Virus record (IMG/VR): IMGVR_UViG_3300005265_000564
Location: 1 to 36,365 of that record
Length of the DNA stretch: 36,365 nucleotides
Strand: one strand, 5' to 3'
Source of the DNA: a virus
Below, one piece after another: positions 1 to 36,365 of this stretch. Position 1 is the first letter of the stretch, and each line of letters begins with the position of its first letter. The position numbers were made by a program, and so were the translations under genes. The notes below the pieces were generated by a model. The model was not told where the DNA came from, did no database searches, and saw only the letters and a program-made list of their open reading frames with translations.

Positions 1-198
1 GTTCCTCCGACTCCTACACAAGCTCCAACAGTTCCTCCGACTCCAACAACTCCTTCAAGTATACCTATTCCAGAACCTCAAACTCCTCCTTCTCCAACTC
101 CTACTCAAGAAACTTCAAAATCAACTCCGACATCCCCAGAGAATCTCAGACAAAAGTTGGAAGAGTTAAAGAAGAAATTCTCAAAAGGAAGTTCATAA
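1..198 (+). CDS. C-terminal end of a protein with a Pro/Thr-rich linker (partial)
   Basis: The frame is open from the first base of the window to a TAA at 196-198, so this is the 3' end of a gene that starts to the left. The visible 65 residues are a Pro/Thr/Ser-rich stretch of about 48 residues that begins with a 10-residue near-repeat (VPPTPTQAPT then VPPTPTTPSS; the DNA repeats GTTCCTCCGACTCC at 1-14 and 31-44). A short charged helix-like tail (ENLRQKLEELKKKFSKGSS) follows. Such linkers usually join a folded domain to a terminal interaction peptide. The stop is one base from the next ATG, so the gene is in the same operon as the UvsY/UvsX-like pair. A single-stranded DNA-binding or annealing protein would fit the neighbourhood, but nothing visible proves it. 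Confidence 0.75.
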   Translation, partial: VPPTPTQAPTVPPTPTTPSSIPIPEPQTPPSPTPTQETSKSTPTSPENLRQKLEELKKKFSKGSS

Positions 199-199
199 A

Positions 200-574
200 A
201 TGGTTTTGAACATAGAGAAAGTTGGAACTACAATAAAAGCTGATATGAATGGAATTGTTTTACACTTTGACCCAGAGACTTTGCTTCAGCCACCAACGCA
301 ATTGATAGCTCTTAAGTATCAGTGGGGTTTGGTTAAGTCTGAAATAGAGAGAATAAAAAGATACCTCGATTTTGAAGTGAAGAAAACCAAAGCAGAAACA
401 ATAAAATCTTTGATGAGTTCAGGTATGTCAAAGACTGCTGCCTCTGAAGAAGTTGTCCTTGATTCAGCGTATCAGAACAAAGTTCAGCAACTTCAAATAT
501 ATGAATATTGGTCAGATTTGGTTTATCAAGTTTTATCAGCACTTGATGGAGCAATTAATGCAAGGGGAGAATAG
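200..574 (+). CDS. UvsY-like recombination mediator (candidate)
   Basis: A 124-aa protein directly upstream of the UvsX-like gene; the ATG follows the previous stop by one base. From my knowledge of T4 UvsY (137 aa, loads UvsX on gp32-covered single-stranded DNA) the layout agrees: a short N-terminal part, a charged helical stretch with regularly spaced Lys/Arg/Glu (about residues 38-65), a gap, then an aromatic helix ending EYWSDL (102-107) and SALDGAINARGE. The last part parallels the QYWGILL and GALDAIKSRG segments of UvsY. Size, helical character and position next to the recombinase support the call. The match was made by eye and is weak outside the C-terminus, so a generic helical accessory protein remains possible. 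Confidence 0.5.
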   Translation: MVLNIEKVGTTIKADMNGIVLHFDPETLLQPPTQLIALKYQWGLVKSEIERIKRYLDFEVKKTKAETIKSLMSSGMSKTAASEEVVLDSAYQNKVQQLQIYEYWSDLVYQVLSALDGAINARGE

Positions 575-587
575 GAGAGCCTATAAA

Positions 588-1568
588 ATGGACATAAAAA
601 TGGACGAAGTAGCCAAAAAGTTGAGTAAGGAAGCTGGGGTGGAGATTGTTCCTCCACCCCAAGTTCCTCACGAGAGGATACCTACGGGAATAGCACCTCT
701 TGATTGGTTAATAGAAGGAATTCCTTTATCTGCTGTCACAACTTTCTTTGGTCCTGAATCTTCTGGTAAAACTACAATTGCTGCTTATGTTGCTGCTAAA
801 TTTCAGCAAATGGGAGGCATAGTTTCTTGGATTGATACTGAATACTCCTTTTCTACTGAATATTTTCAGAAAATTGGTGTGAATACGAAAAATCTTTTAT
901 ATACAGTTGGTGTTACAGTTGAACAAGCATTTAAGGTAATGGAAACGGTCATTGGATTTTCTCTCGAAAATGACCAGCCATGTCTTGTTGTATGGGATTC
1001 AATTGCTGCTACTCCATCAGAGGAAGAAGAGAGCAGAGCTTTCGACGAAAGCACAGTTGCTGCTGCTGCGAGAGCACTTTCAAAAGGATTTAGAAAATTG
1101 TCTGTAAAGCTCGCAAGACAGCCAAAAGTTGCTTTTTTGATGATAACACAAGTGAGGGAGGATATTGGTGGTTCCATTTATGGAACTGGATATGATATGT
1201 ATGGAGGCAGAGCATTAAAGCATTATCATATGCTTGCTCTGGAGTTTAGAAGAGTTGGGTATATCAGAGAAGAGATACCAGGAGTGAAAGCCCAAATATT
1301 GGTTGCTAAATCAAAGCTTCCGAATGCTCCTATGCTGAAAGGTGTTTCCCTTTATATCAATTATGGTTATGGAGTTGATGAAGGGAAGTCTTTAGTTGAT
1401 ATAGCAAAGGATTTGGGATACATAAGAGTTCAGGGTGGATGGTGGAAATTTTCTAAAGGTGATTCCAAAGCTTATAGAAGAAATGAAATAGCATTGGAGT
1501 TGTTAAAAAATGAACACAAAAAAGCTTTGGAGTTGCTATGGAGAGAGAAAAACAAACCATCCATATAG
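588..1568 (+). CDS. uvsX: UvsX/RecA-like strand-exchange recombinase
   Basis: A 326-aa ATPase of the RecA/UvsX family, which forms filaments on single-stranded DNA and drives homologous pairing. Walker A GPESSGKTT is at residues 55-63, the Glu-containing segment WIDTEYSFS at 81-89, Walker B LVVWDSIAA at about 133-141, the ITQVRED strand at about 186-192, and a Gly-rich loop with YGGRALKHY in the place of RecA loop L2 (205-213). I start at the ATG at 588 because AGGAG (573-577) lies just upstream; an in-frame ATG at 453 would overlap the upstream gene by 122 bases and adds residues unlike the family. The size is close to RecA without its C-terminal extension. It lies between the UvsY-like candidate and gp47/gp46 homologues, as expected for a recombination-dependent replication operon. 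Confidence 0.9.
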   Translation: MDIKMDEVAKKLSKEAGVEIVPPPQVPHERIPTGIAPLDWLIEGIPLSAVTTFFGPESSGKTTIAAYVAAKFQQMGGIVSWIDTEYSFSTEYFQKIGVNTKNLLYTVGVTVEQAFKVMETVIGFSLENDQPCLVVWDSIAATPSEEEESRAFDESTVAAAARALSKGFRKLSVKLARQPKVAFLMITQVREDIGGSIYGTGYDMYGGRALKHYHMLALEFRRVGYIREEIPGVKAQILVAKSKLPNAPMLKGVSLYINYGYGVDEGKSLVDIAKDLGYIRVQGGWWKFSKGDSKAYRRNEIALELLKNEHKKALELLWREKNKPSI

Positions 1569-2047
1569 ATGGGGAGTGGGCTGTTGCCGTTGTAAAGCCC
1601 CATAGTCATCCTTTAATTGAGTATCGATATTCAAATTATTTGCTGAAAAAAGGATTTCCAGAGATTTCTTTTTCATATATAAAACATAACAACAGAATAT
1701 ATCCGAGTTATTATCTGTTTGTTAGAATACAGAATCCGTTGAATTTTGATTTTGAACTATGGAGAAATCTTGAGCCAAATCTTTTCTTTTGGTTGCCTTA
1801 CGGAGCAGAAAGACCATATATGATAGCAGAAAAAGATGTTTCTACATACTTTTCGAATCTTGAAAATTATTTGAACAAAATTTTCAAAAACAAATACGAA
1901 TCTGGAGATAGAGTATGGATTCCTCAGCTTGAAAAGGAAGGTTTTGTAGTTGAAGTTAGACATAAAGTTCTTCTGGTCGCAACTGAACTGATGAGGAGAA
2001 CTATTTATATTACTGTTCCAAAATCAGATGTTGTAATGATGAGGTAA
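1538..2047 (+). CDS. NusG-like transcription elongation factor (NGN + KOW)
   Basis: A 169-aa protein whose layout matches NusG/RfaH. Residues 13-20 (EWAVAVVK) correspond to the first NGN strand (W-Y-V-V in NusG). RIYPSYYLFVRI (53-64) fits the FFPGYVLVQM strand, and RPYMIAEKDVSTYFSNL (92-108) fits RPAPISDKEVDAIMNRL. After a short linker, GDRVWI (123-128), EGFVVEV (134-140), a KVLLVA strand and TVPKSDV (159-165) follow the KOW-domain pattern. Bacterial NusG binds RNA polymerase and controls pausing, termination or translation coupling; specialised paralogues act as antiterminators. The gene overlaps the 3' end of the recombinase gene by 31 bases, so the two are probably translationally coupled. 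The identification is by motif order read by eye; a search against the NGN and KOW families would settle it. Confidence 0.6.
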   Translation: MEREKQTIHIDGEWAVAVVKPHSHPLIEYRYSNYLLKKGFPEISFSYIKHNNRIYPSYYLFVRIQNPLNFDFELWRNLEPNLFFWLPYGAERPYMIAEKDVSTYFSNLENYLNKIFKNKYESGDRVWIPQLEKEGFVVEVRHKVLLVATELMRRTIYITVPKSDVVMMR

Positions 2048-2048
2048 T

Positions 2049-2528
2049 ATGATTAGAAAGCCTTACAGAATTGATATACTTACTGGAATGTTCCAAGAAG
2101 TTGAGCATATACCTGATAATATTTTGTTGTTTTCCATTTATGGTGTTCTTCTTGATAGATATAAAAAATCCAGAGTGATTGAATTTGATAAGCAATTTAT
2201 AGAGCACAGAATGATATTAAGACTTTTATGGAAAAGGCTTTCATCTGAGATAATTGATTTGTTTTATGGAAGAAGATTAAAAATTGCAATGATTTTTCTT
2301 CAATCCCCTGAGTATCCAAAACCAGTTATAGCTTCTATTTTGGGAATGAAATTAAAACGATTATATTATGAAAAATTTGTTGTTTATAACAGATTGAAGC
2401 AAAGGTTTATTTATGAGTTTGATGTTTTGAAGTTTTTGGAATTGTGTAATAAATTGTGGGGTTCTAAATTGCTTATATATTCATATAAGTCTTTGGAAAA
2501 ATTATCTGGAATTAAATCTGATAAATAG
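2049..2528 (+). CDS. Unknown basic helical protein, possible helix-turn-helix
   Basis: A 159-aa protein that I do not recognise. It starts one base after the stop of the NusG-like gene, with GAGG at 2041-2044. The middle (about residues 53-110) is strongly helical and basic. It contains a segment resembling a helix-turn-helix (SPEYPKPVIASILGMKLKRL), followed by an amphipathic helix rich in Tyr, Lys and Arg. That would suit a DNA-binding or sigma-region-4-like fold, but no conserved signature is visible. It lies between the NusG-like gene and the gp47 nuclease gene, so a role in replication, recombination or transcription control is inferred from context only. Confidence 0.75.
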   Translation: MIRKPYRIDILTGMFQEVEHIPDNILLFSIYGVLLDRYKKSRVIEFDKQFIEHRMILRLLWKRLSSEIIDLFYGRRLKIAMIFLQSPEYPKPVIASILGMKLKRLYYEKFVVYNRLKQRFIYEFDVLKFLELCNKLWGSKLLIYSYKSLEKLSGIKSDK

Positions 2529-2539
2529 GAGGAATAAAG

Positions 2540-3475
2540 ATGAACATTTTGATAATTGGTGATACACATTTTCATAACTGGAAATACAAAAAACTTGTTG
2601 ATTATCAGTATGAATTTATGAATAAAATTATTCCTGATGTATTGAAAAACAATTCTGTTGATAGTATTGTTCTTCTTGGGGATTTATTTGAATCAAGAAG
2701 ACTTGTTGATAAAAGACTCGTTGTTGCTGTATTCGAATGGTTAGAAACTCTTGGCCAGAATTATCCCTTCTTTTTTGTTTTGGGAAATCATGACTTTTAT
2801 GATTTAACATATTCTCCATTTGAAAAGGCTTTTAAAAAGGTAAAAGTTATTTCAAAACCTGAAATAATTTCAGTAAAAGGTGTTAAGTTGGGATTTTTGC
2901 CTTGGAATTACTGGAAAGATGAAGATATGAAATCCGTATCTGAAGCAGAGGTTATCTTTTGCCATTTGGAAATAAAAGGTCACAAATACTCTCCAGTATA
3001 TTCGTATGCTTCTCCAGAAGGTTTGACTTTTATTCCAAAAGACAAAATCATATTTAATGGTCATTATCACATTCCCTCTGATGAAGGAAGCTTGATATTC
3101 GTTGGTTCTATTTTACAGAAGAATTTATCTGATTTGGGTTCTAAAAAATCTGTTATTTTGTTTAATTCTGATTCAAAATCTTATGAAAGAATACCTCTTC
3201 CCCATCCTGAATTCAAATTGGCTTTGTCGAGAGTTGAATTTGAGGAAATGAGAACAAAATCAGATAAAAGCAACATAATTCCTGTTTTTCAGCCAGCAAA
3301 ACTTTCTAATTCAAGTTCTACTGATATGTCCACTGAACAGTTGAATGTATTTGAACTTGTTGTTGGGGCAGTAAAAAAATTGTCGAAGCAGTTTAATATA
3401 AAAGCTGACTTTGGATTGAAACTTGTAAAAGAATATTATGAAAAGGAGATGTCTTATGAAGCTGATAAAAGTTAA
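2540..3475 (+). CDS. sbcD: SbcD/Mre11-type nuclease (T4 gp47-like)
   Basis: A 311-aa metallophosphoesterase, the nuclease subunit of an SbcCD/Mre11-Rad50/gp46-gp47 complex that processes double-strand ends. The metal-binding motifs appear in order: GDTHFH (7-12), GDLFESR (47-53), GNHDFYD (82-88), FCHLE (140-144) and NGHYH (173-177). A capping/C-terminal part of about 120 residues follows. The start has AGGAGG (2528-2533) seven nt upstream. The last 20 bases overlap the gp46-like gene, which fits subunits made in fixed ratio. The length is close to T4 gp47 (339 aa) and shorter than E. coli SbcD (400 aa). Confidence 0.9.
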   Translation: MNILIIGDTHFHNWKYKKLVDYQYEFMNKIIPDVLKNNSVDSIVLLGDLFESRRLVDKRLVVAVFEWLETLGQNYPFFFVLGNHDFYDLTYSPFEKAFKKVKVISKPEIISVKGVKLGFLPWNYWKDEDMKSVSEAEVIFCHLEIKGHKYSPVYSYASPEGLTFIPKDKIIFNGHYHIPSDEGSLIFVGSILQKNLSDLGSKKSVILFNSDSKSYERIPLPHPEFKLALSRVEFEEMRTKSDKSNIIPVFQPAKLSNSSSTDMSTEQLNVFELVVGAVKKLSKQFNIKADFGLKLVKEYYEKEMSYEADKS

Positions 3476-5021
3476 AGTGAATAGATTTATGTCATTGCAA
3501 AATATTGAATTTGATTTTCCTGCTGGAGTGATTCTTGTTGAAGGCTACAATGAGGAAACAGGAGGAAGCAATGGAGCAGGTAAGTCTTCTTTGTTTGAAG
3601 CAGTATTTTATGCTCTGTATGGAAAAACTCTGAGAGGTTCTACAGATAACAAAGCCAATGTCGAACTTGAATTTATGGATAATGAAGGTAATGTCTGGTT
3701 TATTCACAGAACAAAGATGAAACTCTCTTTGTTCAAGAATGGAAAGGCAATAACTGATTTAAAAACAAATTTACAGAAAAGGATTGAACAAATTATTGGA
3801 GTTTCTTGGAGAACTTTTCAAACAATAATATATTTTACACCTTACACAATAACAAAATGGTTTGTTGAGTTTTCTGATACAGACAGAAAAAATATGTTTT
3901 CTGAGATTTTGAATCTCCAATGGTTAGATGCTTTGCTTAATAATGTAAAGAATAAAAGGAAAGAGCTTGAATCTCAATTTCTACAAAAACAAAATGAGTT
4001 CAATACTTCAAGGGCAATAATTTCTGAATTGGAAGAGGCTCTTAAACCTGCTGAAGGAATAAAATTAGCCATAAACAAAAAAATAGAAGCTTTGAAGGAA
4101 ATGGGATTTGATTTTAACCAATCTTCTCTCCAGGCATTTAAGGAATCTATTGAAGAAGTAATAAATAAAATGTCGCAAGAACTTTCCCAATTAGAGTTTA
4201 AAAGAAGGGAATTAAGTGGGAAAATAAATGAAAATATGTCCCAGATAAGTAGAATAAAAGTGCTTACTGTTTGTCCTACCTGTAAACAGAAAGTTTCTGA
4301 TGAGCACAAATCAAAAATTGAAATGGATTTGAAAATGTCTAATGATAACATGAATAAGGAGTTGATGAATTTATCTGCCAAAATAACAGAACTTCAATCA
4401 GAAGTGACAAGATGGACAGGTATTTTGAATATATTCAAAGAAATCGAAATTCTGCAAGCTCAATTAAATAATTTTTCAGGCCAATACAAGAGGCTCGAAA
4501 AGTATAAGAATTTGTTACCAAAACAATTCAAAGAATTAGAGAAACTTGAAAAAGAAGTTGAAGAAATGAAAATTTGGGAAAAAATATTTTCTCCAACTGG
4601 AGTAAAATCAATTGTTCTTGAAAATATAATAAATTTCGTTTCTCAGTATATGAAGGTTTATTCATATATAATGGGATTGGAAGTTGAGACTGTTATTGAT
4701 AACAAAGGAAAAATAAATTACTCTGTTGACTATAAGTCATTATCTTCTGGAGAAAGAAGAAGAGTTGAAGTTGCTCTTCTTTTTGCTCTCAGACAGGTTA
4801 TTCCTGTTCCATTTGATTTGCTGGTTATTGATGAAATATTTGACCATCTTGATTATGTTGGGCTTGAATCTGTTAGTCCAATAATAGAAGAATTTTCTAT
4901 GGCGAATAATTTGCCCGTATTTGTTGTCTCGCACAGACCAGATTTGCCTATTCCTTATACTGAAAAGTGGAGAATAGTGAAAACGAAGGAGGGGATATCA
5001 AATGTCCTTGAAAGACAGTAA
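3456..5021 (+). CDS. sbcC: SbcC/Rad50-type ATPase (T4 gp46-like)
   Basis: A 521-aa SMC-like ATPase that partners the nuclease encoded just upstream. Walker A GSNGAGKSS is at 37-45, two coiled-coil arms flank a zinc-hook motif CPTCKQKV at 273-280, and the ABC signature SSGERRRVEVA (430-440) precedes Walker B LLVIDEIFDHLD (455-466). The start at 3456 has AAGGAG (3442-3447) eight nt upstream; a more distal in-frame ATG (3438) lies before that site and is rejected. The coiled-coil arms are short, so the whole protein is about the size of T4 gp46 (560 aa) and half that of E. coli SbcC. Together with the nuclease it would resect ends for the recombinase. Confidence 0.92.
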   Translation: MKLIKVKVNRFMSLQNIEFDFPAGVILVEGYNEETGGSNGAGKSSLFEAVFYALYGKTLRGSTDNKANVELEFMDNEGNVWFIHRTKMKLSLFKNGKAITDLKTNLQKRIEQIIGVSWRTFQTIIYFTPYTITKWFVEFSDTDRKNMFSEILNLQWLDALLNNVKNKRKELESQFLQKQNEFNTSRAIISELEEALKPAEGIKLAINKKIEALKEMGFDFNQSSLQAFKESIEEVINKMSQELSQLEFKRRELSGKINENMSQISRIKVLTVCPTCKQKVSDEHKSKIEMDLKMSNDNMNKELMNLSAKITELQSEVTRWTGILNIFKEIEILQAQLNNFSGQYKRLEKYKNLLPKQFKELEKLEKEVEEMKIWEKIFSPTGVKSIVLENIINFVSQYMKVYSYIMGLEVETVIDNKGKINYSVDYKSLSSGERRRVEVALLFALRQVIPVPFDLLVIDEIFDHLDYVGLESVSPIIEEFSMANNLPVFVVSHRPDLPIPYTEKWRIVKTKEGISNVLERQ

Positions 5022-5550
5022 CAATAAATTTGTGAAAATTATAGGAATTGACCCTTCTATTGTGTCATTAGGCTTTTCGGTAATACAGGGACATTCTAAA
5101 TGTAATGATTTTGTTTATACTGCTGGTGGAGTGTTTGAAGTGCCTTCTGATTTGGATTTGGCTTCCAGATATAGAAGAATACGATATTTTATTGAGACTT
5201 TGTGCGAAATATATAATCCTGATATGTTTGTGATAGAGGATGTTGATTTTAGACCATTCATAAAGAGACAGGTTCAATCCTATTTGTTTGGCTCATTTGC
5301 TGTGATTTTATCTGCTATTCCATCTTATATAGGTTATTATGCTATTAGAAAACAAAAGGTGAATACCATTCTTGGCCTGATTGAGAAAGGGAAGAAAAAA
5401 TCTTCAAAGCAGATAAAGCAATCTGTGATAAAAAGGTATGAAAAATACTTGAGAGGCATAAAAGACAAAAACAAAGAACATGTGGCAGATTCGATAGCAG
5501 TTGTTGAAGCTTTCTTGAGGGAAAGCGATGTTGGAAGTTTGCAAGTATAA
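5002..5550 (+). CDS. RuvC-like Holliday junction resolvase
   Basis: A 182-aa RNase H-fold endonuclease of the RuvC family, expected to cut four-way junctions left by recombination-driven replication. The acidic residues fit the family: D17 in IIGIDPS (13-19), E79/D80 in FVIEDVDF, and H160/D163 in EHVADSIAV near the C-terminus. A Lys/Ser-rich stretch KKKSSKQIKQSV (131-142) sits where RuvC has its DNA-binding KxxSKxQV segment. The ATG is preceded by AAGGAGGGG and overlaps the gp46-like gene by 20 bases. The size agrees with RuvC (173 aa). T4 instead uses endonuclease VII, so this phage combines a T4-type recombinase set with a bacterial-type resolvase. Confidence 0.85.
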   Translation: MSLKDSNNKFVKIIGIDPSIVSLGFSVIQGHSKCNDFVYTAGGVFEVPSDLDLASRYRRIRYFIETLCEIYNPDMFVIEDVDFRPFIKRQVQSYLFGSFAVILSAIPSYIGYYAIRKQKVNTILGLIEKGKKKSSKQIKQSVIKRYEKYLRGIKDKNKEHVADSIAVVEAFLRESDVGSLQV

Positions 5551-7240
5551 AAGTGGGTTCTTAATCAAAAACATAACCTCTGAACAGCTCCGAAAGTATT
5601 ATTCTACATTTGGTAGAAAAGCAAAAATTATTTCTGTTGATGGAGTTTATTCACTTTATTTGTCGAGATTAAATATTTATCACTTGAGATTTTTTACTGA
5701 ACTTGATAGCTTTTTGTCTTTATCTCCAGAGGTTCAATCTGAAATAGAAATAAGTCAAGAAGAGGTTTTGAGGGATGCTATTGCTCAATATACTCCTGAA
5801 GAAATCTTTCCTGATGTTGATTTCAAAAGATATGTGGATTTAGATTTATATGATTTTCAGAAAAGAGCAATAAGAAGAGCTTTCAATCAGTTTTCGTATG
5901 GACTATTTTTTGAAATGAGATGTGGAAAAACCATTACATCACTTGTTTTGTCTGCTCTCTGGTTTGAAAAGGGTATTATTGATTCAATTGTAGTTGTATC
6001 TCCTTTATCTGCTGTTGAGGGATGGCAGAGAGAAATAGAAAGAATGAAAGTCCCAAAAATGAAACATTTCTTTGCTCCCGATTATAAGAGTATGTTAAAA
6101 TTAAAAAAGGCTATTTCCAATTGTTGTTCTGTTGGGATTCTGCCTATTATTCATTTTCATTATGAATTTTGGAGAACGAAAAGATGGGAAGAATTTTTGA
6201 ATGAAGTTTTGGGTTCTGTTGGGAAATTTGTTTTAATTCTTGATGAGAGTCACAAAGTTAAAAATCCTCAATCAAAAGTTCATAAAATACTTTATGCCTT
6301 ATCAAGATATGCCAAAAGAACATTACTTCTAACTGGAACTCCAATAGGAAATACAATAGAGGATTTGTGGGCACAATCGAAGTTTTTGAATCTACAGCAC
6401 AAACTCGGAGAAACTTTAACAAAATTCAGAGCCAAATTTATGTATTCGATTCCAGGAATGTATGGATGGTTTGAAAGGAAAGGAGCAAGACAGCAGGTTC
6501 TTTATCTTATTTCCAATTCGGTTATGTCTGTTTCACAAAAGGATGTATTTAAAACTCAGAAAGTATTTATGGAGACTCTGCATTATGATTTGAATTCTGA
6601 ACAAAGAAGAGTGTATGATGGAATAGTTGATAGAATACAATTTGATTTGAAGGATGGAAAAATAACAATCAACAATGCTTTGACAAGGTCATTAAAACTT
6701 TTACAAGTTTGCTCTGGATTTGTTATAAATGACAATGGAGTAATAGAAGATTTTACTTCAGAAAAAGACAAATTGTTATTAGACATATTGGATACATATT
6801 CTGATGCTCCAATTGTAATTTGGACAATTTTTGATTATGAAGCAGACAAACTTTTGAAACTAATAAACAAAAAATTGAAGAGAAAAGCAATTGTTGTTGA
6901 TGGAAGAACTCCAAAGGATAAAAGAACAAATTTGATTAGTTTGTTCAAAGAGGGTTCTTATAATGTGTTGATTTCGAAACCGCAAGTTTTATCTTTGGGA
7001 ACGGATTTGTCGAGTTCAAGAATTGCTATATTTTATTCCAGAAGTTATTCACACATAGATAGAGAACAGGCTTTATCCAGATTGTTAAATCCAGAAGTTA
7101 AATCAGCAATTGCTATTATTGATTTAGTTGGTAGAAACACAGTTGAAGAAAGGGTTTTGGAAATTCTGAATAAAAAGAAAGAAATATCTGAAGAAGTAAA
7201 AAGTTATACAAGCTTTATCAAATTGATAAAAAGGAGCTGA
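5528..7240 (+). CDS. SNF2-type superfamily 2 helicase (UvsW-like role)
   Basis: A 570-aa SF2 helicase/translocase. A Q-motif-like segment LYDFQKRAI is at 107-115, motif I EMRCGKTIT at 129-137, motif Ia VVVSPLSAVEGW at 155-166, motif II ILDESHKVKNPQSK at 237-250, and motif III LLLTGTPIGN at 266-275. In the second lobe are a TDLSSS segment and QALSRLLNP (motif VI with its Arg). SNF2-type order and DESH in motif II are typical of phage SNF2 helicases. By position it may play the part of T4 UvsW, remodelling forks and branch-migrating junctions. Its N-terminal 100 residues are not recognised. It overlaps the resolvase gene by 23 bases, so junction remodelling and cutting are encoded together. Confidence 0.88.
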   Translation: MLEVCKYKSGFLIKNITSEQLRKYYSTFGRKAKIISVDGVYSLYLSRLNIYHLRFFTELDSFLSLSPEVQSEIEISQEEVLRDAIAQYTPEEIFPDVDFKRYVDLDLYDFQKRAIRRAFNQFSYGLFFEMRCGKTITSLVLSALWFEKGIIDSIVVVSPLSAVEGWQREIERMKVPKMKHFFAPDYKSMLKLKKAISNCCSVGILPIIHFHYEFWRTKRWEEFLNEVLGSVGKFVLILDESHKVKNPQSKVHKILYALSRYAKRTLLLTGTPIGNTIEDLWAQSKFLNLQHKLGETLTKFRAKFMYSIPGMYGWFERKGARQQVLYLISNSVMSVSQKDVFKTQKVFMETLHYDLNSEQRRVYDGIVDRIQFDLKDGKITINNALTRSLKLLQVCSGFVINDNGVIEDFTSEKDKLLLDILDTYSDAPIVIWTIFDYEADKLLKLINKKLKRKAIVVDGRTPKDKRTNLISLFKEGSYNVLISKPQVLSLGTDLSSSRIAIFYSRSYSHIDREQALSRLLNPEVKSAIAIIDLVGRNTVEERVLEILNKKKEISEEVKSYTSFIKLIKRS

Positions 7241-7242
7241 AA

Positions 7243-7884
7243 ATGACTCTAATAGATAAAGGAAGATTAAAAATGAAAGTTTCTGAAGTTGTGTCTGTTT
7301 GGAGGAAAGTTATTACTATGAAGAAAATAAAAACTTCGGTGAGAGGAAAAAGAGCGGAGCAAATAATAGAAAAATTGCTTAACAAACATCCAGCAGATGA
7401 AATCGTGTCTGTATTTGCTTCTTTACCTTCAAATTCCAGATTTGAATTATGGTGGTTGTTAAATGATAAGGCTTATGAAAGATACTTAAAGTCTTCTGAA
7501 GCAAAACAAAGGAAAGGCTCTTCAGAAGGAATAGAGCCATCTTTTAGAAATGATTTAGAATATGTATTCAATTACTTTATAAGAATGAACATACCCAAAA
7601 TAAGACAGAGAAAGATGACATATCAAGAACTTTTGATGAGTTTGCCTTCTTTCGAACCACAGGTTCAAAGTTGGTTATTAGTTGACCCTGTTTATAGAGA
7701 ACTTTCGAAATTGAGAATAATTCAGCCAAAAGAAACAAAACATCTGAAGGCTTTATATAGAAAAAAGTCAATAAGACAAAAACTTGAAACAGAATTTCAA
7801 AATTTTGTAGAACATCATCCTGATTTGAGAGAAATAATAAGTGAAGAATTGGAAGTGCTTGAGGAATTTAAACAGGAGGTGTGA
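7243..7884 (+). CDS. Unknown protein encoded just upstream of the replicative helicase
   Basis: A 213-aa protein, mostly helical, with many Lys, Arg and Glu. The ATG at 7243 follows the helicase stop by two bases, with AAGGAGC 4 nt upstream. A later in-frame Met (KMKVSEVV, residue 11) lacks a comparable site. There are no catalytic motifs, signal peptide or membrane segment. It sits between the SNF2 helicase and the DnaB-type helicase. A helicase loader or adaptor would fit that spot (T4 gp59 is of similar length), but I see no convincing gp59 or DnaC similarity, so this remains inference. Confidence 0.8.
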   Translation: MTLIDKGRLKMKVSEVVSVWRKVITMKKIKTSVRGKRAEQIIEKLLNKHPADEIVSVFASLPSNSRFELWWLLNDKAYERYLKSSEAKQRKGSSEGIEPSFRNDLEYVFNYFIRMNIPKIRQRKMTYQELLMSLPSFEPQVQSWLLVDPVYRELSKLRIIQPKETKHLKALYRKKSIRQKLETEFQNFVEHHPDLREIISEELEVLEEFKQEV

Positions 7885-7888
7885 ATAG

Positions 7889-9124
7889 TTGAAAGCAAAC
7901 ATTGAAAAATATATTTTGAATACTATGTTAATTTCTCCTTCACATTGTATTGATTTAATAGATTTGGGAGTGGACAAATATGTTGAACATCCTATAATAA
8001 AACCAATTGTTTCTTTCATATCCTCCTATTATAGACAACACAAAAAGATTCCTCCTGCTGATTTGATAGTAGAAAATTTCCCACAACAAAAATACTTTCT
8101 TTCTGAGATTGTCAATCTTGAGCCTGCTCCTGATTGGGCTGTTTCTGAAGTAGAAAAATTTGTAAAAACGGTAAAGGTTCAGAAATTAACTGAATTTATT
8201 CTAACTAATTCAAGCAATCCGAAAATAACTCCTGAAGAGTTGTGGGAAAAGGGAAGAGAAATTTTGAGATTAAGAACTCCTTCAAGACTTGGAGTTGATT
8301 ATTTTTCTGAAATTCCAAGACCATATTATGAAAAATTTCATCCAGAAAGTTTGGAGAACATTATTCCTACTGGACTTGTAAAGCTTGATGAATTGATGTA
8401 TGGAGGAATGAGGAAAGGATGGTTTGGATTTGTTATGGGTGGAACTGGAATGGGAAAATCTGCTCTGTTAATAAATTTTACGGCAAATGCTTTGTTGTTC
8501 AATAAAAAGGTTTTATACATTTCTTTGGAAATGTCTGTTGATGAAGTTATGCTGAGAATTGATGCTAAACTGACAGGCAAAACAATGGAAGAATTATCTA
8601 ATCCAAGTATGGATAATTATTTGAGGCAATTTCTTTCTATGGTAAAACAGAAATATACAGAAGCAAATTTGAGATTGATTTACTTTCCCTCAAAAAGTAT
8701 AACTGTGAACAAGATTCCTTCAATCATAGAATCTTTTCAGATGATAAATTTCAAACCAGATTTGCTTGTTATTGACTTTGCTGATTACTTTGCTCCCCTT
8801 TCTAAAAGAAATTCGGCATGGGAAGAGGTAGTTGATACATTTCAGGTTCTGCCAGGATTTGCTAAAGAATATGATATGGCAATCTGGACTGCTACTGAAA
8901 TAGGAAAAGCAAAAATGTATAACGAACAGGCAACAATAGATACTATGTATGGTGGTTCAGGGAAATCTTTTGGTGCTGATATTATTTTGGGAATATCTGC
9001 TACTAAAGAGGAAGCAAGGCTTGGTGGTTTAAGATTAACTGTGTCGAAATTTAGACATGGAAGAAGTTTAATTGACATTCCTGTGTTTTTTGATAGAGCA
9101 AGAATGTTAATAAAAACCTTATAA
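7889..9124 (+). CDS. dnaB: DnaB-type replicative DNA helicase (T4 gp41-like)
   Basis: A 411-aa RecA-fold hexameric helicase. An N-terminal helical domain of about 130 residues is followed by the ATPase domain: TGLVKLDELMYGGMRKG entry segment (161-177), Walker A GGTGMGKSAL (184-193), YISLEMSVDEVMLRI (210-224, the DnaB H2 motif), Walker B DLLVIDFADY (291-300), and a Gly-rich YGGSGKSFGAD segment near 354-364 with a FRHGR stretch near the end. I use the TTG at 7889 because AGGAGGT (7874-7880) lies at ideal spacing. It should unwind DNA 5'-3' at the fork. No primase is in the window; the gene to its left is a possible loader by position only. Confidence 0.9.
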   Translation: MKANIEKYILNTMLISPSHCIDLIDLGVDKYVEHPIIKPIVSFISSYYRQHKKIPPADLIVENFPQQKYFLSEIVNLEPAPDWAVSEVEKFVKTVKVQKLTEFILTNSSNPKITPEELWEKGREILRLRTPSRLGVDYFSEIPRPYYEKFHPESLENIIPTGLVKLDELMYGGMRKGWFGFVMGGTGMGKSALLINFTANALLFNKKVLYISLEMSVDEVMLRIDAKLTGKTMEELSNPSMDNYLRQFLSMVKQKYTEANLRLIYFPSKSITVNKIPSIIESFQMINFKPDLLVIDFADYFAPLSKRNSAWEEVVDTFQVLPGFAKEYDMAIWTATEIGKAKMYNEQATIDTMYGGSGKSFGADIILGISATKEEARLGGLRLTVSKFRHGRSLIDIPVFFDRARMLIKTL

Positions 9125-9136
9125 GGAGGTGTATAT

Positions 9137-9451
9137 ATGGGAACTCATGGAAATTATGGAAGAAATAACGGTCAAATAAAGGTAGCTTATTTAAATTGGG
9201 TTAGAAAGTATGTTGTTTCTTTGTCTGATGAAAAGATTGTCGAAGACTTGAAGATTTTGGAGAATCTTCCGAAAGGCTATTATGATTGGGAAATTATTGC
9301 ATGTCCACATTTCTCTCCAGAAGAATTTGAGTATATATCGAAATTTTATGTTGATTATTTGGGTCACGAGTTGAGATTCGCAATAAGAAAGAGAACATTT
9401 TACGATGGGGAGTATGTTTGGGAAAATTCAGAGGAGGGAAGTGTAATATGA
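9137..9451 (+). CDS. Hypothetical protein, 104 aa
   Basis: Not recognised. AGGAGGT lies six nt before the ATG. The protein starts Gly/Asn-rich (MGTHGNYGRNNGQIKVAYLNW) and continues acidic with aromatic residues; no membrane segment or catalytic motif is visible. Its TGA overlaps the next ATG (ATGA at 9448-9451), so the two genes are probably translationally coupled. It marks the change from replication genes to a run of small genes of unknown role. Confidence 0.75.
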   Translation: MGTHGNYGRNNGQIKVAYLNWVRKYVVSLSDEKIVEDLKILENLPKGYYDWEIIACPHFSPEEFEYISKFYVDYLGHELRFAIRKRTFYDGEYVWENSEEGSVI

Positions 9452-9804
9452 TTATTTTTGCTGTGTCTGTGTTTATTGCTTGTGTTGCTTTGTTTGTATT
9501 TTATTTGTTGAATATAAATAAATTTTTAAAAAGGAGGAGTGATGAAATGAATGAAAAAGCAAAAAATAAAAGCCTGGTAGATAAATTGTTAGAATTGGGA
9601 TTTGAAATAATAATCCGCAAATCACATGAGAAAAAATTCGAAAGAGTTGCTGTTGAAATAATGCTATCAAAGAAAATAAAGTATCAGTCTCAGGATGTCG
9701 GATATATAGAAATAAAGTCATTTGGAATGGCAAATGATTTTGAGACAGCTTTAAGAATTGCTGTTAAGAGGCTTGAGCCTCTTATAAAAGTAGAGGAGGT
9801 ATAG
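9448..9804 (+). CDS. Small single-pass membrane protein with a possible internal start
   Basis: From the ATG at 9448 (GAGGAGGG at 9431-9438) the 118-aa product starts with one hydrophobic helix (about residues 2-24), then a basic stop-transfer stretch (KFLKRR) and a soluble domain of about 85 residues. An in-frame ATG at 9547 has its own strong AAGGAGG about nine nt upstream and would give an 85-aa cytosolic form without the membrane helix. Either both forms are made or only one start is used. The soluble part is not recognised; it has regular alpha/beta spacing and a RIAVKRLEPL helix near the end. Confidence 0.7.
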   Translation: MIIFAVSVFIACVALFVFYLLNINKFLKRRSDEMNEKAKNKSLVDKLLELGFEIIIRKSHEKKFERVAVEIMLSKKIKYQSQDVGYIEIKSFGMANDFETALRIAVKRLEPLIKVEEV

Positions 9805-9807
9805 AAA

Positions 9808-10032
9808 ATGTTTGTAAAAATGTATGAAAAAAATGAAAAGCCACGTAATATATTTACAGCATATCAGCTTGAGGAAGTAAAGGTGATAAAAGTAGGAGAA
9901 GAAAATTCTGAAACAAAAATCAAGTTATGGATAAAAGCTTCGTTTCCAGAAAAGGATGTTATTGAAATAGTATTAAATGAGGATGAAATGGTAAAAATTG
10001 CTAATTTATTGAATGAAAATGATAGGAGGTGA
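9808..10032 (+). CDS. Hypothetical protein, 74 aa
   Basis: A small charged protein with no recognised family. GAGGAGGT lies six nt before the ATG and the gene follows its neighbour by three bases. The centre is likely beta (VKVIKVG, TKIKLWIKA, VIEIVLNEDE), ending in a short helix (MVKIANLLNEN). The AGGAGG for the next gene lies inside its last codons, a sign of tight coupling. Confidence 0.7.
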   Translation: MFVKMYEKNEKPRNIFTAYQLEEVKVIKVGEENSETKIKLWIKASFPEKDVIEIVLNEDEMVKIANLLNENDRR

Positions 10033-10037
10033 TAAAG

Positions 10038-10535
10038 ATGAGGGAATTAACAGCATATCATATAACTATAAGAAAGGACAAAGTATCATGGCCAAATGAT
10101 AGTTTCAGGTCTGCTGAACATCAATTTTATAAATGTAATGATGGTAAAATAATAGTAGTTGCGAGTGACCCTTTCCTTATTCTTGAAAGATTAAAAATGG
10201 GAGATGTTGTCGAAAAAATAGAAGTTTTGGGAACTGGATATGTTTTCCAAAAGAGACCATCACTTTCAGAATTTGTTGATTTTGTGAGTTGTTACAAGGA
10301 AACTTTAGAAGAACTAAACAAAGCTATATCAGACAAATTTGGAGAAATGAAAACTGAAATCGAGTTTGATAAAAAAGTTATGTTTATTACTATTTACTCA
10401 ACTCTCACTCCAGCTGAAACGTGGAACAGATTAGATAGAATATGCAAACAATTTGACTTTGCTGAATTGCCCATAGTCATAAGAATTGAACATGTTGATA
10501 GTGATAAAGAACCAAAAAAGGTGGTAACATTATGA
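10038..10535 (+). CDS. Hypothetical protein, 165 aa
   Basis: Not recognised. I use the ATG at 10038 because AGGAGG (10024-10029) lies eight nt upstream; an in-frame GTG at 10029 overlaps that site and is unlikely. The protein appears to be alpha/beta with a long central helix (about residues 80-105) and beta-rich ends, and no membrane or catalytic motifs. The stop overlaps the start of the dUTPase gene (ATGA), so the two are coupled. Confidence 0.7.
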   Translation: MRELTAYHITIRKDKVSWPNDSFRSAEHQFYKCNDGKIIVVASDPFLILERLKMGDVVEKIEVLGTGYVFQKRPSLSEFVDFVSCYKETLEELNKAISDKFGEMKTEIEFDKKVMFITIYSTLTPAETWNRLDRICKQFDFAELPIVIRIEHVDSDKEPKKVVTL

Positions 10536-11056
10536 AAAGTGAAACTGCTTTCTATTTGATGCAAATATTTATGGACAAATATAATGAAGTATTGCCAGGG
10601 GGAATCGAGGTTAAAAGAACTGACGAATTCCATCAATTTTTTGATTCGATGGAGTGGATTTATGAATTTCTTGAGAGAAAGAATATACCGAAAGATAAGT
10701 TCGAATTGGTATGGGAAGCACAAAGAAGATTAAGAGAATTCTACAAAAGGGCAAGACCAGAGTGGTTTGAAGAATCTAATCTCCAGAGGGCAATAACAAA
10801 AACAATTGCTATGCTTGTTGAGTCAGCTGAAACTTTGAATGAACTTCCCTGGAAACCTTGGAAATCGAAGGAGTTTAACAGGAAGAAAATTCTTGAGGAG
10901 TTTGTTGATGTCTTTCATTTCTGGATGGATGCTCTACAGGAAATGGGCTTTACGCTTGATGAAGTTGTTGACTGTTATATTAAGAAATGCAGAAAGAACA
11001 TAGTTAGACAATACAAACATGAAGGATATAAATCAAAAACTTTGGAGGAAAAATAA
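10532..11056 (+). CDS. Dimeric all-alpha dUTPase (dUTPase_2/MazG-fold)
   Basis: A 174-aa all-helical NTP pyrophosphohydrolase. The metal-binding pattern ExxE...ExxD of this superfamily is present: E97 and E100 in MLVESAETLNE, then E123 and D126 in ILEEFVDVFHF. The order is helix ESAETLNELPWKPWK, loop, helix LEEFVDVFHFWMDAL, then GFTLDEVVDCYIKK, as in dimeric dUTPases from phages and Firmicutes. It would split dUTP to dUMP, keeping uracil out of DNA and feeding the thymidylate-synthase-like enzyme encoded 0.3 kb downstream. Substrate choice within this superfamily (dUTP, dCTP or others) cannot be fixed by eye; the WKPWK segment favours dUTPase. Confidence 0.75.
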   Translation: MKSETAFYLMQIFMDKYNEVLPGGIEVKRTDEFHQFFDSMEWIYEFLERKNIPKDKFELVWEAQRRLREFYKRARPEWFEESNLQRAITKTIAMLVESAETLNELPWKPWKSKEFNRKKILEEFVDVFHFWMDALQEMGFTLDEVVDCYIKKCRKNIVRQYKHEGYKSKTLEEK

Positions 11057-11355
11057 TGTATCCGACAATCAATCTTGTTGTCTTTGATAAGCTTGTTCTG
11101 AATTCTGTTTATCTCATTTATGAAACAAAGTTGGCTGTTTTGCTTGAAATAAATGGAAAGAAAGAGTGGATTCCCAAATCACTTTTGTATTTGGTAAAGG
11201 ATAATGATAATAATCGAGTGTATGGCTGGATTCCTGATTGGAAATTTAAACAAGCCTGGGGTTCTATTGAGAAATTTAACACAAAAGACTTTATGATGAG
11301 TGACATTCCAAAAGAGGTAAAACAAAAATTCAGACAAATGATAGCTGGAGAATGA
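11056..11355 (+). CDS. Hypothetical protein, 99 aa, with a WIPKS motif
   Basis: The ATG overlaps the dUTPase stop by one base (TAATG). The motif LLEINGKKEWIPKSLLYL (about residues 30-47) resembles short phage proteins that carry a beta-hairpin ending in WIPKS; I know these only as proteins of unknown function. No membrane segment is seen. It sits between two nucleotide-metabolism genes. Confidence 0.7.
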   Translation: MYPTINLVVFDKLVLNSVYLIYETKLAVLLEINGKKEWIPKSLLYLVKDNDNNRVYGWIPDWKFKQAWGSIEKFNTKDFMMSDIPKEVKQKFRQMIAGE

Positions 11356-11379
11356 ATCTAATATATAGGGGAAAGTGAA

Positions 11380-12399
11380 ATGGCTATTGTTATCAAATCA
11401 AATAATTTCTTCGAGGCAATAAATGAGGTATTCTTTCTCATAAAGGATAAAGGAAAAGTCAGAAAGACAAGAAACACAGAATCTGTCTATATACCTGATT
11501 TAGTTGTTATTGATGTAAAAGACCCAACTAAATTCACTTCATATCCCCATCCTTCCAGGAAGGTTTTTCCTCCTGCTCAATTTTATGAAGTTGCTTGGGT
11601 ATTATCTGGAAGAAATGATGTGTTGGGATTGGAATTGGTTTTGAAAAGGGCAAGACAATTTTCTGATAACTTTCATCAATGGAGAGGAGGGTATGGTCCC
11701 CGAATACATTGGAATAGAAATATATTTAAGGTAATAGAGTTGTTAAACAAAGACCCAGAAACAAGAAGAGCAATCCTTCCTATATTTTTTCCAGAGGATG
11801 TCGAAGCAACTCATTGGTCTTTGGACATTCCTTGTTCGATTATGATTCACTTCCTTCCCATAGATGATAGGCTTGATGCAAGATTTTTTATCAGAAGCAA
11901 TGATGCCTTCTGGGGCTTTACTCATATAAATTTCGTTCTGATAAGAACAATCCAGAGAATAGTTGCTTATTTCTCAAACAAAAAGGTAGGACATTTACAA
12001 TACATTGCTTCAGATTTGCATGTTTACAAAAGGCATATGAACAGACTTGAAAAAATATTGAAAAGTGTTGTCTTTCCTACTTTAGTTAAATCATACCCCT
12101 GGGATGTCTTTGAGGATAATGAATTTGATAGTCCAGAAAGTTTCTTTAAGATTTTACAAAGAGATTTGGCTGTGCTTGATTATGTTTTGATGGATAAGTC
12201 AATAAAGAAAACAAAAAGCAAATTTTTACTTGATTCAAAACCTGCTGATTACTTATTGAATTCCCCTCTCAGAAGATGGTGGCTTCCCATTTTGGCTTGG
12301 AAGAAAGGTAATTTGGAAATTATGAAAGAATATATTGATAATGTTGAAGAAACTGATGTATATGAGGCTTTGGAACTATGGATGAGAAAAGAACAATAA
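11380..12399 (+). CDS. Divergent thymidylate synthase-family enzyme
   Basis: A 339-aa member of the ThyA/dNMP-hydroxymethylase superfamily. Core features present are E70 in EVAWVLSG (E58 of E. coli ThyA), YGPRIHW (105-111), the phosphate-binding RR at 129-130, the nucleophile C152 in DIPCSIMIHF, RSND (172-175), G179 and SDLHVYKRH (211-219). Two positions differ: the His after the catalytic Cys is Ser (S153), and the PFN segment holding ThyA Asn177 (Asp in T4 dCMP hydroxymethylase) reads THIN, putting Ile or a shifted Asn there. It could be a true synthase, a dUMP/dCMP hydroxymethylase, or a relative with another substrate. It follows a dUTPase, which would supply dUMP. Confidence 0.8.
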   Translation: MAIVIKSNNFFEAINEVFFLIKDKGKVRKTRNTESVYIPDLVVIDVKDPTKFTSYPHPSRKVFPPAQFYEVAWVLSGRNDVLGLELVLKRARQFSDNFHQWRGGYGPRIHWNRNIFKVIELLNKDPETRRAILPIFFPEDVEATHWSLDIPCSIMIHFLPIDDRLDARFFIRSNDAFWGFTHINFVLIRTIQRIVAYFSNKKVGHLQYIASDLHVYKRHMNRLEKILKSVVFPTLVKSYPWDVFEDNEFDSPESFFKILQRDLAVLDYVLMDKSIKKTKSKFLLDSKPADYLLNSPLRRWWLPILAWKKGNLEIMKEYIDNVEETDVYEALELWMRKEQ

Positions 12400-12650
12400 A
12401 TACAATAGGTATAATAGTAGAGACAGAAGACCAGAGAAGGGTCTTGGTTAATTATATAAAGAATGTTGCAAAAATCAAAGCTGATTTGAATTTGCTAAAA
12501 GTAAAACCTTTGCCAGTTGTTATTTTCTTTGAGAACTTGGAAAACTGTCCTGTATCATATGCAAGTTTGGAATTCGTAAAATTTCATTTAAGATTTTACA
12601 AAGATACAATATTTTTCAAACCTGTAGATTTGTTTAAATGGAGGATTTAG
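12378..12650 (+). CDS. Hypothetical protein, 90 aa
   Basis: This gene overlaps the end of the thymidylate-synthase-like gene by 22 bases and so is probably translationally coupled. It has an alpha/beta pattern: a beta strand (TIGIIVE), a helix (DQRRVLVNYIKNVAKI), then a LPVVIFFEN strand. I recognise no family. The overlap suggests a tie to that enzyme, but no motif supports a specific role. Confidence 0.65.
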   Translation: MDEKRTINTIGIIVETEDQRRVLVNYIKNVAKIKADLNLLKVKPLPVVIFFENLENCPVSYASLEFVKFHLRFYKDTIFFKPVDLFKWRI

Positions 12651-12653
12651 AAC

Positions 12654-12755
12654 ATGAAATTAAAAAGTATTTTGTATAATGTGTTGTCTCTTATTTTGTT
12701 AATAATTCTTTTACCAATAGCAATGATATATGTATCTTCAAACAAATGGAGGTAG
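12654..12755 (+). CDS. 33-aa single-pass membrane peptide
   Basis: A short gene with an ATG nine nt after GGAGG (12640-12644). The product is a basic start (MKLKS), one hydrophobic helix (about residues 6-28) and a short polar tail (SSNKWR). Its last codons (AAATGGAGGTAG) carry the GGAGG for the endolysin-like gene that starts six bases later, so the pair is tightly arranged. A single-helix peptide next to a peptidoglycan peptidase could be a pinholin-like or other lysis helper; that is inference from position. Confidence 0.6.
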   Translation: MKLKSILYNVLSLILLIILLPIAMIYVSSNKWR

Positions 12756-12761
12756 CAAATT

Positions 12762-13316
12762 ATGAAGACATTTGAGGATTATATGAAATCATTTTTGGAA
12801 GGTGAGGTTCTTTTGAAGGAAGGACTTGTGTCGGAGCATATTTACATAAGAGAATATGCTTGTAGACACTGTGATAAATTTCCTCCTCTTGAGGATGTTC
12901 CTGAAGATTTATCTGAACAATGGTTTTTTGCCATTAGAAAAGTGTTTGACGCATTTGAAGATTTAAGGGAATTTGTTGGAAGACCAATATTTATCTCTTC
13001 AGGATATAGGTGTAAAGAATATCAAAAGATTTTGACAGCAAGAGGTTATAAAACTGCTGAAGTAAGTCCCCACAATTTTGGCGTTGCTCTTGACATTATT
13101 GTTGGAGATGAAAGAGATAATCAGGTAGCTGTTTCCTTTTTAGAACTATATCATTCCGATTTGAGAATAGGCTTTCAATTGTATAATCATAAATTCATCC
13201 ACATAGACACAGCATATTTGTTGCCTATCAAAAAGCTTCAAGAATTAAAGATACTTCCTACTCTTGTTAGAGGAGTTTCTTTGCAAAAATATTGGACAGA
13301 AGGAAAGAGATGGTAG
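12762..13316 (+). CDS. Peptidase M15-family endolysin (L-Ala-D-Glu or D-Ala-D-Ala type)
   Basis: A 184-aa protein with the M15_3 zinc peptidase layout: EYACRHC (31-37), SSGYRCKEY (79-87), the metal ligands H104 and D111 in SPHNFGVALDI (102-112), and H147 in KFIHIDTAY (144-152). These enzymes cut peptidoglycan stem peptides, and many phages use them as endolysins. There is no signal peptide, so release to the wall would need a holin. Candidates are the 33-aa membrane peptide upstream and the two-helix protein downstream. GGAGG lies nine nt before the ATG. A virion-associated lysin is less likely because it is not in the tail operon. Confidence 0.85.
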   Translation: MKTFEDYMKSFLEGEVLLKEGLVSEHIYIREYACRHCDKFPPLEDVPEDLSEQWFFAIRKVFDAFEDLREFVGRPIFISSGYRCKEYQKILTARGYKTAEVSPHNFGVALDIIVGDERDNQVAVSFLELYHSDLRIGFQLYNHKFIHIDTAYLLPIKKLQELKILPTLVRGVSLQKYWTEGKRW

Positions 13317-13325
13317 GAGGCTGAT

Positions 13326-13685
13326 ATGTTTTTGTATTTAATACAAAGAATAATAATTTGTTTAATTGTGTTAATTATTGCCTATATAGCATTTGTTATA
13401 TATTCTGTAAAAACAGACAGACTTTCTCCTGTTATTCATTTGGGATTGTTTTTTGTTATTATCTTTTTGCTTGCAGGAATATTTGTTTCTATTCAAAGGG
13501 CAGTTGAATCGAGAATTCCTTATATTTCATTCGAAAGAAAACCAACTTATGTTTATTACAAATTAAAATGTCCATACTTTGTTTCAATGGATATTTATGT
13601 TCCGAAAAGACTCTCAGATAAATTTGAGAAAGATTATAATGTTTCTAAAACTGGAGAAGTTAAGTTAAAGTGTATAATTAAATGA
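13326..13685 (+). CDS. Two-helix membrane protein next to the endolysin
   Basis: A 119-aa protein with two hydrophobic helices (about residues 4-27 and 37-57) joined by a short polar loop (SVKTDRLSPV), then a soluble C-terminal domain of about 60 residues with some beta character. The ATG is at 13326, with AGGAGG (13315-13320) five nt upstream. A holin often has two or three helices and lies next to the endolysin, so this is a holin candidate; the long soluble tail is unusual for one. Another membrane function cannot be excluded. Confidence 0.65.
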   Translation: MFLYLIQRIIICLIVLIIAYIAFVIYSVKTDRLSPVIHLGLFFVIIFLLAGIFVSIQRAVESRIPYISFERKPTYVYYKLKCPYFVSMDIYVPKRLSDKFEKDYNVSKTGEVKLKCIIK

Positions 13686-13787
13686 TTATATTCAACTGGA
13701 ATCAGCTGGCTAATTTCAAATTTCTTTTTACTTTCGATAGATTTTGTGTTTTTAATTTCAAGCTTCGTTATCAGCATGTTTGATGTG

Positions 13788-13800
13788 TGGAAATTTTCCA
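13788..13800. repeat. 13-bp palindrome in the intergenic gap
   Basis: TGGAAATTTTCCA is a perfect inverted repeat of two 6-bp arms around one T. It lies in the only plus-strand gap of over 150 bases, five bases upstream of a promoter-like element. It could be an operator. As a terminator hairpin it would be weak because the arms are short and A/T-rich, although a T-run follows. Confidence 0.4.
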
Positions 13801-13804
13801 ATTT

Positions 13805-13829
13805 TTGATAAAATCGAATCTAATATAAT
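13805..13829 (+). promoter_or_regulatory. Promoter-like element upstream of the 13862 gene cluster
   Basis: TATAAT is found at 13824-13829 and TTGATA at 13805-13810, with a 13-base spacer that is shorter than the usual 16-18, so the -35 assignment is doubtful. The element is placed to drive the small-gene cluster starting at 13862, after a gap of 176 bases without a supported gene. The 12-mer GAATCTAATATA (13816-13827) also occurs upstream of the thymidylate-synthase-like gene (11354-11365). Confidence 0.35.
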
Positions 13830-13861
13830 AGAGATGGAAATAAAAAGGAGGTAAAACAAGA

Positions 13862-14188
13862 ATGAATGGAGAATGTAAACTGATAAAAGTAGTAATAGAA
13901 AAGATGTTTAGAGGTAATACCGTGGTGGCAACATATACAAATGTAGATTATAGAGAAAACAAAGTTCTTATTCCCAAGAAAACTGAATATAAATTTGATG
14001 AACTTGGATTTAAAGAATCTGAAAATTCGATGCTCTTGTTCGACAAAAAAGATGAAAGTCACTACTTTACGATTTTAAATGATTCAGTAGAAACTTTGTC
14101 CTATAAATATCACCCAGATAATAAGAAAGTTATTCTGAAAATTTACTTCAAAAATGGAGATTTTCTTCAGCTGGAGAGAACTTTATGA
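13862..14188 (+). CDS. Hypothetical protein, 108 aa
   Basis: First gene after the intergenic gap, with AAGGAGGT about nine nt upstream. The product is charged and rich in predicted beta strands (TVVATYTNVDY, KVILKIYFKNG), with no membrane segment and no recognised family. The last bases overlap the next ATG (ATGA), so the downstream gene is coupled. Confidence 0.7.
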   Translation: MNGECKLIKVVIEKMFRGNTVVATYTNVDYRENKVLIPKKTEYKFDELGFKESENSMLLFDKKDESHYFTILNDSVETLSYKYHPDNKKVILKIYFKNGDFLQLERTL

Positions 14189-14607
14189 AATTTTATGAAC
14201 TTGAAGAAGGAAAAATCTATCTATCTCAAAGAGGATACAGAGTGGCAAGAATAGGTGAATTTTTGTATGTGCTGTGCACTGGAAATTTTATTGTAGAACA
14301 ATATGACAAAGATGGATTTAATGAGTATCCTTTTCCAACTTACTTTCCGAAATCAAGTTTGTTGTATGAAGAGTTCATAAAGGGACCATCTGCTGTTCAA
14401 GAACAGATAAAGAATGGTAGAGCAAAGAAAGAGATTGTTTATAAATCTCAGAGAGGAGTCAGAAATTTTGTTAAAAGAAAATTCGAAGCTTTCAGAAAGA
14501 AGATGATAAAAGAAAAGGCTTTACTTTACGGTTCTAAAAGATTAAATAATGAGAGAAAGAGAATTGAAGAAGAATCCAAAAGAAAGGTGAAAAGAAAAAG
14601 AAGATGA
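14185..14607 (+). CDS. Hypothetical protein with a very basic C-terminal tail, 140 aa
   Basis: The N-terminal half is a beta-rich small domain (MKFYELEEGKIYLSQRGYRV). The second half is helical and strongly basic, ending in a run of Lys/Arg (KRKVKRKRR), which suggests nucleic-acid binding. No family is recognised. The start overlaps the previous stop (ATGA). Confidence 0.7.
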   Translation: MKFYELEEGKIYLSQRGYRVARIGEFLYVLCTGNFIVEQYDKDGFNEYPFPTYFPKSSLLYEEFIKGPSAVQEQIKNGRAKKEIVYKSQRGVRNFVKRKFEAFRKKMIKEKALLYGSKRLNNERKRIEEESKRKVKRKRR

Positions 14608-14637
14608 AGACAATTACAGGATTGCGGAGGTGTAATA

Positions 14638-14874
14638 GTGAAACTTGTTAACAAGTCAGTTCCTTTGATTGTTGAAGATTTTTCTACTTTGGAGTTGGAA
14701 TTAGTGGATATAGGTTATTCTCCAAAATTGAACAAAATCTTTGTAAAGGTAAATTTCAAAAATAATGCTGGAAAAGTAGGTCAGTTTGAAGTGGAATATA
14801 GTTCTTTGCATAGTGAAATAAAAAAGATTAATGAAAAGTATTATTTAAGAGTCAGGGAGGTGAAAATAAAATGA
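14638..14874 (+). CDS. Hypothetical protein, 78 aa, GTG start
   Basis: Starts at a GTG with CGGAGGTG six nt upstream. The product is small and predicted mostly beta (TLELELVDIGYS, KIFVKVNFKN, QFEVEYSS), with no recognised family. Its TGA overlaps the next ATG (ATGA at 14871-14874). Confidence 0.65.
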   Translation: MKLVNKSVPLIVEDFSTLELELVDIGYSPKLNKIFVKVNFKNNAGKVGQFEVEYSSLHSEIKKINEKYYLRVREVKIK

Positions 14875-15320
14875 TATTATTTATTTTCATTTCAATTGTT
14901 GTTGTTTTTATTCTTGTTGGCTTGATTGTAGCAATAATTGCTGATAAAAGTCTTGTGGAATTTCTGCTTCTTATAGCAATAATAGTTTGTGTTGGAGGTA
15001 TTGTAGGAAAGAGAGCAGTTGAAGCAATAAACATATATAAGGAGTTGGTGGCATTAAAACAACAAATTGTGGCTTTAGAACATAATGTTGATAGGATACG
15101 CACTGCTATTTATCAGGAAAACAATAATTCTGCCTTTGATTCCAAAAATTTCAAACAATCTACTAATTTATCAAATTATTTGAGAAAAGTTGCTGAATTA
15201 AAAGGAGAATATAACTACAAATTGAGAAAAGCTTATTTTCATCGTCATTACTGGCTTTATTATTGGTTTTGGGATGGATTTCTCATTCCAAGTGCAATTG
15301 ATACAATGCAATATTACTAA
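14871..15320 (+). CDS. Two-helix membrane protein with a coiled-coil segment, 149 aa
   Basis: Two very hydrophobic helices at the N-terminus (about residues 2-24 and 28-47) are followed by a heptad-like amphipathic helix (about 52-80) and a Tyr/Trp-rich C-terminus. No signal cleavage site is obvious. A strong GGGAGG lies upstream, and the start overlaps the preceding stop. It could be a spanin- or holin-like lysis factor, or a phage membrane protein of other function; nothing decides between them. Confidence 0.65.
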   Translation: MILFIFISIVVVFILVGLIVAIIADKSLVEFLLLIAIIVCVGGIVGKRAVEAINIYKELVALKQQIVALEHNVDRIRTAIYQENNNSAFDSKNFKQSTNLSNYLRKVAELKGEYNYKLRKAYFHRHYWLYYWFWDGFLIPSAIDTMQYY

Positions 15321-15335
15321 ATCAAGGAGGAAAAT

Positions 15336-15641
15336 ATGAAAGAAGAGCTAAAAGATAAATTGTGGAATACTATTATAAAGCATTTAGTATTTATTCGACA
15401 AACCACAACAATTAACAAAGAAGCATTGGTATCACAGCCACAGAATGCATTTGAAAATTTGAATTCCATACTACATGAAGAAATTGTGAGAGATTTGGTT
15501 GAAGGAGCGAAAAAACATATAATTGTTACTTCAGAAACAGACCCAGAAACATTGAGCATAATGCTTACTGGAAAATTGGTAGTTGTAAAAAATCCAGAAG
15601 AATTTTTGGAAAAAATAAGACAAATTCTTGATGAAATGTAG
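15336..15641 (+). CDS. Hypothetical protein, 101 aa
   Basis: AAGGAGG lies seven nt before the ATG. It is mostly helical (ELKDKLWNTIIKHLVFI, then EEIVRDLVEGAKKH), with a beta strand HIIVTSE, then a helix ending FLEKIRQILDEM. It has no membrane segment and is not recognised. Confidence 0.65.
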   Translation: MKEELKDKLWNTIIKHLVFIRQTTTINKEALVSQPQNAFENLNSILHEEIVRDLVEGAKKHIIVTSETDPETLSIMLTGKLVVVKNPEEFLEKIRQILDEM

Positions 15642-15719
15642 GAGCAAAATATGTATTTTTCAAAATACTTATGGGAAATTGCAGGAATTAAATTGGTATA
15701 AACTAATGGGAAGGAAATC

Positions 15720-15893
15720 ATGATTGCAAAAATTATACTTGTTGTGTTATTTTCTCTGGTTACTTTCATAAGTTTCTTTACTTATTTAATAGATTTGATT
15801 CCCAAAAATCTTGATGACAGGAATGTAGGAGCAGTGATTTGGATTTCTTTTATAATAACAGTTGTGCTATGTAAAATTCTACTTTTTAAATAG
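15720..15893 (+). CDS. 57-aa two-helix membrane protein
   Basis: ATG at 15720 with AAGGA about five nt upstream, TAG at 15891-15893. The product has two hydrophobic helices (about residues 2-27 and 38-57) separated by a polar loop PKNLDDRNVGA. The gene fills what would otherwise be an unexplained gap of 260 bases between the 101-aa and 146-aa proteins, and the next gene's AAGGAGA follows its stop at once. The size and topology resemble small holins, but no family is recognised. Confidence 0.6.
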   Translation: MIAKIILVVLFSLVTFISFFTYLIDLIPKNLDDRNVGAVIWISFIITVVLCKILLFK

Positions 15894-15905
15894 AAGGAGA
15901 AAACT

Positions 15906-16346
15906 ATGGGAATGGAAAATTATGTTGTGTCATTAGAATTAGCAAAGGAATTGAAAGAGGTGGGGTTTCCGCAGAATGATGGAGAATGGTATTGGATACA
16001 AGTAAGGCTTGGCTATAAATGGGAATGGAAGTTATACTTACTTGCGAATTCCCCTTATGCCATTGACAATGATAAAATCAGAGCTCCCCTTGTTGAAGAA
16101 ATTACTAAAGAATTACCTGACCATATTGCGATTGAAAGGGATGGAGAAAGGAAAAAGTATTGGTTAAACATTGAAGTCTATAAAGAAGGTTGCCGTGCTG
16201 GATATAGAACTGACCCTGCTACGCTTGGTGAAATGCCAGAATGGTTGTATGTAAGTGATGTATATCCCAAGCTCTCAGATGCTCTTGCTCAATTATGGCT
16301 CTGGGCTTACGAACGTGGGTATTTGGAGGAGAGAGATGAAGATTAA
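15906..16346 (+). CDS. Conserved-type phage hypothetical protein, 146 aa
   Basis: The N-terminus (LELAKELKEVGFPQNDGEWYW), a middle segment IRAPLVEEITKELPDHI and the C-terminal helix LSDALAQLWLWAYERGYLE follow a pattern that I know from small proteins of unknown function in many phages of Gram-positive hosts. No enzyme motif is present. AAGGAGA lies before the ATG. The C-terminus overlaps the next gene by 11 bases. Confidence 0.75.
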   Translation: MGMENYVVSLELAKELKEVGFPQNDGEWYWIQVRLGYKWEWKLYLLANSPYAIDNDKIRAPLVEEITKELPDHIAIERDGERKKYWLNIEVYKEGCRAGYRTDPATLGEMPEWLYVSDVYPKLSDALAQLWLWAYERGYLEERDED

Positions 16347-16593
16347 AATTGAAACAAAAGAGACACCTATCCAGGAATTTGTAAAAATGTTATATAAATA
16401 TGGTGAGATATGGGCAGAAGTCCCCTGGAACATACCACAGCCACGAATTGCCTGTACTGCTATTCTGCGGTTTGGTGTTGATGAAAAAGGATTTTACTTT
16501 TATAGTGATAGCAAAGGTAAGGTCTATTTGGATATTTATAAAATTCCTTCTGTGCATTTAGTAACAATTACGGAGGAGACAAATGAAGATTAA
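16336..16593 (+). CDS. Hypothetical protein, 85 aa
   Basis: I use the ATG at 16336 with GGAGGAGAG just upstream; a far upstream in-frame ATG (16255) would overlap the previous gene by 92 bases. The product has a helix (IQEFVKMLYKYGEIWAEV) and several strands (GFYFYSDSKGKVYLDIYK). It is not recognised. Its 3' end overlaps the HD-domain gene by 11 bases. Confidence 0.65.
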   Translation: MKIKIETKETPIQEFVKMLYKYGEIWAEVPWNIPQPRIACTAILRFGVDEKGFYFYSDSKGKVYLDIYKIPSVHLVTITEETNED

Positions 16594-17119
16594 TGTAAAC
16601 AACATTGTTAGATTGAGCTATATAAAAAGATTTTCTATGTTAAGAGTAAACTATCCACAGACAGTTGCTGACCACTCATACAGAGTAGCTATGCTGGTTC
16701 TCATAATTGCGGATAGACTAAATCTGTCTGAAAAGAAAACATATGAGCTTGTTATACAGGCTTTGCTTCATGATATAGAGGAGAGTGTTCTTGGTGATGT
16801 CCAGTATTACATAAAGCATATTCCAGAAGTCGAAAAGGCTTTAGATGAATACAAGAGAAAATTTGCTTCTCAGATTCCTATACTAAATGATGAAGATGAA
16901 GACAGAATTGTAAAAATAGCAGATATGTTAGATTTGCTTTTATACACAGAAGACGAACTCCGTTCAGGGAATACTCATCCTGATATAATACAGTTAAGAG
17001 AAAGAGCCCAGAGAATATTGAATGAACTTACTTCGGATGATTCTGAATTAAAAGAAATTGTCTTTGATATTTATTCGCAATTCAGAAATCAACCAACTTA
17101 TCCTGGTCCTGGAAAATAA
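16583..17119 (+). CDS. HD-domain 5'-deoxynucleotidase (YfbR-like)
   Basis: A 178-aa HD phosphohydrolase. Metal and catalytic residues in order are H31 in VADHSYRV, H63-D64 in LLHDIEES, D72 in LGDVQYYIK and D114 in KIADMLDLLL. The spacing from HD to D72 (8 residues) equals that of E. coli YfbR, and VADHS / HDIEE / GDVQYYIK / KIADMLDLL / EEL-like segments parallel VAEHS / HDASE / GDLPTPVKY / KAADALCAYLK. YfbR removes phosphate from dNMPs. Here it may adjust deoxynucleotide pools together with the dUTPase and thymidylate-synthase homologue, or break down host nucleotides. It is the last gene of the rightward block. Confidence 0.75.
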   Translation: MKINVNNIVRLSYIKRFSMLRVNYPQTVADHSYRVAMLVLIIADRLNLSEKKTYELVIQALLHDIEESVLGDVQYYIKHIPEVEKALDEYKRKFASQIPILNDEDEDRIVKIADMLDLLLYTEDELRSGNTHPDIIQLRERAQRILNELTSDDSELKEIVFDIYSQFRNQPTYPGPGK

Positions 17120-17120
17120 A

Positions 17121-17155
17121 AAACAGGGAAGGAAAATTTGTTTCCTTCCCTGTTT
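17121..17155. terminator. Bidirectional intrinsic terminator between convergent blocks
   Basis: A perfect 15-bp inverted repeat (AAACAGGGAAGGAAA and its complement) with a 5-base loop lies two bases after the HD gene stop. Read on the minus strand it is followed by a T-run (TTTATTTT), giving a strong intrinsic terminator for the leftward sigma operon. Read on the plus strand its 3' arm ends in TTT, followed by GCTTT. It separates the two convergent transcription blocks. Confidence 0.85.
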
Positions 17156-17172
17156 GCTTTAATGGTGTTTGT

Positions 17173-17679
17173 TTATATGCTGTAAGAGTTTTTGGGATTT
17201 GTGGTATAAATTTTCTTTCTGGTTATTTCTCCCTCAAATACTTCAGGAAGTCCAAGTCTTTTTCTTACTCTCCTTATTGTCCACCTCTGGCCTGAAATAA
17301 TTTCTTCCCTTTCTTTTTCTGTTGTGTTTGCAATTATTAAATTTAGCAATCTTCTTTTATGTTCATCCAGAAAATGTGAACACAAAATGTTCTCATAATT
17401 GTTATTATCGTCTTCATCATTATCGTAAGCATCGTAGGATACAAAAACTCCCAATTTGCCAACAATCTCTAATATACGGTTTGTGTATGACTTGCTCCAG
17501 AATTTGAATTTATTTCTTACACCTTCTACTCTCGATATTTTCAACCACACGAGAACTCCTTCTTGGAACAAATCCTCTTCAGAATAGAATTCGCTGATAA
17601 ATGGATATTTATTTACAATGAATTTTACACTTCCCCAGATATATTTTTCTACATTTGAAGGAATTGAAGATTTACTCAT
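17173..17679 (-). CDS. Sigma-70-like RNA polymerase sigma factor (phage-encoded)
   Basis: A 168-aa protein with features of a compact sigma factor. YSEEDLFQEGVLVWLK (32-47) matches region 2.2, NKFKFWSKSYTNRILEIV (56-73) stands where regions 2.3-2.4 recognise and melt the -10. A second helical domain, TTEKEREEIISGQRWTIRRVRKRLGLP (119-145), resembles region 4 with its helix-turn-helix. An Asp/Asn-rich linker (DNDEDDNNNYEN) joins the two. AAGGAG is seven nt from the ATG. Phages of this type use such factors for late or middle promoters. The match was made by eye and the region 4 part is less certain; another DNA-binding regulator is the alternative. Confidence 0.6.
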   Translation of the reverse strand: MSKSSIPSNVEKYIWGSVKFIVNKYPFISEFYSEEDLFQEGVLVWLKISRVEGVRNKFKFWSKSYTNRILEIVGKLGVFVSYDAYDNDEDDNNNYENILCSHFLDEHKRRLLNLIIANTTEKEREEIISGQRWTIRRVRKRLGLPEVFEGEITRKKIYTTNPKNSYSI

Positions 17680-17681
17680 AT

Positions 17682-17876
17682 TTATCTCCTTGTTTGGAGT
17701 TCTTTTATTTTACAGGTGCTTAAGTCAAGTTCAAATTCTTGAATTTCATTCTCATATTCTATTTTGATATATATTATTGCTTCATCATCCAGGCTTATTG
17801 GACTTGATATGTAGTAGTTGTATATGTCTTTATCTTTGATTTCACTTTCACTTTTCAGGAGTTCATATAATGTCAT
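17682..17876 (-). CDS. Small acidic protein upstream of the sigma-like gene, 64 aa
   Basis: First gene behind the tandem promoter-like elements; AAGGAGGG precedes its ATG and only two bases separate it from the sigma-like gene, so the two form an operon. It is acidic, with a short helix (LYELLKSESE) and several strands (AIIYIKIEYE, IQEFELDLS). No family is recognised. A partner or modulator of the sigma-like factor is possible by position only. Confidence 0.65.
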   Translation of the reverse strand: MTLYELLKSESEIKDKDIYNYYISSPISLDDEAIIYIKIEYENEIQEFELDLSTCKIKELQTRR

Positions 17877-17907
17877 AACTCCCTCCTTTTAATTTTATTA
17901 TATTGTT

Positions 17908-17940
17908 ATTATATTGTTTAATTGTGGAAAAATAAAGTTT
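17908..17940 (-). promoter_or_regulatory. Tandem promoter copy 1 (proximal) for the sigma-like operon
   Basis: On the minus strand the element starts AAACTTTATTTTT and ends in TATAAT exactly 27 bases after its first base. It matches the copy at 17992-18024 at 27 of 33 positions. A second TATAAT lies a few bases downstream (17897-17902). The first A of the TATAAT is about 35 bases from the start codon of the 64-aa gene. A TTTATT hexamer sits 17 bases upstream of the -10. Confidence 0.55.
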
Positions 17941-17991
17941 TTTGTTTTTTGGGATTTTTGAGTTGATGATATTTTATTTTTCATCATTTAT

Positions 17992-18024
17992 ATTATAAGG
18001 CTAAATTATGAAAAAATAAAGTTT
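17992..18024 (-). promoter_or_regulatory. Tandem promoter copy 2 (distal) for the sigma-like operon
   Basis: This has the same architecture as the proximal copy, 84 bases further upstream: AAACTTTATTTTT, then a shared CA-AATT core, then TATAAT at the same 27-base distance. Conservation of both blocks and of their spacing in otherwise unalike AT-rich DNA argues that both are functional promoters with a defined recognition sequence. Confidence 0.55.
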
Positions 18025-18125
18025 TTCTTTTACTTGGAAAAAGCAGATTTTTACAGACTAACAAATTTTTCATATTTGTGATTTCTGAATGTGTTGAAAA
18101 TACTGAATTTTTGAAAACAGCAAAA

Positions 18126-18154
18126 ATCCTATTCTTAAATTTACAAAATATCAA
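18126..18154 (-). promoter_or_regulatory. Weak sigma-70-like promoter candidate
   Basis: On the minus strand TTGATA and TAGGAT are separated by 17 bases, matching the consensus hexamers at five and four of six positions. It lies upstream of the two tandem elements. In DNA this AT-rich such a match can arise by chance. Confidence 0.25.
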
Positions 18155-18197
18155 AAATTTTCACATAATTGTAGAGAAATAGAAAAGCTTGTAAAAT

Positions 18198-18216
18198 TAG
18201 TTAGTGACACTAACTA
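18198..18216. repeat. 19-bp perfect palindrome at the end of the tail operon
   Basis: TAGTTAGTG-A-CACTAACTA is a perfect inverted repeat of 9-bp arms around one base. Its right edge contains the stop codon of the 56-aa minus-strand gene. On the minus strand it could fold to a 7-bp stem with a TGTCA loop followed by ATTTTAC, a weak terminator. Alternatively it is an operator upstream of the sigma-like operon. Confidence 0.5.
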
Positions 18217-18384
18217 TTCAAAATCCTCCTTTACAAACTGGGAATAAGAAGCAGATAAAATTGCACCTTCTAAATATTTTACCAAATGTCTCGGAATTTC
18301 TTGGCCTTCATTCAAATCCATCAATTTTTCTACTATTTCTGGGTCATACACTGAATAAACATATCTGTCTGGTGTTCTAACCAC
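18214..18384 (-). CDS. 56-aa protein at the end of the tail operon (GTG start)
   Basis: The frame opens at a GTG, immediately after an in-frame TAG and 5 bases downstream of the PLD gene stop, and ends in TAG inside the palindrome. The product reads like a real protein, with a Tyr-rich start (TPDRYVYSVYDPEIVEKL), a NEGQEIPRHLVKYLEG helix segment and an acidic end. No Shine-Dalgarno site is visible, so translation would depend on coupling to the PLD gene. Codon use resembles its neighbours. No function is recognised. Confidence 0.5.
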   Translation of the reverse strand: MVRTPDRYVYSVYDPEIVEKLMDLNEGQEIPRHLVKYLEGAILSASYSQFVKEDFE

Positions 18385-18389
18385 CTATT

Positions 18390-18854
18390 TTATTGTTTTA
18401 CTGGTGTTGCATTGTCTTTAACTTTGTTAAACCATTGAACAGCACCCCAAACTGCCTTGGGGTCATTTGTTACAATATTGGCTTCAAAATTTTCTTCTAA
18501 ACCTCCTTGTGAAAGATTCGAAGAACCCAGAAGTAGCCAATTGTCTATTATCAAAACTTTGGCATGAGCAGTTATTTTCTCCATTATATAAACTGACACA
18601 TTATGTTCCTTAAATTGTTTCAGAAATTCAACAACTCCTTTTTTCAAAGACTTGTTGCCTTCATAATTTAAGATGAATTGTGTGTCAGGAATTGTCATAG
18701 AGGCTTTTGCTATTTCTTCTACTAATTCAAGAGCCTTTCCCTTTAAAGAAATCTGATACATCAACAAATATATTCTCTTTTTTGATTGTCCAAGAAGAAC
18801 TTTTGCTGTTTCGTAATACTTGTTTCCTTCAACAAAATAAGTTATAGCTGGCAT
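18390..18854 (-). CDS. PLD-superfamily phosphodiesterase (single HKD motif)
   Basis: A 154-aa protein with one phospholipase D-type motif: H97, K99 and D104 in AHAKVLIIDNW, followed by GSSNLSQGG (110-118) and a conserved acidic ENFEANI segment. The N-terminal half has the first beta-alpha unit of the fold (RIYLLMYQISLKGKALEL). One-motif members such as the Nuc endonuclease act as dimers. GGAGG precedes the ATG at good spacing. It is encoded directly after the tail fibre and read with the tail genes, so it may be packaged, act at entry or the end of infection, or cleave DNA or phospholipid. Which substrate it uses cannot be read from the sequence. Confidence 0.8.
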   Translation of the reverse strand: MPAITYFVEGNKYYETAKVLLGQSKKRIYLLMYQISLKGKALELVEEIAKASMTIPDTQFILNYEGNKSLKKGVVEFLKQFKEHNVSVYIMEKITAHAKVLIIDNWLLLGSSNLSQGGLEENFEANIVTNDPKAVWGAVQWFNKVKDNATPVKQ

Positions 18855-18879
18855 TTATTATCCTCCATTTATAAGATTA

Positions 18880-21800
18880 CTATACACCAAAGTTCAAATC
18901 AGAAAGAGTAGCTGGTTTGATGTTCGAAGTTCCTGCATCAAATTGTCTTGATGTAGAAATAATGTTTCCCATAAACGTGACCTTATCTCCAGAAGAGGCA
19001 AGATAGAAAAATTGTGTTGAAATGCCTGCTATAATTATTTTAACATTATTATAGCTAAAAAATCCTACTATGGGTTCGTTAGAATCTCCACTATCCAAAG
19101 ATAAACCTTTTGACAAAAACAAAGAAGTTGTTGAGTCATCTGTGGATTCAATATGACTTCCACTTATGGATAAGCTTTGAGCATTAAAAAGCTGATTAGT
19201 ATGTTTTGAATATTTTATGGTTGAATCTGAAACCACCATTCTTTTTGCTTGAAGATTGCTTACCCCACCTACATCAGAGTTTATGTTTAAATAAGAGGAA
19301 GATATATAACATTCTTGAGCATATTTAGCAGGTGCTGACATTGCATCAATTTTTGAAGAGGATATTGTAAAATATCTTCTTGGAGTCAATGAAAAATCAT
19401 AAGTTATTTCTGAATTAAGTATTCTTAAGTCACCTATGTAATAAGCTCCTGAAACAGAAGTTTTTACTTCTGCAATTACTGAATTTGCTACTATTACATT
19501 TGGTCTGTCTAAATCAAACGCACTATCATCAGTGCTACCTTCTATCATTAATGCCCCTCCAGAATGATTTATATCCCAAATTTCATAGAAATATTCTGTG
19601 CCATTTTTCATTACTGAAATATCTGAATTGCTTAAATTCACAAAATAAATATATCTTGATACTTCTGTTGTGTCTGGTTTGAATTGGACATAACAATTGT
19701 AAATTCCATTTACTATATATGTCTTTTCTGCTTTTATTATGATTTCTGCAGGGGTGCCAGCATTAGCCGTTACCTCAACTCCATTATTTATTATATACAG
19801 TGTTCCAGAAAAAGAAATTGTTTGTGATACATTAGACAGATTTAACTGATTGTTTGATTCATGTGGAATCAATTTCAAAACAGCCACATTTCCTGAAATT
19901 GAGTTCAGCTGAATAATTGCATTAATAAAGTTTGTTACAGAGTCATCATTTGTTGCTGCCAATCTACATTCGACAGTGCAGTCAGATGGAACACTCCAAT
20001 TCTGTATTTGAGAAACAATTGCATTTAGAGCACCATCTACATCTTTTTCCTGTGTTGAATCACTTATGAAATAGAATCCATCCTTTCTTCTTATTTTATC
20101 AGCAGTGTGGAAATATGTCCCAGATGTTATGTCACTTTTTTCTGAAGAGCTTAAACCATCACCATCAAGTTGGGTGTGTTTGTCAATAGTTGTATTTAAA
20201 TCCTCAATGCCTGAATAAGTATTCGTTATCTTTTTAATTCTGTCTGCTGTATGTAAATAAGTTCCTGAACCAACATCAGTCCAGGATGAGTCATCCCTTT
20301 GTATGTGTTTTCTTATAACAGACTCAACATCATACGAAACACTTGCATATGAATAGTTGAATTTTATTTTGTTAGAATTATGAACATATGAAGTTCCTAC
20401 ATAAGTATAGTCAATATGGTCTTCAATAATTTCCTTCAATGACCTTCTATATTTGTTTTTAAAGTAGTCATTTTTTGCCCCTTCAGATGTTGTTTGCTCT
20501 CGTTCTATTCTGATGTTTCCAAGATTTAAGTAATGAAATTGTCTTATATCGCCAGGATTTCCATCATCACTAAATCTCATTCCAGTAGGATGAATTTCTA
20601 TTCTTTCATAAATTACACCAATTTGTGATAGAGCAGCATTTACTGCGATTAAAGTTATAGGAACAAAATCTGTGTGCTGAATAAATTCTTCTACTGTTGT
20701 TAAAAGAGTTCCATCAACACCTTGAGTTGTTGCATCAGTTGATGATTTGGCTACATAGCCTTGAAAATTATCAAGAGAGTCATCCTCCATAAGAGGCTCA
20801 TCAAATGATGGAGAAGAGGCAGTGCCTCCTACCCACCTGAATCTAACACCTAAACTTTCATCATATACAGCACATAACATCCAAATCTGAAATGTTTTAG
20901 TTCCACCTGTAGGTCTGCTAATGTAAATGTAATTTTCATCATCAGCTTGATACCTTTCTCCGTTATCGGCAGGATTTGCTCCAGGAGTTGAATTTACACC
21001 TGCAACTACAATGTAGTCATCACTTCTCATTACTCCAAGTTTTATATAGTCATGAACACCTGCTTCCCTTGATGGCTGGAGCGAAGTAAATATGTCATCT
21101 CCTGGAGTTTGTATGCCTGATTTTACCATATATTGCCAAACATCCCTTCTGCCTCCTATGTCTGACATAGCAAGTCCAAACGGATTATTCGTTGTTCTTG
21201 AAGATGAGCCTTTACAGGACAAGAAATTCAAAAGATGAGTAAAATTACTTACTGAAGCAGAAGGACTAAATGAAAGTCTTGTCAAACTTCCATCTGTAGC
21301 AGTGTCTGTCCAGAGAATTTTTGGATAAACGAACCTTCTTGAATCTTCTGTTACAGAGAATCCAGTGGAAGTGCTATAACTTACTTTTGCTAACTTTATA
21401 TATTGGTCTGGGTCGGATTCAAAATCTGTTTCACTTCCATCAGGAACAAGATAGAAAGAGTATTGTGGAGTAGAATCATACGTGTCTGTTATTATTGAAG
21501 TATTATCAATAACTGAAATTATAAGAGTATCCCTTGTGTCTCCTGTAGTTGGATTAACCTGCATTGGAGATGCTGTTGATGTTCTATAAGCTACGAAAAC
21601 ATGGTATGTTGTTCCATCACTCATTCCAGTAGGAGAAATTGTAACAGAAGTTTCCGAAATAATGAAATTTTCTTTATTGTTTGTTCTTATTACTCCTGAA
21701 TTTATTGATAATTGGTCTCCATTTGCTGTTACCTTAAACTCATTTCCATCTTTGCTCCCAAATATCCCATATCCGTCATACATTCCTTTTAAGATGGCCG

Positions 21801-21900
21801 AAATAAGAGATATGGGAATTTGACCAAGAGTATTAAGATGAGAAGGTGCTATTCTGTAATTTTCAAGAAAGCTCATTTTTACTTTTGTATTGGTTGCCAT
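18880..21900 (-). CDS. Long tail fibre/receptor-binding protein
   Basis: A 1006-aa protein. The N-terminus (NYRIAPSHLNTLGQIPISLISAILKGMYDGYGIFG) resembles the phage-attaching part of fibres and is followed by a beta-rich domain of virion type. About residues 505-600 contain three units with a 45-46-residue period built around SYVHNSNKI, TYLHTADRI and TYFHTADKI. The last 350 residues are strand-rich with short repeated turns (SDSTIKYS, SISGSHIES, SLDSGDS), as in a parallel beta-helix. It is the largest gene of the window and lies after the J- and I-position baseplate genes, the usual place for the fibre. AAAGGAGGT precedes the start. Receptor unknown. Confidence 0.75.
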   Translation of the reverse strand: MATNTKVKMSFLENYRIAPSHLNTLGQIPISLISAILKGMYDGYGIFGSKDGNEFKVTANGDQLSINSGVIRTNNKENFIISETSVTISPTGMSDGTTYHVFVAYRTSTASPMQVNPTTGDTRDTLIISVIDNTSIITDTYDSTPQYSFYLVPDGSETDFESDPDQYIKLAKVSYSTSTGFSVTEDSRRFVYPKILWTDTATDGSLTRLSFSPSASVSNFTHLLNFLSCKGSSSRTTNNPFGLAMSDIGGRRDVWQYMVKSGIQTPGDDIFTSLQPSREAGVHDYIKLGVMRSDDYIVVAGVNSTPGANPADNGERYQADDENYIYISRPTGGTKTFQIWMLCAVYDESLGVRFRWVGGTASSPSFDEPLMEDDSLDNFQGYVAKSSTDATTQGVDGTLLTTVEEFIQHTDFVPITLIAVNAALSQIGVIYERIEIHPTGMRFSDDGNPGDIRQFHYLNLGNIRIEREQTTSEGAKNDYFKNKYRRSLKEIIEDHIDYTYVGTSYVHNSNKIKFNYSYASVSYDVESVIRKHIQRDDSSWTDVGSGTYLHTADRIKKITNTYSGIEDLNTTIDKHTQLDGDGLSSSEKSDITSGTYFHTADKIRRKDGFYFISDSTQEKDVDGALNAIVSQIQNWSVPSDCTVECRLAATNDDSVTNFINAIIQLNSISGNVAVLKLIPHESNNQLNLSNVSQTISFSGTLYIINNGVEVTANAGTPAEIIIKAEKTYIVNGIYNCYVQFKPDTTEVSRYIYFVNLSNSDISVMKNGTEYFYEIWDINHSGGALMIEGSTDDSAFDLDRPNVIVANSVIAEVKTSVSGAYYIGDLRILNSEITYDFSLTPRRYFTISSSKIDAMSAPAKYAQECYISSSYLNINSDVGGVSNLQAKRMVVSDSTIKYSKHTNQLFNAQSLSISGSHIESTDDSTTSLFLSKGLSLDSGDSNEPIVGFFSYNNVKIIIAGISTQFFYLASSGDKVTFMGNIISTSRQFDAGTSNIKPATLSDLNFGV

Positions 21901-21916
21901 GCTAAATTACCTCCTT

Positions 21917-23218
21917 TTATGATGGCTCCCTCAAGGGAGATATAAATCCTGGTAAAATTCCAGCAGTTGCCTGAGCATTTGTTATATTATAATATGTTCC
22001 AGAATAGGAATCATAATCCCAAAGCCCAATCCAAAAAGTCCATAAATTGATTTGTTGAAAAACATTTTGTAAATTCAAGATTATATTTCTGACTTTTTTG
22101 AATTGTTCTTCATTTATAAATGTTAAATTTGCTGAATCGTAATATTTCAAAAATATGTCTATACCAGATAAACCTTTTTCGTCAACTGATAAATGATAAT
22201 ATTCAGTTGTTGGAAAAAGATATGTTTGTGTTGCTGTTACGGCATAAGCATAAAGAGGTATATTTATGTCAAGAGTCAAGCCTGAAATGTAATAATTATA
22301 GCCTCCATGAATATCTGGGTCATAACCTTTCAATTCAAATAAACAAGGAGCGACTTGAACTGGCAAAGGAAAGTTTGTTATTTCTGAAGCAGAGTAAGCT
22401 CCTATCCCCAAAATTCCTTCCCAGTCAAATACTGGAAAGGCAGTATGAATATAATATTTTCCATTGTATTCAAAAACTTCACCAGGAGAACTTCCTTGAG
22501 CAAATTTTATTCCTGGTTTTGCTTCTTCTATTGTTACCCACTCTAAATCGAGAGTTTTATTTTCATGATTAGCAAAAGCATTTAATATGTAATATCCTAT
22601 TTCTGATGGAATTTCAGGAACATTAGTAGGTGGCTGTAATCTGTATCCAAAATTAAGAAATTTTGTAAAATCTTCAACAAATGTTATTGTTGGAGTAGCT
22701 CCAAGAGTCATTTCCCATAATGAAACTCCCTGTCGAGCAGGCACCCATGTAAATGGAAGCCAATATAATGAAAAATTGGAATCTTTTTCAAAAATTTCAT
22801 GAGTTGAATCAGGCAGGGGATATGATTTTTGCAAATCTGTTTGATATAAAATCTTGTATAATGTTCTGAATGAGTCTTCATATGCATAGAGTGGAATAGC
22901 ATAATTTTTTAGAGAAAAATCGAATATTTCATGTGTATTTGTTCCTTCTGCTATAACTCTATATGTTGCAGATTCCCTGGGAATATCAAATTGTAAAGAA
23001 AATTTTCCATTATTATCAACAGGAATAGGAGCAGAATCTACTATTACTGTGTCTGGAAGCCTTTTGAATGTTATGTTGATAGTTGTGTCTGAACTTTCCC
23101 CCTCTATAATTACACTCGTAGTTGGAGGAATTACATTGTCCCTTTTGTAGAATCCCTTTGGTAGAAATTTCAGAAGATTGTGAAATATTTTAGTATTTTC
23201 AGGTAATGTTACTTTCAT
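21917..23218 (-). CDS. Baseplate-fibre connector candidate (gpI position)
   Basis: A 433-aa protein that follows baseplate J by two bases and precedes the fibre, the place of tail protein I in P2-like phages. The N-terminus (NLLKFLPKGFYKRDN) is followed by a small Ig-like beta domain (about residues 35-105: SVIIEGESSDTTINITF ... RVIAEGTNTHEIFDFSL). A helical part with FRTLYKILYQTDLQKSYPLP follows, then aromatic-rich regions. No direct similarity to gpI is clear by eye; the call rests mainly on position and on size, which is larger than P2 gpI. Confidence 0.45.
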   Translation of the reverse strand: MKVTLPENTKIFHNLLKFLPKGFYKRDNVIPPTTSVIIEGESSDTTINITFKRLPDTVIVDSAPIPVDNNGKFSLQFDIPRESATYRVIAEGTNTHEIFDFSLKNYAIPLYAYEDSFRTLYKILYQTDLQKSYPLPDSTHEIFEKDSNFSLYWLPFTWVPARQGVSLWEMTLGATPTITFVEDFTKFLNFGYRLQPPTNVPEIPSEIGYYILNAFANHENKTLDLEWVTIEEAKPGIKFAQGSSPGEVFEYNGKYYIHTAFPVFDWEGILGIGAYSASEITNFPLPVQVAPCLFELKGYDPDIHGGYNYYISGLTLDINIPLYAYAVTATQTYLFPTTEYYHLSVDEKGLSGIDIFLKYYDSANLTFINEEQFKKVRNIILNLQNVFQQINLWTFWIGLWDYDSYSGTYYNITNAQATAGILPGFISPLREPS

Positions 23219-23220
23219 AA

Positions 23221-24585
23221 TTATACCTCATTTATTGTCAATGTTCCCAATTTCGCATATTCCCAGTAATCTATTGTTATGTATGCGTCTTCCCCAGGGG
23301 TGTATGTTTTCCCTCTTGTTATATCTGTTATAGAAGTTTGCGAAGTATCTATGTAGTCAACTCCATCAACTTCTCCTATTACAACAATCAAATCTGATAT
23401 ATCAATTCTGTCTCCAAGTCCTTTTTCAGAAAAGAAATTGTTAACAGCATCTTCAACATTAGATTGAACTTCTGAAACATTTACAGAAGTATTATACCTG
23501 ATATACAAATCAATATCCAATTCAACTTTTCTACCCAATCTAACCATAATTGTATCTTCAGAACCAATATACCATATACCCTTTTCCCACAAAGCACTCT
23601 GGACTTGTCTTACCAAAGGATGATATTTGTATGTGTATGGGTAAGAACCAGGATTTAAAGTGTGCTGCCAAATAGAACCAGAATAAATATTGTCAGCAGG
23701 GTCTTGTGTTATAGGGAGAACTGGTTCATAAATTTCTTCATAAGAATTTGCCGAAGCTTCTACATATATATCAGGCAATATCACCCAAACATCCATTCCG
23801 TAGCCTCTGTAATATTCTGGCTGTCCTACCCATTTGATATAAACATCTATTGCACCAGCAGTATAAACAACTTGTTCTATGAAGGAAGTCAGACTTGGAA
23901 CTTGAACCATATTCCACTGTGCTATTCTCTCCAAAAAATCTTCCAGCTCTTCTTCATCTTCTCCTCCTTCAGTAGCACTTGAATTTGATACTTGAACTAT
24001 GTTTGTTACTGTTCCTGAAAAGTCTTTCCAAGAATTTATACTACCTGCTGAAACATTAGTTGAACTACCTGTTGTTTCAGAAACAATAGGAATATCTGCG
24101 TAATACAATCCCAAATCTGAATCAAAATTGACTTTGACTTCTCCAACTATTAAAGGATAAAATTTTATTCCAGTTGTTGAGTAAAAAGTTAGATTTGTAT
24201 TTGGTGTTGGAATTGTTAGAGAGCTTGAAGATAGATAAACCCTGACCATTCCATATGACTTCTTTGCAGGAATAGGCTGTAGTGGATAAAATCTTCTTTT
24301 GGCATCATTCTTTATCATGTCATTTAATTCATCGTCCGTAAGATTCAGGTGCTCTTTTAAAGCAGATTTGAGAATGTCATCATTATAAATTGAAAGAAAA
24401 CCAGCAGGAGTTATTGACCTGTAAATATATTCTGCTATTGCATAGGCTCTTCTGAATTCCTGTAAAGGAACTGTAATGGAAATATCTGTGTGAGGCAATC
24501 CAGGAGCCCAAACAATGTTTGGTGCTATTGACTTTGCCCTATCCAATAAACTTCTTAAAATTTCATCACTACTTGGAATCTTCAT
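23221..24585 (-). CDS. Baseplate J-like protein (gpJ/gp6 family)
   Basis: A 454-aa baseplate wedge protein. The family hallmark is visible: after a beta-rich region comes GTVTNIVQVSNSSATEGGED (191-210) and EEELEDFLERI, i.e. the I..V.N...A..GG.DEE pattern of Baseplate_J, then a helical domain and a C-terminal KVELDIDLYIR strand with DRIDISDLIVVIGEVDGV. This last part is the usual J C-terminal segment. GGAGG is well placed before the ATG. It connects wedges around the hub and carries the fibre-linking proteins encoded downstream. Confidence 0.85.
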   Translation of the reverse strand: MKIPSSDEILRSLLDRAKSIAPNIVWAPGLPHTDISITVPLQEFRRAYAIAEYIYRSITPAGFLSIYNDDILKSALKEHLNLTDDELNDMIKNDAKRRFYPLQPIPAKKSYGMVRVYLSSSSLTIPTPNTNLTFYSTTGIKFYPLIVGEVKVNFDSDLGLYYADIPIVSETTGSSTNVSAGSINSWKDFSGTVTNIVQVSNSSATEGGEDEEELEDFLERIAQWNMVQVPSLTSFIEQVVYTAGAIDVYIKWVGQPEYYRGYGMDVWVILPDIYVEASANSYEEIYEPVLPITQDPADNIYSGSIWQHTLNPGSYPYTYKYHPLVRQVQSALWEKGIWYIGSEDTIMVRLGRKVELDIDLYIRYNTSVNVSEVQSNVEDAVNNFFSEKGLGDRIDISDLIVVIGEVDGVDYIDTSQTSITDITRGKTYTPGEDAYITIDYWEYAKLGTLTINEV

Positions 24586-24606
24586 TCTGTTCCTCCTTTA
24601 ATTATA

Positions 24607-25131
24607 TTAAACTTCTTCAGACAATGAGACTACAACTTTCGTAGGGTCTGATGAATCTAAATTTATGTCAATGTAGGAAATTCTTCCTTTCCATCCATAT
24701 TGTTTTAGCAATGATAAAGATTTTATTATATTCATCATAATTGTTGCTTTTGTTGTTTTTGTATACTTTTGGCTATATTTGCCAGGAACTAATAAGCCAA
24801 CTCCAATTCCTCCTACCTCTTCTCCGAATATAATTCTTGGAAGAACTGGTTCTAAACTTTCTTCAGTTAAATCATATATTTCAGATAAGTTTAAATCCCA
24901 CAAATCATCTTCTCCTTTGAAACAAACAAATGATTTGAAATATTTTCCATTTTTTACATTGGGGCTTTCTCCAACAATAATTTTTTCAACTGGTTCTGTC
25001 TTTAACAATTCAGTGTTATAATCTATATTATTTATTAAGCTTTCTGTAAAATAGGTTTTTTCGACAGTTATTTTTTCTTCATAGAATTTCTGTGAAATAG
25101 AACCTATATAAAATATAATTACATTGCCCAT
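24607..25131 (-). CDS. Baseplate-region paralogue B, 174 aa
   Basis: A paralogue of the 184-aa protein encoded at 26061-26615. The shared C-terminal 110 residues include KSFVCFK, WDL, LPRI-FGEEVGGIG-GLLV-GKYSQKYT, MNI-KSL--LK-YG and LDSSDPTKV; the N-terminal 50-60 residues are different. Lying just before the J gene, it occupies the place of gp25/W in many phages, but the shared block does not look like gp25. It is best described as a structural protein of unknown type. Start at 25131 with AAGGAAG upstream. Confidence 0.75.
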   Translation of the reverse strand: MGNVIIFYIGSISQKFYEEKITVEKTYFTESLINNIDYNTELLKTEPVEKIIVGESPNVKNGKYFKSFVCFKGEDDLWDLNLSEIYDLTEESLEPVLPRIIFGEEVGGIGVGLLVPGKYSQKYTKTTKATIMMNIIKSLSLLKQYGWKGRISYIDINLDSSDPTKVVVSLSEEV

Positions 25132-25135
25132 AAAA

Positions 25136-26059
25136 TTACTTCCTTAAAGCTGGTGTATTCCAAATTGCCGAAGGTATGATTCCAATATATTCTGCTACTA
25201 ATTCCCATTCTGTTCCATCGGAAATTGGTGTTCTGTATATTGCAAAATAACTATCAAAAGGAGGAGGAGATACAATGTCTCCAATCAAGAATATATATGA
25301 ATTGTCATGTGTGATAGCTCTCGGAGTATAATCCAATGTATCCGTTGCAATTGTTTTGAGCAAATTCAAATTTAAGTCTAAAACCGCTACACTATAATCA
25401 GATGAATTAATGAGAGTAACATAATTTCCATTTACATCAAATCCTTCAAATTCGCTTAAAATTGTATCACTGTTGTATATGTTTAAAATATTTCCTGACC
25501 AATCTATTTGTCTCAAGTAGTAATCATCTGCGACACAATAAAGATAAGAACCTTTCCCAATAACATTCAGAGAACTAAACGAGAATGAAGTCTGTTCTGT
25601 TTCTGTTAGTATATTGTATATTATGGCATTATAACTACTTTTTTGCCCAAACATAAGAGTTTCATCATCATTTATCCAGAATCTTTCCGCTGGTCTAATT
25701 CCAGAAGCTGATATATCAATTGCCTCTACAAAACCACCATCTGTTTTACTATACTTTTCAATATTTATTGATGTAAATGGTTGGGATATAGTATATAAAT
25801 AATTTGAATTAACCATAAAACTTCCTGCTTCTGAATTTGTGAAGAATCTGTCTGTGTTTTTCCATCTTAAAGTAGCATCAGCATTGTAAGAAGCCAACAT
25901 ATAATTTATGCCTTCTCCTCCAGATATATCTGCTATAAGATAATGATAGGAGAAATCAGAACCAATCCAAATCAAATCTTCATAATACCCATCTAAATCC
26001 GAAACATCTCTTGTGTATCTGAGTAAAGTTGAAGTATCGTATGTATCTATTCTTGACAT
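25136..26059 (-). CDS. Propeller-like structural protein between two paralogues, 307 aa
   Basis: A mostly beta protein with repeated strand-turn units that each contain a Tyr/Asp-rich hairpin (LIWIGSDFSYHYLIADI, NSNYLYTISQPF, GKGSYLYCVADDYYLRQID, NYVTLINSSDYSVAVLDL, NSYIFLIGDI). This pattern is typical of a beta-propeller. It has no signal peptide, membrane segment or catalytic motif. It is encoded between the two paralogous proteins and transcribed with them, so it is probably part of the virion; function unknown. Confidence 0.7.
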   Translation of the reverse strand: MSRIDTYDTSTLLRYTRDVSDLDGYYEDLIWIGSDFSYHYLIADISGGEGINYMLASYNADATLRWKNTDRFFTNSEAGSFMVNSNYLYTISQPFTSINIEKYSKTDGGFVEAIDISASGIRPAERFWINDDETLMFGQKSSYNAIIYNILTETEQTSFSFSSLNVIGKGSYLYCVADDYYLRQIDWSGNILNIYNSDTILSEFEGFDVNGNYVTLINSSDYSVAVLDLNLNLLKTIATDTLDYTPRAITHDNSYIFLIGDIVSPPPFDSYFAIYRTPISDGTEWELVAEYIGIIPSAIWNTPALRK

Positions 26060-26060
26060 A

Positions 26061-26615
26061 TTATGACTCCTTTATATAAATATTCACTTTTGTTGGGTCT
26101 GATGAATCCAAATATATTTGCAAGTCTTCTATGTTGAATTGTGCTCCATATCTCTTTAAATTTGCTAATGACTTGTGTATATTCAGTAGCATAGTCATTC
26201 TTGTCATTTCTGTGTATTTTTGACTATATTTTCCAGCTACAAGTAATCCTGCCCCAATACCACCAACTTCCTCACCAAATACAATTCTTGGCAGAAAGTC
26301 TTTTAAAGATGTTCCGAGATTGTCAATTTCCAAGTCCCAAATTTTATTATCATCTTTGAAACAAACAAAACTTTTTAGTTCTGAGCTTAACACATTTAAT
26401 GTAATTTTTCCAATTCTAAAATACTCAATCAATTGTTCTTCTTCTGTTTCTTCAGTTAAACTTTTGAGTGCTACTTGTTCGTAGTAGCCTTTCCGAACTG
26501 AACCACAAACCAAATTAGGAAGTTTTGCTGTTGGTTCTCCTTCTGTTATATCAATAACTGAAACAAGATTTGTTTTTTCAAATACAGTTAATTCAACAGC
26601 AGAATAATTTGCCAT
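26061..26615 (-). CDS. Baseplate-region paralogue A, 184 aa
   Basis: Shares with the 174-aa protein at 24607-25131 the block KSFVCFKD...LPRIVFGEEVGGIGAGLLV...GKYSQKYTEMTRMTML...LDSSDPTKV (about residues 80-178), while the first 75 residues differ. Two copies of one fold in a row mark an ancient duplication with divergence of the N-terminal part, which probably contacts different partners. AGGAG precedes the ATG. Structural role by context; family not recognised. Confidence 0.75.
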   Translation of the reverse strand: MANYSAVELTVFEKTNLVSVIDITEGEPTAKLPNLVCGSVRKGYYEQVALKSLTEETEEEQLIEYFRIGKITLNVLSSELKSFVCFKDDNKIWDLEIDNLGTSLKDFLPRIVFGEEVGGIGAGLLVAGKYSQKYTEMTRMTMLLNIHKSLANLKRYGAQFNIEDLQIYLDSSDPTKVNIYIKES

Positions 26616-26630
26616 TATTTAAACTCCTGT

Positions 26631-27494
26631 TTAATCTCCTAATATTGGGTCAGTTCCCTGTCTTACAAGAATAGCAGCATTTCCATTATCATAGATAAAT
26701 TCGTATACAATTGAATTAACAGTAACAGTATCTCCTTCAGCATACATTCCTTGTAAACTTAACCTGAGATAAGGAAGCTCAAGAATTTCTCTGCGACCTG
26801 ACGAATTTATGTAAATCCATTGTTTTCCAACAAATCTGCCAGGATTTCCATCAATGGGATTTCCAAATATTGAAGAAGTTCCGTTGCCACCCATATAAGT
26901 AGCAGCATATTCAATAGAAGTAAAGCCTGTAGTATTTCCTTTGGTAATAGCTCCGTCAATAAGTATACTGTTATAGCCAGAATTATAATTTGCCCCAAGA
27001 TAGTATCCAAATTCAAGACTCCTATCAGTTAACAATCCAGTGTAAACTGCTTCTGATTTATCAGCTGTTCTAAAAGCATACAAGAAATTTCCATCACTAA
27101 ATAACCAAATTCCATCTGGGAATGAAGCATAGGTTAATTTTTGTAAATAAGTGCTTCCATAATAAAAATAATCTTCATAAGAATCATAATTTGCTCCATA
27201 AGGAAAATACGAAGAATCTGGACTATCAAATGAATTGGGGTCTTGAAATGCTGAATGTCCTGGAGGATAAGCATGAAATTCTATATCATCTCCATTTGTA
27301 TAAATATGTAGTATTCCATAAGTTCCCATATGAGTTTCTGCTGTTTTCAACAAAATCTCAGTAGAGCTGGGACCAGAACCAGTATATTGACTTTCAATCC
27401 AGCCAACATTTGAATTTGTTAAGAACTCTCTCAAAGACGAAATTACTTCAGACAAAGAATTCAAACCAGTATATTTGTGCTCATACCAAGTCAT
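26631..27494 (-). CDS. Virion structural protein, 287 aa
   Basis: An aromatic and glycine-rich protein with no membrane segment. The N-terminal 40 residues (HKYTGLNSLSEVISSLREFL) form a helix and the rest is beta-rich, with many Tyr/Asp/Gly turns (FPYGANYDSYEDYFYYG, GYYLGANYNSGYN). I think it resembles proteins encoded in phage tail operons whose role is not known. GAGGAGG precedes the ATG. Confidence 0.65.
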   Translation of the reverse strand: MTWYEHKYTGLNSLSEVISSLREFLTNSNVGWIESQYTGSGPSSTEILLKTAETHMGTYGILHIYTNGDDIEFHAYPPGHSAFQDPNSFDSPDSSYFPYGANYDSYEDYFYYGSTYLQKLTYASFPDGIWLFSDGNFLYAFRTADKSEAVYTGLLTDRSLEFGYYLGANYNSGYNSILIDGAITKGNTTGFTSIEYAATYMGGNGTSSIFGNPIDGNPGRFVGKQWIYINSSGRREILELPYLRLSLQGMYAEGDTVTVNSIVYEFIYDNGNAAILVRQGTDPILGD

Positions 27495-27496
27495 AA

Positions 27497-28018
27497 TTAA
27501 ACCTCCTCATAGTTATACAAAATTCCATCTGACAAGATTTTTGAGGAATCCTTTTCAAAAATCTTGTTTAAAGTTTTTAAGTCAGCCAGAGCTATTACCA
27601 TTCCCAAAACTTTCTGTGGATATACAAATGAAATCATTCCATATCTGTTATTTTTTCCTTTCAGTTCCTGAACTTCATAATCTATATCAAAATTCTTTTT
27701 TAAATGATAAGACAATCTAACAGAAAATGGTTTGCTTCTTTCTTTGGAACGAATATCATAACCAACCATACCTCCACCATACTTATTTAATGTTAAAACA
27801 ACATAAAGATTAGCATTTATTTTATTAGCAAAAAATCCTCTTTCTCTAAAAGAACCATGACCCAGAAAGAAAGCCAAGTTGCCTGTTTCCTCAAGATTTA
27901 TTGCTGTGTCTAAAGCTATTTTTGACAATATGTGAGCTTCTTTTCCCATTGGAGTTGTTAGTCCCCGTCCTGCCAACTTTTTTGGCCTCCCCCAGAGTGT
28001 TGTTAATACTACCTTCAT
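27497..28018 (-). CDS. Degenerate amidase_3-like tail protein
   Basis: A 173-aa protein whose layout follows N-acetylmuramoyl-L-alanine amidase (family 3): VVLTTLWGRP at the first strand, GKEAHILSKIALDTAINLEETG in the place of the GLxEKDxNLxIA...LxxxG helix, FRERGFFANKINANLYVVLTLN for the ER..AN..ADLFVSIHAN strand, and MVIALADLKTLN near the end. The zinc-binding His of DPGHGG and of SIHAN are both absent here (TLWGRP, TLNKYGG), while the Glu of GKEA may remain. I start at 28018, with AGGAGG 7 nt upstream; an ATG one codon pair earlier overlaps that site. It may bind rather than cut peptidoglycan. Confidence 0.45.
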   Translation of the reverse strand: MKVVLTTLWGRPKKLAGRGLTTPMGKEAHILSKIALDTAINLEETGNLAFFLGHGSFRERGFFANKINANLYVVLTLNKYGGGMVGYDIRSKERSKPFSVRLSYHLKKNFDIDYEVQELKGKNNRYGMISFVYPQKVLGMVIALADLKTLNKIFEKDSSKILSDGILYNYEEV

Positions 28019-28031
28019 AGTCATTCCTCCT

Positions 28032-28970
28032 TTAATCAATTTTGACTGATGAAGAACTTATGTCTGTAAAAATATCCGTATTTGGATTTAAAACTATTCC
28101 TATGCACATTAGTGCTGAAATTACAGTATTTATACTCATTTGCAAATTTGTTAAATGAAATTGTGTTTGTGAATCTCTGACTGCCTTATATGTTGGCGAT
28201 TGTCCAAGTCTTACATCATTACTTTGACCAACTATTCTTGATGCCTCTACGAAAAATTCAGAAGTTAATTCAACAGAAACAGACTTTCCTTCATGTTTTA
28301 TAGATTCTACATCTGACTCTACAGAGTCTCCTATCAAATCTGTTTTGCTGAATTTAAGGTTAATTTCTTCAATAAAGGCTTCAACTTTTTGGGAAATCAA
28401 ATGCAAAAATTCAGTAGCAAAACTAATTGCTTTCGAAGCAACATTAAATACATTTACGACAAATTTCAAAAGTTTATTTTTTGTGAATGATATAATATTG
28501 TTCGATGTATTATAAGTTATAGAAAATACTGTAGATGGATATTGATTTCCTCCCAATTTCAATGAAATTCTGTCCCCTGACAAAGGAATTCTTCCAGACA
28601 ACTCGGCCATTCCATCACTTGTTATTTTTATCAAGGCATTGGAAAAGGGATGCATATATCCAAAGTCAGCTTCATCAAGAATAAGCTGATTTCCTGGCAA
28701 ATTTTCGGGGTAGCTTTTTGGCAATACTCCAATAATAATCCATTCTTCTGACTCTGTGTATAACAAAACTACGGAACTATCTTTTTTCAATATTCTAAAA
28801 TCAATAGAACTTTGAACACCATCAACAACTATTTGTAAAGAAGGAATGAAAACTTTATATGTTCCCAGAGGAACTCCATAACCGTAATCATCAAGGTTTC
28901 TCTCAATTTCTTTTATGGTTCCAAAAAATACAGGATTTGTCAGTATTTCTTTTTGAATTTTTCTTAACAT
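28032..28970 (-). CDS. Baseplate spike-like protein with an N-terminal OB-fold
   Basis: A 312-aa protein that follows the hub-like gene. Residues 26-47 (LDDYGYGVPLGTYKVFIPS) and the next strands (VVLLYTESEEWIIIGVLPK) fit the short OB-fold (gpV/gp5-N/gp45 type), i.e. gly-x-V-x-V, then VVLLY, then IIGVLP. A middle section (YMHPFSNALIKITSDGMAEL) precedes a long helical stretch (about 175-230) and then a Ser/Val-rich end. Position after the hub matches the spike in contractile tails. A clear metal-binding tip motif (HxH) is not seen, so it may only be the body or adaptor of the spike. Confidence 0.5.
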   Translation of the reverse strand: MLRKIQKEILTNPVFFGTIKEIERNLDDYGYGVPLGTYKVFIPSLQIVVDGVQSSIDFRILKKDSSVVLLYTESEEWIIIGVLPKSYPENLPGNQLILDEADFGYMHPFSNALIKITSDGMAELSGRIPLSGDRISLKLGGNQYPSTVFSITYNTSNNIISFTKNKLLKFVVNVFNVASKAISFATEFLHLISQKVEAFIEEINLKFSKTDLIGDSVESDVESIKHEGKSVSVELTSEFFVEASRIVGQSNDVRLGQSPTYKAVRDSQTQFHLTNLQMSINTVISALMCIGIVLNPNTDIFTDISSSSVKID

Positions 28971-28978
28971 AATGCCTC

Positions 28979-31651
28979 CTACAGCATGTAAGTTGCGTAG
29001 TTAAAGGCTATTCTTATTCTATCTTTATAGTAAGGGTCAGATGGTAGAGCCAAAATTCTATTTCCTACTTTCAATACACTTCCAGGAGAAGATTTCTTAT
29101 TGTCCAACTGTGATTTTACTTTTTCCAAGTAATTTAACACAAAATCTCCATAACCAGTAGAATTATAATATACCCAAACATATGGAGTGTCAGAATTTGC
29201 CTTTTGCCACTCGAACTCCCCCGTGGGAACTGTTGAACCTGTGACAGGAATAACTTTGAGTGTTAATGATGGAGAACGAGAAATGATATTAGAAACTAAT
29301 GAAGAAAAAACATTATCCCAATCAATTTCAAGAGTGTAGTTGTTAGAACGAATTCCCTTAAATCCAATGGGATATGAAAATTCATAAGTTTTTATTCCAA
29401 ATGACCCAGAGGCAGTGTGTGTATATTTTATTCCTGTTATAGAATAGCCAATACAAATATATTTTTTCATTATCAACTGATTATATCCGTATACATCATC
29501 CTTCACTTCAAATTCAATATCATATAAAGTTTCCCTTATTTGTTCTTTTAAATTATCAGCTGTTTCTTCTATTGCTTTTTCAATGAATGAAGGCAACTTG
29601 GGAATAGAAGCATTTTCGGGATTGGATGGAGAAACTTTCTCAATAGTAAGAGTATCTGTTTTAGTTTGCTCGATAAGGTCATCTGAATATTCCAAAAAAG
29701 CTTCCACCTCTTTTAAAGAAACTTTGTCTGGAACCCAAGCTTCTCTGAATTCTCTTTCTGTTGTTGGCTTTGTTACTTTATTAACTTTGGGATGAATAGG
29801 CTTGCTTGTTGGAGTTGATTTTTCATAACTATAATCAGAAAGAAAATCTTTTATGTAATGCCAGGGCATTTTATCAGGAAGTTCCAATACATTCTTTAAG
29901 GGCATACCATATGTTCCCACAACAGAAAAGCTTATATTTGAGGCAGCAGCATAATCTAAAACAACTTGACTTACAGTATACATCCATTCTTGTTGTTCCG
30001 AAATTAACATGTTTCCTAACCAGTAGAACAAGTCTGGTCTATAATCTTGAAGAGACAGAGACAGCTGGAAAAGATTTGCATTTGCAAGGTAAAGCCATGA
30101 TTTTGAAAAATTAACAAATTGTTCTAAAGCAGATTCTGTTATTCTTACGGGAAAATAAAACTCTGGAATAGACATTATTTTGTTATTGTATTGAAATGTA
30201 ATCTTTGGGTCAACATAAAGTCCCCACAAAATCATTTCTTTTACTTCATTAATATTTTCAACAAAATCAACTCCTGCTCTAAAAGATGTTCCTGATATCA
30301 ATTTATCAGCATCTATTGTTAAAGAAACATCTGAACATCCAGTTCTTAAACCAAGAGTTATAAATTCATCAGCATAAATAGATTTTTTGACTCTTGGAAA
30401 TGCGAATAAAATAGAACCATCTGGCCTCTCATATGTCTCCAGAAATGTAAATGCCTTTATTTTATCAAGTGCTTCTCTTATTTGAACAAAACTTCTTGAA
30501 TTTGGTGACCACATTATTTTGCTGACATCAAAAGCTCCTCTGTAGGCTCTTTTGAATATTTCTCCAGTGTTTGAATTTTTGATAACATCCTCATCTATCT
30601 TAAACATAGTTCTGTTATTCAAATAAGCCTCTGGACTTATTTCTTCATCCAAATCCATTGTAATAGGAGATGTTTCCTCAACTATATTTGTTTTCAATTC
30701 AATAATACTCTCTGGTTCAGGAAATAGTCCTCCAAAATCAGAAAGAAAGGATAAAGGAGAATAATTTTTAACAAATGAATTGTAAGAATTGACCAAACTC
30801 TCCAATTCTCCTTCACTCTTTACATTTATTCCAGCTTCTCTTATAAAAGTCAAATCAGGAACATCATCTGATGATAGTAAGATAGAGCCTGACCTGATAT
30901 TTCCTACTCTGGCTATAAATTTTAAAAATTCAAACAAATCAAGATTCTGAAGAAGTGTAAAACCTCTCAAATCATCTCTTGTAAACATATCTTGAAAGCT
31001 TTTTGGGTATTGACCAAGCCAAAGAGCAAGTGCTAAATCAACAACTTCTTTCGGAAATTTTCTGCTCTTCATTACATCAGAGTAAAGAAAAGCAGACAAC
31101 AAACTATTCACAAAATCAAGACTTGTTAAATAATTAGCAAATGAAGAAGCACGTATGTCCATGCTTATGCCAGAAGGGGCTTTTGAGTAAGTGTAAGTTA
31201 TTCCTCTCACAAGTCCAGAAAAAACTCTTACCCATTTGTTGTTATATAGAAAATCAATAAATACAAGACTGTTTATATTAAAGATTGGAGATGGTGTTAA
31301 TGACTTGCCCTCCAAATTTGTGGAAACAGGGAACATATCCTTCAAAAATTGGTAGTAGTTTTCTTTATATAATACTTTTAACAAAGACACAACACTAATT
31401 ATATAGTCATCATATTCAGTGTTATATATGGAATCTCTTTTTATCAACATTTCAGATTTGTCAAAAATGACTATATGAGCTTCTCCATTTAACTGCTTTC
31501 CCAATTTTACTGTAATATTTTTAGCAGGCAATTTGTAAACATCAACTTTATCCGAATGGGGTAAATTTTCAAATGGAGACAAAACAACAAATTTCCACTT
31601 GTCATACCCAGATGAAGAAGAAAATATTATTCTGTATATAATTTCTTTCAT
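28979..31651 (-). CDS. Baseplate hub-like protein, 890 aa
   Basis: A large protein encoded between tape measure and spike-like genes, the position of the hub (gp27/gpD). Residues 129-170 (FIDFLYNNKWVRVFSGLVRGI, then GISMDIRASSFANYL) read like the hub tube domains, which have V..F.G.V..I followed by a strand-rich repeat. Many hydrophobic strands and helices follow, with a Pro/Thr-rich linker (KSTPTSKPIHPKVNKVTKPTTER, about residue 620). At 890 residues it is much larger than T4 gp27 (391 aa) or P2 gpD, so it probably carries extra domains that I do not recognise. The RBS is weak (AAGTAGAT), suggesting coupling to the tape-measure gene that ends two bases before it. Confidence 0.5.
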   Translation of the reverse strand: MKEIIYRIIFSSSSGYDKWKFVVLSPFENLPHSDKVDVYKLPAKNITVKLGKQLNGEAHIVIFDKSEMLIKRDSIYNTEYDDYIISVVSLLKVLYKENYYQFLKDMFPVSTNLEGKSLTPSPIFNINSLVFIDFLYNNKWVRVFSGLVRGITYTYSKAPSGISMDIRASSFANYLTSLDFVNSLLSAFLYSDVMKSRKFPKEVVDLALALWLGQYPKSFQDMFTRDDLRGFTLLQNLDLFEFLKFIARVGNIRSGSILLSSDDVPDLTFIREAGINVKSEGELESLVNSYNSFVKNYSPLSFLSDFGGLFPEPESIIELKTNIVEETSPITMDLDEEISPEAYLNNRTMFKIDEDVIKNSNTGEIFKRAYRGAFDVSKIMWSPNSRSFVQIREALDKIKAFTFLETYERPDGSILFAFPRVKKSIYADEFITLGLRTGCSDVSLTIDADKLISGTSFRAGVDFVENINEVKEMILWGLYVDPKITFQYNNKIMSIPEFYFPVRITESALEQFVNFSKSWLYLANANLFQLSLSLQDYRPDLFYWLGNMLISEQQEWMYTVSQVVLDYAAASNISFSVVGTYGMPLKNVLELPDKMPWHYIKDFLSDYSYEKSTPTSKPIHPKVNKVTKPTTEREFREAWVPDKVSLKEVEAFLEYSDDLIEQTKTDTLTIEKVSPSNPENASIPKLPSFIEKAIEETADNLKEQIRETLYDIEFEVKDDVYGYNQLIMKKYICIGYSITGIKYTHTASGSFGIKTYEFSYPIGFKGIRSNNYTLEIDWDNVFSSLVSNIISRSPSLTLKVIPVTGSTVPTGEFEWQKANSDTPYVWVYYNSTGYGDFVLNYLEKVKSQLDNKKSSPGSVLKVGNRILALPSDPYYKDRIRIAFNYATYML

Positions 31652-31652
31652 G

Positions 31653-33566
31653 TTATCTACTTGGCGAAATTTCTGGTATAATTGTTGGTGTTGTAGAAGG
31701 TTTCAAAAGCTTTATTGATATATCTCTCACATGAGATTCAATATTCTTTATATGTTGTTCAACATTCTTAAAACTCGACAAATAGGTTTCCCAATTTTTA
31801 TTTATCTGAGCGAATTGTCTTGAAGTATTATCAAGTTGTCCATAAACTCCTGTCGGGTCTCTGCTCAATGTATAATTAACCATATCCAATCTTGACATAA
31901 GTCTAAAAAGATTCTGTTCATTTATTCCAGCATATCTTGCCAAAAATTCTCTCATAAGAAAAGTCTGAGCAATAGGACTTTGAGTAATCATAGCTGGAAG
32001 TTCAGTAGTAAATAGTTGTAGTGTTCTTTGTCTTACCTGCCGTGCCAATTCCTGCGGAGTCATTCCTACTTCACCAGCATAGGATATTAACCTTTGGACA
32101 GCTCTTCCTATTCTGTCGGTTCTTTGAGCAAGTTGTAATATCTGTTGGGGAGCAGTTGTTCTTAAAATGTTAATTGCTTCTAATGCTCCAACAATCCCTT
32201 CTCTTTCAGCAACTTCTCTAACAAATCCTCCAACTGGAGTTTGTTCTCTCAGAAGACTCCACAAAACCATTCCAACATTTTGCCTTCCCATCAATCCTCT
32301 TATTGCTTGTTCATATTCTTGTGTTGTGACAGCACCTATTCTTAACTGTTCAGCAAACCTTGAGGCAACTCTGGCATTTTCCCTTAAACCATAACCAAAC
32401 CATCTTAAACCTTCTGAAGCACTAACTACCCAATTAACAAACAGATTTTCCTCAATATTCAAATTTTCAGCAGTTGCTCTTAATCTCCCCAAAGTTCCAG
32501 CAAGCAATTCAAAATCTCTTGAGCCTGTCATTCTTCCCAATCTTGTTGTGAATTCAAGCATCTGTCTAACAGTCAAGCCCATCTGGGAAGCCAGAATATA
32601 CATTCGTGGAATAACCTGTTCTATTGCTGCAAAAAATTGTTCTGGTCTTTCAGCAAATACCCTCAAGAGATTTCTGTATTCTCCACCAAGACTTTGCAAG
32701 GCAGGAAGAAGATTGAATTCAACAAGCTGACCAGATTGCCTTAAAAGTTGAAATAATTGAGTTTGCTCCTGCTCTGTGATTCTATATCTGTAATAAATTC
32801 TGTTCATCAAAACACCAAACATTTCTCCGCCTCTTGCCCACATCTCCCATCTTTCGCCAAACATCTGCTGATAAGCAGGTGCTGCCATCGTTGTGTATAA
32901 TTGCCTACCCTGCATATAGGTTTCCTGAACAAATTGATAAAGCCTCATTCCCAATTCATACAATAGGTAAAGAATTCCTCCTCTTCCACCGAATCTTCTA
33001 AAAGCATTAACAACTCTATTTATTGTAGTTGATAAACCACCCAAACCTGTTCTTCTTGCAAAATTTCCAATTATATCAGAAGTTGCTCTTCTGAGTCCTT
33101 TTATTTCTTCTGCTTGCTGTTGTAACAAAGAGTTTGACTGTCTTAAAAATCTTCTTTGGCTCAAATTTTGACTTGTAGAAGATTCATAAAGTCTTTCAAC
33201 TAATCTTCTTAAATATCTAACATCATTCCTTAAATCAGAACCTCTTTCTCCAGCAGAAGATTCTTGGGCAACTCTTGTTAAGTTCTCCAGAGCTTGAGGA
33301 AAAGAAGAAAGGGATTCCGAGATATTGCGAAGTCTTCTTCTTATTCTTTCCAGTGTATAATTTGAAATTTTTGTCAATTCAAATGACCACTCTCTTGTTA
33401 TGTTTTTAACCTGTCTGATTGACCTTGCGAGTTCATCATTTTGTATTTTCAATTTATCCATAAGAGTAGAATACTTGTTTAGTTCTTTAACAAGCTCAAC
33501 AATGTTTCTTTCCATTTCTTTCACTTTTTCTACTTGCTTATCAATATCATCCATTCTCTGAGGCAT
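31653..33566 (-). CDS. Tail tape measure protein
   Basis: A 637-aa protein in the position after the frameshifting chaperone. The N-terminal 180 residues form a long coiled coil rich in Arg, Gln, Glu and Leu, followed by a hydrophobic patch (GGILYLLYELGMRLYQFV, about 193-210). A large helical domain with Arg/Gln-rich repeats (LARQVRQRTLQLF, RLRATAENLNIEEN) then runs to a C-terminal helix and a Pro/Ile/Ser end. Tape-measure proteins set tail length and are ejected or line the tube. The length would predict a tail of about 90-100 nm using the usual 0.15 nm per residue; that estimate is inference. Confidence 0.75.
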   Translation of the reverse strand: MPQRMDDIDKQVEKVKEMERNIVELVKELNKYSTLMDKLKIQNDELARSIRQVKNITREWSFELTKISNYTLERIRRRLRNISESLSSFPQALENLTRVAQESSAGERGSDLRNDVRYLRRLVERLYESSTSQNLSQRRFLRQSNSLLQQQAEEIKGLRRATSDIIGNFARRTGLGGLSTTINRVVNAFRRFGGRGGILYLLYELGMRLYQFVQETYMQGRQLYTTMAAPAYQQMFGERWEMWARGGEMFGVLMNRIYYRYRITEQEQTQLFQLLRQSGQLVEFNLLPALQSLGGEYRNLLRVFAERPEQFFAAIEQVIPRMYILASQMGLTVRQMLEFTTRLGRMTGSRDFELLAGTLGRLRATAENLNIEENLFVNWVVSASEGLRWFGYGLRENARVASRFAEQLRIGAVTTQEYEQAIRGLMGRQNVGMVLWSLLREQTPVGGFVREVAEREGIVGALEAINILRTTAPQQILQLAQRTDRIGRAVQRLISYAGEVGMTPQELARQVRQRTLQLFTTELPAMITQSPIAQTFLMREFLARYAGINEQNLFRLMSRLDMVNYTLSRDPTGVYGQLDNTSRQFAQINKNWETYLSSFKNVEQHIKNIESHVRDISIKLLKPSTTPTIIPEISPSR

Positions 33567-33567
33567 A

Positions 33568-34377
33568 TTATATCAGCTCCATTGTTGTTTCTCTTTTTGA
33601 TTCAGGCAACCAATTGTTTGTTGAATCATACGAATATGTTCTTATCTCTCCTGAATCAATTAAATTTTTTATTCCATCAATAGCAGATTGAGTATAAAAC
33701 AAATCCCATCCTGATAAAGGATGAAACGAACACACAAGTCTGTATTCACAGTAATTTGGATAATTTGCGTCCAAATCGAAAGAAAAGTTATCTAACCAAC
33801 CATACCATATTTTTCCAGCAATTACAACAATGTGAGGTTTATGATTATAACTCTGGAAATACTTTTTAAATGCCCACAACTGAAACCATCCATCCGATAG
33901 TTTTACGGGATTCGTTGGAAACACTTTAGCAATATCAAATTTCGACAACTTTCCTATTAATGTGTTAAATAAAGAGTATGGAGAAAGATTAAACCATCCC
34001 GTGATTGTAGTTGAAATCAATTTGCTTCCCCATCCATACCTTATGAATGTATTAGAACCCAAATCAACTTCTGTTTTTAGAGCAGTTTCAGAAATTGATA
34101 TTTTCTTTGGATGTTGAGGAAATTTGAACACTCCTTCCTTTGTCAAAAAAGAAGAAATTTTGTCTTTTAAAACAAGCCTTAAAAGTTCTTCAGATGTGTT
34201 TAGAATCTCTTTCGATAGAGAAGAACCCAACGCAAGGCTCAAAAGAAAATCAGCAACATTTCTGCCTATTAACTTTTCTAATTCTCTTTGAAATGTTGTA
34301 GAACTTCTCTCACCAAAAAATATGTCAGACAATGCTACTATAAAAGAATCAGATGAGGTGTAATTCCATATTGCCAT
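33568..34377 (-). CDS. Tail-associated protein downstream of the chaperone, 269 aa
   Basis: Lies between the chaperone and the tape measure. The N-terminal half is helical (RELEKLIGRNVADFLLSLALG, then EELLRLVLKDKISSFL); the second half is strand-rich with FKFPQHPKKISISETALKTEVDLG, FIRYGWGSKLISTTITGWFNL and WYGWLDNFSFDLDANYPNYC. That pattern recalls the N-terminal domain of phage LysM/baseplate proteins (XkdP-like), but no LysM motif is visible. Virion or assembly role from context; not recognised further. Confidence 0.6.
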   Translation of the reverse strand: MAIWNYTSSDSFIVALSDIFFGERSSTTFQRELEKLIGRNVADFLLSLALGSSLSKEILNTSEELLRLVLKDKISSFLTKEGVFKFPQHPKKISISETALKTEVDLGSNTFIRYGWGSKLISTTITGWFNLSPYSLFNTLIGKLSKFDIAKVFPTNPVKLSDGWFQLWAFKKYFQSYNHKPHIVVIAGKIWYGWLDNFSFDLDANYPNYCEYRLVCSFHPLSGWDLFYTQSAIDGIKNLIDSGEIRTYSYDSTNNWLPESKRETTMELI

Positions 34378-34380
34378 TTT

Positions 34381-34704
34381 TCACTCCAAAGAATTTAGTT
34401 TCTCTGGAAGGAGGGATAATATTCTGAACAAAGATGATTCAGATGCTCTTTTTATTCTGTAATTTATTTCTGCTTGGTTTCTCACAGGCTTCTCTCCCTC
34501 TCCAAGCTTTTTGCCTGCTTGTGGGTCAAGTATAGAAACTATCAATTTAGCATAGAACAAATCTTTTTTCTGTTTTGCTTTCTCATCCTCTATAATATTC
34601 TTTGCAATCCACAACAATTTTCCTGGTGAATGGAGAATCTTCAGGAATCGGGGGTCGGAGGGGTCTTTAAATCCAAGCTCTCTGAAGATTCTCCAAGCTG
34701 TCCG
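34381..34704 (-). CDS. -1 frame extension of the tail assembly chaperone
   Basis: From the slippery site the -1 frame is open for 107 codons to a TGA at 34381-34383 and reads as a normal helical protein (FRELGFKDPSDPRFLKI, LLWIAKNIIEDEKAKQ, RASESSLFRILSLLPEK). Made only as a fusion with residues 1-150 of the zero-frame protein, giving 257 aa in total, it would be the GT-like form that recruits the tape measure and tube. A separate start is unlikely: the first candidate (TTG near 34617) has only a GGA upstream, and the coding pattern extends well upstream of it. Confidence 0.8.
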   Translation of the reverse strand, partial: RTAWRIFRELGFKDPSDPRFLKILHSPGKLLWIAKNIIEDEKAKQKKDLFYAKLIVSILDPQAGKKLGEGEKPVRNQAEINYRIKRASESSLFRILSLLPEKLNSLE

Positions 34705-34710
34705 AAAAAA
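34631..34710 (-). promoter_or_regulatory. Programmed -1 frameshift signal (slippery heptamer + stem)
   Basis: On the minus strand T-TTT-TTC (34710-34704) sits in the correct phase of the zero frame (GGT TTT TTC). Eight bases later a perfect 14-bp stem begins: TGGAGAATCTTCAG (34695-34682) pairs with CTGAAGATTCTCCA (34644-34631), loop 37 bases. The zero-frame stop lies inside the 3' arm. An overlapping A-AAG-GGT heptamer (34716-34710) precedes it in the same phase. Heptamer, spacer and stem form the classic layout of -1 frameshift sites. Confidence 0.85.
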
Positions 34711-35153
34711 CCCTTTGAAACTACCTCCTCCAGTTTTCCCAATCTACTTTGAATTTCTGCTCTTGCTTTCTGAGCACCCCACTCATAAGCTCCATAAATA
34801 TAATCAATTACATCAGGCTTTAAAGAAAGCAATACAGTTCTCAAAATAACTTTTTCTTCAAGCTGTAAAAAAGAGTGTTTCACCTTTTGTGGACTTTCAA
34901 TAGAAATAATGGCTTGAGTTAATACTTCAACTCTTAACAATTTGTTTCTTGTCAGGGCATCAAGATTAGAAGTTCTCCTCAACACTGCCCTTTCTTCCCA
35001 TTCAGACAAAAGACCAAATTCAAATGTATAACCACCAATTTCAACTGTCCATGTATCACTTCCCAAATTTATTAACTCAGTAAATTGAGTAAGAAAATCT
35101 CTATCGAGTTTATCAAGTCTGGGATATTCAGAACTTGTTATATCTTCAAACAT
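34641..35153 (-). CDS. Tail assembly chaperone, zero-frame product (gpG-like)
   Basis: A 170-aa protein after the tail tube gene. It is acidic-helical (LDRDFLTQFTELINLGSDTWTVEIGGYTFEFGLLSEWEERAVLRRT, then EEKVILRTVLLSLKPDVIDYIYGAYEWGAQKARAEIQSRL) and ends in a Pro/Thr-rich tail. Position, size and the frameshift signal near its 3' end match the gpG/gpGT system of long-tailed phages, where a small fraction of ribosomes makes a longer fusion. AAGGAGGG is well placed before the ATG. Chaperones of this family bind the tape measure during tail assembly and are usually absent from virions. Confidence 0.8.
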   Translation of the reverse strand: MFEDITSSEYPRLDKLDRDFLTQFTELINLGSDTWTVEIGGYTFEFGLLSEWEERAVLRRTSNLDALTRNKLLRVEVLTQAIISIESPQKVKHSFLQLEEKVILRTVLLSLKPDVIDYIYGAYEWGAQKARAEIQSRLGKLEEVVSKGFFGQLGESSESLDLKTPPTPDS

Positions 35154-35190
35154 AATTTATCCCTCCTTCCAGAGCAAATTATTGCTCCTT

Positions 35191-35724
35191 TTAAATTTCT
35201 TCAATGTCTATGTTTGACACAATTACTGTTACTCTTTCAGAAACAAAGGCTTGAGTTATCTGATAAGCTCCAGCCCAATCCCTTATTAAACAATCAAGAT
35301 ATGTTTTTCTGATTCCTTTTGATGTTGCGGGGTGAATTGTTTCTTCAACTATATTGAATGGAATTGCCTGTTTATTTAGAACAGAAAGAATGGCCTCTGC
35401 CGTTGTATTTCCTGCTCTGTATAATCTGTCAATTAGAGAACCTGTAGCAACTCCTTCATACCCTGGATGATAAAGATAGAAACCCTCAACAACAAGCTGA
35501 ATATCTTCTGGACTATATGTAAGCTCAACAACTCTGCCTGCATCTGCTGCGTTGAAATGTCTCTGTCTGTCAACTCTTCTGGTGCTTGAAGGTTCAAACC
35601 TTGTTATATATCCTATCTCATTTCCTTCCTGGTCATACACTGTAAGAGAAATTATTGGATTTAAAATACGTGCTTTCTCTGACGCACTCATTCCAAAGCC
35701 TGCTTTAACAAATCCTGTAGGCAT
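35191..35724 (-). CDS. Tail tube protein
   Basis: A 177-aa protein following the sheath gene. The strands SLTVYDQEGNEIGYITRFEPSSTRRVDRQRHFNAADAGRVVELTYSPEDIQLVVEGF fit the Hcp/gp19 beta-barrel pattern, with a helix (LIDRLYRAGNTTAEAILSVLN) and a second sheet (KTYLDCLIRDWAGAYQITQAF). The order sheath, tube, chaperone, tape measure is the normal one for myoviruses, so the call rests on both fold reading and position. AGGAGGT precedes the start. It would form the inner tube that passes DNA. Confidence 0.75.
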   Translation of the reverse strand: MPTGFVKAGFGMSASEKARILNPIISLTVYDQEGNEIGYITRFEPSSTRRVDRQRHFNAADAGRVVELTYSPEDIQLVVEGFYLYHPGYEGVATGSLIDRLYRAGNTTAEAILSVLNKQAIPFNIVEETIHPATSKGIRKTYLDCLIRDWAGAYQITQAFVSERVTVIVSNIDIEEI

Positions 35725-35739
35725 GATTATTTACCTCCT

Positions 35740-36365
35740 TTATACAATAAATTCATGGTCTACCCAAATTTTATTAATGGGATAAACAGGTCTGTATTTG
35801 TAATAGCCATCTATTCTTGTAGGGTCAGTAGCATTCTGAGTTATGGAAACAGAACTCTTGTCAAAATCAGCAATCCATTCTCTCCTGAGATATTCATTCA
35901 AAACCTGATTTATAAACAGAGATTTTATGCTTCTCAATCTTTTATCCAGAGCTTTCTTCCCTCTAAATCTTTTCAGGAACTCTCTGTTTTCTTTATCCAT
36001 CAAATCTTCCGTAACAGCAATAGACAATTCTGAATCTTCTATTGAAAGATTTGGCATACAAGTTAGAATTGCTCTGTAAACATAAGGAATACCACCAGGC
36101 TCATCAGCAACAAGAATTGTAACACCTTGGTCTGTATAAGTCTTTATTGTTTCTGTATCAAAAGCAGTTCCATAATGATAAAATCCAGATATAGATTTTT
36201 CAGTAAGAGGTTCTGCTGGGTCTCCTGTAGAAGCATAAACTGCAAGAGCAGCAATTGCCTCAATAACAGGAGTTATACTTTGGGAACTATCAGGAGCTGT
36301 TACATTTACATTGGATGAATAAGAACCGTCAGAATTTCTCCACATATAAACCTTTACATTATTTG
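35740..36365 (-). CDS. Tail sheath protein, C-terminal part (partial)
   Basis: The frame is open beyond the right edge of the window (6 more codons before a Met at 36345), so only about 208 C-terminal codons of the sheath are visible. The C-terminal sheath hallmarks are clear: TYTDQGVTILVADEPGG, CMPNLSIEDSELSIAVTEDLMDKENREFLKRF, then INQVLNEYLRREWIADFD, DKSSVSITQNATDPTRIDGY and the end YKYRPVYPINKIWVDHEF. These match the sheath end region in which a helix pair precedes a beta strand that joins neighbouring subunits. Its presence identifies the phage as a contractile-tailed type. Confidence 0.85.
   Translation of the reverse strand, partial: NNVKVYMWRNSDGSYSSNVNVTAPDSSQSITPVIEAIAALAVYASTGDPAEPLTEKSISGFYHYGTAFDTETIKTYTDQGVTILVADEPGGIPYVYRAILTCMPNLSIEDSELSIAVTEDLMDKENREFLKRFRGKKALDKRLRSIKSLFINQVLNEYLRREWIADFDKSSVSITQNATDPTRIDGYYKYRPVYPINKIWVDHEFIV

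Follow-up and report, generated by a model that had tools for sequence, protein, structure and literature searches.

Do two overlapping reading frames in the tail gene cluster of a poorly sampled virus represent two genes, or the short and the long product of one? This question is raised by positions 34,381 to 35,153 of the IMG/VR record IMGVR_UViG_3300005265_000564, of which all 36,365 nucleotides were analysed and are referred to here as the window. The record derives from a bacterial virus that has not been cultivated and that has a contractile tail; hardly any relatives of its lineage are known. The locus, which lies on the minus strand like the signal elements and the genes between 31653 and 36363 located below, very probably encodes the frameshifted tail assembly chaperone of a contractile-tailed phage, with predicted products of 170 and 257 aa. 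The initial annotation had proposed the same frameshifted tail chaperone, and the proposal, still a prediction, gains support from the gene order and from T-domain homology that sets in immediately past the slip, with the first codon.

The zero-frame ORF (35153..34641) starts with an ATG preceded by GGAGG and encodes 170 aa. Within it, the slippery heptamer T_TTT_TTC lies in phase at 34710-34704, with TTT TTC in the zero frame and TTT TTT in the -1 frame. An 8-nt spacer (34703-34696) separates it from a putative stimulatory hairpin (34695-34631) with a perfect 14-bp stem, in which TGGAGAATCTTCAG (34695-34682) pairs with CTGAAGATTCTCCA (34644-34631) around a loop of 37 nt and which is prolonged inward by an imperfect inner helix. 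The zero-frame stop TGA (34643-34641), 67 nt from the first base of the heptamer, is located within the 3' arm of this stem, where it is paired and not in the loop. From the slip onwards the -1 frame stays open until a stop at 34383-34381, which adds 107 residues to 150 zero-frame residues and gives the fusion of 257 aa. The initial annotation had described the in-phase heptamer, the 8-base spacer, the perfect stem enclosing the zero-frame stop and the 107-codon extension, and all of these were found as described. Two more in-phase heptamers just upstream, A_AAG_GGT (34716) and G_GGT_TTT (34713), are absent from it. The possibility of slippage at T_TTA_AAG (34671) instead was rejected, as this sequence is situated inside the hairpin loop and would hence lack the stem as a stimulator. 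A search of Rfam gave no match.

A further element, overlooked in the initial annotation, is found inside the chaperone gene upstream of the heptamer. This is the SD-like sequence GGAGGAGGT (34731-34723), whose core GGAGGAGG ends 13 nt before the heptamer and which has no start codon (ATG, GTG or TTG) at start-codon distance behind it. The spacing to the heptamer is that of dnaX-type -1 signals. Inside genes, AGGAGG occurs in eight copies over 26 kb, so that a copy at such a spacing is uncommon, though this is not proof. An upstream SD-like element, a heptamer and a downstream stem-loop are all present, and GGAGGAGGT, likely acting as a 5' stimulator, would turn the signal into a tripartite one like that of E. 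coli dnaX. One of the main stimulators of the shift in dnaX is an SD that precedes the site, and an estimated 56% of IS elements have an SD in this position (PMC5009743). The likeness to dnaX is one of working, with a 5' SD, a heptamer and a 3' stem-loop (PMC5009743), whereas the gene and the heptamer are others, the shift in dnaX leads to a shorter product, and the two are not homologous.

The elements of the signal are all there and are jointly improbable. Heptamers of the type X_XXY_YYZ occur in phase 95 times in the 9389 codons of the window genes, T_TTT_TTC only here, and the fold downstream of it (-27.5 kcal/mol) is the most stable among all 95. The 84-nt segment 3' of the heptamer folds with -28.5 kcal/mol (z = -3.3). 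When the window was shuffled ten times under a Markov model, no perfect stem reached 14 bp with a loop of 60 nt or less, and of 4000 codon permutations of the region 2 placed a stem of 10 bp or more at 5-10 nt behind an in-phase heptamer. The run of six Ts at the slip site would also allow for a fusion made by transcriptional instead of ribosomal slippage. In the bacterial cases of transcriptional slippage that a review describes, however, the A or T runs have a length of about nine (PMC5009743), and a 3' hairpin at 8 nt together with a 5' SD fits ribosomal frameshifting, even if a stem can aid polymerase slippage too; slippage by the polymerase is so improbable here that it is close to negligible.

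Ribosomal frameshifting in a tail chaperone gene also agrees with the surroundings of the site. The tail sheath gene, of which the C-terminal part is present (35740..36363, extending past the window edge; phrog_279 tail sheath, E 4e-10; Pfam PF17482, E 2.7e-7), is followed by a 177-aa tail-tube candidate (35191..35724), named from its position and matching no family in PHROG and Pfam profiles, and then by the chaperone ORF pair. Behind the pair follow a tail protein of unknown kind (33568..34377, 269 aa) with its own SD (GGAG), which in genome contigs had a single match of 35 residues, and a tape-measure-like protein (31653..33566, 637 aa), named from its position and a weak match to Pfam TMP_3 (E 0.0017, under the cut-off). 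The pair is therefore placed between the tube and sheath genes and the tape-measure-like gene with one extra gene intervening, and as read from the sequence this order matches that of known frameshifted chaperone loci. Elsewhere in the window, a perfect 15-bp inverted repeat with a 5-nt loop (17121-17155) between convergent genes is probably a bidirectional terminator.

Similarity of the sheath pointed to the phages G, LE2-3, Tunturi_5 and Myrna. In G, LE2-3 and Myrna a chaperone pair, whose first ORF carries an in-phase -1 heptamer close to its end, occupies the same slot; it is annotated as joined in G and Myrna and as two genes in LE2-3, and next to the sheath of Tunturi_5 no such pair is annotated. 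The 170-aa protein is co-linear with Bacillus phage G gp181/gp182 and with the LE2-3 chaperone, and can be regarded as a G-like zero-frame chaperone. As in the window, the phage G pair stands behind sheath and tube genes, is expressed as a -1 fusion according to its annotated join, and is homologous across the junction. It differs in that its heptamer, A_AAA_AAC, is found at the stop codon with a weak downstream fold, that its T part is much longer, and that no 269-aa gene precedes the tape measure. In Eggerthella phage LE2-3 (L010:8156-8892), the chaperone and the next hypothetical protein overlap in -1 and are annotated separately; an A_AAA_AAA at 8551 is followed by a very stable fold (-45 kcal/mol).

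The identity of the -1 product is addressed most directly by comparison with phage G. The predicted fusion aligns co-linearly with gp182 through the shift point with a score of 116, compared with 36.7 +/- 5.3 for shuffles (maximum 64; Gumbel p about 2e-9). Each part taken alone is also akin to this known frameshifted chaperone, the -1 part to gp182 with p about 8e-5 and the G part, more weakly, to phage G with p about 3e-4. As the T part of phage G resembles the second ORFs of Herelleviridae, a T-domain HMM was built from the sequences of other phages only, the window sequence being in no profile; phage G had been looked at by eye before the profile test, so that the family was not chosen blindly. 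Of the 1011 fragments from a six-frame translation of the window, only the -1 frame was matched significantly by this HMM (17.3 bits, E 2e-4); the second-best fragment reached 7.0 bits, and the top score in 20,220 shuffled decoys was 7.9 bits. The match spans 34704-34567 and begins at the first codon past the slip. A wider T-domain profile again identified the -1 frame (E 4e-4), a genome-wide profile search returned the same 34567-34704 (E 3.2e-4), and hhalign of the -1 part against the T domain gave E 6.7e-6 at a probability of 85%. By these comparisons, the -1 extension (34381..34704), an open frame with a T-like domain and a coding score of its own, is homologous to the T domains of the chaperones of phage G and Herelleviridae, and the match from the slip point is the main evidence that translation of the -1 frame would start there.

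The same match bears on the possibility of two separate genes, the second starting at TTG 34617, either independently or by termination-reinitiation, with the hairpin serving some other purpose. An AGGA 3 nt upstream of this TTG and a codon usage that is clearly coding only from about 34617 onward would fit such a start. Over 34617-34384 the -1 frame scores 0.146, where the 99th percentile of off-frame scores is -0.032; the zero frame up to the slip site scores 0.231 per codon, and in the 20 dual-coded codons codon usage prefers the zero frame (0.109) to the -1 frame (-0.19). The amino-acid homology in these 20 codons is nevertheless that of the -1 frame, contrary to codon usage. T-domain homology begins at 34704, which is 29 codons upstream of the TTG, and takes in the conserved R..W and PSDPR motifs; since the matched region takes in this overlap, a start at the TTG cannot yield the conserved protein. 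The second ORF, shifted in frame and overlapping the first, has no good start of its own beyond this TTG with its weak SD. Such a start is atypical for the window, where genes mostly begin with ATG, the majority behind an SD of the GAGG/AGGAG type and with GGAGG-like SDs prevailing, and the relatives encode a fusion. Two independently started genes are thus very unlikely.

The ORF pair is strongly diverged. Neither ORF was recognised directly by PHROG or Pfam families, and the PHROG chaperone families phrog_4988 and phrog_1316 gave no match even at E 10; the chaperone proteins are too diverged for these two profiles. A nine-sequence profile of diverse zero-frame chaperones missed the 170-aa ORF, and a PDB sequence search returned no relevant match. 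AlphaFold modelled the 170-aa ORF alone poorly (pLDDT 39.5) and the T part alone as all helical with a pLDDT of 62.8, for which the best Foldseek match had an E of 0.6. Matches by tblastn to an Aeromonas 'RNA polymerase' and to Serratia (E of at least 0.6) were dismissed as chance.

The Herelleviridae chaperones (SPO1 gp10.2/gp11.1, Twort TmpB and the Listeria and Enterococcus relatives) share a homologous T domain with the window but differ in the relation of the frames. In SPO1 and Adastra the homologous pair is annotated as a +1 frameshift fusion, and the reading frames of Twort, List-36 and A2 likewise stand in +1, while the window has -1. The pairs of Twort (L014:2520-3504), Enterococcus phage A2 (L015:2505-3627) and Listeria phage List-36 (L018:2535-3639) are annotated as separate genes; their T domain has an open frame in +1 alone, the -1 frame being closed, and starts 14 nt before the stop of the first ORF, beside a common C-terminal F-R-Y-stop. 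The T domain of Herelleviridae chaperones is widely labelled 'RNA polymerase beta subunit' (e.g. L023:1555-2091, L025:1543-1989), which is also the PHROG name of phrog_1316; position and homology to phage G gp182 indicate that it is a chaperone part.

As the slip site is a homopolymer covered by one assembly only, a run of seven Ts that has lost one T through an assembly or sequencing error would also produce the two frames, the true gene being a single continuous ORF. The one other assembly is the sibling contig IMGVR_UViG_3300005099_000066 (76,948 bp), which is 99% identical over window positions 1-29421 and carries RecA-, DNA polymerase A- and helicase-like genes; it stops inside the hub-like gene at 29421, short of the frameshift site. 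The two assemblies do differ once within window ORFs, by a single-base CC/CCC indel at 16450 in the ORF 16255-16593, but this is the only homopolymer-type indel inside an ORF in about 29 kb. An error would not account for the 14-bp stem or for an SD that is suitably spaced, and the first ORF of G, LE2-3 and Myrna likewise stops close to the junction of the domains and has a -1 heptamer there. An artefact of this kind is exceedingly improbable. A search of IMG/VR for relatives covering the site, which used the chaperone, the T part, the tube candidate, the tape measure and the hub-like, RecA and baseplate J proteins as seven queries, found nothing beyond the 99% sibling.

For programmed frameshifting at this locus, we infer the following course of events. 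The majority of ribosomes would translate the 170-aa G-like chaperone to its stop codon. The hairpin 8 nt ahead would pause the ribosome at T_TTT_TTC, TTT occupying its P site and TTC its A site, and pairing of the internal SD with the 16S rRNA would probably help the slip. A minority of ribosomes would then move back by one base, with both tRNA-Phe re-pairing on TTT TTT, unwind the hairpin and continue through the T part to give the 257-aa GT-like fusion. The tail genes P2 E/E+E' and lambda G/GT also have a -1 slippery site (PMC5009743), and P2 and its relatives use the T-run heptamers T6G and T7G, with T7C predicted (PMC3931495). The slip run of P2 is T6G (PMC3931495) and that of the window T6C, a comparison at the level of the sequence signal. 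The binding partner of lambda gpG is the tape measure and that of the T part the tail shaft subunit, with a ratio of about 30:1, and shifting in P2 has a 2- to 3-fold higher efficiency (PMC5009743). By analogy to lambda, the G part would bind the tape measure and the T part recruit tube subunits, with the ratio of the two products setting tail assembly; the strong stem suggests that shifting may be more frequent here than in lambda.

Among phages with long tails, T4 excepted, the frameshift is widely conserved (PMC5009743; Xu, Hendrix and Duda 2004 cited there), and making a short and a long chaperone by ribosomal slippage has long been known in other tailed phages; here it is predicted for a poorly sampled lineage. 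A phage lineage that is strongly diverged would thereby join the conserved tail-chaperone frameshift, with a strong signal, and the annotation would be corrected from two genes to a 257-aa fusion and a 170-aa product. The homology of the T domain also makes this locus a case of a fusion product that is retained while the direction of the frameshift varies among phage groups. There is about an even chance that the fusion was kept while the direction and the machinery of the shift were replaced, with -1 here and in phage G, +1 in the SPO1 group and a full dnaX-like three-part signal in this phage.
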